Origin: Apostichopus japonicus
Lineage: Eukaryota > Echinodermata > Holothuroidea > Aspidochirotida > Stichopodidae
Reading direction: 5' to 3'
NCBI RefSeq assembly: GCF_037975245.1
Contig: NC_092583.1
Span: 9,075,764-9,139,763 of the forward strand
DNA length: 64,000 nt
The stretch's first letter is position 1. Every line of letters begins with the position of its first letter. Shown here in pieces: positions 1 through 64,000 of the stretch. The translations under genes and the position numbers were made by a program. The notes beneath the pieces were generated by a model. That model was not told where the DNA came from. It made no database searches and saw only the letters and a program-made list of their open reading frames with translations.

Positions 1-67
1 TTAAACGAGCCCAAATTAAAGCTCCACAACATATCGAAGAACAAACCCGTTCGGAACATTCAACGTG
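1..67 (+). CDS. possible 3' end of an exon of an upstream gene (partial)
   Basis: The first 67 bases are open in two forward frames and end at a good splice donor, G|GTAAGA at 68. Frame 1 reads KNKPVRNIQR just before the junction; frame 3 is also open, so the true frame cannot be chosen. No domain is recognisable in so short a piece. It could equally be chance open sequence next to a donor-like string. Confidence 0.2.
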
Positions 68-71
68 GTAA

Positions 72-3000
72 GAATTTATTAACGAAGCATTTAAAAACAA
101 ATCCAGTCCATTTTGTGCATGTGTTGTTGGAATTCGTGGAACCCCCTAAACCGTATTATGCGTTGTGTTACGGTGACTTACAACACACATGTACATTGTG
201 TTGGCTATGTATTCATATACATGTACAATGATCACCACTTGCCCCATTGGAGGTTTTCTGTTCTCCAATCTAGTCTTAGGAGTGTTTAATGTGGAACACT
301 TTACAGAAGAACAAATCGTTTATGTCGACCCGTTTTTGTTTTATTTCATAAAATAGGAGGGATCGTAGTATGCTTCCGTGAAGTGTTCGCTACATACGGA
401 GCTGTATACTGGCTAGGCCCAGTGAATCGGCGCTGGTGTTGTGCACTACCTTGGTCATAATCGCCGTGTTTTTTTCGTCCTTCGCCCATCGATTATTGTA
501 ATGAAAAACGCATACATAGGCTTAATGAGTTTGAACAGTAATGTTATATTGTGGTAGATACAATCAACATAGCCACACGCTCAGCTACATGGCTAGCATT
601 TGGGTAAGATTTGAATTATTGTTCCTTTAAGTAAAGGATCATTATTTTATGAGCATGAAATTAAATTGATAAATGAAAATAATGATAATTGTTGCAATAA
701 TAATTAAAGAAAAATTCCTCTGTTTTGCCCAAGTTGAAAAAAATTATTCCAGTTAAAACAGGCTGTGCGAAGTCATACAATCTGCAAAAACACTGAATAT
801 AATTTTGGTAACCTAAACCATTCATTCTGAAAGAGATGCGAATTGAAGTCAAATTTATAGATTTCTTTGGTGACTGAAAATATCCAAGTATCGTGTTGGC
901 TGGCGCCTACGTATATGTTAACACGCTAAGTAAACAGTATACAGTAAACAATGGGCGCATGGTGGTATAATATTCACGCTGTTTGCTCTTGAACGACAAG
1001 GCAATGCTGTAAACAATTTGGCAACGTTTTGTTCTGAAATTGAAGCAAACTTTAGACGTTTGTCGGAAACCTTAGATGTATTCCGGAGGTGACACAGGGA
1101 ATTCTGTTTTAATCAATTCATAACAGTGGATTTCTCGACCATGTGAATACGTTACCGTCTGAGATAAGCTTATAAGACATAGTTTGAAGAGGGTGGCAAA
1201 GTTAAATATTTGAGATATTATGTGAACTTTGGCTAGACTACGTAAGCTGCATAACTTTGTACAATAGGTGCGAATTTAAAGTAAAGGTTGTCAGCGAAAT
1301 CTGACACCCGCTTGCATCATTCGAACAATTTTCTTTTTATCACGTTTTGATGTGTAATGCCGACATAGTTAAATGGATTAAGTATACATGACCTTTAGGC
1401 CTTCACAAATCTGTTTTCATGCCACCGTCGTATTTCAATACAAGCTCAGGCAATGCCAATGGGAGACAGTCATTAGGCTAGGTCTAAGTTAGGCTTGAAC
1501 CTATCAATTGTATATGAGGTAAAATGCGTAATACTGTACAGCTGCCAAAACACAGGGTTGCATATGCAAGTAATCAAGAAAACATTTTAATAACACCCAC
1601 CCCTCCTCCACCTCACTTTCATATGACATATAATAAGGTGAAACTTTGATTTTTATGAAGTACTAGGACATAAATCACACAGCGTAAGTTAGTGCTAGGC
1701 CCTCTACTGTAATTCGAACTTTGGCTAAAGCCCATAAGGTCTAACAATAGGCCGTTTCTACATTGTATGTTAAAATTATGGTTTGATGTATCTTGGAACT
1801 AATGACATGAACTGGCATGTTGGAGCAATGTTAGCTACTGATGCTAGGTCTAGCAGGCCCCCTATCAATACAAATGTAATTAATGTACTGAAAGATGTAA
1901 ATTACTTTAACAAAAGTACAGACAAATGTGTGTTCTTCTGTTGGCCACAATGGTCCAACCTTTGTAGAATTTTATAACTTATTCAGGGAAACATTTAGTG
2001 GGAGGGGGTGGGGGTGTGTGGAGGCGTGAACTCTACTCTCTATTCATATATTTAGATATATTCAATTGGTAAATAATTTGCAACCTGCTGATTTCTTTCT
2101 CTCATATTGAAAACTTACGGTTAAATACAACGTCATGGTCAGGGCCTCCGTTTCTCCTTCAACACGTCTCTCGTTGGGTGTGTATAGGGTGTAAGGGAGA
2201 ATAACAAGGTGGCAAAATGATACCTATGTATAATTTGTATTATAACCATGATCCTAAGAAATTGTAATACAATGCGGATATTCTTACATCTGCTGGTATG
2301 GATGATAAACGTAAAAACAACTTTAGATGGAGTAAAAACTACATCAGTTGTGACCAATGGTATTATAAAAATATTTTTTATTGCCAAACATATATTGTTG
2401 TGTGTTTTGGGATAGGTCGCAGAATTAGGAAAATTAGGCAGAAATATTCGTTAGTTAACTGACCAGTCTCCTTTCTTAATCTATTTTCTTTCCTGGAATT
2501 AATTTATTTTTCGAACCCCATTATAGAACCAATTTATATAGCGTCGGATACATATATATACATATGTACTCAGAGTTTCACGCGTTGAGCGATCATCATA
2601 CATCTGTCATAATATATATATATATATATATATTTTTATATATATATATATTTAATTATATATATATTGTATATATATATATTCATGTCATCTGTCTTTA
2701 CGCGTTTTTACAGGTTTTGTAAGCAACAAAATCAACAGGAAAGAAGATGTTACATTTGCCCCAATATTTATATTGTCTATTAGCTGCGAAAAGTACCTCC
2801 GATTACTCCATTAAAGCAAAGCAATCTTGAACTCACTGCCAAACTAAGACCGTTTTCTACAATTGTTTGCATTGAGATTGGTCATACTGGAAAATCTAAT
2901 TAGATGAACTGTTAAGTTTCATTAAGGGCGCCTGGTCACAACGAAACTACATCCAACCTACATCCAACCTGAAATACGACGGAAGAGGGTAAGTAAGACT

Positions 3001-3160
3001 TTCGAGCGGCACTTTGAAGCATATGCAAATATTTTCGAGTTGTCCGTTTTGAGTTTTAGATTCTACGGATGCCCATGAGCATATTTCCAATTGCCAATAG
3101 CCTCCTATTCGTAGGAGGCGCAACGCACATGTTATTGGAAAGGTTGGTCGGTGAGAGATA
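72..3160. other. intergenic spacer, no gene seen
   Basis: No exon-like open stretch with matching splice sites was found. The region is AT-rich and contains (AT)n tracts near 2611-2680. Short open frames, for example around 1783-1977, lack domains and splice context. Confidence 0.5.
2611..2680. repeat. (AT)n microsatellite
   Basis: Imperfect alternating TA tract broken by short T and TTTAATTA interruptions. Confidence 0.85.
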
Positions 3161-3169
3161 CGGTAGCTC

Positions 3170-3835
3170 ATAAACAAGGTTACGACAATTTGGCGTCTGG
3201 TGACTACAAATGACATTTGACCTCAATAAAACACAATTTGCATCTTGTACTGAACGTGCCACAACTACATACTGATATGAAATTCGTCCAACCTTCCCTA
3301 CTTGAGATATCGTGTGCACGGTTTTCAAAATTTGACCCGAGTAACCCAACATGAATTGGACCTCCACCAAGAGCAATAGGGATCTTGAGCTCAATGTGGC
3401 ACTCCTTCACACGAAAAAGAAATTGATCCAAGCTTTCCTTCTTGAGATATCGTACTTACAAGGTTCTCACAATTTGACCCCTGGTGACGCCAAATCACCT
3501 TTGACCTTCACACAAAACTATAGGCTTTTTTCCTAAGAAGGTCCTTCTACTTACGAAAAATAAGTGTAATCCTAGCTTCTCTTCTTGAGATATCGTGTTT
3601 ACATGATTTTCACTATTTGGCCCCTGGTGACCCCAAATGACCTTTGACCTCCCCACAAAACAATAGGGTTATTCTACTCAAAGTGTTACTCATAAACATT
3701 ATATATTAGATTGGTCCAAGCTTCCCTTCTTGAGATTCGTGTTTACAAGCGAGACAATACACATACACACACACATACATACACAAATCCGCCTGCACGA
3801 CTGCATAGGTTACGATTATCATCGAAAGCAAAAAC
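3170..3835 (-). repeat. 145-bp-repeat dispersed element, reverse copy (copy A)
   Basis: Read on the minus strand, it starts with the family's conserved end (GATAATCGTAACCT, 3812-3825). A GT-rich microsatellite follows, then diverged units carrying the family signatures CACGATATCTCAAGAAG and AGGTCAAAGGTCA (the latter as its complement at 3638-3650). Copies B, C and D further right share the same order, which identifies this as a dispersed element and not a local satellite. The far end is diverged and its border is approximate. Confidence 0.6.
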
Positions 3836-4200
3836 AACCTCTGTTAATAATTCTAACTGGTGTTTACACATATCGTTTCAATTGCGATTCTGCTAACGCT
3901 TCGTATGCAGTTGTTTGTCAGAAATATCTATATATATATGGTTCAATATTTATGTAACAGTTTAATAACGGTAACTTCATAAGATTATGGCATTGTGTAC
4001 GTTTAAATGTTATTGCCGGTTACTTAGCAATGATCACGTGATATCATTCGTTAGCTTTGCCATAGTTGTGGGTAGATGCATTCAGATCCATTGAGAAAAG
4101 GACTAACGTCATGTACATTACCTAATGATTAGACTTAAACCCAATAGAACGGGAATAGATAATTGTATTATGCCATGTTACGTTCTTATGCAGTATATAT

Positions 4201-4202
4201 TC

Positions 4203-4252
<50 letters not shown>
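4201..4252. repeat. (AT)n microsatellite
   Basis: Near-perfect alternating AT of about 50 bases. Confidence 0.9.
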
Positions 4253-4256
<4 letters not shown>

Positions 4257-4259
4257 TCT

Positions 4260-6065
4260 TTTGCGGGGAAAGAAGCAGTTCAAATTCATGCTGTGCCATT
4301 TTTTTTTTGGTGTCTAAGAATGAAATGTTTGTCCTTGAGAGCTGCCTGAAGTATATAGGGGTGTAGCCTTCTGTCTGTTATGCAAAATCCGGGCATGTGA
4401 AGTAGATGGAAGTTATTTTAGTTGCAGTCTTCATCGAGTAAAAATGTGATTTCCGTCGGGATGAGTCTTCATGGCGCAGAGAAATATGATTAGGTTTTAG
4501 TCTTTACATCCAGCGTATAATGAGTTTGTTGCGCGTAGTTTTATTTGTTTACTTTTTCTTTACTAACTCCTGCTTGACCTCTTATTTCGTTGTTTTATTT
4601 CACCAAAAGGTACTTAAGCCAACTGACCTCTTTCCTTTTTTTGTGTGTTGTTTCACGAAAGGATAACAACCTGCTAGAGAAACCCTCCCTGTCCCATTCA
4701 TTATAATAAATAAATTTCCCTAAAAAGGTGTAAACAACTAACACCATGCATCAAATTTACGTACCAATGAGAAACATTTTTTTACTTTATAGCATTCAGT
4801 GACTAGCTGTGCTGCTATACAATCCCCTGTTGCAAATTAATCCAACGCCAAACATTGCGACATTGTATTTTATGAATTATGCCTACTTTTGTTATTTAAA
4901 AAGACGGCCGCCCTTTAGAATCGTGTCATGTATTAGGAATCTACATTTTTCACGTGAATGCCAGCTGAATATACACTTTTCATAGCAATCTCAAAAATCA
5001 AAGGTTGGGACGAAGGACAAAATCTAGACCCGGATTTGCAAAGAATTGTGTCGGCGAACAATTAAACCATAGTTCTCATTTAGTAGCACACTTCTTCAAA
5101 ACAATACCTCAAATTCTCTAATTTGGTTCGTTATTCTCGAACTGAAAAAAAGACATCATACGTCAAACGTCGTTGTCTTTATTAACGGAAACCTAGATCC
5201 ATTGCTTAAGAAGCGCCAGTCAAAGAAACGATAAAAATTCTGTTAATTTCAGGATGATTTATTCTCTCCTCATAATTAATCAATGAATCAATAATATTAA
5301 TTACTTCAGGATAACCATTGGAAACAATCAATTTGATAATTATATGGCCGTAACAGACACCTTTGGTCTATCATTGACTGAAGAGGCTAAAGAGGCTTAA
5401 TTTTGTGTTGAATTGTTACAAAGTTGGATATTTTCATTTTCACATCTCAAATATGAAACTTTTGTGTGGTATCGGTATATGTGAAGAAAAAGTGCAAAAA
5501 AAATCATCTCCAAATTGCGCCATTTTTCATCATTTAATAATATCTCGATTTTCTAAAAATTCTGAAGGGAGAGGAGGGTACCCCTCCCCTCATACCCATT
5601 CTCGGCGATCGTTTGGCGATCGCATTAATCTCAAATGGGATGGGCCTTACTATAGATACAAAATGAGGAGACTTCGTTGTGAACTTTCCATAAACGGTGC
5701 CATTTGTATAGGGTATTGCGTTAAACATGCTGCAATGGAACAACAGTGTGAATGTAATAACCTTGTAGCCCTTTATGCTTATTATCATCAGCACTACCCA
5801 ACTACTCAAATATTTACTTTAAGTGAGAACAATAATGATCTTTTAACACAAAAACAGTTTCATTTGAATACAAAATCAAATTCTTGGTGACGTACATAGA
5901 CTGTTTGACTTGAATTGTTTGATTTAACAACCAGCTAGAGCTAAAACGAAACTACCTTTATAGTACTTGGTTAGTCAAAGGTGCTAGATAATGGCAGAAT
6001 TGTCTAGGAACTTTTGAAGTTACATATTAAAGCAGTAGACTATATATATATATATATATATATAA

Positions 6066-6106
<41 letters not shown>

Positions 6107-7180
6107 AGGTTTCTCCTAAACAAGAGCCCAAAGGGCACTGTGGTTCCTTGCTTGGGGTATATGACAATACACATGATATTATCAAGCAAGATTGGGCTCA
6201 AATAGTCCAAGTAATTGTGGTCCTACATGTACCTATAAAGTAACCAACACTATAGCCAACACTTTTGTGATCACAAAATGTGATCGGATTTTTGATCAAT
6301 AGGCACTTTTGAGATCTAAATATGGCTTCGAAAACGTAAGAAATATAAGGTCACCTACAAGCGGGTCAACAGATATGATAACATTGGTGACCTCAGATGA
6401 CATGACCTTTAAGTTTGAAAATGTTCCACCACCCCATTCACAACTTGTCCCAAAATATCAACCGTGTCACACCTTGGCATTGGGATTTAATTGCATTAAA
6501 TGTCTAAAAATTAACTTTGAACTTGTATACATAACTTCACACACAAAGGTCACCCGGAGGTCAACCAGTTGACATTCCCCCACCTATCCAAATAGTCCAA
6601 TATACTGAGTTATTTTGTCAGGTTTCTATTTTGAATAATAACGGGGAAATCGTAGAGTTTTCAATATTCCACTATTATAGAGAAGACTATAGGACCGTTT
6701 TCCACACAAATCGGCCGCAATTAAATGAAAGACACTATAACTGTATTCGTCATTTCCAGACATATATGTTGGACTGGTTAGGGAGACAAATAATAGTGGC
6801 CCACTAACTCAATGGAAGATATACTGAGGAAGAGGGAGAGGGGGGGGGGGGTATCTCAGGTTATGTGATTATCTCGATGGTCTGTAGACTGTAGGGTCTG
6901 TGGAGTCTGTAGACAGGCAGATCACCTGTATTGACTTTACGAACCCCCTTCCCTCCTCCCTCCCTCCTCCCTTCTCTCCTTTCAGTTTTGGAAATTCGAT
7001 ATATTTATTAACTACGTCATAACATTCAAAATTACACTCAAAGTGGTTCAGTTAAACATGAAAAAATATGAAAATCTCACCGAACTGCTTTAAGTTCAAT
7101 ATTGACTCAAACATCACGCGATATGGTTATATCTAAAAGGTCAAGGGTTAGTGGGCGTAATTTATTATTTGATTCATTTG
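4260..7180. other. intergenic spacer upstream of the death-fold gene
   Basis: No convincing exon was seen. The stretch holds an (AT)n tract at about 6041-6106, polypurine and polypyrimidine runs near 6835-6980, and diverged GGTCA-rich sequence near 6350-6570 that may be an old copy of the 145-bp-repeat family. The 161-codon open frame at 5405-5890 has no recognisable domain and low-complexity ends, so I do not call it a gene. Confidence 0.45.
6041..6106. repeat. (AT)n microsatellite
   Basis: Alternating TA tract with a few AAA interruptions. Confidence 0.9.
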
Positions 7181-7181
7181 C

Positions 7182-7190
7182 TATATATAC
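7182..7190 (+). promoter_or_regulatory. candidate TATA box of the death-fold gene
   Basis: TATATATAC lies about 330 bases upstream of a donor (T|GTAAGT at 7518). That donor pairs naturally with the acceptor at 7979-7980 in front of the first coding exon. A start site near 7210-7220 would give a 5' UTR exon of about 300 bases. Without transcript data this is only a plausible core promoter; AT-rich strings are common here. Confidence 0.3.
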
Positions 7191-7980
7191 CAGTTCAGAT
7201 CAAGTCTGTCCTCCTCTTTTACTAAAGCATTCAACTCTCTTTCGTGCTCCACACTTCAGCGTTTATTACCTAATATTCAGTTGAGAATTTGTTTGATTCT
7301 CTGATCAAAGTCAGAGCATTTCGTTGTCTTTTATGTGATCTAAATAAAAGGGCATTCTGTTTGAAATCTGTGTTATCACTTCTCGCTTTCTTGACGTGCC
7401 AGCGACTCAACATAAAAAACAAAACGAATTATATCAAGCACAAGTTTATATTCAAGACCTTTCGAAGAATATTAGCTGTACCTCACCTGCACCTGTCCAA
7501 CACAGACGTCTGTCATTGTAAGTAAAATAAAACATTTATTGATTTTTTATAAACAGCACTCCAGTTTAGGGAAGTATAGCTAAATTGTACAACATACCTG
7601 TTTTGGATAAAAAATGTAAATTTCTTTAGAGAAAATCTCCACTTTTGATCATCGTACATTTTCTCGCAATTCCAAACATTTTCTCACGCTTTCGCCGATT
7701 TTTTCGCAATCCAGCATGAACAAATATAACTGTAACGTAAACTTCTTTATTGATCGTAGACAGTGTGATTTTAGAATCGGGGATGACCAAAACCATCATT
7801 TCATCCATTATATTAAATTCAATGTTGCTCGTTAATCATCAAAACAGGCCACAGGATTCACCCAGCATAAGTCTTCTTTTGTTTCCCTATGATCTCTGTG
7901 ATTATTGCGATATTCCTCGATAAGAATTATTTTAGAAAGTCGTATTTGTTTTTTAAAAATGTTTCTAATTTTCTCCGCAG

Positions 7981-8065
7981 ATCAGGACTCCAGCTGCATT
8001 AAATATAATTCTCGTTGAACTAATAAACCACATAGGCCTATCAAAATGGCCAGCGCAAAAACTTC
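7981..8065 (+). CDS. first coding exon (5' UTR end plus MASAKTS start)
   Basis: The acceptor TTCTCCGCAG ends at 7980. The exon has no upstream ATG, then ATG at 8046 encoding MASAKT plus two bases, and a strong donor TC|GTAAGT. The two leftover bases join the A at 9800 to make Ser, which places the propeller exon in frame. This pairing chose the start. Confidence 0.55.
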
Positions 8066-11000
8066 GTAAGTATTATCATAATTATTAACAAAAACTAACA
8101 CAAGATCGAAATGGGTTTATATACTTGGCAATCTTACATGGCAATATAAAAAAGTATTGATTATTTGTTTACTTTACATTGTCCTTCATACAGGCAGTCA
8201 ATCTTTCACTCCTTATATCTGGCCCATTCATTCAAAAAGGTTGCCCACCCTTGTTTTATACTGAAAATAAACAGGCTGTTCATTCTTCAGATAACTCCTG
8301 AAATACGGGAAAGGGTTTAGTGTTGAAGGGTAGTAGGACATCACAGTGTTGTTGCATTGAGGAGTTAAAGCACAAAGCCAACTCAAATCGTCAATATAAT
8401 GGATCCTCTCTGTATTCACGGCTCTGGTTGGCTCCAGAGCCGTATGCCTAATTTTTATTCCCAGGACGGATTAGGGTTTCAGGTTTTTCAGGAATTTACA
8501 AATTCGTTTGAAATCAGAGTTAGGGTTTAGAAAGTGGGTTACAGATCGAGTTCCAAGTCGTTCATAGTCTGGGGTCAAAACTAGGAAAAAAGATTCAGAA
8601 CATGTCTTTTGAAAAGCGTCACATGTTTGGAAACCAGGTATTTGATTGGCCGATGCCCACATTCGTCCTGGGAAAAAAATAATACGCGAGCCGTATAGAG
8701 AGATATACGGCTCTGGTTGGCTTACTTTAATAGCGCCATTATTTTTAATTAGCGGAGCTTGTTGACAGTCAGTTTTCTTTGAATAGCGCCACCATTTACA
8801 AACTTGTGCGTTACTTTCTCTCTCTCCTTTTTCGGCCGCTAAATGAAAATTATTAAAAATGTACTTCATGCATCAACACCCTGGAAAAGTTGAATCAGAA
8901 CGTTACATAAAGACATACATATGATAACGATGATACATATGATAACGATGGAAGTTGAAGATAAACTAAATATAGCCTATGCAATTTCATCAATTTGACT
9001 GAAACTGACTTATTAACAAGCTTCTTATAGTCGGTGTTGTTATATGTGAGAGAACATTTGTGAAAGGAATATTTCATATGCACACAGTTACTAATTTCAA
9101 ATGTTTTTCTATTAATAGGAAAATTTACTAGGAAAGTATTTGATTCGGTCGATTTTCCAATTTCTAGCACTTTTTAACTCCGCTCGCCATATATACATTC
9201 ATGCGGAAATGTATTTTCTTCACGTTTATGCGGGAGAGGGTCTTAATGAGAAAATGCTATAATTGCTAGAAGTTTTCGACAAGTATTTTCCTGCAGGCCT
9301 TTATTATCCAAATTGTTCTCAGACATTTTTAGGAACACACAAGATGACTGAAGGTCCCAGTGAGGAAAATTTCCTCGAAGGTTGTAATAAAGTCAGTTTA
9401 AGAATGTTGACCAAAGGTGACCATATTTGAATATCTAGCATATTTGGGGCCAATACAGCATAAGTTTACGTCATGGATCTACAGGCCAGTATCCTTATTA
9501 TTACATTAGGCCTTGAACGTCTCATCTCTTATATCTTCGATATTACAATGTCGAATAGTTTGCTCTGGACATTTAGTGCTATTGTGGGTAACGACTTTGT
9601 AGTTCCATGCATAAATCAACAGCTTTTCAAATAATCTAGTGCCGTTTGTAAGACCTGGGCTGTATAGCTACTCAGCAGGCTGAGAGCTGTTCATCAACAT
9701 TTCCTTCGATCTAAAAATCAACTCTAAATTCTTCGTTACCACGGATACAACCTTCCAACCCTGACCTAACTTTTCACTTTTTGCCTTCCACACACACAGA
9801 GTGCATACAACGATACCTCGATTTACTGTGCAAGATGGTTACAGTGTGTCGGCAATGGACGTGCTAGATACAGGCCGTTTGGCTGTCGCTGGACATAATT
9901 ACTGGACAAAATGCAGCTTTATTGATCTTTTTATGTTACAATTAGATCCTGATTCTCAAGAAAAACCGTTATTATTGACGTCAGAGCCGTACTATTCTGA
10001 GGAATTTACCGAGTTTGGTTCAGAATGGCGATTTTTTTGTTTCCTGGATGATCGTCTGTTTTTAACGTGTTGTAAGAATACGATAGCATTGTGCGATAGT
10101 GATAATGGCGGTCTGGTCAATCAAGGGGAGTTGTTTTACAGTAATGCCTCGTGTATGACAACCAGAGATGGTTTAGTGTATGTCGGTTTAAAATCCAATG
10201 AGGTGATTGTCTTAGATGCGAGAGAATTGAGAATAATGAAGACAATCACCTTAAAAGGATTAGATAGTAGAGACTGGCCCTATGATATAACAGTTAGTAA
10301 TACAGAACTGTTTATTTGTACATACTATGGTGCGAGAGCTTTAATGTACAATAGTGAGGGAGAAGTAGAACAAGAATATACACACACACAGTTCAGACAT
10401 GCATATAGTATAACAGTCAGTGAAGAGAAAGGATTAATATTTATATTATGGTTTGGTGGTGAGGGTAGTCAAGTTGTTGTTTACTCTCTATCTGGGGGTC
10501 ATTCTTCCATCTCTGGGGGTCATTCTCCCATCTCTGGGGGTCATTCTCCCATCTCTGTGGGTCATTCTTTCATCTATGGGGGTCATATATTGGCTTCTTT
10601 TAAAGTTCCTGGTAATTCTTTGAGAATCAGGATCAATAATAGCATAAACAGATTGTTTGTGGTTACTGGAACTGGAGAAGTATATGAATATCACACAGTA
10701 AGTACTAATACAGGATATAGGCCTTTAGAGGTCTTGTTAATAATAATAAATAAATACTACTAACCTTTAATAATAGTTCTGTCTAGTTTAACCCTCCTTG
10801 GCGTCAGTCCAGGGAACTTGAACTGCCAGTTACAAGATAGATCCGTATTTATATATATATAGCAAAATCCTTATAATTGAATAATTGTATAACTGAATCC
10901 GAAGCGCTAGTAATTGGTGGGTTGCATTGCTACATCCCACACATAAAATGTCCGGTGGATTCCCAAAGAACATACGAAAAGTATATGAAGTATCGGCCTT

Positions 11001-14000
11001 TTTAGCCAGCTATCGCTGTGGTGTAGGCGATGGTATATATCGTAGTGCTAAAGTAATACGGCTTAGGAAACAACCTTCGCTGACCGATTCACTGAACGAA
11101 GTGACTGATAAAATATGTCGCTGTACACTTGAACTTATGACCCCAAAACTTTCTCTCGTTGGACACGGGTCCTCTTTGTTCAAGTTTATTATAAATGGGA
11201 GTGGAGACAAGCAAGAAAGTTGGGCGACAGAATGTCTATCAACAAAATACGTAGGCTGTTCCACTTTGCGAGAGGGAATATATAGGCTCGCTTGCAGTGC
11301 GGTCACTACAGGCCTATGGTAAAAATAAGGACTATTTATCACTTTCATTAAAGCAATCCATTGGTTGAAGCTCAACAAGTTGGGTATCATTCTATGCGAA
11401 CAAGTAAGGAGAAGAAACTCTTATATGTTTTGAGATCTGCTTTGCAAAATTTAAAGAAAAATAAGGACATTTTTTTTCTTGGGCTTTGCTGATTCTGGTA
11501 AGGTTGTCATGGAAGTGTTTTGTACTGTCAATGTACAAGTAAAATTGGTTTTCCTTATTTTCGCAGTCTTCATTACTTCAAATATAGAATAATATTACTT
11601 GTTTTTGAAGAGTGAGATCCAAATGGTGGAAAAGTGAGTGCAAAATTTTATGAAAAATTTAGGGCATTGGATTCTTGTTGCACTTTGCAAGATTAGAACA
11701 ACACACCAAATTTTGAAAATGTTTTTTTCTTATTTCTGAGCTTACAAGCTGCTAATTTTTACAAGTTTGGTATAAGTGAATCTTAATTTAGGCCATAGTG
11801 ACACTAGTGCACATGTATAGCAAATACTACAGTGATCATACCTTGATTTGATGACAGTATTTAAGTCTTGATAAAATGATATTGACACAATCTTGATTCT
11901 ATTTTGGGATGTAGTGCATTTTATTTAAGTGCAAATTAGTCAAAAATAAAGAAATAGAAGGGGAAAATGTGACCTTAGCCTTGTGGTGCTATTTTCATAT
12001 TGTCAACAGAGTAAAGACTGCAAAATTCACACAGCAATTGAAATCACTTTTCATTACTTCTGAGGAGAGAAAGTTGTAGCTAAGTAAAGGCTTTACTTTA
12101 ATAGGGATTACATTGAGTCAGTTGTCAGTCTTTTTGTCTGTTCTGTTCAAGTGGTTCATTTCACTTATGGCCTATGATTTCCATTATGAAGAATGTTCGG
12201 TGTAATGCAGTCCATATAAGTAACAATAAGTAACAGATTTTGGATTAATTCCTGACAAAAAGAAGTAGGTACAATTTAGCTGTAATATTCACTCATAATG
12301 TAGGTCATATGGGATTAAGCAGGAGAAAGGAGGCAAAGGTTAACTACTTTGAAAATTATGTCGATTTTTACGTTTTAAAATTAAGAAGGTAACTAAGAAG
12401 GTAATTAGTTACTGCTGTGTATTCCTGTCAGTTATGTGACAGTAACGATTAACTGTAAAAAGTGAAGACCCCCCATTTATTAGCTGTCACCAAGCCCACA
12501 GTGTAATGTATGCAATTGCTATATGCACATGGATTAAACATGATCATTGCTACCCATTGCATGAGAAAGCATTACCACATGTCAACCCGTGAAAGAACAT
12601 TGGTCTGCCTGTTAAAGGTCTTAAAACATGTCATCAGGCCACACCATAAAATAGTAATTTATGTCTAATGGGATTAAGTAATCCAGGAAACTTAGTTTAG
12701 CATTATAGTTGATAGTTGCACTTAAGTTTGCAATCATTAAATGTTTCACTACATGCATTCTTTGTCATTAGGCTGTGCATATCTCATACTGCAGTAGTCT
12801 CACATAAAAGTTAGTTGTATACACTATACACCAGTCTTAAAAAGTCTTGACAGTGCAACTGGACTTTGATTATTCAGGCCATTGAGCTGCAGCACATGTA
12901 GTTTAGCTGTGTAAGTTACAAGCATTTAGGATTAAATAAATTAATCTTCTGTAAGTAAAATACAGTGTAAAATACAATACTGCATCAATGATTGACATAG
13001 TATATATACTCATATAAAACAACACTGTTAATAATTAAGGAAACTGTTAGACGTAAGAAGGGGGGGGGGGGGGGTAGTGAGAGGGTTGTTTGTGTGTGTT
13101 TTAAATTAATAACTTTACTGTTACTGATCACCTACATAGAAGTCACGTTAGTTATTCTATTTTTATGATCACATTCCCAGACAAATGGGTCCCAATTGGT
13201 TAAATATGGAGAATAATGTTTAGCCCAATATAACTATATAAGTTGGTGGCATCATGAATATATAGATGAACAACAATCTGACTGATACAGCTTCGTGAAT
13301 AGAAGCATTTGTCTGTACAGTCTTAAAAATCAATCAATCAATACTTTTAATTTATTCTGAAATACATATAATATTGTACTTTAAGGAACTCAGGTAAATC
13401 ACAGTCACATAATCCATACCTTCATTATTTTGAAATAACTCCCTTTCTTTAAATATATGTGTTGCTGTCTCAACACCTCAAATTTCTACATCTATGTTGT
13501 TTTATAGTCTGCTACCACCAGTATATTTATTTCATTTTCTTCTTGCTGTCTTTTTGCTATAGAGTGACATCCTCTTTGACAGCCTCACATCATTGGAGTT
13601 ATTGATTGAAAAAAATGACTGTAAGAAGCTACTTGCCTACCTTGAAGTTCCAGCCAAGACATCAAAGGACATTATGAAGAGTGGTACACCCTTTTCATCT
13701 CTTGTCCACCATCTCAAAGAGGCAGGGGAGGTTTCTTCTGATGACATCAACTATTTAATGGCAGCTTGCTCTGACAATGGACTGAGTAAATTGATGGCAG
13801 TATTGACTCTCTTCCAACAAGCTCAATGTATGTTTATATCAGAGAGCTTAAAGCAGCATTTTGCGTTGGGTCGCTTTTTTCCACTTTTTTAATATGTGCA
13901 TCGATTTTTTTTACATGTATCAATCATAAAACAGCAATCTAAGATACCATCCAAGTTTCACCCTGCCAAGAGCGTTAATTAGCGAGTAATTAACGATTTA

Positions 14001-17000
14001 TGTCGATAAATGAGAAGAGTGTCCTCGACAAATTTCACAGTTAAAATTAATCGCATACAATTCCGCCAAACCCACTAGTTTGAATTCAACCAATCAGAGA
14101 TGCAGGTTAAGTTATGAGCCGTTGCTAAAAATAGATTCAAGACTTCGCGTTGGTTGTACCAGGGAGTTGTTATGCAACTCCCTGGTACAACTGCCATATA
14201 GACTGTACACAAATCAAGCGTGGTGTTATATTACGTATCTGTCAATGACGTTCGTAGTGTTTAAATATTCATATTATGGGCGAGGTTTATTGGGTTCCCA
14301 ACGGAAAATATCTTGGAGAACAACAAAGTTGAAAGTTGCAATTTTTTCGACTTTTATGCCACCATTTGAAGTAAAATATAAATAGATTAGCTAGTTATGT
14401 ATGTCGTTATGGCAAAGTGGAATCAGTGAGGTTGAGAAAAATCATAGAAAAGGACGCAAAATGCTGCTTTAAAGGTTCAATATGTTATGAATCGCAAATT
14501 ATTCAAATGCATTACCAACACAAAGAATATATACAATTTGAGGTAATATGCTTGTATTAACTTACTTACCTAACCCACTGTTGATAGAAAAAATGGACAC
14601 TCCACCCATGACCTTGATACAGATAAGGTGATAAATGTGTTGGCAAGGAATTGAATAACCAGTGAAAGAGAATCCAATTTGGATGTTCAGAAGAGTAATT
14701 ATTCCACACTAAATGTTTCATGCAATGTCAAGGTCTTGCATTACAGTCAAATATGTGCATAAGCCTGTAACTTATGGGATATACTCAAACGTTTGATTTG
14801 GGATATGTTCAGACAAGATTGGTAAAAGTTTGGAATTTCCTTTCCTTTTGAAATTGATAATTTGGAGGATCATTGAAGGGACTTGACTGTGTTCAATTGC
14901 TCAGAAGCATGGCCAAAATCAACACCAAGGAAAGTGAAAGATTGACAGTGTTACCTCAAATAACATGCTAAAGTTGGACCAAAATGTGAGCTCACTAAAT
15001 TTGGTGCAAGTTTGTCACAACATTTTCCTGGAAGTTAACCGCATACATTATTAAGATACATTGAACTGTGTTATTAACATAACTATATCTCTTATGTAGA
15101 AGATAATCTTTAACCATATTTGCATATCATGTGTTTGTTTCAGATTCAAAGTTTACGAAAACAGTACTAAAGGATCAACTAAAGGCATTAGAAGACAAAA
15201 GGCAAGAGATCTATCACAAACTTACTGAATCAGAAGATGAAAAACAACAGCTCACTGACAAACTAAAGACAACAGAGGAGGAAAGACAACAACTCACTGA
15301 TGAACTAGCAATATCAAAAGGTGAAAAGCATCAAATTACTGGAAGACTTCACGCTGCAGAGGAAGAGAGACAACAACTCAGTGATAAACTAACAATATCA
15401 GAAGATAATAGACAGCAAGTAATAGGAAGACTAAAGACAACAGAGGAGGAAAGACAGCAATTCAACAATGTATTGAAGGCAACAGAGGAAGAAAGAAAAC
15501 AGCTGAATGAAACACTAAAGACAACACAGGAGGAAAGACAACAGTTGACCGGAAGACTTAAGACAAAAGATGAGGAAAGACAACATTTCTTATATAGATT
15601 GAATACAACTGAGAACAAACTGAAAACATTGGAAGATGAAAAAGAAGAATTACTTCAGCAGCAGAAAGAGGTTAGACTTCACATAGCATGTGATTATAGA
15701 TATCTGATGACCAAGTTACCTAACTTGGGTCATGAGAAATGTATTTACTATGAACAAGATGATCATTCTGTTTGATCTAGTGGTGTAGCAGTGAATTGTT
15801 AGTTTACCATTCCAAACACAACATGTATTTTCTGAAATTAGGGAATGTTTATGATGTCCAACATTAGAGGTCCAATGATGCAAACTTTTAACAGCTCTTT
15901 TTCTCAAAAATGTTATACAAGCATGATATTTAGTTCATATGATGTACATTAAATGTACACATATTAATATAGGTCGAAGATCATTTGAGATTAAACGAGG
16001 TCAATCAAAACATGGAAAGGTATGAAAATCAAGAAGAGGATTTTTGAAAAAGATCTTTCTTGGCATGAAACTTTTGCAAGTACAAGATCCCTATTTTATT
16101 TGAATCTTTAAGTGCTACACCTAGCCTACACGTCTCTCTTTTTCACACAGGTAAAAATATTTATTCCCTTTATATCTAGAAGTCTCTTTTAGAGAGTTTG
16201 CAATGCATGGTAGTGTGCTTTGTTTATGTGTAAGTTCTCTATTAAACTGAAGTTACACTGCATTTTTCTAACTAATTAGTAACAAGTGATAGTTTAAGTT
16301 GACTAGCAAAACTAAACAGGGGAATGCTGCATGTTCTATGGCACAATATGTAGTAGATTAGAGCATATCATGTGACTTTTTGACCAACAAAACAGAAAAT
16401 TAATCAAACGAATTGATGTAATTGAAGGTCTGTCTTTCAATGTGATAGGCCTACATTCATTTTTCTAAGACAGTTGTTCGGCCACCATTTCTGGAAGTTC
16501 CTTTTGGAAGTTAGGTTACAGTTCTCTGCATTAATTTACATTAATTTCATTTATTTACATTAATTTACCGCGCGCGTCATCTGGGAAGGTGTGAAATGTG
16601 CTTTAAAAGTATGATTAAGTTTAGAAAGTGAATTATTACTTTATAACAGTGTGTATGTGTACCCAGTATACCATCAGTAGACAAGAAGTTTGTGTTTATG
16701 AAGGTTAGGATCATATTGTGACTAAATTATTAATGCTTTGAATTTATTATAAAATATTCCACAGTTGAAGGTATTACAAGGTGAAAACATAATCTCGAGC
16801 TTTACAGAAAATTGTTCAATGAGTTAAGAAATGTACATTCACCTATGCTAAAATCAGTTGGTTGTGTCAGCTGAAGGCATAACTGGTGTAACTTGACAGT
16901 TGAAAGATATGAAAACAGGTTATGCAGTCAAGTTGGCTTGTTCGTGTGTGTGGGTGCAAGGGTGTGCTGTGTCCATGTGACGCCCTAGCTAGTAACACAA

Positions 17001-18237
17001 TCAAGATCTCAAGATCGGTAACCTCTGCAGTTGTCATATTTGGCATGTGGCTTCCCCACAATTCGTCAAAATAACCCTATTGGTTTTAATGGGGGTCAAA
17101 AAGTCATTTCGGGTCAGCATAGCTGGCAAAATGTGAAAATCTCAAAAAATCTCCACAACTTGAACATCAAAGGAGATCATATGCATTGTATGATAGCCTT
17201 ATGTAGTTGCACATTTTTTCTTCACAATTTGGTGTACGTCAAGAGTTTATTTTAGGTCACCAGGAGTAAAAAAAAATATCTTCAAAATAGGAAACTTTGT
17301 TGGCTCTCCTTTGTGGCTTCCTTAAAATGAATACAAGAACCGTATTGCTTGTGGTGGAGGTCAAAGGTCATTTGGGGTCATCAAAGGTTATATTCTTTAA
17401 TGCCTTATAAACAAACCTTGTAAACATATTATGTCTAAATGTGTTACATGACATAGCTGATATCTGGCATGTGTCTTTCTTATAGTGAGTACAAGAACCC
17501 TTTCATTTTGGTTGGATTATCAAGGCAGGTAACCGCTGGGAGGCGTTTCCCTCTGGTCTCATCAAATAAGATATCTTTCCTATGTTTTTACAATGCAGGT
17601 TTCATTTGCATCTGTTACGGGGGAAGAAACCCTACTTGAAGAGTGTGAAACTCCAGACGTATCACAGGAATCAACTTTGGCAGGTAGGATCACAATGAAA
17701 AATAATTACTGTTGCTCGATGTAAATATCAAGCAGGCAGTACAATGTTTCCTTATATGTCTTTTTGTTCTTAAAGAGTCCAACCTGCAGATCTTCAAAGC
17801 TGTCAGGTGAGATGTAGGAAGAGGGACAAAGGGGGTGGGCATTGAGTTGATTTAATAAGTATAGATGCATTGTTATACTGTCGATCATGTTGAGATATAC
17901 TATTGCAATTCTAGTGAGCATTTTAGTGAGTAACTATATCAAGGGGTATAACACATCAGGGTATCTGTTGCATTTCTGTAACAAATTTGTACCAATGAAA
18001 CTAAGGTCATTTGGGAGTTGATCATAGACATATTAGGGAGACTAGACCACTTTAATATGTCAAATAGGAGATGTGTAAAAAATAAACTTAACAACCATGG
18101 AGGGTCATGTTATGTGCTCAATGGTAAGACTTATAACTTCTATCATATTGATTGTATAAATGTATCCCTTTTACAACTAATGTGATCAAAATACATTGCA
18201 GGTGTTGATATGCCTTATGTTATTTGCTTGTATATAT

Positions 18238-18268
<31 letters not shown>

Positions 18269-21200
18269 CATACAAGCAAATAACATAAGGCATATCAACA
18301 CCTGCAATGTATTTCTTGTGAAATATTGTAGAAATTAAAAGCCCCACCTAATTCCTCTTTATTATGTTTCTACTTTTCTTTCATCAAGTGAGGTAGATCA
18401 CACCCTCCTTATAACGGTAAAGTATATTTAAGATTTGAAATCAATATTCATCTAAAAAGGTGACAGTTAAGTAGCTATGGTATCACATATGCTTGTAGTG
18501 TAGATGAGCAGTTACATCAAGAGTACTTCAAAAAGGAACTAAATTTATTCATATTCCACATAAATTATATCTTCTTCCACTATTGAACTGATTTTTGGCT
18601 TTGATGATAATCGTAACCTTTGCATTTATGATTGTGTATGGGTGCGAGTGGGTGTGTGTGTGTGTTTGTGACGCCCATCCTGTAAACACGATATCTCAAG
18701 AAGGGAAGATCAGACCAATTTCATATTTGGTGTGTAGAAGCAACACATAAGTACAACAAGTCAATTGTTTTCAATAGAGGTCAAAGGTCATTTAGAGTCA
18801 CCAGGGGTAAAATTGTGAAAACCTTGTAAACACGATATCTCAAGAAGGGAAGATCAAACCAACTTCATATATAATGTGTATTAGTACCACAATAAATACA
18901 AGAAGCTTATTGTTTTCGGTGGAAGTCAAAGGTCGTATGGGTTCACAAGGGGTGAAATTGTGAAAACCTTGTAAAGAAGATATCTCAAGAAGGAAAGCTT
19001 GGGAGGACCTCATATTTAGTGTGTAAAAGTACCACAGTAGGTACAAAAAGCCTAAAGTTTTTCGTTGAAGTCAAAGTTCATTTCGGGTAACTCGGGGTCA
19101 AATTGTGATATCCTTGTAAACACGATATCTCAAGGTGGGAAGCATGGGCAGACTTCATACTAAGTGTGTAGAAGTACCATATTGAGTACAACAAGTCTAT
19201 TGTTTTTGGTGGAGATCAAAGGTCATATGGAGGTCACCGAAGATCAAATTTTGAAAACCTTGTAATCACGATATCTCAATACTGGAAGCTTGGACAGACC
19301 TCTAATTTAGTGTAGAAGTACCACATTGAGTTAAAGAAGCCTATTGTGTTTGGTGGAGGTCAAAGGTCATTTGGGGTCATCATAGGTCAAATTGTGAAAG
19401 CCTTGTAAACATGTACATCCTCACTATACATTACGTAACATTCATGAAGAAAACTGCTCATATTACATCATAGGAACCACAATGCATTTTTGCATTCTGG
19501 GAAATATACCGGGCTTTAATTAGGCCTACGGTGTAAACCACCTCTCTCTCACGTCCGAAACCGGCGTTAATTCTGATTGACAGCTTGGTTGTCCGGTTAA
19601 TCTGAGATGGTTTTAGTTTTCATTTTTTCGTTTATATTGCAGGCGCATGCTAGCTAGAGTAATGTTTATAAACATTAAACAATATAGCCTAACTTTGCTC
19701 TACGTTGCTCTCGGGTTGCAGTTACAAAGACCCTTCCATTGAATATCAACAGCTAACTTCCACCTTCACCGTGCACTGCAATTACACCTATGCTATTTGT
19801 ATACAAATAGAGTTGTTCTAATTGACCTATGTTTTCGAGTGCGGTGAGACAACAATAGCCTCGAAGGGGTTTGAAGGGGAAATTCCATCGCTATATTTGA
19901 ATGGGGTATCGTGAATAGGAACAAGTGCAGTGTAAACCATTATGAAGCTATGGACGCCCAACTTTGTTTGATTGTCACTATTGATCGAAATACACTGCGT
20001 CATAGAAGAATGAACAGGAGGACTTGTTTTTATAATGCTCAGCTTAGATGTTCTGATGTTTCCCTCTGGAATTCTATAAGTGAAAACATTATGAAGATAA
20101 AATCAATTTCAACTTATATAAGACACTTCAACATTATCTATTCTATTGTAATAATATTAATTATAATAATTTTGATCCGTGCTCCCCTTCTCATTGTACC
20201 ACCCAAAGTTGTTCTTTTTCCCACACTGTTTTTTTTTTCATTAAGAGTTGTATAACTACTGCATGGTGTGTTGGTGACTCCAAACGTGCCAAACTTAATA
20301 CTTATCTTAAGGTTTGCGTGTGCTACTCACACACGATTGAGTCCCTTTGTCAATCTATGCCAGCGATATTCAACCGTCATAGAATAACAACAATAAGAAA
20401 CACCACAATAGCAGCAGGCCTTCAATTCAGCAGAAAGGAACCGTTCAACCGTATGACTACTTAACCAAATTTTTAAATTTAATATTATGTATTCCATTCG
20501 TATCCAAGCAATGTCAAACACGTATACCATTGCGATCAAAGAGCGGAATTCCTGCGCGATTATTCAACCTTGAAAATTAATTGTATTGCTGCTGGTCTTT
20601 TGTGTAACACTCGAATGACTCAATATTTTTTTTTCGGGGGGGGGGGGGGGGGTTGGAAGGGACTTTTCGGGTACTAATGGCGGTCTTCTTCCCAAACAAA
20701 TCTCCTGCATTCCTCTTATTTGTTTACCCAGAAGCATTGACTATATCTTTGTCATCGTGAGAAAAATCATTGCAATCGTGGGAGGATGTCAGCCTGTGAT
20801 TGGAATGTATGTAAACTTTCATTTGGTCGTTGTGTGTTTTATTTCTCTCTTTCTATATTAAGTCGGTAGCAACTGGTACATGATGAGAGGATTATGGGTC
20901 AAAGTGTATTTTGCACATATGATCAAGCCGTGAGTTACATTTGCAAAGCTTTTCAAACATTTCTTTTTTGGCATCTATAAAGTATTCAGAGGAGTGATGT
21001 GTGGTTGATTAGCTCTCCTTATGGATAGTTAAAGGTTAATTTAAAACACTGTGGTGAGGTCAACTGTTTAGGGTTGTAAATCACTCTGGTTGAGACGTGA
21101 AGAGGGATGTGAATCTTTTTTAAAAAGTAGCTAACTGCACAAATGCTCCACTCCTTCCCCTGTATATGGAACTAAGCCAAAACTTTCTCCATTAACTTAT

Positions 21201-24200
21201 GGACAACCTGCAGCACAGTTCTAATGATAATGGTTTAGTTTTAAGATTAAAGGTTAATTGGTAAATAGTGATATTTCATCAAAGTTATAAAGATATAATA
21301 TTGTACAGAAAGGCAGTTTACAGTGAACGCCAGATTTGCAAGAGTTTGCTTTCGCTCGATTCAAATCCATTGTTATTGATCTACAGTTAAACAACAAAGA
21401 AACAACAATAAAAATTGATGTGTGCTCAATACACACTAGTCTCATCTCCGATGCGCTTTGCTTTTGGAACTAATAAATACATGGACTATTTATTTTCCAC
21501 CTTTTTATTCCACCTCTAAGACAGGTGGGCATCTTGGAATATCTGTTATAAATGCTCTTTGATAGTAACCTTTCATTAGCTCGTAAAGATGCTTTACAAG
21601 AAGGACGATGCATTGATACTTTAGCCTTTAATTACCCTATGTTTACTCTTTTCACTTAAAAGTGAGCTAACAGTGAACCTGCTCTCCTTTAAGCAGGTCA
21701 TATGTGACTTCCAAACCATCCATAGCCCTAGTTCAATAAAGACCAACAACTTTACAGTCACTGGTAATGAATTTAATCCTACCCATTATCAACAAACCTT
21801 TTCTGCCTACCAGGGATGTTCAAATCTGTAATGATGGTCCCATCATATGCATCCTTTTGTTTTCTCGGTGTTGGCAGTGTTAAACACAACCAACCCAGCG
21901 CCCTTCCTAGCCCCCCTCCCCACCCCACCCGTGGATCCTTGTATTGTCTAACTTTTATACCTCCTTCTTTCCTGTGGGTATGGTAATTCAAAACAAGTGT
22001 AGAAGCACCAGGGACCACCACCAGATCAATACAATTGTCTGCTAGCATGTTGTGTTTGCAGTACTATTCATGATTGTATATGTAAAAACAGGAGTTTTGT
22101 TTGCATAGTGTATCCTATAAATGCAAAACAAGTTCTCCCAAGTAAAGTCTGTGTTCAATAACATGGTAAAACAGCCAAACGAATTAATTACATATTCCTC
22201 AAAATACATTTTGAGGATTATATGTATTTTCCTTTGTACGGTGGTCAGGGTTTCTATTAATCATTTGAACATGCACACTATATGTCTTGAAATCGCCATG
22301 CTGTTGGCTGTACTAGCTTGGAATGATGATAGTTGACTTACCCTGTAAACCAAACCTATATGTGACTCTGTATATCGTTCGTTTCGGTAATCATGTTGTA
22401 CAAATATACCTTTCCTTCTCCGTGCTGTCTGATATCAATTAAAGTTATTTATTTTCTGGAAGGGCGAATAGCAATAAATGAAATCTTTATAATTTATAAG
22501 GAACATAAGATATTGTTTTAATTTAAAAAAAAAAACAAGTAACATAAGTCCAATCACCTGATGTAGCTTGAATATTCGAATAATATTAAAGTTAGCTCAA
22601 GGCAACATGTAAATTACACCTTATGTGATTTAGTGTCAAAGTGGATACTACATTTCAGTTTTAAATAACTTTATTGGTAGACTCGAGTAATACGCATGCT
22701 TTTGTCTTTTGCCGGCGTGAATTCAAAACTGAATCGGAAAATTTGTTAATGACTTCTCAGCTTTAGTAGCCCCTCTTCTCACGGACAGCTATATATATAT
22801 TGTAGTAAACAAAATTGTATCCTTCAGATTCAGTTACTGTAGTGGCTTTAGAAGTACCATCCGAGGATAATTATTCAAGATTGAGGAAATTTCAAGTTTG
22901 GATAGCTTGTGTTAGGAATGCCTGCCACGTGTGGGGCTTGTCAAACTTGTCATTTTCAGATCATAGCAGAAGGTGGTATTAGTTAACATGTTCCCAATGC
23001 CTGTTAGGTTTAATGTCTCTTCATAATTTGTAGCCATCGTTAATATTGCTTTAGTGAAACATCACCATGTGTAATGAAGAAGTTAACATAAGTAATCTGT
23101 CCCCTTATACATTATATTATTCAACTTCTATGGTTTGAATACTTTTATCAGACGAAAGATTATTTCAGTTTATTCACGATAGTTTATGAGAATCCTACAT
23201 TTGTCTGCACATCTAAGAAGCTTTTATAAATTTTTCATTACTTTTAACGAAAACGTGATATCATCTAGTGAGGAGATTTTCAACAAACAAGCAGTGATGT
23301 TATTAAGTGGAAATGATTTACGGAATTTACAAGATCTGAACAAATTCACAGTAGACGATATGCATGTGTGAATGAATGTTGGAATGGTCAAAAGAATTAA
23401 GTAAGTGGGTTGTTTTAGTTGGTTTGGACTTGAAGTCTCTGAATAATAATCCTATTAGTAATAAATAGTTTGATTCCCATCTTGTACCGCAAATTTTGTT
23501 CTGTCCACAATGATGTTTTTGTCTCTTTAGTGCTTGTATTTCTTTGTGATGCATATACCAATTATGCTTGATATTAACAGTTAGTTTACTTTCTTGAATA
23601 ATGTTAAGAAATAATATGATGCTCCTTGCCAATGTTTCAATCTCTTCATGTCAATATATTGAATCAAACTTACTTTAAGGAACTGAAGATGGGATCCTTC
23701 ATATTGTGGAGGATTTGTAGTAAAGGCTTAAACATTGTTCAGTTCTATCCGTTGTTGTCCAATTATGTGAACACTCATAGTTGTGGCATTAAGGTCAAGT
23801 AGGAATATTTTGGAATGAAAATGCAAACGTTATTCAAAATTCATTCAATATACTTGTGACATTTTCATATACAATATAGTATATATCAACTGTATATATC
23901 CTGCAAGCCTTACTTAGCATTCGACTGCCATAATTGTCATTATCAGCCCCCAATTCATTGACATTAATTGTTTGTTAAATTCACCCTTAAACGTGACACC
24001 CTCAGCAACTTTTAACATGCGGTTACCGACAGTAGCTACAGTATGTACATCAGTCGCAAATTAGGTGTTCTTTCTATCGGTGAAAATTAAGTTTATACGG
24101 TAAAGAAGATTCTCAACTATTGAGAGGAGCCATGTCTGCATGGGTGCAAAGGAAATGGGTTCGATATTACACCTGAACTGAATGTAGAATTTAAACATCT

Positions 24201-27200
24201 CTGTCGTGTAAGTTTCATTATTTTACATTCAAATGATGATGGGTGGTGGAGGAGGAAATTTAGCAGAAGAGTACATCTGAAGGGGGGGATACTGCCACTT
24301 TGATCGATGAAATTGATTCTCTACCGATCGCAATGATTCAATGAAACCTGAGAGATATCGCGCTTACGTAGCGGGGAAAGATATTGTGGAATGGCTAGTT
24401 TTGGTGTCCGCTTAAGTAAAGACCCTGCAATTCTTCGTCATTGAAATTTCCGGAACTCTCTCAATAAGAGAAGGCGCTATTTCCTTCTCACGGGGGAAAT
24501 GAAATATGTCCAGGTTTGATGAGTTTGCAGTGTTAGCCATAGATAAACTATTCGCTGTACAAGAGAAACGATAAGCAAGTGTGACCTAGTTTAGAGAATA
24601 GATAATCACTAACTGGGTGATTGCTTTGTTTTTCGCAAATAATATGTTGTTTATCGCTTACTTTGGTTTAATGTCATTTTGAAGTCTATATATACATATA
24701 GCAGAAACATTGTCCTACCTACCTGCATCAATATGGCACTTCGAAAATCTGTTGCACCATCATTGTTTATTGGTTTCGAAAATAATCGTAACCTTTGCAT
24801 TCATGATGGCGTGTGTGGGTGCGTGCGTTTGTGTGTGTGCGTTCGTGATGCCTAGCTTGTTAACACGATATCTCTAGAAGGGAAGGTTGGACCAATTTGA
24901 TATTTGGTGTGTAGATGTACCACATTTCGTACAAGAAGCCTTTTGTTTTTGGTGGAGGTCAAAAGTCATTTGGAGCCACCAGGGGTCATATGTGGTGTGT
25001 AAAAGAATCAAGACTGTTGATTTTCTTTCAGATAAACAGAAGTGTGCCATTCTGCCGAACTTTTCCTGCCATATATCAGAGTTATCTGAGAGATTCTCAG
25101 TTTATTTTTCCAAGAAGATCTTGGAACTTTGTACTATGTTAAATCGTCAAGGCCTTCATCCAACTGCAAATTGTTTGACTGAGCCATCACCTGCATCTTC
25201 GTTTGACAGTTTCTCTGAAGCTACTGAAGATGAAATACTTAAAATTATCAAAAACTCTCCATCAAAGTCGTGTATGCTTGATCCGCTGCCAACATGGTTA
25301 GCTAAAGGTTGTTCAACAGAACTCATTCTTCTCATCACGAACATTGTCAATAATTCCATGTCAACAGGAACAGTACCTGATTCCTTTAAGGTTGCTCATG
25401 TGACTCCTGTACTTAAAAAGACCAGCTTAGATAGAAACTGCTTAAAATATTATCGCCCTATTTCGAACTTGAGTTTCGTGTCAAAGGTTTTGGAAAAGAC
25501 AGTTTTATCTCGCTTAATGGATTATCTTACACAGGAGAATCTTCTTGAACCATACCAGTCAGCTTATAAGTCTGGACACAGTACGGAAACTGCCCTCAAT
25601 GCAGTTCATTATTTTATTACATCCAAGCTTGATGAAGACTGCTTTATCCTTTTAGTTCTTTTATCATCAGCTTTTCATACAGTTAATCATTCCATTTTGT
25701 TAGAAAGACTGCAGTCAAAGTATAGATTATGTGGTACTGTTCTATCCTGGTTCATTTCTTACATTACTGAGCGTTATCAACAGGTGAAAATTGATGATGT
25801 TCTTTTGTCTCCTCGTCCATTAGTTACTGGTGTTCCACAGGGCTCTGTACTTGGACCTGTTCTTTTTTCTTTATATCTTGCGGAGTTAAGTGATATTATT
25901 CGGCACCATGGTGTTCATTTCCATCATTATGCGGATGAGACTCAATTACTTCTTGCTTTCGATAAGGATGATGTGCCAAATGCTTTTCATAAAATGGAAA
26001 CCTGTATAAGTGCTGTAAACACTTGGCTTACAACTAATAAGTTGAAACTTAACTGTGATAAAACAGAGTTTATTGTTTTTCGATCACGTTTCTCTGAAGT
26101 TACACCTAATTTTCCACCACTTACTGTTGGTAAAGACTCTATTAATATCTCCTCGACTGTTAGAAACCTTGGTGCATATTTTGACCAGACCATGTCACTT
26201 GAAAATCACGTTACTAATCTCTGTCGTTCTGCAAATTGGCAACTGAGGAAAATCAGTTTGATGAGGAATTACCTCGATAATAAGACTTGCGAGATACTGG
26301 TCCATGCGTTTGTGACATCAAAGCTTGATTTTCTAAATTCACTTTTATTCGGCCTTCCTGATTCGACCATCCAGAATCTCCAAAAGATCTCAAACACCGC
26401 TGCCCGTATTGTGAAAAGGAAAGGAAGAAAATCCCGAACCACCCCACTTCTGAAGGAACTTCATTGGCTACCTATCAGCTACAGAATCCAGTAGAAACTA
26501 CTTCTTCTCATCTTCTGTGCTCATCATCTGGAACGGCCTGTGTACCTGTCACAACTTCTCTTGCCATATACTCCAACTCGCACACTTCGTTCCTCCAACA
26601 AACTGTATTTAACTGTTCCAAAACCACGATTGAAGAACTATGGTTACAGAAGCTTCCAATACTCTGGGTCTTATCTCTGGAACAAGTTACCAGATCACAT
26701 TCGAACATGCTATAAACTTTCTACTTTCAAAAGTCTACTTAAGACCCATTTTTTCACATGTTCTTTTGTAAATTAATTTTACTTTCTTTGTAAAGCGCTT
26801 TGAGCAGTGACTTTTGTTTACTGATTTGGCGCTATAATAGTCTTATTTATTATTATTATTTAGTACAAGAAGCCTATTGTTTTTGGTGGAGGTGAAAGGT
26901 CATTTGGGGTCACCAGGAGTAAAATTGTGAAAACCTTGTAAACACGATTTCTCAAGAAGGTAAGCTTGGGCAGACCTCATATTTGGTGTGTAGACTTACC
27001 ACATTAAGTACAAGAAGCCTATTGCTTTTGGTGCAGGTCAAGGGTCATTTGGGGTCACCAGGGGTCAAATTGTGAAAACCTTGTAAACATGATATCTCAA
27101 GAAGGGAAGCTTGGCAGACCTCATATTTAAGGAGCCTACTATTGCTTTTGGTGGAGGTCAAAGGTCATTTGAAGTAAACAAATGCCAAAAATTTACTTCA

Positions 27201-30200
27201 CGTCCCTCTGACCTGTCTCCCTACACTAGAACACCTTCCTAATCATAATATTACAAGGGAAGCTTGGACAGATCGCAATTTTTTTGGTATGTAATTGTAC
27301 CACATTGAGTACAAGAAGCCTAATGTTGTGGGCAAAGGTCAATGGTCATTTGAGTTCACCAGGGGTCAAATTGTGAAAACCATGCTTTACACAATATTTC
27401 AACAACGACATATTTCATATTAAGTATGTTGATGTATCTATCTCATTTTGTACAAGAAGCCTGTTGTTCAGGTCAATGGTCATTCCAGGTCAGCCTGTGT
27501 CATTGTGAATTTTTTGTTGTCACATCACACTGCTTTTCACTGTATTACGCAGATCAAGTATGTTGTACACCCTCACTTTACATTATGACAGATTCATGAA
27601 GAGAACTGCTCATGTTACATCATCATAACCACTATGCATTTTTGCATTGTGGTAAAGAAATGTATTTTTGTTGTTATAGATTAATGCGATATAAAGCTTT
27701 CTTATAATCAAATGATAAATAGGAAAATGTGATCTTATCCATTATTTATTAATCAGTTTTATCAATTGGTTTGTTGTGCTGAGTGTGATCTTTAACTACA
27801 TTTTATGATTTTTTATTTTCTTTACATCTCAGCTGATTATGGCAGATTGATGGTCAATGTTGCTGAAGATCTTACTCTAGACAGCACTCTGAAATTAGCA
27901 ACTTTGTTTGGTCTACCACCGGCAGAAATTGATATGCTACGCCGGGTCTCTCTGATAGAGACACCAGGAATCACTCTGATTAAATTCATGAAAACACGAA
28001 ACATCATCAACATGTACGATGTCACTAACCTACAAAAGGGTTTGGTTTATATTCAGCGAAACCAAACAAATAAATACATATTAGCTCCATATCAGGCTAA
28101 AATTGACACCTTTCAGTTTGAAGAAAACCAATCACCAGAACTGCTTGACTGGCCAGGTAAGAACAAATGTAAGGATGCAATCAGAAAACATAAACAAAAA
28201 TAGTCCAGTACAGTAAAACTCTAGAAATGTGTGTTAGTCAGGGGTTAATATTCAGCTTTCAGGCAAAGTGTTGATTTAAACTATTAACTATCACGGTGTA
28301 TGTAAGGTTAAAGGAATCAAGTACATCTTTTGACCAATTATTTGTTGCCATTTGGTTCATATCTTTATCGTAAATAAGATTTAAAATACAAAGATTATCC
28401 CTAGTTTAGGTCCCAAGGATTAGCCAAGGATCCATTTAAGCCATCTGGTGATCCTCATACACCATGCTGGATTCTTTTGATAATCCTGTTATCTGCTGCC
28501 ACTCGTCAAATTCTCTAACAACATAAAGCTTGTGAAACATATCTATTACATTTTTTATTATGATTCCTTCAATAATACCTCTTTCATAAATCATTGGCAA
28601 GGCTATTGTATTGTTGAAGAACGTTTTATTCACGATGCTCAGTATGGCAATTTTTTTTTATTGTATGTCAATGCTTCCGTTACCAGTGTTTCCATTATAT
28701 TATTTTTAGCTGAAAATGATACATTTGTCCCTGATGACAAATCGACAGCAGCACAAGGTTTTGATGAAAGACAGGAAGATTATGACCAAAGTAAGGAGAG
28801 TTTGATGGAGAGAACAAAGAGAGAAGAACTACCAAAACAAGAAAAACATTCAAAAATACTTGAAATGAGGCATCATCACTCATACATTGAACATAGGATA
28901 AAATGTGAAGGTGGAACCATTAGCGTCATGGGGGTACATCTGACTATTCCTAAAGACGCTTTATCCGGTGAAGGTGTAATTTCTGTTAAAGTGATTTATG
29001 ATCCCACCATACACCTTCCTGGAAGTGCTTGTAGAGGCAGAATGACACCCCTGATAAAACTAGAGCCAGAAGGACTCGCCCTCAACAAGCCAGCCCATCT
29101 GACTATTCCTCACTCGGCTATTATCCCTGAGCCAGATCGACATGATGTTATCATCTTCACTGGCTTAAAAAGAAAAGAACATTTACAAGAAGGTAAATAT
29201 GGTGAACAAAGAGCACTTTAAATGCATTTGATGAATTTACCAGGAGAAGTAAAATGAGTTAGATACTCAGAATCCGTATGATTCAGTATGATGATGGTAA
29301 AATATATTTTACTTAATAATCTATTGATATTTACTGTATTTAGGATTACCAAGTAATATATTTTGTATGCTATTACTTATCATAGGTGAAATAACTTGGA
29401 CTGAAGAGAAATCTGTTGATTCGAAGCTAGAACGGGAGAAGATCAGTCTTGATATTAACACCCTGAGCTACGTGTTTGTTAATTTAGTCAGCCAAGAAAC
29501 GGAACAGAAGCATATATTCCGTATTGTTCCATTTATCGATGGGATACTTGATAGCAAAGATGATGTCTTAATAACTGTTTGTTTCTGTAAGGACAGTGAT
29601 GAAGATTACAAGGTGAGGATAATCCCCTGTTACTATGGTGATATCTGTAGCAGTTTGAGGTGAATTCTGCTTCTTACTGTGACCTATAAGTCGGATACTG
29701 GGAATCTTGCTTTCTTTCACGATTTGTAAGATGGATTTTATCATGTTATACTCGCAAACTATGAAGTGACTGGTTAATGGTGCATTTGTGTGACATATTT
29801 ATTGATTCACAATAGCACATAAAAAGGAAAGCACTGTTACATTTGAAATACAAACATTTACGCTTAATTTGCAACAAGGAAGAGGATCTGATAGAAACAA
29901 TCAACATTAATTGGTAATTTTATTCATTTGGAACAGAAGCTGCTGTTACTTACTAATGCAGTATTGATGGAGAATACTGAAGCCGCACAACAAATTGCAT
30001 AATTGATTAACTATTCCATGTTCTGATATTTTAGTTGTTGTTAGAAGACTACCAGTCCAAACTGAGTCTAGGAAACTATACAACATTTCAAGTTACCCGG
30101 ACATTGAATGACGGCGGAGATTCTGCTTCTTACATTGATCTGATGATGTCATCGCCCGGTGATAGTTACCATATGATGAAGGAAGAATCAACAAAGGTTT

Positions 30201-33200
30201 GTAATCACCAATGCTATTCAAATTTGTCTCCTAACATTATAAGTAAGACTTGTAGTTAAGGATTGGTTACATAAAGTGGATCAAAATGTTTTAGTGGTTA
30301 GAATTTTGGCCCTACAACTACTACTTTCTGGTTATAAAAAAACCCAACAGGGACCAAAATCTATGCACAAATTCTGGTGGGCAGTGTTGTTGAGCAGAAT
30401 TTTGTGAGGGTTGGTATTTCGGTTCATGAATTGTGAAGTTCGGTCCTATATTGTATCACATTGTTTCATAAAAAGCTTCACTCATCATGGCTGCACTCAG
30501 ATGGTGATCAATTGGGATGTCTTTAATTCACCTCCCTTTGTATTTAAAGTATTGTTGAGAAGGTGGCTGTCATGTGAGCAGGAATGAGTTAGCTAATTAC
30601 ATGCCCTCCTAGTAATTCTCTGAACACTCATTGAAAACAGAAGGATTGATATAGCTGGTATACATCTACAATCACATGAACATCCATGGCTCGACTATAT
30701 TTCTGAAGGGTTCCTATCCCATGGGACATAATAAAGCTGAATGTTGTGACGGAATTCTTTATTAAAACAGAGAGTGTAATCTTCATTACCTGCCCATGAA
30801 ATATGAGGATTTTGTACATGGCCACATGTCTTGGGGGCAGGCGCGTAGCCGAGGGTGGGGGGGGGGGCAAAGGGGGCGACCGCCCCCTTGAGCATATTTT
30901 TGTGTGTGTTTTTATGATATCGCTAGTAATTTCAAGCTTAGATGCAACTTACAAGGCCTGGGAAGTGCCATTTCCAGCAATCTGGGAGGCTTTTACAGCC
31001 AAGATTTTCTTGTACGCGTAGCGCCAACTCATGGTGGCGCTACGCTTAGATAGTGTTCAATGCAGAATCTATGGCTCTGATGGTTTGCCGACAGGTTCGC
31101 CCCTCCCTTGGCAAAGTCCTGGCTACGCGCCTGTTTGGGGGTTCCTGACCAATTTTTCCATAATTCTTTTATATGTTTGTGGCATTGTTTCTTTGAGTAC
31201 ATATCAAGCATTCTCATCCTCAGTATAATTGATTTTCAATATCTTTTATCAATTAGCATGTAGACATTGATCACCTCTGCGCTGCCAGTAGAGTCTCTCA
31301 TCAGTTCAGACTTGAAAGAAACATCGGTGGAGACACTGACATGGTTGATGTGAAGTTAAAAGTATCGCAACATGAGAAGAACCAGACAGCCCTTATCCTA
31401 AAATCAAAGGTGAGTTTTGTCTGCTGATTGTCTTCCAACTGTTTAGGTTCTCATATGTTTCTTCATTATGTAATATTAAGTGGCATATTCTCTCTTCTGA
31501 TCATAATGTCCTGTCTGTTGGAAGTCTTGCAACTGTTTTCAGGTATACTAAATAATGTAGTGCTGTGACTGAATTCTAGTTATTTGTTGGCATGTTCTCT
31601 CATGAATCATTTTCTTTGTAAACTTGATGGTGGACGACAATTGAATTTAATTGAATTATAATAGTCTGTTATTCAAGTACTATCTTTTTTTTCAGTCGCA
31701 TACTGGTGTACCTAAGTTTCTTATTTTGATACCGTTTTCGGAGTCTTTGGTGTTTTGTTAAAAATATTTAACTCAAAATGCAGTGAAATGCTGAAAACAA
31801 TTTACATATCACAAGTGTTTTATGCTATGCACTGGTCAACAGTTACTTGAAACTTTGTTTCGTGGGTATCTTAGGTACCAATTAAATACTCCATAAGTGA
31901 TAGGTATATGTTGTCATAAACATAATCCGTTCCCTTGGGATTTCACACATTGATTATGTGTTGTTCAATGTCTGTTTCAGCCCTATTTTTCTACATTACG
32001 TTTCTACTTTAAACCGTATCACCCACAGGGGTGTGATAGATTGTCTGCAATATTGTATGTTAAACATTCATACATTAAACGTTTTAATCGGTCATATATT
32101 TTGTGTTTTTCTTCAGGTGAAAAACATTCTCTTATCTCCAGAAAGTCAGAAAATTCTTTTCAGAGAACTACATCTAGGTAAGTTTTTAAGTGGAATTTTA
32201 ATGAATGGTTGGATTTAGGTAATTTAAAAGTCCACTCTGACCTGCATCTAAAGTGAAGTTGGCACAAAAACTAAAATGAATGCTCATTATCCTAGACATG
32301 CACCAGGTAAGCATGTGTTAGTGGAGATGAAAAAGTAAGCAAACATACAGAACATGGACCCAGGTGAGTGTCTAAATAGACGTGAAAATGTAATAGCATT
32401 TGGTTTTACAAGTAGACACACCTGAGTGTCACTTATAACAACTAAGGTTACTGGGACACATTTAATCAAAAGCTACTTTGTAGCTCAAATCTACTTTGGA
32501 AAATGAAACTGTAAACAAGACTAGAATTTATGCACAAGACGAGGGGTAAAAGTTGAAAGTTGCAGGAAAGGTTTGGACAGTATCATTAACCAATTTATTG
32601 TGTGCACGCACCAACGTTCTTTTTGTGGGCCAGTTGTGTACTTACTTGTGCATGTTAGTTGTGAACATTGATCATTGTTCAAACCGGGCACACAAGTAGC
32701 CTGTGATTCATGCACTCTTAGTTATACATGTGAATCTAGTCTTTTCTCTCATTTGAATGTATTGTGAATGTTGTTGTCCTCACTTCAGACTTAGACAAAT
32801 ATGAAGAGAGGAGAGGAGAGATTGCAAAGCTTCTGGATAAACAACATTGTGAACAGCTAGGCATGTTCTTTGGGCTCACACCAGCAGAAAAAGAAACAAT
32901 TCAGAAAACACCAGAATCTGGAGAGATACTGATGAAAATATTGGATGAAAGAGAACTCATCATGCCAGATAGAATGATTGGACTGTATGAAGGACTGAAA
33001 GCTATTCACTTTAATAAGGTGGCAACAAAGGTGCTGAAGTACATTGATACGTCACAGAAGAAGAATGGAAAGGAAAAGGAAGGAGCGAAAGATGATAAGA
33101 AAATAGTATGTGCTTAGTAAAACCTTGTTAAGACATAATAATTAAAGCGTGAAAGCAAAACAAAATGTCACTTTTGCATGAAATCAAGATCTTAGAAGAT

Positions 33201-36200
33201 TAGAAGGCCTATTACAGACTGTTATTTCTGATATGTAAAGTATTCATTTTACTCTCATGCAAGTCTGTCTGAAATGTTTCCTTCCACTAATTGTAACAGT
33301 TTTTGCTTACCTAAAGTTACATTTGTAGAGATCAAATGTACAGGAAGTGTGTGTAGAAATTTACTAAGCCAAATCAAATGCAGTAATTAGTTTTCTATAT
33401 TCATGACAGAATAATAAAATGTGAATTTTATAAACAATTTTTAATATTTCAACATTATTCCTTCAGGTAAAAGTTCCAGAGAAACAGGTAGTCATGTCAA
33501 AAAGGGAACCACAATTGTCAGTAAATTTCAAAATTTTGATAGAAGAGGGATACAAGAGACTGGATATCCAAGGAGCCTTGAAATTGTCTCATGGAAAGCT
33601 GGACTTGGGAAGACGGCTATTGCTGCTTGCTAAGGAAGAGCATGGTAAAGTACCCATATATTCAGCTACATTGGTATTTCTTATTTATGTCTTCCTGATT
33701 TAATCAACCTCAATCTTATATGACATTCTAGGACCTCATTTCATGCCCTTGTCTATTTCAGTGTTCATGGAAAGAAAAGGATTTTGTTATTTATTTTTGT
33801 AGGAATATTACGCAAAAAATAGCTGAAAAATAGAATATAATCTAGATGCGGTAAATAAACCTAATTCTTGTCACCGTTAATGAAAATTCTCTTCTATATC
33901 TATTTCCATGAATCGCATCGAACATGTCTAATGTTCACTCTTCCACAGTCAAGTATGGTTTGATTCTTCATTATTGTAGACAAATATCCAATAGAAGCAG
34001 CGTTGGGTAAGAGAGGCTATTTTCATGATGTGAATTGAAACAGTATATGTAATTAACAGATGTTTAATGATAGTGGCAAAATACTTTCCTTTGACATGAA
34101 ACATATAACTTTTCTCCTCCAGAGAGACTTCCTTTGTTCCCTGGGTCAAATCTATATAAAGAACAATACTTTGATCAGCGTGGAGGAGAGGTGGTTATCG
34201 CAGGTGTCATTCTGCGTGTTCCAGCTGGGGCACTACACACTGGAAGGATTGTTAGTCTGTGGGTTTCTACTGAACCTGCCATTAAAGGACCTTTCTCAAA
34301 CAAGAGTCTGAGGTTGACCCCCTTTGTGAAATTTGGTCCAGAAAGTCTTACCTTTCACAAGCCTGTCACCGTGATTATTCCACACTGTGCTTTTACTACA
34401 ACAAACCAGATGGGTATTAATGTGTACTCTGGTGTCTTACGAAAAGGTCTGTTTCATTATTTTGTCTTGTGTTGTGTTGTGTTTTTCTACTCCAGTGAGC
34501 TTGATGTAAAGTTACTAACATTTGTCTCATTAACAGAAGTATGTTTATGAGCTTGTGTGTACCATCTCTTGACATGATAGTTGAAAGTGCATAATTGAAT
34601 TATTTGACACTGGGAGTGTGGTGCCATATTAAATGAATACAAATCCATGCTTATCTGTTGAGGTAAAATTCTAAAACATTTGTAAGCACAATTAATGATT
34701 CAACAAAGGTTTTGTGAACATATATGTACTATTCGGATCCACTAGGGTATGTGAAACAAATTTAAAGTGTTTTGCTCTGGTTAATAGGTCATTTGAGGTT
34801 AATATGTGTCAAAGCCTGAAAACATTCAAAACCTTCATAACTGCTAAAGTAAAGCAAGAAGGATAGTGACATTGATATGTGAAGCCATCTAAGTACACAA
34901 ACACAATATAGGAACAAAAATCACTAAGCCTTCTGGTTCTGTGTGATGTAAACGTCAATATCTCACGAAGGAGGTAAGGTTCAGACAGATATTTCCCATT
35001 TCAAGGAACCTTTCAGTTGTACCTTGAGAGCAAACATTTCAAATGTTGCACATTTTCGGGAGAAATAAGCAACATTTCCAAAGGGAAATAATATCCTTAA
35101 AGCTATGTTAAACTTGAGGGTTTCATCCAGTGACCTTGCATCCATACATAGAGTTAGACACATGATATCGTACTATTTCGATGTTCTATATGCAGTGCTG
35201 CATTTTCTACCACCAGATTGTCCCTTTAAAATCATCTATGGTATAGGTTAGGATTGGTGTTATACCTTTCATCATCTTATAAACACTTACTAGCAAACTG
35301 TTTTTGAATTTCAGATAAATCTGTCAAATGGAGCTTAGAAAGGAAACACCTCAGCTGTTCTATGAATAGTCAGCACCTTGCAGTTGAAGCTCAGAAACCC
35401 TGTCTCATTGGTCTTCATGTCCCTTTCGTACCTAAGATGAGGAAGCGTGTTTGTATTCTACCGATCATAAACAGAGTTTCTGATCCGGGGGATCAATTGA
35501 CAATCCATCTTTGGTTTCATAATGATGATACACTGGAGCATGAAGTAAGTAACAGCTTTGTCATTCGAGTGGTATTGCTAATTATCTCATGGATTCCAGT
35601 TGTCTGTCTTTCTGAATGACACATGGTTCATACACAGAATTGTACATGGTTAATACATCGTTAGCCATTGCTATTTAGCGATGGAAATGATTAAATTCTA
35701 GCTTGATACCCTACAAGCTCAAATCTCTCCGACAGTCAAATTGTGATGATATAGTTAAGGGAAGGGTCAAGTGAGATAAGCTTTTTAAGGCTATCTGTGG
35801 TCATTAATGGTTGAAAACTATAACTTTACAGTGGTCAAAAACACAATGATAAAATGTCCGAGAACAAAACTGAGTGTTCAATAATTTATTGTTGGTGGTC
35901 ATTGACAACTGACAACAAACTTGTGATTACAGACACGTTTGTAAACACACCTTGACCAGGTGTTCAAGATGAGACAGAAAAGATTTATAGTTCAGAAGAA
36001 AGGCTGTTAGACTATTAATGATCTTTGATAATGCATCCTATCAGACATTCCATTCTATCTCCTTTTTTTTCGAAGAATGACCAGGTGGGCCATTTTCTGG
36101 GAGCAGTTCCTTTTGCTTCTTGGTCGTACATAGGACATCTAAGCAGTGTGTGCATTGTTGTTAATATTCAAATTTACATTAATAATAATATAATATTAAA

Positions 36201-38705
36201 TTGTTTCATTTTTCATGTTAATAGAGTCTTTTCAATGAAGAAATCTACCAGCAAAAGGGAACAATAATTCATGATCCTCTATCTTTTCAACTCAAATCTA
36301 TGACTTCAACTTTACATCTTAGCACTAACTCCAGTACATCACAGTGTAATCCACATCCTAGAAAAGTGGTTAGTAATACTTGTAAAATATTCTTTTTTAT
36401 GTGTCGGCAAAATGCAATGAATGCATCTAATTCCTGTTCCACAGGTAATTTGCATTTGTTGGAAGTATAGTTCTATGCATATGTTGAGTGGTATGTATAT
36501 GGTGTAAGCATATGTTGTTATACAAATAAACATCATGAATTTTAAAACTGTCTCCTTCTATCATCCCTATGATATGCAATGGATGAAAAGGTCCCGGCTG
36601 CAGTTGTCTATACAGTTGATTTCATTATGGACTAGTCCTTCATTCCATCCTCATTGACTGTCCATGTATTAATTATATAAGTACTTTTTAATGTGTGTGT
36701 AACTGTTATGGTCTCTTACTTGTCTTGTATGTTGTTGATAATACGAATAATCATTCTGTTCAAAGCTTATATGAGCTGAATAGAATATGATGTTGATAGT
36801 TTATAGTCTCAAGGCCAAAGCCTGGTCAAATGAATTTACAACATCCATCAATCTCAATATGCCTAATTCCATTAGTTGGTCTGAAAGTACTTCAGTTCAC
36901 CATATGTGTTCCCACTGGGAGACATGTGTGCGGTCAAAGTCTAGCACACAGCTATATTTACAAATTACTTTGCATATTCCAATGTATACACCTGGATAAA
37001 GACTGGCAATTGAGGTTAATTCCTTGCTCAATGCCAGGTCGTTACTGTCCAGTCGACCAGTACTGGGACCTGCATTCTTTAAATTGCAAGCCTGGTGCCC
37101 TAACAAGTTTACCATCGTGCTCAAGGCTCTCAAAAGGTAAATTAAATAATAATTAATCATCTCTGTATTTTTCTCTCTTAAAGGATGTTGCTATGGAAAC
37201 CCTATGGGTAAACAACAGACACAAGGTAGAATTCCATCTTCAGAATGAAGGGATCAAAGATACTGTCAATCTGGAAATAGAAGCAAGATATGGGATGTCC
37301 ATGAAGAGTCTATTCCAGCTGGATATTCAGTTGCAGGTAACTTAATTTTGGTTTAAATTAACACAAAGAAAAATTTAATACAATGAGTTTAACATTTTAC
37401 TTTGGGATTTTTCTTATCTACTGAGATTTCTTTTATACTTATTTATTTTTGTGTCTTTACCATTATTACCATTATTACATTCTCTAAGTCATGTTTCCAT
37501 TTCTATTGAAGTTTCTACTTTGTTTGCCTAAATTAATGAAGTGATTTCCATAATAAAGGTTTGAAATATTATGTGACAATTTTACACAAAGCAAAAATCC
37601 ATATGACAAGCCGTCTTCATATCACAAATGTAATACATACGAAATATCCTTAACAGTAAATACTACTTAGCATATCTTAACATTATCGCTTAAACCACAT
37701 TTTGATACAAACTGTCAATTTCAAGAGGTGCACAAACTAATTTTCTAAGAGAATCATCAAGCTTTTCCTCTTCATTTCCTCTTCACAGATAGACAAATTA
37801 CTACATATTGACCAAATCACATCTCCATTCCAGCTCATCCTACCTGAATGTGAGTAATTAATTACGATATTTAAAAGCATGTACTTAACTGTATGCTATA
37901 TGTTAAGTGTTGATGTCTGCTTTACAATCCTTTCATATGAGATGTATACATGCAATCTTACTTTTCATAAATCAATATTTACATACTGCCTATAATTCCT
38001 TACATATGAGATGTATACACCTAATCCTCCTTTGCATAGAGGAGTCCCGTGGTGCAGTTGCCATGTCAACTGGTAGACCAACTATCAGCTATTTGCAATA
38101 TTTGATATTAAGAAAACATCAGTTTTGACACCAAAGCAAAACACTTAAAGACTTGATATATATATATATATATATATATATACTGTATTGAAGTCTCACT
38201 GCAGTAAAAATTAAAAATTCATGAAATTCAACAACCTGTTTCAAAATATACATTTGTCTATTTTGCCCGTGTGTGTAAGAAACACATCACTGCTGTCTCA
38301 CAATTCTGAATATTGTTTGCACGAAACAGGTTCTGCTGATTTTACTGTATGTAGAGTAATATATATTTAATATGAACAATTTCCTTTTCTTTCAACCTCA
38401 CAGCCATCATCAACTCTTTTGATCAGCTAAAGCAGAACTTATCAGAACACCTTGATGTAGACCAATCTACCCTGCTGGCAAATATTTTCAAACTTCCCGA
38501 GGAAGGAATCTCTGATATCAAGAAGCACAAAACGCCAGGAATTTTTTTGTTAGAGAAGCTGACCAAAAAATCACTGATATCTCCCACAAACATTACAAAA
38601 TTGGAAAATGCCCTAACAGAACAAGGCAATGAAGAATGTGCAAAACTTGTCAGAAACTTCAGAAGTAAAAATCCTGTAGTTCAAGCAACAATGTGCCCAG
38701 AATAA
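8046..38705 (+). CDS. beta-propeller / DED / coiled-coil / (DED-ZU5-UPA)x2 / DED protein
   Basis: Assembled by eye from exons 8046-8065, 9800-10697, 13563-13827, 15144-15670, 17599-17683, 27833-28156, 28710-29192, 29386-29612, 30035-30196, 31257-31409, 32117-32177, 32789-33105, 33467-33644, 33980-34006, 34123-34446, 35315-35544, 36225-36368, 37184-37336, 37789-37849, 38404-38705. Each junction keeps phase; total 4941 nt, 1646 residues plus TAA. Domain order: propeller-like (about 8-306), DED-like (307-394), coiled coil (about 395-570), DED-like (598-706), ZU5 (about 755-867), UPA-like (868-1068), DED-like (1069-1174), UBA-like helices (1175-1233), ZU5 (1243-1350), UPA-like (1351-1546), DED-like (1547-1646). 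ZU5-UPA plus a death-fold domain is the layout of UNC5, PIDD and ankyrins, so a cytoplasmic scaffold or death/innate signalling adaptor is likely. No signal peptide or membrane helix is visible. Least certain is the join of the propeller exon to the rest. The exon at 34123 uses a weak donor, GTCTGT. Confidence 0.7.
9800..10697 (+). CDS. exon 2: beta-propeller-like domain
   Basis: A single exon of 898 nt after a polypyrimidine/CACACA acceptor. The protein shows repeated four-strand blade-like blocks (for example GRLAVAGH, DRLFLTCCKNTIALCD, GLVYVGLKSNEVIVLD, TELFICTYYGARALMYN, RLFVVTGTGEVYEY), as in NHL/WD-type propellers, which usually bind protein partners. A 21-bp in-frame repeat interrupts the last blades. 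The exon ends ACA|GTAAGT at 10698. If that donor is not used, the frame runs on to a TAA ending at 10763, giving a propeller-only product of about 328 residues. The exact propeller family is not recognised. Confidence 0.65.
10491..10586 (+). repeat. 21-bp in-frame minisatellite inside the propeller exon
   Basis: About 4.6 copies of a 21-bp unit, each encoding SGGHSPI or a variant (units start at 10491, 10512, 10533, 10554, 10575). Because the unit is seven codons, copy-number change keeps the frame. It sits between two predicted blades, so it probably forms a surface loop. Confidence 0.85.
10700..13560. other. intron between propeller and DED exons; no exon seen
   Basis: Mostly AT-rich non-coding sequence with a G15 run at 13060-13074. 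The open frame at 10927-11322 has an overlapping antisense open frame, no domain and no fitting splice sites, so I treat it as chance. Confidence 0.5.
13563..13827 (+). CDS. exon 3: death-effector-like domain 1
   Basis: The acceptor is TTTGCTATAG; the exon starts in phase 0 and ends CAA T|GTATGT. The protein runs from SDILFDSLTSLELLIEKND to LMAVLTLFQQAQ. The pattern of short helices, the block FSSLVHHLKEAGEVSSDDIN and the following hydrophobic helix resemble DED helices 2-6 of FADD and caspase-8 type domains, which mediate homotypic protein contacts. Similarity is judged by eye; a profile search would be decisive. A CARD or pyrin fold is less likely given the helix spacing. Confidence 0.55.
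14154..14190. repeat. perfect 16-bp-arm hairpin (CAGGGAGTTG core)
   Basis: Arms TTGTACCAGGGAGTTG and its complement surround a five-base loop. A second hairpin with nearly the same core lies at 63596-63624, so this is probably a dispersed foldback piece in the intron. Confidence 0.7.
15144..15670 (+). CDS. exon 4: 14-residue-repeat coiled coil
   Basis: A 527-nt exon with acceptor TTTGTTTCAG and donor GAG|GTTAGA. It codes for about nine copies of a 14-residue unit of the type LKTTEEERQQLTDE, i.e. two heptads per unit, rich in Glu, Gln and Lys, with Leu at the core positions. This predicts a long parallel coiled coil, likely for oligomerisation. The DNA repeats at 42 bp, so length may vary between alleles. 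The antisense open frame over 15349-15618 is a shadow. Confidence 0.8.
15973..16019 (+). CDS. possible small alternative coiled-coil exon
   Basis: After the acceptor AATATAG the text reads VEDHLRLNEVNQNME and ends AG|GTATGA. It continues the coiled-coil character of exon 4. Its phase (47 nt) does not fit exon 5 at 17599, so it would need a further exon or give an early stop. It was left out of the assembled reading frame. Confidence 0.3.
16925..17500 (+). repeat. 145-bp-repeat dispersed element, diverged copy D
   Basis: Shares the GT-rich head followed by TGTGACGCC-type sequence, then AAATGTGAAAATCTC, and AGGTCAAAGGTCA at 17358-17370, in the order seen in copies B and C. Diverged, with approximate limits; it lies in an intron. 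Confidence 0.5.
17599..17683 (+). CDS. exon 5: acidic linker
   Basis: The acceptor is TTTTTACAATGCAG; the exon is 85 nt and ends GCA G|GTAGG. It encodes an acidic stretch (VSFASVTGEETLLEECETPD...). Phase 0 in and phase 1 out match exon 4 and the next exon at 27833. It is a linker with no domain. Confidence 0.55.
18191..18312. repeat. 122-bp near-perfect palindrome with an (AT)n centre
   Basis: The left arm begins ATACATTGCAGGTGTTGATA; the right arm is its exact complement ending TGCAATGTAT at 18312. About 50 bp pair on each side before the alternating TA centre. It could be a young foldback MITE or a hairpin-forming transcript in the large intron. Confidence 0.9.
18596..19512 (+). repeat. 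145-bp-repeat dispersed element, complete copy B
   Basis: Head GATAATCGTAACCTTTGCAT, a GT-rich tract, then five units. The anchor TGTAAACACGATATCTCAAG starts at 18681, 18825, 18970, 19115 and 19261, a period of 143-146 bp. A non-repeated tail (about 19410-19512, with TGCATTTTTGCATT) is shared with copy C at about 27558-27660. DR1-type AGGTCAAAGGTCA occurs at 18778 and 19357 with a one-base variant at 19213. Confidence 0.8.
19513..24768. other. large intron interior; no exon seen
   Basis: Within the 10.1-kb intron 17684-27832. Contains a G17 run at 20636-20652 and many short open frames without splice sites that fit phase 1. The short frame 23186-23371 is the most protein-like but has no domain. 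Confidence 0.45.
19940..20150 (+). mobile_element. possible LINE 3' end fragment
   Basis: One frame reads RCSDVSLWNSISENIMKIKS followed by a short hydrophobic segment. This resembles the conserved tail of CR1/L2-type reverse transcriptase ORFs, where a WN-LP block precedes the final lysine-rich helix. Highly diverged and short, so tentative. Confidence 0.3.
24770..27660 (+). repeat. 145-bp-repeat dispersed element, copy C, split by a LINE
   Basis: The head (AATCGTAACCTTTGCATTCA) begins near 24783. One unit is visible before a LINE enters at about 24990; units resume at about 26863 (TACAAGAAGCCTATTG), with anchors at 26937 and 27082 (145 bp apart). It ends with the same tail as copy B. AGGTCAAAGGTCA occurs at 27155-27167. 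Confidence 0.75.
24990..26862 (+). mobile_element. L2-like LINE, 5'-truncated, dead reverse transcriptase
   Basis: The main open frame (to 26494) carries a reverse transcriptase of non-LTR type: YRPISNLSFVSKVLEK, TGVPQGSVLGPVLFSLYL and a YADE box where active enzymes have YADD. The motif A aspartate is also lost (LLSSAFHTVNHS). A frameshift follows, then the C-terminal block SYLWNKLPDHIR and a stop. The 3' tail has GTAAAGCGCTTTGAGCA and ends in (TTA)n, typical of L2/Crack-type elements and their SINEs. No endonuclease domain is present. It is inserted within repeat copy C in the big intron. Confidence 0.85.
27833..28156 (+). CDS. exon 6: death-fold (DED-like) domain 2
   Basis: The acceptor TTACATCTCAG follows a pyrimidine tract; G from exon 5 plus CT makes Ala. 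The protein has LATLFGLPPAEIDMLRRV, TPGITLIKFMKTRNIIN and NLQKGLVYIQRN. Helix spacing and the pattern L..F....I....N...L...L..I.R match DED/DD folds. The same block recurs at 32789 and 38404. It opens module 1 of the duplicated half. Confidence 0.6.
28710..29192 (+). CDS. exon 7: linker plus ZU5 domain 1
   Basis: A charged linker rich in Lys and Glu is followed by ZU5: GGTISVMGVHLTIPKDAL, TPLIKLEPEGLALNKPA, LTIPHSAIIPEPDRHD. The GG...IP..AL start and the 'EP.GL.F.KP' middle are hallmark ZU5 features shared by ankyrins, UNC5, PIDD and ZO-1. In those proteins ZU5 packs against UPA and can hold the death domain inactive. The exon ends GAA G|GTAAAT, phase 1. Confidence 0.8.
29386..32177 (+). CDS. 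exons 8-11: UPA-like domain of module 1
   Basis: Four exons (227, 162, 153 and 61 nt). The text includes WTEEKSVDSKLEREK, HIFRIVPFIDGILDSKDDV and LITVCFCKDSDEDYK, a beta-rich block after ZU5 as expected for UPA (conserved in UNC5, PIDD and ankyrins). The assignment rests on position and pattern; strand-level similarity to UPA is weak by eye. Exons of 153 and 61 nt recur with equal lengths in module 2. Confidence 0.6.
30838..31133. mobile_element. hAT-like MITE in an intron
   Basis: Perfect 13-bp terminal inverted repeats, CAGGCGCGTAGCC and complement, flanked by 8-bp near-identical duplications (CTTGGGGG at 30830-30837, TTTGGGGG at 31134-31141). An 8-bp target duplication with CAG-starting ends is the hAT pattern. 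296 bp, no coding capacity, located between the exons at 30035 and 31257. Confidence 0.75.
32789..33105 (+). CDS. exon 12: death-fold (DED-like) domain 3
   Basis: The protein reads LGMFFGLTPAEKETIQKTP, GEILMKILDERELIMPDRM and LYEGLKAIHFNKVATKVLKY, parallel to exon 6 (LFGLPPAEID, then L....K.R.I). A lysine-rich tail follows. It closes module 1 in the UNC5/PIDD sense (ZU5-UPA-death fold) and opens module 2. Donor ATA|GTATGT, phase 0. Confidence 0.6.
33467..33644 (+). CDS. exon 13: UBA-like helical insertion
   Basis: Present only in module 2. The segment ILIEEGYKRLDIQGALKLS then GKLDLGRRLLLLA fits the UBA pattern (G-F/Y loop, A-L, G, A/G..LL), a three-helix ubiquitin-binding fold. GY replaces the usual GF. 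Short and judged by eye; it could be a simple helical linker. Confidence 0.45.
33980..34446 (+). CDS. exons 14-15: ZU5 domain 2
   Basis: A 27-nt micro-exon (33980-34006, DKYPIEAAL) plus exon 34123-34446. ZU5 marks are GGEVVIAGVILRVPAGAL, LTPFVKFGPESLTFHKPV and IIPHCAF. Closely parallel to ZU5 domain 1, including the block 'P.VKF.PE.L.F.KP'. The donor at 34447 is GTCTGT, weak, but phase 1 matches the next exon exactly as in module 1. Confidence 0.75.
35315..37849 (+). CDS. exons 16-19: UPA-like domain of module 2
   Basis: Exons of 230, 144, 153 and 61 nt, in the same phases as exons 8-11. The text has VKWSLERKHLSC, LIGLHVPFVPKMRKRVCILP and LTIHLWFHNDDTLEHE, matching module 1 (WTEEKSVDSKLEREK, FRIVPFIDG..., VCFCKDSDEDYK). 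This supports an ancient tandem duplication within the gene. Confidence 0.6.
38155..38181. repeat. (AT)n microsatellite in the last intron
   Basis: Alternating TA tract of about 27 bases. Confidence 0.85.
38404..38705 (+). CDS. exon 20: terminal death-fold (DED-like) domain 4
   Basis: T from the previous exon plus CC gives Ser, then IINSFDQLKQNLSEHLDVD, LLANIFKLPEEGISDIKKH, TPGIFLLEKLTKKSLISP and KLENALTEQGNEECAKLV. Same helix pattern as exons 6 and 12, including the TPGI...L..K..I block shared with exon 6. The frame ends with TAA at 38703, 19 residues after the last helix. Confidence 0.65.
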
Positions 38706-38937
38706 TGACTGAAAACATGTTGTGGGTTATTGTAAGCAAATAATGATGAATATGAACATCATATCACCAGTGGAGCTGTACCCAGGAATTTATTCACTTG
38801 AGAGGGGGTGCGGAAGTCTGTGAGGCATTTTGTACAAACTGTTATTTACAATCAGAGCTTATAAGCACAGGACTATAAGTGTAATTACAAATGTAGGAGT
38901 TACATGAAATATTCTCCTCTCTGTATAATATGGTCAT

Positions 38938-38962
38938 GTATATATATATATATATATATATA
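38938..38962. repeat. (AT)n microsatellite in the 3' UTR region
   Basis: Alternating TA tract of about 25 bases, downstream of the TAA at 38703-38705. Confidence 0.85.
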
Positions 38963-39044
38963 CTCTATGTGACTACGTCCATATTGGTATACTTGCCTTT
39001 AATAGGCAAACAATAACAAGTATCATATGCAACCATTTCAGTAT

Positions 39045-39330
39045 GTGTGTGCGTGTAAGATGCCGTACTTTGTCAACATAATATCTCAACCACATTATTA
39101 ATGTTGACAATCCTGATACTATTGATGTATAGCTTCCCTATTGTGATTACAATGTTGTGAATGTTGTGGTGGCTCTCAAAGGTCATATAAGTTCCAAATA
39201 TGGCAAAATGTGAAATCGTTCTATATCAGAATAATAGTAACTTTGAAAGAGTTTTAATATGGAAGGTCCATTGTTTGTCACACTTGGACTGATGTGTCAG
39301 TTTGTACATCAACCTGTTACTTAAAGATGA
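39045..39330 (+). repeat. highly diverged 145-bp-repeat-like sequence (copy E)
   Basis: A GT-rich head, then AATATCTCAACCAC, then CTCAAAGGTCATA: the same order of signatures as copies B-D but with heavy decay. Tentative. Confidence 0.3.
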
Positions 39331-39598
39331 TGTTTGACAATTCCCATCACGATTGGCTACTTCTGAAAGGTATATTCGGTGGATCAAACAATTCTTAGAT
39401 AATTACTGCTTCCTTTGGTCAAACCACATCCGAATAGCCTATCTTTGTAGAAAGATATGAATTTGTTAAATATGATCGTAGTAAGTTGTGAATGCATCTG
39501 GAATTAACAGAATGAATGTCATGATGGTAATTGAGCTGAATGTGTTCTGTTCTTCATAGTATCTATATCATGTATGTATAGAAGTATAAACAATCTTC

Positions 39599-39604
39599 AA
39601 TAAA
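39599..39604 (+). terminator. candidate poly(A) signal of the death-fold gene
   Basis: AATAAA about 895 bases after the stop. It would give a long 3' UTR. No nearer perfect hexamer was noticed. Confidence 0.4.
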
Positions 39605-40906
39605 AGCTGAGAGCTGATGAACTATCTGGCTTTCAAAGAAATGTACATATTCACTTTATTTTATTGACAATACATAAACAAACTCAGTAATCATTGATTA
39701 TGAATGTATAGAGTTGGTATTACCTCTAAGTTTAAGGGTGATGGGAGGGGGACTATGCCATTACCAAATGTATCTCTGGATAAAGTGGAAGTAACAGATT
39801 CAAAATACATTACAACAGGACTCTCAATACTCATTTAAGTACAGAGATCAAATGGTTCTCATGAAGACCTTGATTATAGGTTTTACTTTGGCATACCTAT
39901 TCGTTCATGACCCTTTTTAAAAAAAACCACAACCCTTCCATACGTATATACCTTTGTTGAACAGATTTTTTTGGGGGGCATTCCTATAGAAACTCGGGCA
40001 AACATTAACTCCTACACATGTATCAAGTAACTCTTCTATTCATTTAGTACTAGTTCTCTTGATGTGACCCAGCAAGTGGGACCTCAACCTGTTAACGACA
40101 ACTTTTACTCTCCTTTCAACGCGATATCTTATGTGCTTTGGTGATTTAAAAGTTTTTTTTTTTAAGAATGAATATTGATATTTATAACTTTTTCATCCTT
40201 GACTTGTCGATATCTTGGATAGTTTGGGATATATTTGAACACAGCCAGAACATGTATATAGAAACTGTATATAGAGAATAAAATTAATCTTCGCATTTTG
40301 CTGTTTTGTGATTATTTTTATGTGAACCGCACGGCCGTAGCCTGTGTGCAAGGGAGGGGGGGGGGGTGGGGGCAAGAGGCAGCTGTTCCCCTGTGATGTC
40401 CACTTCCTAAATTAAAAAAAAGCCTACGATACACCCTTTACAATATCGTTCATTAGCTTTGCAAAATCACACTTCCCTTGTTTTCATTTTCCGATGTTTT
40501 CGTTGAGTTTTACACATGAATAATACTTATAAGTGTCGAGATGGGGTGGGCATTTCTTGACAACTGCATTGTATCATTAATTACTTTGAAGGAAAACAGT
40601 GTGGTGGTACAGCCAGGCCCGGGCAAATGGGTCTGCCACCCCCTCCCCTCTTGCAGACTCCTGCTCCCACCCATCAGTGCCAATATTATGGGAAGACAAT
40701 TTCACAAGTGACAAAATACACGATATTTGCAAAATCATTCACTTCGACTCTTTTTTGAATTCGAACAATCAGGAAATGACGTAATGACATAACGTAAGAG
40801 CAAGTACTACTTGAAGATGTACATGAAAGTAACTAACTGGTACGTACTTCAGTGAGGTGGGGGGGGGGTGCATGAGGCATTGTGGCGTATACATTTTAAC
40901 ATGACC

Positions 40907-41254
40907 CAGTGGCGTAGGAAGGTACTTTTGAGGGGGGGGGCTGAAGACTGACGGCCGGCCTGGGGGAGGGGTCTAAGGGAAGGGGGTGTCCCCCTCCCCT
41001 TTGGATTTTTTTGCATTTCCAGGTGGCCTCAGATGCAATTTGGTGCAATATAGCACACTTCAACACCCACTCCATTTTGTAAACTTGTATTTTCACATGG
41101 CCTTAGATGCAATTTGGTGCTCCAAATGAGATATTTTGCTCATTTGGAAATGAAAAAGGGGTTTTCTGACTTGCGAACCGGGGGGGATATGGGGGAATGA
41201 TACTTCCGCCCCCCACAATTTTCACTGCCCCCCCCCCCGGTTACAACGCCCTTG
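40907..41254. mobile_element. hAT-like MITE with imperfect inverted ends
   Basis: Starts CAGTGGCGTAGGAA; the complement of its end reads CAAGGGCGTTGTAA. Flanking 8-bp duplications ACATGACC (40899-40906) and ATATGACC (41255-41262) differ at one base. 348 bp, G-rich and C-rich inside, no coding capacity. Confidence 0.6.
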
Positions 41255-41503
41255 ATATGACCCCATTTAGATGGTTATAAGTTATTTGTGTGCTATTGGT
41301 TAAATTTATACAAGTGTCCGCTCAGTCGAACAAATAAAGGATCGATTTGGTTCACCAGATACCTCTGAGAACACCACGCCCGCCGTGGCGCCGTTACAAC
41401 GCCATTCACGACGACATCATCGTTGGATCCGAACACTCAGGAAGTGACGTCACATGAAGTAAGAGCAATTACTCCTTTAAGTCCTATGGGAATGCATCTT
41501 AAA

Positions 41504-41524
41504 GATATATATATATATATATAT

Positions 41525-41591
<67 letters not shown>

Positions 41592-41624
41592 TATATATAT
41601 ATATCTATACATATATATATAAAC

Positions 41625-41696
<72 letters not shown>

Positions 41697-41710
41697 ATAT
41701 ATATATTTCC
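41504..41710. repeat. long (AT)n microsatellite
   Basis: About 200 bases of alternating TA with periodic C and A interruptions. Open frames across it on both strands (poly Tyr-Ile) are artefacts. Confidence 0.95.
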
Positions 41711-42447
41711 TCATTCACGGCCTCGTCCGTATCAAACAACTTGGCATATTTACTGTATATAGCATACTAGAATCCGCGTCTCTGGAGTAAAAGTTACATT
41801 TCAGAACAGTTTCAATTTGAAGTCGAGAATAATTTAACACTCCTCAGACTCCTCGCTTCTCTTTTTGTCTGTTTAAGATGTATAGGAGTCATCAGATATT
41901 TGACTTCTCACTGAAAGTGAAGCATTACTGTATTTTTTTTTTGCCGTATAAGGAATATTTTGATTAGGTGAATAGTAAGGCTGCATATAAATTGGGATAT
42001 TCCCGTCTGATTCTCCAATGGTTCTTTCTACATCCCTTATATCTCCTTAGAATCATTATTTCCTGTCTTTAAGTCATAATGAACATCAAAATCTTGCTTG
42101 AGTTCTTGTTTAATCCAACTGTTACGGTTCCTTATCTATATTACGAAGACAAAAACTAAGTGCCATCGTAGAAATACGGCAAAGCAGTGTCACGAAACGA
42201 ACGGCCAGATCAAACGAATACGCGTGCGTATAAGTGCAAGTTGGCTCCATCATTAAGTGTTCATTCATACTTAGTAAAGATTCCTAAATCCTATTGGTCC
42301 ATTCAGGTCAGCTGACCGTGGTTAATCCTGTGAGTAACGCACGGTAAAATAACGGGGCATCACTTTAATAAATCTTTGGTTATATGTAACCAAAAATGTT
42401 TTGTTTTATGATTTTTCCCCCACACAAATGGTAGTGTATGAATGAAC

Positions 42448-42616
42448 GGGGTTAATCAACCGTCTAGCGTGCGTTACTCACATGATTAATGCACTCCGGG
42501 TATTACTGCTATGGCTGGATGCACTCGGGCTCCGCCCTCGTGCATCGCTTGCATTATCCCCCGACGATCGTGCATTAATCCTGTGAGTAACGCACGCTAG
42601 ACCGTTGATTAACCCC
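42448..42616. mobile_element. 169-bp foldback MITE with ~47-bp inverted repeats
   Basis: The left arm begins GGGGTTAATCAACCGTCTAG; the right arm is its complement with about two mismatches over 47 bp (TAGCGTGCGTTACTCACA is shared). A related half, TTAATCCTGTGAGTAACGCA, lies upstream at about 42322. No coding capacity. Confidence 0.85.
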
Positions 42617-44300
42617 TTATTTACGAACGCGATGCAAGAAATAAAACTTGCGTACACAGGCGCGCGCGTGTACTCGCTTCACTTTGTTGTGTGTAAGACT
42701 TATAAGAGTTATCAATCTAGCGCTTTTGGCGTTACGCAAATTCTTTGGGTTGAACATGATACCGTCGCTCCATCCCAACCACTGATTAGGCTTTGCTACT
42801 TAAGGCATGTTATATGATGCCTTTAGTGCGTTCGAGCGCGCAAAAGTCAACGCTTTCTTCACGCAGGTTTACTGACGTCACATAGGCATAAAACTAAGAG
42901 TATTGTATACCTTGACAACGGTATCCTTCAGTTCAATTTGCCTAGCATCACGAACACATAGTACTTGCTTTACCTAGCGAATACAGCGATTTATTTCCAG
43001 AAACTGGAATCCACTGCTTCAAATTCATATTTCTGGTGAGTATACGTTCTCTTTAAATCAATTTGATTAGCGTTTGCTTACAGAAAATAATAATATTTAC
43101 TGTATTTGCCACGCATTGCTGCATTACATGCAGCTATAGTTTGGTGTAATGAATATTCCTTATAGTTATAATTCTGAGCTTGCTATTCATTAAATTTGAT
43201 ATGGACACCCAGGGGCATAGCTAGACTTCATTCTTTCGGGTGTGGGGAGGGGGATAAAAAATTTCCAGGGGCAGGCAGAACCTAATTCCTGGGAAAAATA
43301 TTTATAAATAGTTTTTTTTTGGGGGGGGTGGGGTTTTCATCCCCACGCCTTGTGAATGGGTAAATGATATGAAACCAACTACATAAACGTCAGCACTTCG
43401 GGATAATGAGTTCATTGTTTCTTGAAGATGGTACTATATAGTCATTACCTGGTCGACGGTATATGCGGTATATTTCAACTCATTAATAAAACCATACATA
43501 GAAAATAGACATTTAGCCCTATGTCATAATTATATCATTGCAATATTGAATGATACAATTATTTAAACAGTCCTTAGAAACCGTTAGTTTTATTACATTA
43601 ATCTCCCTTCGAACAACATTATGTAGTTACAAGTACTAGTATATCTAAAGAAAATATCCTGTAATAATTTAATGGCAAGTTTACCCACACTACATCTTAG
43701 CCAAGTTAAGCTTATCCTAGCGTACATAGGTATACGCTTAGAAGGTCTATAGGCCTACATCAGCTCGAGGGTAGCGTAACATGGCCTTGCATAGAAAAGC
43801 CAACAATCCAGACAAGTTTAACCTCTAGTTGTGGCATAACCATGTATTACCCACAAGTCGGTCTAACATAGCACAGAATAGTATAGCATATCATAGCATC
43901 GTAATTTCAGTTCAGCTATATTAAACCTAACCTAGCATAGCATAACAGCTAACAATATGTTTACTTTGCATAACCTAACAACAACTTTGTCATTACTGGC
44001 CTTGTCTTTCCCGAGGTCTTGACTAGCTATCGCATATCGAAGAAAATGTAAGACTCAAATAGCCATCCTCATGACGTAAGGACTAAGATGTGGAATGTCC
44101 TCCATTCGACGCCTCAAATGCGACCCCTCACGAAATCAGTCTTCTGTTGCAAAGCAACAACCCATACTTTGTTTAGATTTTTGGTTCTCATGAAATACAC
44201 ACATGAAACACTCGCAATGTATATACAAGCTATCTATATATTTATATAACACACTTTTATGGTTGTAAACTGTGTTTTTTTTAAATTTCAGTTGGTAACA

Positions 44301-47300
44301 ATGTTATCCAGACATATGAACGAATTCCAACACCACCAAACCCAACCGGCTCTTCATAGGTAAATGGAGTTAATTTATGTATATTTAGCATTAATGGTAT
44401 GCGCATGAGAACATTGTTAACTGTATCTTATTTTGATTTTTTTTGTATATTATATCGAATGTTTACTGTATATGACATCGACTGTTTACTGTATATGATA
44501 TCAAATGTTGACTGTATATTATACTGATTGTTTGCTATATATTATTTAATCTGTTTCATATATATTATACTGATTGTTTACTGTATATTATACGGGTTGA
44601 TTACTATGTATTGTATCGACTGTTTATATATATATTATATTGATTGTTTACTGTATATTAAATTCATTGTTTACTGTATATTAGATTAAAGTCTGTATGA
44701 AAATTGGCTGTGGAATGGAATATCCTTTTCTGATGCGTAACTCGTCCAGCCAATTTTATATCATTAATTTAAAACTGATTTCCGTAAGCAAAGGCGAAAT
44801 TCGCATACGTTGGAATATTCGGTACTTGAATAATTATTTATCCGTTACCCGTTCATTGCAAGAAATATTTTGTAGTGGTATCGAGGAGCCTTGTGTCGTT
44901 AGCTTAGTAAACTTAATGGGAATTGGTAGATGTTACATAACGTTAGCAATGAAACGTATGCCAGTATGGTTGAAGAATTTACATACTAGGCTACTGTAAT
45001 GATCAGTATCCTTATGGAATTATTCCCCGCTGGTTGCAACTTTGACCCTACATGTGAGCAGGATGACAATTTTACATCGGTGACTCCGAGCAAAAAAGTC
45101 ACAAAACATACTCAACACGTGACATGGAGCTGCAACCCCCACCCCCAAATAAACAACACACTTATTATATATGTATATTTAATTACAAAGAATGTGATTT
45201 TATCAAAACGAAAAAAGAAATTGCTAATAGTTTCTACATTTTGACATGGTTAATTAAGACGATTCTATATATTTCATTTTATAGACGCTCGGTTTGGAAG
45301 AAGGTCGTTTCGACCTTGAACTGCTGTGGCCATTCTCGATCTAATACTTACGAAGTTCCGGACCAGTATGAACCAAGACCTTCATCAGTTTCCATAACTT
45401 CATCTCATGGATCGAGAAACAGCTCACAGCAGAGAGTTGGTCATGTGACCGACAGGCAAGGGAAAAGATCTTCACCCTTGACAACGGAAAGCTTTCAACC
45501 TAATTACCAAACCAAAGTCGCCGCTAAACGCAACACCAAAGGTTCAACGGAAGGTAAAAACATCTTCCAGCTCAAGAAAGCGTCAGACCTCTCCAAAGAA
45601 CAGAGAGGTCACTCTTATCCAGCCCACCAACACCCTGGTAAATAAAGGGCGCCCTCCTCTCACCAACCAATCAGGGACGACCAAACTAAGATGCCAGTCA
45701 CGTGGTATCGATCTGAAAGATGTTTCGACCATCATCAAATATGCAAAGTCGATCAGCTTTCATACTTTACAGTCTCTTTCACCAGACGGTCAAGAATCTT
45801 TGAATGAAACAATTAAACGGCAGAAATCCTTCATCAAGTCTTTTTTAAGGTGTCAAGCAAAGACTCCATGCCACGCCGTCGGGCTTGACCAGGAGTTTGA
45901 TCAACGCCATTTACAAATACTGCCCTCTTTATGCCGTCAGGCAGTTCGATCACCGGCATTACCTCAGGCGTTAGCTCTCCAGCCTCAATCATCCTGTTTA
46001 AGACTTCAAGATCAGGAAAACAATGTAAACTTCAATTGTTCAAAAGATGTGACCCTAGCACACGCTACCGCCTTACCAAAACCTCGTGACGTCAGCCATA
46101 TTCCACTAGCAATTGACCTAGTCAATGTACGCAACGCACAGAATAACGGGAGCATCAATCACATCATCCAAACACCCATTAAACCACATTCATCAACCAG
46201 AGCCAGAAGCCATAGTGAGCAACCTTTGAAGCTAACACCTCTTCCTGTACCGAGAGAGTTAGTCCCAGGCCAAGAGCCAAAGCTAGCGATTAACAAACAA
46301 GATGGCGATGCCTCACGAGTGGATGGGTTGGTAGCAGGCTCAAGGAGCGAAGTGGAACTAGACGGGTATGCAGCCAAAACACATAAAGTCCTGATACGAA
46401 ATGTCAACATTGCCCGATATCCATCAGTATCAAGAAATGAGTTACCCTCGGAGAAAGCGCCTTTGATACATCCAAATGTCAACTGGTCACAGCCACGAAA
46501 GGTATTCAGGCTCACAGATATTAATTGTAGAAATTTCGATGAATAATGTTGCAAAAAAACACCCAAAAATAAATAAATCTAGGAACAACAAGAGGAAAAA
46601 CAAACGATAAGAAATGAAACAATAAACATAATGACTTTCAGACGTGGATTTCGTCGATTATTTTTCACATCGAATGAAAATTGATTAAAAATTTACATTG
46701 TAACACCAATAGATTATACTAAACAATTGCAAATGTTTAAACTGAACAGTAGTCCGTATTAGCTTCATGATTAGTCCATTAAATTTATTTTAATTCAACC
46801 CATTTCATAATAGTAGCTTTACGTTAGTTCACAATTTGAGTCTTCCACTTTCATTATCGGTCATCTGTAATTATCTGTAGATCTTTTAATTATATCTGGA
46901 CAACTTGTTTGTCGATTATTCCTCCAGGTTGCTATTACCAAACCTGTCCCATTTAACACCGATGCAACGGCTGAACCAATTGAGGCAACGGCTGAACCAG
47001 TCACGGCAACGACTGAACCAGATGAGGGAACGGCTGAACCAGACGAGGCAACGGCTAAATCAGTCAAACCAACGACTGAACAAGTCAAAGCAACGGCTGA
47101 ACTACTCAAAGTAACGGCTGAACAACTTGTTTGTCGATTATGCCTCCAGTTTGCTATTACCAAACCTGCCCCAATTAAGACCGAAACAACGACTGAACCA
47201 GTTGAGGCAACGGTGGCTAAACCAATCAAAGCAACAGCTGAACCAGTCATAGCAACGGCCGAACCAGACGAGGCAACGGCTGATCCAGTCGAGGCAACGG

Positions 47301-49399
47301 CTGAACTAGTCAAAGCAATCGCTGAACCTTTCAAGGCGAAGGCTGAACTAGTGAAAGAAACGGCTGAACCAGTCAAAGAAACTGTCAAGCCAATCAAAAC
47401 AACGGCTGAACAAGTTAATGCAAAGTCTAAACCAGTCCAAGCAATGACTGAACTAGTCTTGACCAAGCATACGCTAACTCCAGACAAGAATGTTGTTGTG
47501 AGGTGAGCAAAATGTTCTGAAAAATCTAGCTAAATGTTTGTAAGGATTTTCAAACTTACTTTTTGTTACTTGCCAAGTCAGCATTAACTTTCTCCGTTGT
47601 CTTAGTAAGGGTGTGGGGAGGGGTGGGTGGGGTTCTGCAATGGTGACAAATAATTAAAAAGCAATAAATAATGTTCTGCTTTACTTTATTTCACTCATCT
47701 CAATTTTTTCTAATTCTATTTCATCTGGTATACTTGATCTTGATGAGAAAGTAGAACACCTTCATAAACGTTGCATATAACAGCTTCTAATAATCTATTT
47801 TCATTCATTAGGAAAACAACAGCAGCAAAGCTACAGCATTTATTTCCAGAATGTGAGTTGCTATTGCAAAGTGATCTTCAGCATATTTTACATCCGACCA
47901 CCAACAAACCGATAACTCTTGGCAAAGGAGCGTTTGGAGTAGTAAGGCTAATGAAAAACATCAAAACTGGAAGGCTTTGTGCTGTGAAAACCTTTCAAAA
48001 TCATCTTATGAATGCGAAAATATTCAAGGTTAGCAAAGCGAAAAAATTTAGTTTACCAAACTTGATCTCATACGGTACGTCAGAGTTTTGTGGCGTGTTT
48101 TCTCTGACGTCACGATTATGACTTCAGTTTACGGCTTTATGGCTTTATTAATTAATTAATTAATTTTGTATATCAAATTGACAAAATATTATGGCATCGA
48201 AACTATCATGTCTTTGGTAACCAAGAAGGTGTAGGAAATCTTATCTTTGTAATAATTGTTCGTTATTACATATATAATCTGAAATGATATGTACTGCAAA
48301 CGAATATCAAGAAAATCACTCATTTAAAAAAAAATAGTATTAGAAATAAATTATTCAATATACCAATAAACATTCAGTTTAATTGTGATGTGTCTGTTAA
48401 TACTTGTAACAAAGATAATTTATAACAATAATTTTTGAAATGAATAAGATTTACGATCTCGGTAGGTTTAGTTTTTAAAATAAACCATACCATTCCACCT
48501 TTTCATAAGGGCCCACATTACTTTCTGAATGTTCAATTCTCATTTTTCCGCTGCAGGACATCTCCATCAGTTATCGTAAATTGATAAATATGCATATTTA
48601 ATAATTTGTGCGTTCCTTACAAATGCTAACAAAGTTCGAAAGCCAGTTTAGAAAAAATAAATAAAATATGAAACGAATATCAAAGATTATTTTTGTCCGT
48701 ATCTTCATCTTTTCTTTACTCACTGTGTAATAACTGATTCTCTTTTCCTTTGGACAGGACGCAAAGGTGGAGGTTCAGATGTTAACTAAACTACGCGGTT
48801 TGAAGTGCGTCCCAGAACTGTTCGGTATTGTTCCAGCAGAGGGGAACACCGGGGTTCCTTCTGTCGTTCAAGAATTTATCGGTGACCAAGACACTCTAAT
48901 GACATGTACTATTAAAACCGCTATTCGCAAGAAGATCTTTTCTGCTGATATTATCGTTCGTGTTGCTCTGAGCATCGTTAAAGCCCTCATAGATGTTCAA
49001 TCACGAGGAATTTTTCACTGTGACCTTAAACCTGACAATATAATGCTGATGCCTGAGCTTCAAGGAGGGCAAGATCCTCATATCAAAGTCATCGATTTTG
49101 GAAGAGCAGTAAGCACGGCTAATAAACCAAAATACGAACATCTCACACCAGAGAGGCAAGGTGAGGTCCTCCAAAGGTCCGCCCACATCGCCCCGGAAGT
49201 AGTCCTAGGGTTATTGCCATACAGTGAAAATTCAGAAATGTATTCATTAGGTAAGATCTTCATTAGAATGGCCGGAGACCGATCTAAATATTTGAAAAAG
49301 ATTGGCAAAATGTGCATGCATGACGATTTTCGTCAGAGACCAACGATGAAGAAACTCAAGGAGGAACTGACGTCATATATAGGGAGGAAGCAATGCTAG
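44301..49399 (+). CDS. repeat-rich protein with C-terminal non-RD protein kinase domain
   Basis: Exons 44292-44359 (ATG 44301), 45285-46501, 46928-47502, 47812-48028, 48758-49399 (TAG). Junction phases agree and the sum is 2710 nt; dropping one A in the A5 run at about 45559 makes 2709, i.e. 902 residues. Residues 1-616 are Ser/Thr/Pro-rich and disordered, with a degenerate ATAEPV-type repeat in exon 3. Kinase: glycine loop LGKGAFGVV (653-661), VAIK-type lysine in CAVKTF (676), alpha-C Glu in VEVQML (694), catalytic loop HCDLKPDN (776-783), DFG (802-804), then IAPEV and RQRPTM. All catalytic residues are present, so it is probably active as a Ser/Thr-type kinase. Cys replaces Arg of HRD, as in many innate-immune (non-RD) kinases. 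I do not recognise a named orthologue. Confidence 0.75.
44440..44690. repeat. ~30-bp tandem repeat in kinase intron 1
   Basis: About eight imperfect copies of a unit containing GATTGTTTACTGTATATTAT. AT-rich, within the first intron. Confidence 0.7.
45285..46501 (+). CDS. kinase gene exon 2 with an internal one-base frameshift
   Basis: The acceptor TTTCATTTTATAG joins exon 1 (H-R-R-S across the junction). The frame used up to about 45559 (SNTYEVPDQYEPRPSS...) stops at 45645. The next frame is open from the overlap through QTSPKNREVTLIQPTN and LKDVSTIIKYAKSI to the donor at 46502. Removing one A from GGTAAAAACATC joins them. Both halves look like real, Ser/Lys/Pro-rich protein text, so the shift is either an assembly error or a real lesion. 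Antisense frames here are shadows. Confidence 0.6.
46928..47502 (+). CDS. kinase gene exon 3: ATAEP-repeat region with duplicated acceptor
   Basis: About 25 degenerate copies of a 7-8-residue unit such as EATAEPV. The unit block starts AITKPVPFNTDATAEP and restarts as AITKPAPIKTETTTEP after 47150. The 3' end of the preceding intron (CTTGTTTGTCGATTAT..CTCCAG) is duplicated in the middle of the exon, where it is read as LVCRLCLQF. The donor is AG|GTGAGC. Likely a flexible spacer before the kinase domain. Confidence 0.7.
47812..49399 (+). CDS. kinase gene exons 4-5: protein kinase domain
   Basis: Exon 4 holds the N-lobe beta strands and glycine loop and ends TTC AAG|GTTAGC; exon 5 starts after TTTGGACAG with DAKVEVQMLTKL. 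The intron cuts between the catalytic lysine and helix C, a common place in kinases. The C-lobe is compact, with SEMYSLGKIF in place of the usual SDVWS.G block, and ends with IGRKQC. Confidence 0.85.
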
Positions 49400-49449
49400 A
49401 CAATGACGTCACATGGATGGCATCCGGCCGAGAAACTTTATGAAAACTA

Positions 49450-49455
49450 AATAAA
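49450..49455 (+). terminator. candidate poly(A) signal of the kinase gene
   Basis: AATAAA 51 bases after the stop codon, in AT-rich sequence. Confidence 0.5.
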
Positions 49456-49459
49456 CAAT

Positions 49460-50600
49460 GATTATCGTTTAGAGGATTTTGCCTTGTGACGTAATGTTTC
49501 ACAGAGTTCCGCCGTGTGAAATCAACTTTTACACACAAAATTCTCGAGTAACGCTGATATACGACATAGCGCCCTCGATTAGTTCCAGCAACTTCGAGAA
49601 AAACGCGACACATGAGGGATTCTTTGGAGTCCATTTACGCAACGTCCATATTGTTTAGTTAATGTCCTGTCAATTGTGTTCTTCAAAGTATTATTTTTTT
49701 TACTATATTAAAGAATGCATCTATACGGTGAGCAATATTTCTCTTTCAAATAAAAACCTTTCCAAACAAAACTTAATGCCTTAGCCCACGTAACAACATG
49801 ATACGATAACAATGAATATAAAACAATGTTTGACAATGCCTTAAGAAATTTTAAACTGAAATAAATTAAAATAATTAAAAATAAATCTAAAACTATTATC
49901 TATGATCTTCCATTTATTGTATTTTAAATATTAAAGCCATATTTAAAAATTGACCCCAAACGTAGCTCCGTTATCATCACTTAACCCCGCCCCCATCCCA
50001 CCCTCACCTCACCATGGCACTACCATTGGCTAGTGTGCTGCTAAAATACGAACTCACATATGGGTTTGACACGGTGACCACATCGAATGAAATAGAATAG
50101 CAATGATGTGCGGCTAGCAATGCGGAAGAAACTTTGGCCTTAGGTTCATTGTGCGTACTCAAATTTATTGTTACGAAAATGATTACTATTTTTTTGTGTA
50201 ACTCTTCTTAAAAAATTCTGACTACGGCGTAGTAAACAGAATAGCCAAAATACCAAAAATAACGAAAGCCAGAATGTGATTAGACAAACATACGACCTGT
50301 TTTTCATTGTGCACTATACTATAGAGGGGATTTTTTAGTGACGGAGGTTTGACGGCTTAATACAAAAATGAACAGAAAACTATCTGCATTTTTAGATCAA
50401 AACACACACAACAATGGGCTCAACAGAGATCTCTCTTTTAGGAGTATATATGCTAAGCTAAATACCAATAAGGTCTAGTTTCTTCCATTTCATTACTGCA
50501 ACTGAAGAAGAGCCGTGTTGATGCTCGAAATATTTTGTAACCGATTTAACGTTCTAAGTAATAAAGTTGGAAATGAAAGTATCATTTTTTCCATTTTTTC
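49460..50600. other. intergenic, nothing recognised
   Basis: AT-rich sequence with no exon-like text or repeats that I could recognise. Confidence 0.5.
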
Positions 50601-50610
50601 TTGTGGATAC

Positions 50611-50651
50611 ATATATATATACACACACACACACACATATATATATATATT

Positions 50652-50689
<38 letters not shown>

Positions 50690-50706
50690 GATATATAGAT
50701 ATATAT
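50611..50706. repeat. compound (AT)n/(AC)n microsatellite
   Basis: Alternating TA interrupted by ACACACACAC and ATAG units; it leads directly into the minisatellite. Confidence 0.9.
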
Positions 50707-50736
50707 TTACAAACATACACACGTACACACATACAT

Positions 50737-52380
50737 ATGGTAAGAGTGAGACAGGTGGGACAGATAAGACGGATGAGATAGATGGTAAGAGTGAGACAGA
50801 TAAGAAGGATGAGATAGATGGTAAGAGTGAGACAGGTGAGACAGATAAGACGGATGAGATAGATGGAAAGACTGAGACAGATAAAACGGATGAGATAGAT
50901 GGTAAGAATGAGACAGATACGACGGATGAGATAGATGGTAAGAGTGTGACAGATAAGACGGATGAGATAGATGGTAAGATCGAGACAGGTGAGACATATA
51001 AGACGGATGAGATAGATGGTAAGAGTGAGACAGGTAAGACAGATGAGACGGATGAGATAGATGGTAAGACTGAGACAGATAAGACGGATGAGATAGATGG
51101 TAAGATTGAGACAGGTGAGACATATAAGACTGATGAGATAGATGGTAATAGTGAGACAGGTAAGACTGATGAGACGGATGAGATAGATGGTAAGACTGAG
51201 ACAGGTGAGACAAATAAGACGGATGATCTCACCTGTCTCAATCTTACCACTTATCTAAGTGGTAAGATTGAGACAGGTGAGACAGAAAAGACGGATGAGA
51301 TAGATGGTAAGAACGATACAGATAAGAGGGATGAGATAAATGGTAAGATTGAGACAGGTGACGATAATAAGACAGTAAGAATGAGACAGATGAGACAGAT
51401 AATACGGATGAGACAGGTGGTAAGATTGAGACAGATAAGACGGATGAGATAGATGTTAAGAATCAGACAGATAAGACGGATGAGATAGATGGTAAGAGTG
51501 TGACAGGTAAGACGGATGAGATAGATGGTAAGATTGAGACAGGTGAGACAAATAAGACAGATGAGATAGGTGCTAAGATTGAAATAGAAAAGACGGATGA
51601 GATAGATGGTAAGACTGAGACAGATAAAACGGATGAGATAGATGGTAAGAGTGAGACAGGTGAGACAGAAAAGACGGATTAGATAGATGGTAAGAACGAT
51701 ACAGATAAGAGGGATGAGATAGATGGTAAGATTGAGACAGGTGACGCTAATAAGACAGTAAGAATGAGACAGATGAGACAGATAATACGGATGAGACAGG
51801 TGGTAAGATTGAGACAGATAAGACGGATGAGATAGATGGTAAGAATCAGACAGATAAGACGGATGAGATAGATGGTAAGAGTGTGACAGGTAAGACGAAT
51901 GAGATAGATGGTAAAATTGAGACAGGTGAGACAAATAAGACAGATGAGATAGGTGCTAAGATTGAAATAGAAAAGACGGATGAGATAGATGGTAAGACAG
52001 AGACAGATAAAACGGATGAGATAGATGGTAAGAGTGAGACAGGTGAGACAGATAAGACGGATGAGATAGATGGTAAGAGTGAGACAGGTGAGACAGATAA
52101 GACAGATGAGATAGATGGTAAGAGTGAGACAAGTAAAACGGATGCGATAGATGGTAAGAGTGAGACAGGTGAGACAGATAAGACGGATGAGATAGATGGT
52201 AAGACTTAGACAGATAAGAGGGATGAAATAGATGGTAAGACTGAGACTGATAAGAGGGATGAGATAGATGGTGCGATTGAGGCAGGCGAGACAAATATGA
52301 GGGATAAGATGGAGGAGAAAGATGAAGGACAGAAATGGACAGATGAGATAGATCGGAGAGACTGCAGAAAAGAATGAGAT
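50737..52380. repeat. 1.6-kb GATGAGATAGATGGTAAG minisatellite with higher-order structure
   Basis: Built from the modules GATGAGATAGATGGTAAG, GAGACAG(GTGAGACA) and GATAAGACG, in units of about 36 or 45 bp. A ~383-bp block is itself repeated (for example GAACGATACAGATAAGAGGG at 51311 and 51694). Because units are multiples of three, long open frames appear on both strands (Thr-Asp-Glu-Ile-Asp-Gly on plus, Ser-His-Leu-rich on minus). Those frames break repeatedly, have no start or splice context, and are not called genes. Confidence 0.9.
51228..51281. repeat. perfect 26-bp-arm palindrome within the minisatellite
   Basis: CTCACCTGTCTCAATCTTAC... is followed after a two-base spacer by its exact complement. 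The left arm is an inverted copy of the repeat unit; everything else in the array is in one orientation. Confidence 0.9.
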
Positions 52381-52389
52381 AAAGAAAAT

Positions 52390-54247
52390 TATGAGAGAGA
52401 TGAGAAGGAAAAGTCAGATAGGAGAGATGAATCCGGAAGAGACTTTTAAGACTAATGAATGGGTTTTTACCTAGAAATAAATAAGACGTCAAATGGTGTA
52501 TTATGAGGTATATTTGTAATCTATAGGTTAGGTTTATAATTAGCTCTATACGTAAGGTTGTGCTGATAAACACTCTTGTTCTTTGTGTGTGGTTGAAAAG
52601 ATGGCGTACTAATTATTCCCGGCTGAATGAACCCCCCCCCCCCCTTTCTCTCTTTCTCTACTCCACACACTTACGCAAATTTCTGTGTTTGTAACACAGT
52701 TTATCGTCAAACGTTGTTTTCGTTGAGCAAAACAAGCAACAAGATTTTTTATTTTCTGTAATTTAAATTAATCACATGCACTCACAAAAGATTCAGACAT
52801 CTATCTTTATTCATAACAGATTTATTTAAGAGATTATCTGCCAAGGCTGGCTGCTGGAATCTATGAATAATGGCATAAAGTAAACATAGAAATGCAAGAT
52901 ATTAGACAATGTATCATTAATCTTTGCCTCTTTACAACATGAACTGCTTTTTTGTATATGTGTAATGTTTGTAATTTTCCCATTGTTACTTATAAGATAA
53001 ATATCTTGAAACGTGTCTTACTAATGATCGGTTATCGATCGTGTAATTGTTGTAAGGTTTCCAAGGTAAATATTTAAGAATTTTAAAAACACAGAACAAT
53101 ATGTAAGTATAGGGATGACAAATTTGTTTTATCTCGGATTTTGAATAAAACGCAATTAAAATTAATGTGGCTGTTTTGAAAACTAAGTCGGGTTAACTAA
53201 CATAACTTGTAAAGAATGAAACAGTATTATAACAACGAAGAAACTCTTTGCTGGGTCGCCATTTTTACAACGTTCTTTTAAATGAATCATATCATATTGG
53301 TATAAGAATATCTTGTTCTTTATCCCATATTTGTTACCGGCCAGCCTATGTAGGCCGGAACAAAAAACCCTCCCTATATGTCTCCCTCTTCGTCAGGCCT
53401 GCTAACTATAAGTTAATAGCTTACAAGCCGTTTAAGCCATTCATTGCAACATGCTGTATTCCATGACTAAACACATTTTAACTGCAAGTGAGGGCGAACT
53501 ATAACAAAAGAGAACATTTCTCTAATAAAAAAAATCTCAAAATAGACTTAACCTTGTTACTCAAAATTCTCTCAGCACGTAAACCTAAACTCCTGCAATT
53601 TTATCATTAACACGACAAACGGAATAAAGCAAACTACATGGGAAGTTTTTGTTTTTATAACCGAATGTTTGGCAGAGCAAAGATTGTTGTGTTAAGGACA
53701 AATGATTAAGATGATTTTATAAGATTAATACGTACCGTATTTCTATTAAGCTTTTTGACCCCCTTCCGAGTGGGTTAAAATACTGCCCACTTTCACCCAC
53801 TGACCTAACATCATGTTCAAACTGTGAACAGTTGTTGAAATAATTTTAAAATGCCTCCAATAGGTCGACGCTACTTTGCAGAGACCAGCCAACACCCGCC
53901 TTCAAATTCGACACTCGATTCAACTCGGAATAAAATTGAAACTATAATGCGTGGATGTGATGGTGGTATATTGATGATATTACCCCTATCTCAGTACGCG
54001 AATTATATTTCAGTCATACAGCGACTTGAATCGAGGGTTGAATATATAAATCTTATAAAATTCGATGAGTATGACGTACAGCACACTGGTGCGTAAAAGT
54101 GATACAAATCCAACGTAGCCTGATTATGACGTGGCGTTGTGTATAATGAGAGATACTGTAAACTGTACTTTAAGGAAAATATAATAATACAATTAAAACA
54201 AAGTGATGGAAATTTATCATTCGCAAAACCAAACTATCACAAGACAA
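52390..54247. other. intergenic, no supported gene
   Basis: AT-rich. An 81-codon ATG frame at 53851-54096 (MPPIGRRYFAETSQHPPSNS...) is the best candidate for coding but has no domain and no donor that I can tie to another exon. Confidence 0.4.
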
Positions 54248-54249
54248 TT

Positions 54250-55312
54250 ATTATGTAGTTAGTTCAGTTTAGTTTAGTAGAAAAAAGGATCAGGAGGGAC
54301 ACTTAAGTCCCCATCAAGGACCCTATAGAGAGAGAGAGAAAAAAAACATGAACACACAGACACTCAGACCCGATTACAATGCTTAAAGTGCTTGTCCAAA
54401 GCATTCTTAAACCCATTCACACTACTTGCAAGTACAACTTTCTCAGGCAAACCATTCCACTCATTCACAACCCTATTAGAAAAAAATTATGCCGAATATT
54501 AATCCTACTATGCGACTTTTGGAGTTTAAGACAATGATCTCTAGTACAACTACTGTTAGCAAACAAGAAAAATTCGGTAAAGGATAAATTGTCGAAACCA
54601 TTCACAATCTTGAAAACCTGGATCAAGTCCCCACGTAACCTCCTAAGCTCCAGTGTGGTGAGATTCAACAGTTGTAACCGCCTATAATAAGGAACCCTCT
54701 TTAAGGAACTAATCATCCTAGTAGCCCTCCTCTGGACCTTTTCAAGTACTTCCTTATCCTTAGCAAAGTAAGGGTTCCAAGCCTGCACAGCATACTCCAG
54801 ATGAGGCTTAACCAACTGCTTATAAAGCCTAACTACGATGTCCTCTTTCAGAAAACTGAAGTTCCTCTTGATCATACCTAAAACCCTATTACCTCTTTTA
54901 GCAGCTTCAAGACAATGTTTAGAAGGTTGCAGAGATGAGTCAATGTAGATACCTAGGTCTCTTTCAACAGAGACCTCCTGTAACTCCACACCATTAAGAT
55001 TGTATGTAAACTTTTGGTTACTACTACCAATATGCATTACCTCACAGTTATCAATATTAAAAAGCATTTGCCACCCCTGAGACCAGGAAAAAATCTTATC
55101 CAAATCCGCTTGAAATTTCTCAGAATCGCTTTTGGAAGAGACCTCAGAATACAATTTGGTGTCATCAGCAAACTTCTTAGCTTTACACAAAATATCTCCG
55201 TCATGTCATTTATATAGGCAACAAACAACAAGGGACCTACCCTTGTGGAACCCCACTAGTAACGTTCTGCCAAGAAGAAGCACAGCCTTTAATTACCACC
55301 CTCTGTTCCCTA
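54250..55312 (-). mobile_element. CR1-like LINE, 3' half (split by the CACTG element)
   Basis: Minus-strand reverse transcriptase C-terminal half: KGCASSWQNVTSGVPQG, a small deletion where S-V-L is expected, then GPLLFVAYINDM, FADDTKLY (catalytic FADD intact), RDLGIYIDSSLQPSKHC, PHLEYAVQAWNPY and VQRRATRMI. These are CR1-type landmarks. It continues, across the 7.2-kb insertion, the N-terminal half at 62510-63285. The 3' end is approximate. Confidence 0.85.
55311..55312. repeat. TA target-site duplication, left
   Basis: TA immediately before CACTG; matched by TA at 62510-62511. Only one TA is needed to restore the LINE reading frame. Confidence 0.8.
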
Positions 55313-55335
55313 CACTGCAAAAACTCCGGTGTTAA
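55313..55335 (+). repeat. left terminal inverted repeat of the CACTG element
   Basis: Begins CACTGCAAAAACTCCGGTG; 22 of 23 bases pair with the right end. Confidence 0.9.
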
Positions 55336-55602
55336 CATTTTGGATTTAGCTTGTCGGTGTTGAATTCAGTGTTGATTTGACACCAAAGAGAATGCAATCT
55401 GACCTTCAACCTCGTTCAGGTAGAAGTTTCAGCCAATCCTTTTCCAAGTTACTCTCCTTAACGCGTAAATACATGATGTCATAGAAATCGGGACTCCTAA
55501 TTGGTCCATAGTAGTGGCAGTAATTATCATATCGATATTGTCGGCGAAGCTGTTACAGCCAAAGTTGCGCAAAGCAGACGAGGTGCAAACGAAGGGGGCA
55601 AT

Positions 55603-58600
55603 ATGTTCGTTTATTTTAGAAATGAAGAAAGGAAAGTTGTGGTGTTCAAGGAATTCAGAGATTTGATTGAAACAGGTATGCATTCTTTTGGAGATAAGCT
55701 GTGTATAGCCTATAGGTTTTAACTTTCTCGTGAAATGATAGGCAATCCACGGAGGCAAGGGAAGGTTGCCTTTCATAACTTCATCATAGGCAGATGCCTA
55801 ACGGAAGCCTATTGCGTAACCTAGGCCTAGGCTAATTGTTGCCGAAGGCCCTATAGCCTCTACAGGCCCAAAGCCTAGGCCTATAGATCATTTGTAACGT
55901 TATAAATCATTGCGTAAGCCTATAGAGCTGGCAGTTTAATTACTACTTTCCCTTGAACAGGGCTGTGTATCACTATTATATGTATCACTTTTAAATTAAG
56001 AGTACTTCTTTCCCTTTTACTAATTCAATGTGAAATGGAGAGTGATAGTTATACCATTAGCCTACTCCATACTCCATAGTCTCGAATATAATGCATGTAT
56101 GATGTAGCCTAGCCCAGTTCAAAGGGTCGTCGACGACTTGACCTAGCCTATATGTATAGTTTACGCCCCAGCTAGTTTAACTTAATAAGGACGTACCCCT
56201 ACTGTAAGTTGAAGCCTACAGTTCTATTGGCCACCAACAAAACTAGAGTAAGGTCCTTAAATAGCCTCACACTCATCATCACACTGATTATAATGCAAGC
56301 AATATAATTTTGAGGTGGGTTCTCAATCGTTTCGTGCTGCATTAAGCTGCTGTCGAAAGACATAATAAATAAGTTGCATTGAATCTCTTGCTGTTGAGCA
56401 TGTCTAATCATCTCTGTGTTCATGAATAGACTTTTTATTATAAGTAGTTAGTAGACTTAAATGAAATTGTTACACTGGAAAGCCATAGGGCATCAAATTT
56501 CATGCCTAGTAGCTTGCATCCCTCAATAATCCACAAGAACATTTGATGCAGATTTAGCCAACACAAAGACCAAATATGTGATAGGCCTTATATGATTTCC
56601 AATATTTCCAATTGATGACAGACTGCATATCTTAGATTAAAAGAAACTATGTAAAGCTTGTTTGTTATGTTGGTTTTGGCCAACTTTTGACTGCGAAAGG
56701 AAGCATATGTCTAGCGTACATGCTTAGAAAGGCAAAAAAGTAGATAATTTTGAAGCACTTCATTACATATTTACATTGTCAATCTTGATTTTCAAAGTAA
56801 AACTTGTACTGCAGGTCTAAGTGATTTCACTGTAGGCTTTTTCTGCAAGGCATGTGTAGGGTGAATGTATTGCAGTCTATATGGTAGTTTTATTACCATT
56901 AAATGTTGGCTAATTGCCTCGTTAGGGCAAATTCTTAAAAAATCAGCAGTTTTTACCATTTGATTTACAAATTCAGACAAATGAAGCCCCAACTTTTGGT
57001 CACTATGTTTCTGTTTGTATACTATCTTGCAAACATGCAATTTGCTGAGAAAAATGACTTTGAGCATGAGTTAGACATGACGCTCTCTGTGCAGGCCAAC
57101 TTAAGGGAGTAAATTTAATGATACAAGGTCAAGGGCTGTTAAATTTAATGCGTACAGACCTATTTCAGGGCTTAGTCCTAACAAAATAGACTTAAGTATA
57201 TATGCATGACTAAATCAAAAGTATGATACTTGCTGGTTTATTCTATTTTCTTTCATATATGATACAGCAAAGAAGAAATTCAAAATTGCTGAAGATGTGA
57301 TACTTGTGGATAGAGAGGATGGAGCAGAGTTTGATGAAGATTCTCTTGTACCTCTCCTTGAAATGGAGCAAAACACAGCCATCATGGTGTTAAAGAGAGG
57401 TGAAAAGTGGGGTTAGTGGCAAATAAGGAGCTACAGACAATGCAAAATACTCTGCTTACATGAATAACCAATAATTTCCAATGGGAAAATGAAGGTTAGT
57501 GTGGTGGGATCTCTGACAACAATTCCTTAATTAGGAATAAGCCTATACCTTTTGTCACAGAAAAGATCCCAGAGGTTCCTCAAAAATGACATTTGTTGTT
57601 GTTTTCGCCTCGTTTGGTGGATAACACCTCAGACTGGCTCCTTGATCCCCAGCATTTCAAATTGGGAATTTTGTTTACTTTCCATACCACATTGAGAGTA
57701 GTGTGTAAGCATAGTTTATACAGTGGCAGTCACAATCATATGGTCAAGATAACAAGGGTTGAACGTTGAATTTTGACTGCAGTTTATCAGCGTTGTACTG
57801 TTTTTCCCATAATTTTGGCAATTCCCAAACGCAAAACACAGAAGATTTGAAGAAATGTCTCATGTAGTGAGGGTATATGCAAGTACAGCAAAACAGATAA
57901 GACTTAATTGCAACTAAGGGGTAGCAGCTCTGCAGCAGTTTTAATGTCTGGTTCTTATGGCTAGTTCTGTGAAGTTTTGAAATCAATGTGTTACATTAAT
58001 TGCCATTTTTTGTGTGGTTGTAGGATTGATTACTGGTTAACCGATTGAAAAATTTGACCGGTTATCAGTTCATGGATTGTTAGAAAATGCACATTCCTAT
58101 TCATTACAAGAAATGTGTTCACCTATCTCTAGCTATGTGCTTAACAGCAGATTTTCTTTTATTTAGTATCTCCAGCAGCTGCAAGGGTTAAAATAGACAG
58201 CAATTCAGATACTGATGTAATTTCTGAGGAAGATGATACTCAAGATTATGCTAATCTTCCCTCCACCAGTTCTGCACCTCCCATGAAAAGATTTAAGGAA
58301 ACAGAAGCAACAACAGATGAGGCAGCTGAGGTAATCACATTTAAACATTTCTTTTAATGTTGAGGGCTTTATACCATTCAATGGAAACCTACAACATGGC
58401 AAAACATTTGCTCCAATTAGAAAGTTTTGGTATCCTCCTTTGCATTTAACAATCTTTGTGACAATGTATTGTATTTATTAATAATGCTTGAATCCACTTT
58501 GCTCCCAAAGACTTTGGATATATAGCATAAAACAACTCAAGAGCTGCATACATTGGTGTTGGATTTGGGGTTTGACATCTGGACTGAACAGAAATATTAC

Positions 58601-61096
58601 TTTTGAGATTTTCATATTTGCTATTAATTTTTAAGATTCTGAACAGTCAGTAACCTAACAAATTGATGTAGCCTTAAGCATTATGGGTTGAGGTGGGTGT
58701 CACCAATGTAAAATATGAATGGATTTGGTGGGAAAATAAGTGGGACTGACGTTTTGATGCTGGGAAGATCTCCTGTAGAAGTCATCTCTGGATTTGGAAT
58801 GGTCTTTGGGTATCCAATTTAGGATTTCAAAGGACATTAGAAAACAATAATACTAATATTAAAATAAAAAGAATGAAGGTCTTTTACTAATTTATGTTAC
58901 AAAAGCTCTAATTATGAATCTCTAAAGTTCATTACAACTTTCAAGAATCCTTGTATTTTTTTCTACACTTTATTAAGTGCAGTTCTTCAAAAAAAGTGCA
59001 AGTGGAGCCACTGTTTTAGCTGAATACAGAGCCCAAAAGTGTCTGAACGAAAAGTCCAGGAGATTGTTGGTAAACATTGTAGTTGCTAACATGATGGAAG
59101 TACATGGGTAAGTTTTATTTTTGTAGTTGTAAACAGAGAAAATCATGATTGCTGCAATGAAATGCTTAAAACTTTAACATGTCTATGAACATGGATTAAT
59201 TGACACATGTAAGTAAGTAAGTGCTCCATTGATGAAACATTTAGCTGGTCAACCCATGAAGATAGTTGGGAAATTGGAGAGTGGCAGTAACAATTTCTGA
59301 CTGCCACACTTGTGCCAATTTTTAATCAGGCTAATTGGTATGTTCCTGTTACAGAATGAGTTGTCTGTTGCTTTGTCAGATCTGATCCTGAGCTGGGGAT
59401 CCATTGTAAACTTAGCCTTAAAGATCTCCTGCATTGGCCCCAAATTAGCACAATAATAGAAAAAATGTGTTTGCTTTCAAGGACAGTGATGTGACATGAT
59501 CAGTATTAACCATTGAACACCAGGTATTGCTTTTCATTTTAAATATTCTCCACAGACAATACCATATGCTGAAAGACACATGTTATTGAAATTGTGTACA
59601 CAAACTTAGTTGGGCTAACCCAGGCAGTTCAATTTCATTATGTTAGAAACTTTCCTAGTTCATAGCATGTTATATTTGGGAGCTCTGACCAATACAGCAG
59701 ATAGCTGAGCGCCTTTAAAGACCCCTTTCTCCTCTGTGCAAGTGAATTTCAAGACCCAGGTTATTAAATTCAGCATTGGTCCATTGTTGTTTTTAAGAAT
59801 ACACAACATTTGAACTGACCAGTATTGCAGGTTTATGGCAGATTTGTGGTGAGAGAAAAGGGCCTTTAAGTAATCACTCATTTAGTAAGGCAAACATCTA
59901 ATACACTAATATCACACTTTATTATGATATAATATACTATTACACCATATTATAATACACTTTATTTCCCCCTACATCTACCATCACAGACGGACGCCAC
60001 CTACGGTCACAAAAAGAAAAAAAGAAAAATGCAGTCGGTATTGTCAACCTGTTTGAAAACCTTCAAGACCCATACACACCAACAGGTCATGTAAGTAATT
60101 AATTTAAATAAACTGCAGGAGGACCCAAAACCCCCACCAAGGGTTTTTGGATTAAACACTTGCTGTCATAGGGACATTATTGTAAATTTTGGAACTATAC
60201 TTCAAAACAGTTGTTCTGCAGTATCATAGTTTAACATTAAATGCAGGGAAAAGGCATACATGCATAGGAGGGGAAATGGTTTGTCTAATGCAGGGCCAGT
60301 CAAATTTTACATTATAGGTATCATGATCTTTCCAGGACAAGAGGAGAACTTTTTTTCTCACTTAAAATGTTGGGACATGCATGATTTGGAACTGGACATT
60401 GCCATGGAAAACATTTCATCTCCCCCCCCCCCCCTTTGCAATTCTTCCTTTAGATGCCCATGACTTCAGTAGAAACAGAGGAAGTTGTGGTTAAAGGTCT
60501 CTTGTATAAGCGCTGTAGTTTTGCTAGTTCAAACTAAAATTACTGCCACATACTCATAATTTCTGAGAGTGTTTTTGATGGTAAAGATGTCTTGGAAGCT
60601 ACTTATGAAAACTCCTAGCAATTTTCAACCTACAGCTTAACTTGGGAAATGCTATTAAGAAATCTCCAACTGGAGAGTGGTACATAAAATGAACCACAGC
60701 TAGTACTAAGTACATTTCATTATTATTTTCAGGAAGCTTTTTATGATGAAAGAACCAAAGGAGGATTCCTTGCAGCAAGGATAAAAAAACGTCAATAGAG
60801 GAGAACATCATTCTGAACAATCAAACATAACTCCAAAGGACCCTGCCTGCAAGCAAGATGGAGACCCCATGCTTAAAAGGCCATTACATGCTGTGTCTGA
60901 TAACCTGCAATCTGAAGATAACACTACAGCAGATGTAAACTGGATGAAACATACCCCTGCTGTATCTACAGATTCTAATTTGGTCTCTGAGAGGATGAAA
61001 AATACTCTATTAGTGAGGAGAAACATGGTCAATGCTATGAATTCAGCAGGGCATATAATAGAGGAATTTCCACAATTCAAGATTACTCGAGGCCTT
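55603..61096 (+). CDS. CIDE-N domain protein with SAMD3-like C-terminal region
   Basis: Exons 55603-55675, 57268-57411, 58167-58330, 58983-59107, 59990-60090, 60733-61096, all with GT/AG borders. Exons 1-2 join to a CIDE-N domain: MFVYFRNEERKVVVF, FKIAEDVILVDREDGAEFDE, MEQNTAIMVLKRGEKW (compare the L.eDGT.vd.e..f..L..nt..mvL..GqkW pattern of DFF40/DFF45/CIDE proteins, a protein-binding fold in apoptotic nuclease control). Exon 3 is acidic and Ser-rich. Exons 4-6 (RRLLVNIVVANMMEVHG, VGIVNLFENLQDP, GHEAFYDERTKGGFLAARI, GHIIEEFPQF) match the region common in SAMD3-like proteins. One extra A in A-runs at about 60025-60029 and 60783-60789 breaks the frame; with both removed the total is 969 nt. 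The last exon ends CTT|GTGAGT and its continuation was not found. The gene lies wholly inside the CACTG element. Confidence 0.65.
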
Positions 61097-62280
61097 GTGA
61101 GTATGACACAAAGTATTCTGACTGGTGTCATGTATGCTATTAGACTGTGGATTGCATGCATTTACAAGTGTGCGGGGGAGATATGTCTGTCATGGGCATG
61201 GACGTCGCTAGAGGGGGTGTGGGGGTTGCGACTGTCGCACTTTAAACTTTCCAACTGTCGCACTCTCATTTTCACATATTCTTATAATTTGCGAGTGACC
61301 TAACATTTTCGGTCAAAATTGACCTTCAATCAGTCATTTTCACCACGTTTTCTTTGTCAAATTGAGACATTGTATCTCGCGATCCTTATACTCCACCATA
61401 AAAAACTTTGTTAGAGTTTTGTTTGTAGCACACTGTTTTACAAACCATTGTTTCATGGATTTGCTGTGAAAGAGGCAGTACCTCAGCAGACTTCTGTCAG
61501 GAAAACCAGTGAACTTGTTGACTTCAAACCACTGTCATTACTGAGGATTCAATCCAGATGTGATCATACACTTATGTCTGTCCAAGGCACATAATTTTTC
61601 AATGAGTTAATTTTGCACATTTTTTGGCTGAAGTAACCCAGTCAGTGTTCGTTTCTAACAATTGTTTTTATCTGTGAACAGTTATTAAATTGTTTCGCCA
61701 GCTAGAATATTAGAGAACATGCTACAAATTACCTTTTAATCAGTGTTATGTGATTGCCAATGGTTCAGTTATGTTCAAACATATAATTATCAAAGTAACA
61801 CTGTGTTATAGTTCAAGTGTAAAGATACGAATACACAGTGTACATTGTATACATACATCCGGGTATTAAAGTGTGATATCATTGGTTTCCATGCATGTGT
61901 TTATCAGTTTAAGACAAAGGTATAATATTAACTTTAAGCATTTATAATATGCAAGCATTATGATCTGATTTATCTTCATTAAAAAATAAGTTTCTAATCA
62001 GTTTATGGGCTTGCTCATGTTAGACAAGCTTTTGTTCATTCTTGTTTATGCACTTAATAAGGTGTTTTCTGTACAACTGATGCTTCTAAGATGAATATAA
62101 AAAACGTGTAACACATTTAAAATGGCATCTATGGCTTTTATCTGTTGTTTATTGCTTATGCGTATTGTCCAGCCCAGACTTTGGCGATACCTTGGAAAGG
62201 TGTTTTACAAAATACAGAATTAACACGATCTGGATTGGATAAAGAAACTTGCAATTCAACATCAGTGGGAAGATCTAAAT

Positions 62281-62494
62281 AACACCATTTTTGGTGTTAA
62301 AATCAATTCAGTTAGTGTTAATTTTACACCAACCAGAGTAACAATATCAACACCAAAGATAATGAATTTAACACCCTTTGTGGTGTAAAGAAAAGGATTC
62401 TCAACTTGGTGTTAATTTAACACCCGCTGGTGTTGGCAAATATGCACTCCAAAAAGAATACAAATTTAACACCATGGGTGTTAAATTTAACACC
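62281..62494. repeat. subterminal GGTGTT/AACACC repeat cluster
   Basis: Exact copies at 62281, 62292, 62349, 62370, 62408, 62419, 62429, 62468, 62477 and 62489 in both orientations, often with AT-rich TTAAATTTAA between them. This resembles the subterminal binding-site arrays of DNA transposons. The left end has copies at 55328 and 55356. Confidence 0.85.
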
Positions 62495-62509
62495 CGAGTT
62501 TTTGCAGTG
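62487..62509 (-). repeat. right terminal inverted repeat of the CACTG element
   Basis: Ends GAGTTTTTGCAGTG; complement of the left terminus with one mismatch. Confidence 0.9.
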
Positions 62510-63285
62510 TATTACCAAGCCAATTCCCGATCCAAGACAGTAAATTCCCTATGACACCCATGCTCTTCAGCCTAAGTAAAAGACGCTGGTGGGGAACTTT
62601 ATCAAAGGCATTCTGGAAATCCAGGAACACGACATCTACAGACCTCTGCCTATTTAGTGAACTTGCTACATCTTCCATAAACTCAAGGATATTAGTGAGA
62701 CAAGACCTTTTTTGACAAAAGCCATGTTGAGACTCTCTGGTCAAAGACTGACTGCTGAAGTGACAGACCATAGACCTTTTAACAATAGACTCCATGACCT
62801 TACAAACTACACTAGTGAGACTAACGGGCCTATAATTACAGGGCTTAGACTTATCACCCTTCTTGAAAATTGGGGTAATATTAGCACATCTCCAGTCCCT
62901 AGGAACATAACCTTCATCCATAAATTTACTAAAAACCAACGAGAGTGGAACGCAGAAATGATGTGCAAAAGTCTTCAACAAATACGGATGGATTGCATCC
63001 GGTCCAGAAGCTTTAGAAACATTTAGACGAAGCAGCTCCTTTAAGACAACCTCATTCGAAAATAAGACCGTATCCAGTTAAGGCCTATCACTGCCCCCCT
63101 GAAAATCTGGAATACTACTCGTATCTTCCCTTGTGAAAACCGACACAAAATAGTTGTTCAAAAGATCTGCGAGATCCTGACTATCAGTTACTATATTATC
63201 AGCCTGTGGTGCCCTAAGAGAAACAATTGCATCTTTTACTTTCTGCTTTGACCTGACATAAGAAAAGAAAGTTCTTCAGGCTTGT
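62510..63285 (-). mobile_element. CR1-like LINE, 5'-truncated N-terminal half
   Basis: Minus-strand text runs from FFSYVRSKQKVKDAIVSL through NNYFVSVFTRED, NVSKASGPDAIHPYLLKTF, ITPIFKKGDKSKPCNYRPVS, QHGFCQKRSCLTNILEF and VFLDFQNAFDKVPHQRLL to SWIGNWLGN at the insertion point. These are the fingers/palm of a CR1-type reverse transcriptase; motif A LDFQNAFD is intact. A stop interrupts the upstream linker. No endonuclease is present, so the copy was 5' truncated on insertion. Confidence 0.85.
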
Positions 63286-63289
63286 CTTA

Positions 63290-63557
63290 TACAAATCAAG
63301 CGAATATAACATATACACCCGATGTGGCCTTACAAGGACAAATTAAACCACCGGAGTCTTGTGACGTCACACATATTTCATTTGCACTTAGTCATTGCAA
63401 GATACCCGATGTACGAAATAGCAGAAGCAACAAGCGATTTGTCCAAAGAGTAATTAAACCAAATCCGTGCCCCAGAAAAAATCCCAACATCTCATTTGTT
63501 GCCAGGAGGGTTAACTGTCCCAAATCAGGAACCAAACCCAACCATTATCAGTCATAA
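63290..63557 (+). pseudogene. possible exon paralogous to the kinase-gene exon 2
   Basis: The open frame reads PDVALQGQIKPPESCDVTHI and KIPDVRNSRSNKRFVQRVIK, reminiscent of DVTLAHA..PKPRDVSHIPLA and NVRNAQNNGSINHIIQTPIK in the kinase gene. It directly abuts the truncated end of the CR1 LINE. The similarity is by eye and weak; no kinase domain is in view before the window ends. Confidence 0.25.
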
Positions 63558-63595
63558 CAATTTAAGTTACCGTTTACAATAATTCGTGGTTGGGG

Positions 63596-63624
63596 CAGGG
63601 AGCTGCTACTCTAGCAGCTCCCTG
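63596..63624. repeat. perfect 13-bp-arm hairpin (CAGGGAGCTG core)
   Basis: CAGGGAGCTGCTA, loop CTC, then the exact complement. Resembles the hairpin at 14154-14190. Confidence 0.75.
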
Positions 63625-64000
63625 GTTGGGGTTATCAAAGAGATGAATCTAGATGGTAGTTCAATGAGACCACCCACAGTCCCTACACAGCCGCCCCCAA
63701 ATGTATCCAGGGTCAAAGGTGGTGATGGTAGAATCGTGCGATCGTCTGTGAATTTGGTTGGACGTAAAGCAGTTAGGCAAGGCGTAGCCAAAGGCGAAGC
63801 TTTCCGAGGGTTAATTAACGCTACAAAATGCAGTCACAACCACTCATGGACCAAGGAGACGGACGGACGGACAAACTGATGTACATACTTCATATAAAAT
63901 CTAATCCGGGACAGATTATCAGACTAAAGCTAATCGAAACGGACAATCGTTTGTAGATATTGCTTATTCCTGCAGATTACTACTGCCAAATCCGTCCACA
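63625..64000. other. right edge; open but unassigned
   Basis: A forward frame to 63879 (PPTVPTQPPPNVSRVKGGDG...) is open and Pro/Gly-rich but has no domain. A GGAC triplet-type short repeat sits near 63862. Could be part of a gene continuing to the right. Confidence 0.3.

Follow-up and report, generated by a model that had tools for sequence, protein, structure and literature searches.

The 64,000-nucleotide stretch of Apostichopus japonicus DNA analysed here (the window) contains a LINE interrupted by a segment with CACTG ends, in which the initial annotation saw a single gene, for a CIDE-N/SAMD3-like protein. This raises the question of whether a transposon captured an intron-bearing host gene or whether the protein family is itself the core gene of a mobile element. 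We suggest, with a probability of about 0.86, that the segment is non-autonomous and derives by internal deletion from a two-gene CACTA/EnSpm-type element, complete relatives of which carry a CIDE-N/SAMD3-like gene overlapping the open reading frame (ORF) of a DDE transposase with a predicted RAG1 fold. The label "SAMD3-like" is provisional and follows the initial annotation; no protein-search hit bears the name SAMD3, all being uncharacterized, hypothetical or unnamed.

The segment and its copies

The features of the window copy are the following.

55311-55312, no strand: left copy of the target-site duplication (TA)
55313-55335, + strand: left terminal inverted repeat, CACTGCAAAAACTCCGGTGTTAA
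55328-55361, + strand: two left subterminal GGTGTT motifs (element positions 16 and 44)
55603-55675, + strand: exon 1, start of CIDE-N (GT/AG boundaries by eye)
57268-57411, + strand: exon 2, remainder of CIDE-N (boundaries by eye)
58167-58330, + strand: exon 3, acidic Ser-rich linker (boundaries by eye)
58983-59107, + strand: exon 4, SAMD3-like body (boundaries by eye)
59990-60090, + strand: exon 5, with a frame break common to eight fetched copies
60733-61096, + strand: exon 6, the last one retained, terminating at a splice donor (boundaries by eye)
61197-61420, no strand: internal-deletion junction, ~224 bp replacing 4.6 kb of the full-length element
61421-61567, + strand: remnant of the transposase 3' end
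62281-62509, no strand: ten right subterminal AACACC/GGTGTT repeats (control run on copy A)
62487-62509, - strand: right terminal inverted repeat
62510-62511, no strand: right copy of the target-site duplication (TA)
62512-63077, - strand: host LINE split by the element (reverse-transcriptase frame; its other part lies left of 55310)

Alignment of the two arms (55311-55335 and 62487-62511; 25 nt, 96% identity with the TA counted in) bears out the 23-bp terminal inverted repeats with one mismatch described at 55313-62509. Within the 64-kb window TACACTGCAAAAA occurs without mismatch at the two element ends only. With up to two mismatches it has five matches, which is chance level, and hence the evidence for the ends lies in their pairing, in the flanks and in the other copies. 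When the segment is cut out with one TA left, the joint reads ...IGNWLGN^REQRVVIKGCASSWQNVTSGVPQG... and the reverse-transcriptase frame of the LINE runs across it unbroken, as the initial annotation had claimed. The subterminal repeats it had noticed are also present: near its right end the window copy has ten AACACC/GGTGTT motifs, equal to the full-length copy A described below. In the last 250 bp of copy A the ten motifs compare with a mean of 0.48 and a maximum of 6 in 2000 first-order Markov simulations, and with 0.17 per 250 bp in the interior of that copy.

Searches of the genome with the two ends collected a repeat family, with at least 42 matches to the first 388 bases (40 of 55 candidates scored) and at least 47 to the last 400 bases (40 of 53 candidates scored). 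Among the left-end matches listed, 22 extend over at least 380 bases, and 12, the window included, have at least 99% identity. The ends co-occur: a same-strand right end lies within 25 kb of 19 of the 22 full left ends (21 of 42 with partial ends included). The 19 paired spans measure 7.13-7.29 kb in eight cases, 12.36-12.40 kb in three and 6.2-14.2 kb in the other eight.

Twenty of the 21 other full left ends were fetched with their flanks (C5:3880098 was omitted). Several of these copies align with the window copy end to end at ~97-99%; in others the identity is 89-95%, or insertions and gaps interrupt the alignment. Besides the window copy, 12 of the 20 fetched copies show both exact termini: ten do so inside a single fetched stretch, and A and B once their stretches are extended. 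The flanking dinucleotides agree in all 13, being TA in 10 and CA in three. The TA reported on both sides thus holds at the window copy and fails as a strict rule of the family, whose duplication is 2 bp, TA or CA. Copies L014-L016, L018, L020 and L026-L028, in which an exact end is absent or outside the fetched stretch, are not in this count; in L018 the right end is flanked by AA and there is no exact left end.

The complete two-gene element and its predicted transposase

The window gene matches P0001, a 532-residue A. japonicus protein, exon by exon. Against PF02017 P0001 scores 40.4 bits (E 3e-10), over the curated cut-off of 23.5 bits, and window exon 2 scores 20.5 bits (E 5e-4), under it. 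The CIDE-N domain of the initial annotation is borne out; the gene is not whole, being truncated in this copy and broken in frame twice, in exon 5 and at an A run of exon 6 near 60784. Two parts of copy A are missing from the window copy: A positions 6784-11381, in place of which ~224 other bases stand, and A 4099-5011, which is ~0.9 kb of intron 4. No transposase family was matched when the window copy was scanned in six frames against Pfam. The earlier statement that no transposase lies inside is nonetheless to be corrected, as the remnant at 61421-61567 is identical in 43 of 49 residues to the C-terminus of the full-length transposase.

Two complete copies show what has been lost. Copy A (G000:C5:10748622-10761021; 12,400 bp, CA duplication) and copy B (G000:C12:19944828-19957189; 12,362 bp, TA duplication) are 98% identical, and each holds all nine P0001 exon matches and, on the same strand, an 840-codon open frame. 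This is the predicted transposase ORF, found by its length and by its homologues, with 824 residues from its methionine. At the junction GAATGAGT one base serves both the final codon of the gene and the opening codon of the ORF, giving an ATGA overlap; the coordinates give the same arrangement at C5, C7 and C12. In the third long copy (C7:4667155, span 12,386 bp) the transposase is broken. Between the transposases of A and B there are 6 synonymous and 11 nonsynonymous differences, too few over this short distance for purifying selection to be visible.

A DDE motif in which C(2)C and H(3-4)H separate the second D from the E is found in the full-length copies and in the homologues, and the predicted model of a Holothuria homologue has a RAG1/Transib-like DDE fold in its catalytic core. 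The family's own transposase matches no transposase family in Pfam (best hit DUF4218, E 0.16), nor does a six-frame scan of copy A (L025, position 5001 to end). It has no match to Transposase_21 at E <= 10; the homologues P0078, P0081 and P0101 carry this domain (PF02992), and P0118 reaches E 7e-4, under the cut-off. A PDB sequence search with the transposase gave a chance-level match only, and a search of viral contigs gave no relative. The termini form CACTG...CAGTG inverted repeats, and the duplications, within the 2- to 3-bp range, and the dense subterminal repeats are also those of the CMC group. Calling the element undescribed was too strong, for its transposase places it in the CACTA/EnSpm (CMC) superfamily, which is already known. 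The SAMD3-like helper protein itself gave a poor model (pLDDT 46.9, ~85 only at residues 124-236), in which every Foldseek match had E > 1, and its PDB and NCBIfam sequence searches returned nothing usable.

The frame breaks of the window copy recur in its relatives. The break in exon 5 is shared with L009-L013, L015, L016 and L018 and is absent from A and B. That in exon 6 is found in L009, L011, L013 and L018, also in L017 and L019, and not in L012; it is not readable in L010, L015 and L016. Hence a frame-broken subfamily seems to have multiplied while lacking its own intact gene. This suggests that its proteins were supplied in trans, and the window copy would have moved in this way. Separately, L017 (C16:6680996) and L019 (C3:21525567) have in common an extra block of ~478 bp near element position 3600 and represent a further subfamily.

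Linkage of the two genes in other families and animals

With the last 140 residues of P0001 as the query, 150 matches were scored of 447 candidates, most of them at 30-45% identity. Merging of neighbours left 143 such C-terminal loci and 53 transposase loci (55 of 492 candidates scored). A same-strand C-terminal match lies within 20 kb of 27 of the 53 transposase loci, and an opposite-strand one of none. In 1000 random placements the mean was 0.35 linked loci and the maximum 3, a control that overstates the contrast since several of the 27 are copies of a single family, as are the four at 13.84-13.86 kb, and do not count as independent events. In five of the 27, which make up the CIDE-N family and include an old relative on C9 with 63% identity, the transposase start follows the C-terminal match by ~1-1.5 kb; in the other 22 the C-terminal match is 6.8-13.9 kb downstream. 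Among the matches listed, no SAMD3-like C-terminal match is near 26 of the 53 transposase loci, nor is a transposase near the majority of the 143 C-terminal loci. Two of the unpaired families (L037/L045 and L038/L044) have SAMD3-like exons downstream nonetheless.

At 12 other loci, picked as different families, the 1.8 kb upstream of the transposase were examined. Five of them (L032, L034, L037, L038 and L041) have what resembles the latter half of a SAM domain running up to a splice donor, and no SAM-like exon was found in this interval at the other seven. The Pfam SAM match is over the cut-off for L041 and weak for L034 (E 0.018) and L038 (E 0.083); L032 and L037 are unsupported. With its first-half exon joined by hand, L041 matches SAM_1 at E 6.5e-7. 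Three of the 12 loci were followed downstream (L043-L045), and all three have SAMD3-like exons beyond the transposase. In L044 and L045 these keep the exon order of P0001 and, joined by hand, give E 3e-28 and 7e-24, values that are somewhat flattering because the exons were chosen partly by resemblance; in L043 there are one exon read by eye and a C-terminal match 13.9 kb downstream. As SAMD3-like exons lie beyond it, the transposase of the SAM families seems, from sequence, to sit within the second gene.

Two further observations concern these families. L048 (G000:C14:22541492) and L049 (C19:4543312) are 99.89% identical over 1820 bp and end at the same point, and their last 320 bp contain 16 CAGTCT/AGACTG motifs, compared with 0.2 per 320 bp before. 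In these two copies the point of abrupt identity loss at the 3' end does not read CAGTG; for another SAM family (L046, L047) the compared region ran past the end of the fetched stretch. The L048/L049 family is likely a second, recently active two-gene element with different termini. Five equal-score transposase matches in G000 (C21:11205810, C10:15936411, C12:21006712, C16:30104230 and C20:32819642) have intact 841-residue frames with 35% identity to the window's family and likely represent a SAM family lately amplified.

Publicly annotated gene models that fuse the transposase with its partner occur in two other animal genera, Holothuria and Nymphon. In Holothuria, P0118 joins a SAM domain (E 0.0015, under the cut-off), a transposase and a SAMD3-like part, P0120 has a transposase and then a SAMD3-like part, and P0003 a CIDE-N gene and then the start of a transposase. 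The sea spider model P0097 (Nymphon) has a transposase followed by a weaker SAMD3-like part. In Apostichopus itself, P0004 and P0005 run from a SAMD3-like part into a transposase. Identity to Holothuria is 68% for the transposase and 59-74% for the partner, to Lytechinus 50-52% and 45-51%, and to fish 36-38% and 35-44%, some partner records being partial. These values are suggestive of a roughly parallel divergence of the two sequences. The two listed Lytechinus records, P0011 for the transposase and P0124 for the partner, are not one locus, because their contigs differ in length. CIDE-N had no match at E <= 0.1 in the fish and Lytechinus partners. In a Leuciscus model, P0130, a SAMD3-like protein ends in a DDE_3 piece (PF13358, E 4.6e-9) of another transposon type, perhaps as a chimera or a nested insertion.

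Mechanism, alternatives and meaning

Complete copies, linkage in divergent families and fused models in two genera strongly support the proposal that this protein family is a core gene of a mobile element, a status that would account for its expansion. Since the complete relatives pair it with a predicted RAG1-like transposase, the SAMD3-like family is likely to spread as a functional component of the transposon and not through the capture of host genes.

We suggest that the transposase cuts and pastes the element at its CACTG ends. The SAMD3-like protein would be the animal counterpart of plant TNPA, which in En/Spm gathers the repeats and pairs the ends. It may bind the subterminal palindromic repeats and pair the two ends via self-assembly of its SAM or CIDE-N head. 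SAM and CIDE-N are two unrelated head-to-tail assembling domains, and an exchange between two such heads fits a scaffold for collecting the repeats and pairing the ends. Head-to-tail helical filaments have been proposed for CIDE domains (PMC8647176), polymerisation is described for SAM domains (PMC4980433), and self-association of the ETV6 PNT domain aids cooperative DNA binding (PMC7949025). Both proteins may come from one transcription unit, in the CIDE-N family by termination-reinitiation at the ATGA overlap and in the SAM families by alternative splicing of the gene that encloses the transposase.

One alternative is that the SAMD3-like protein is a selfish passenger or an antagonist of host defence (e.g. 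of silencing) rather than transposition machinery. The measurements fit either role, and such genes do occur in transposons, as TET/JBP in fungi (PMC12730594). We consider it unlikely, as the recurrence of the linkage across diverged families would argue against it, and the swapped self-assembling heads, the dense subterminal repeats and a plan matching En/Spm would favour a role in the machinery.

Far less probable is the single capture of an intron-bearing host CIDE-N gene by a CACTA transposon as passive cargo. Outside these elements CIDE-N belongs to apoptosis and lipid proteins of the host, the gene has introns, and the window copy has no Pfam transposase match, all of which would agree with capture. 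However, 80 of the 81 P0001 matches scored among 650 candidates have a left end of the element family no more than 30 kb upstream, the exception being a fragment at C19:27033411, although a distant host gene may lie among the other candidates, and a related body with a SAM head adjoins divergent transposases. This capture, the other reading of the initial annotation, thus finds no support: the recurrent linkage speaks against it for the SAMD3-like body, and if the CIDE-N head alone had been acquired late, that would amount to a swap of heads.

The TA flanks of the window copy could recall PIF/Harbinger-ISL2EU or Tc1/mariner elements, which insert at TA, a reading to which we give hardly any credence in view of the CA duplications in 3 of 13 copies, which depart from a strict TA (or TWA) target, the CMC/RAG1-like motif and predicted fold of the transposase, and the full-length copies. 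An assembly artefact at the junctions, of which no sign was seen, is made very improbable by the paired ends at 19 of 22 places and the matching 2-bp flanks of all 13 copies with both exact termini.

The two-gene element that we prefer thus resembles several known systems. With plant En/Spm (TNPA and TNPD) it shares CAC... ends, subterminal repeats and a DDE transposase with a second protein; the transposase of the SAM families apparently lies inside the second gene, as tnpD lies in an intron of tnpA. It differs in its 2-bp duplications, those of plant CACTA elements being 3 bp, in a second protein that is SAMD3-like with a SAM or CIDE-N head, and in the CIDE-N family, where the transposase comes after the gene with a 4-nt overlap. 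Transib, ProtoRAG and RAG1 differ in the duplication (5 bp, against 2 bp here), in the terminal sequence and the partner protein, and with respect to a C-terminal BAH-like domain. Alternative splicing and tandem ORFs in CACTA elements, and SmTRC1 and the animal TRC elements as CACTA relatives with 2-bp direct repeats in 7 of 14 copies, are described in the available part of PMC1636069. The 2-bp repeats are as here, and so, it seems, are the second proteins from spliced transcripts; the CCC ends are unlike CACTG, in that part no SAM/CIDE-N gene is described, and TRC portions outside Transposase_21 are reported to lack detectable conservation. According to the available part of PMC12730594, fungal TET/JBP EnSpm and ESTA elements also combine a CMC-type transposase with a second, domain-bearing protein, with TA duplications in ESTA, whereas the partner is a dioxygenase and the hosts are fungi. 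The literature searched, including the available parts of PMC12730594, PMC9587614 and PMC10298005, contains no report of SAM- or CIDE-N-headed SAMD3-like genes as CACTA partners; subscription papers, mostly, and Repbase were outside this scope, and prior knowledge there is possible.

We tentatively propose, at somewhat less than even odds, that animal CACTA elements are two-protein machines consisting of a RAG1-fold transposase and a filament-forming end-binder with a head swapped between SAM and CIDE-N. The SAMD3-like families of echinoderms and fish would be their genes and debris, and host SAMD3 may have been domesticated, as RAG1 was from a related transposase. The two-gene element supplies a likely origin and job for a large unexplained animal gene family, and a second core gene would be added to animal CACTA elements. 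The likely recently active copies (pairs 98-99.9% identical) offer material for tests of a TNPA-like partner outside plants, and the SAM/CIDE-N swap points to a conserved function, self-assembly at the transposon ends. Annotation is affected as well, for such loci are publicly labelled as uncharacterized host proteins.
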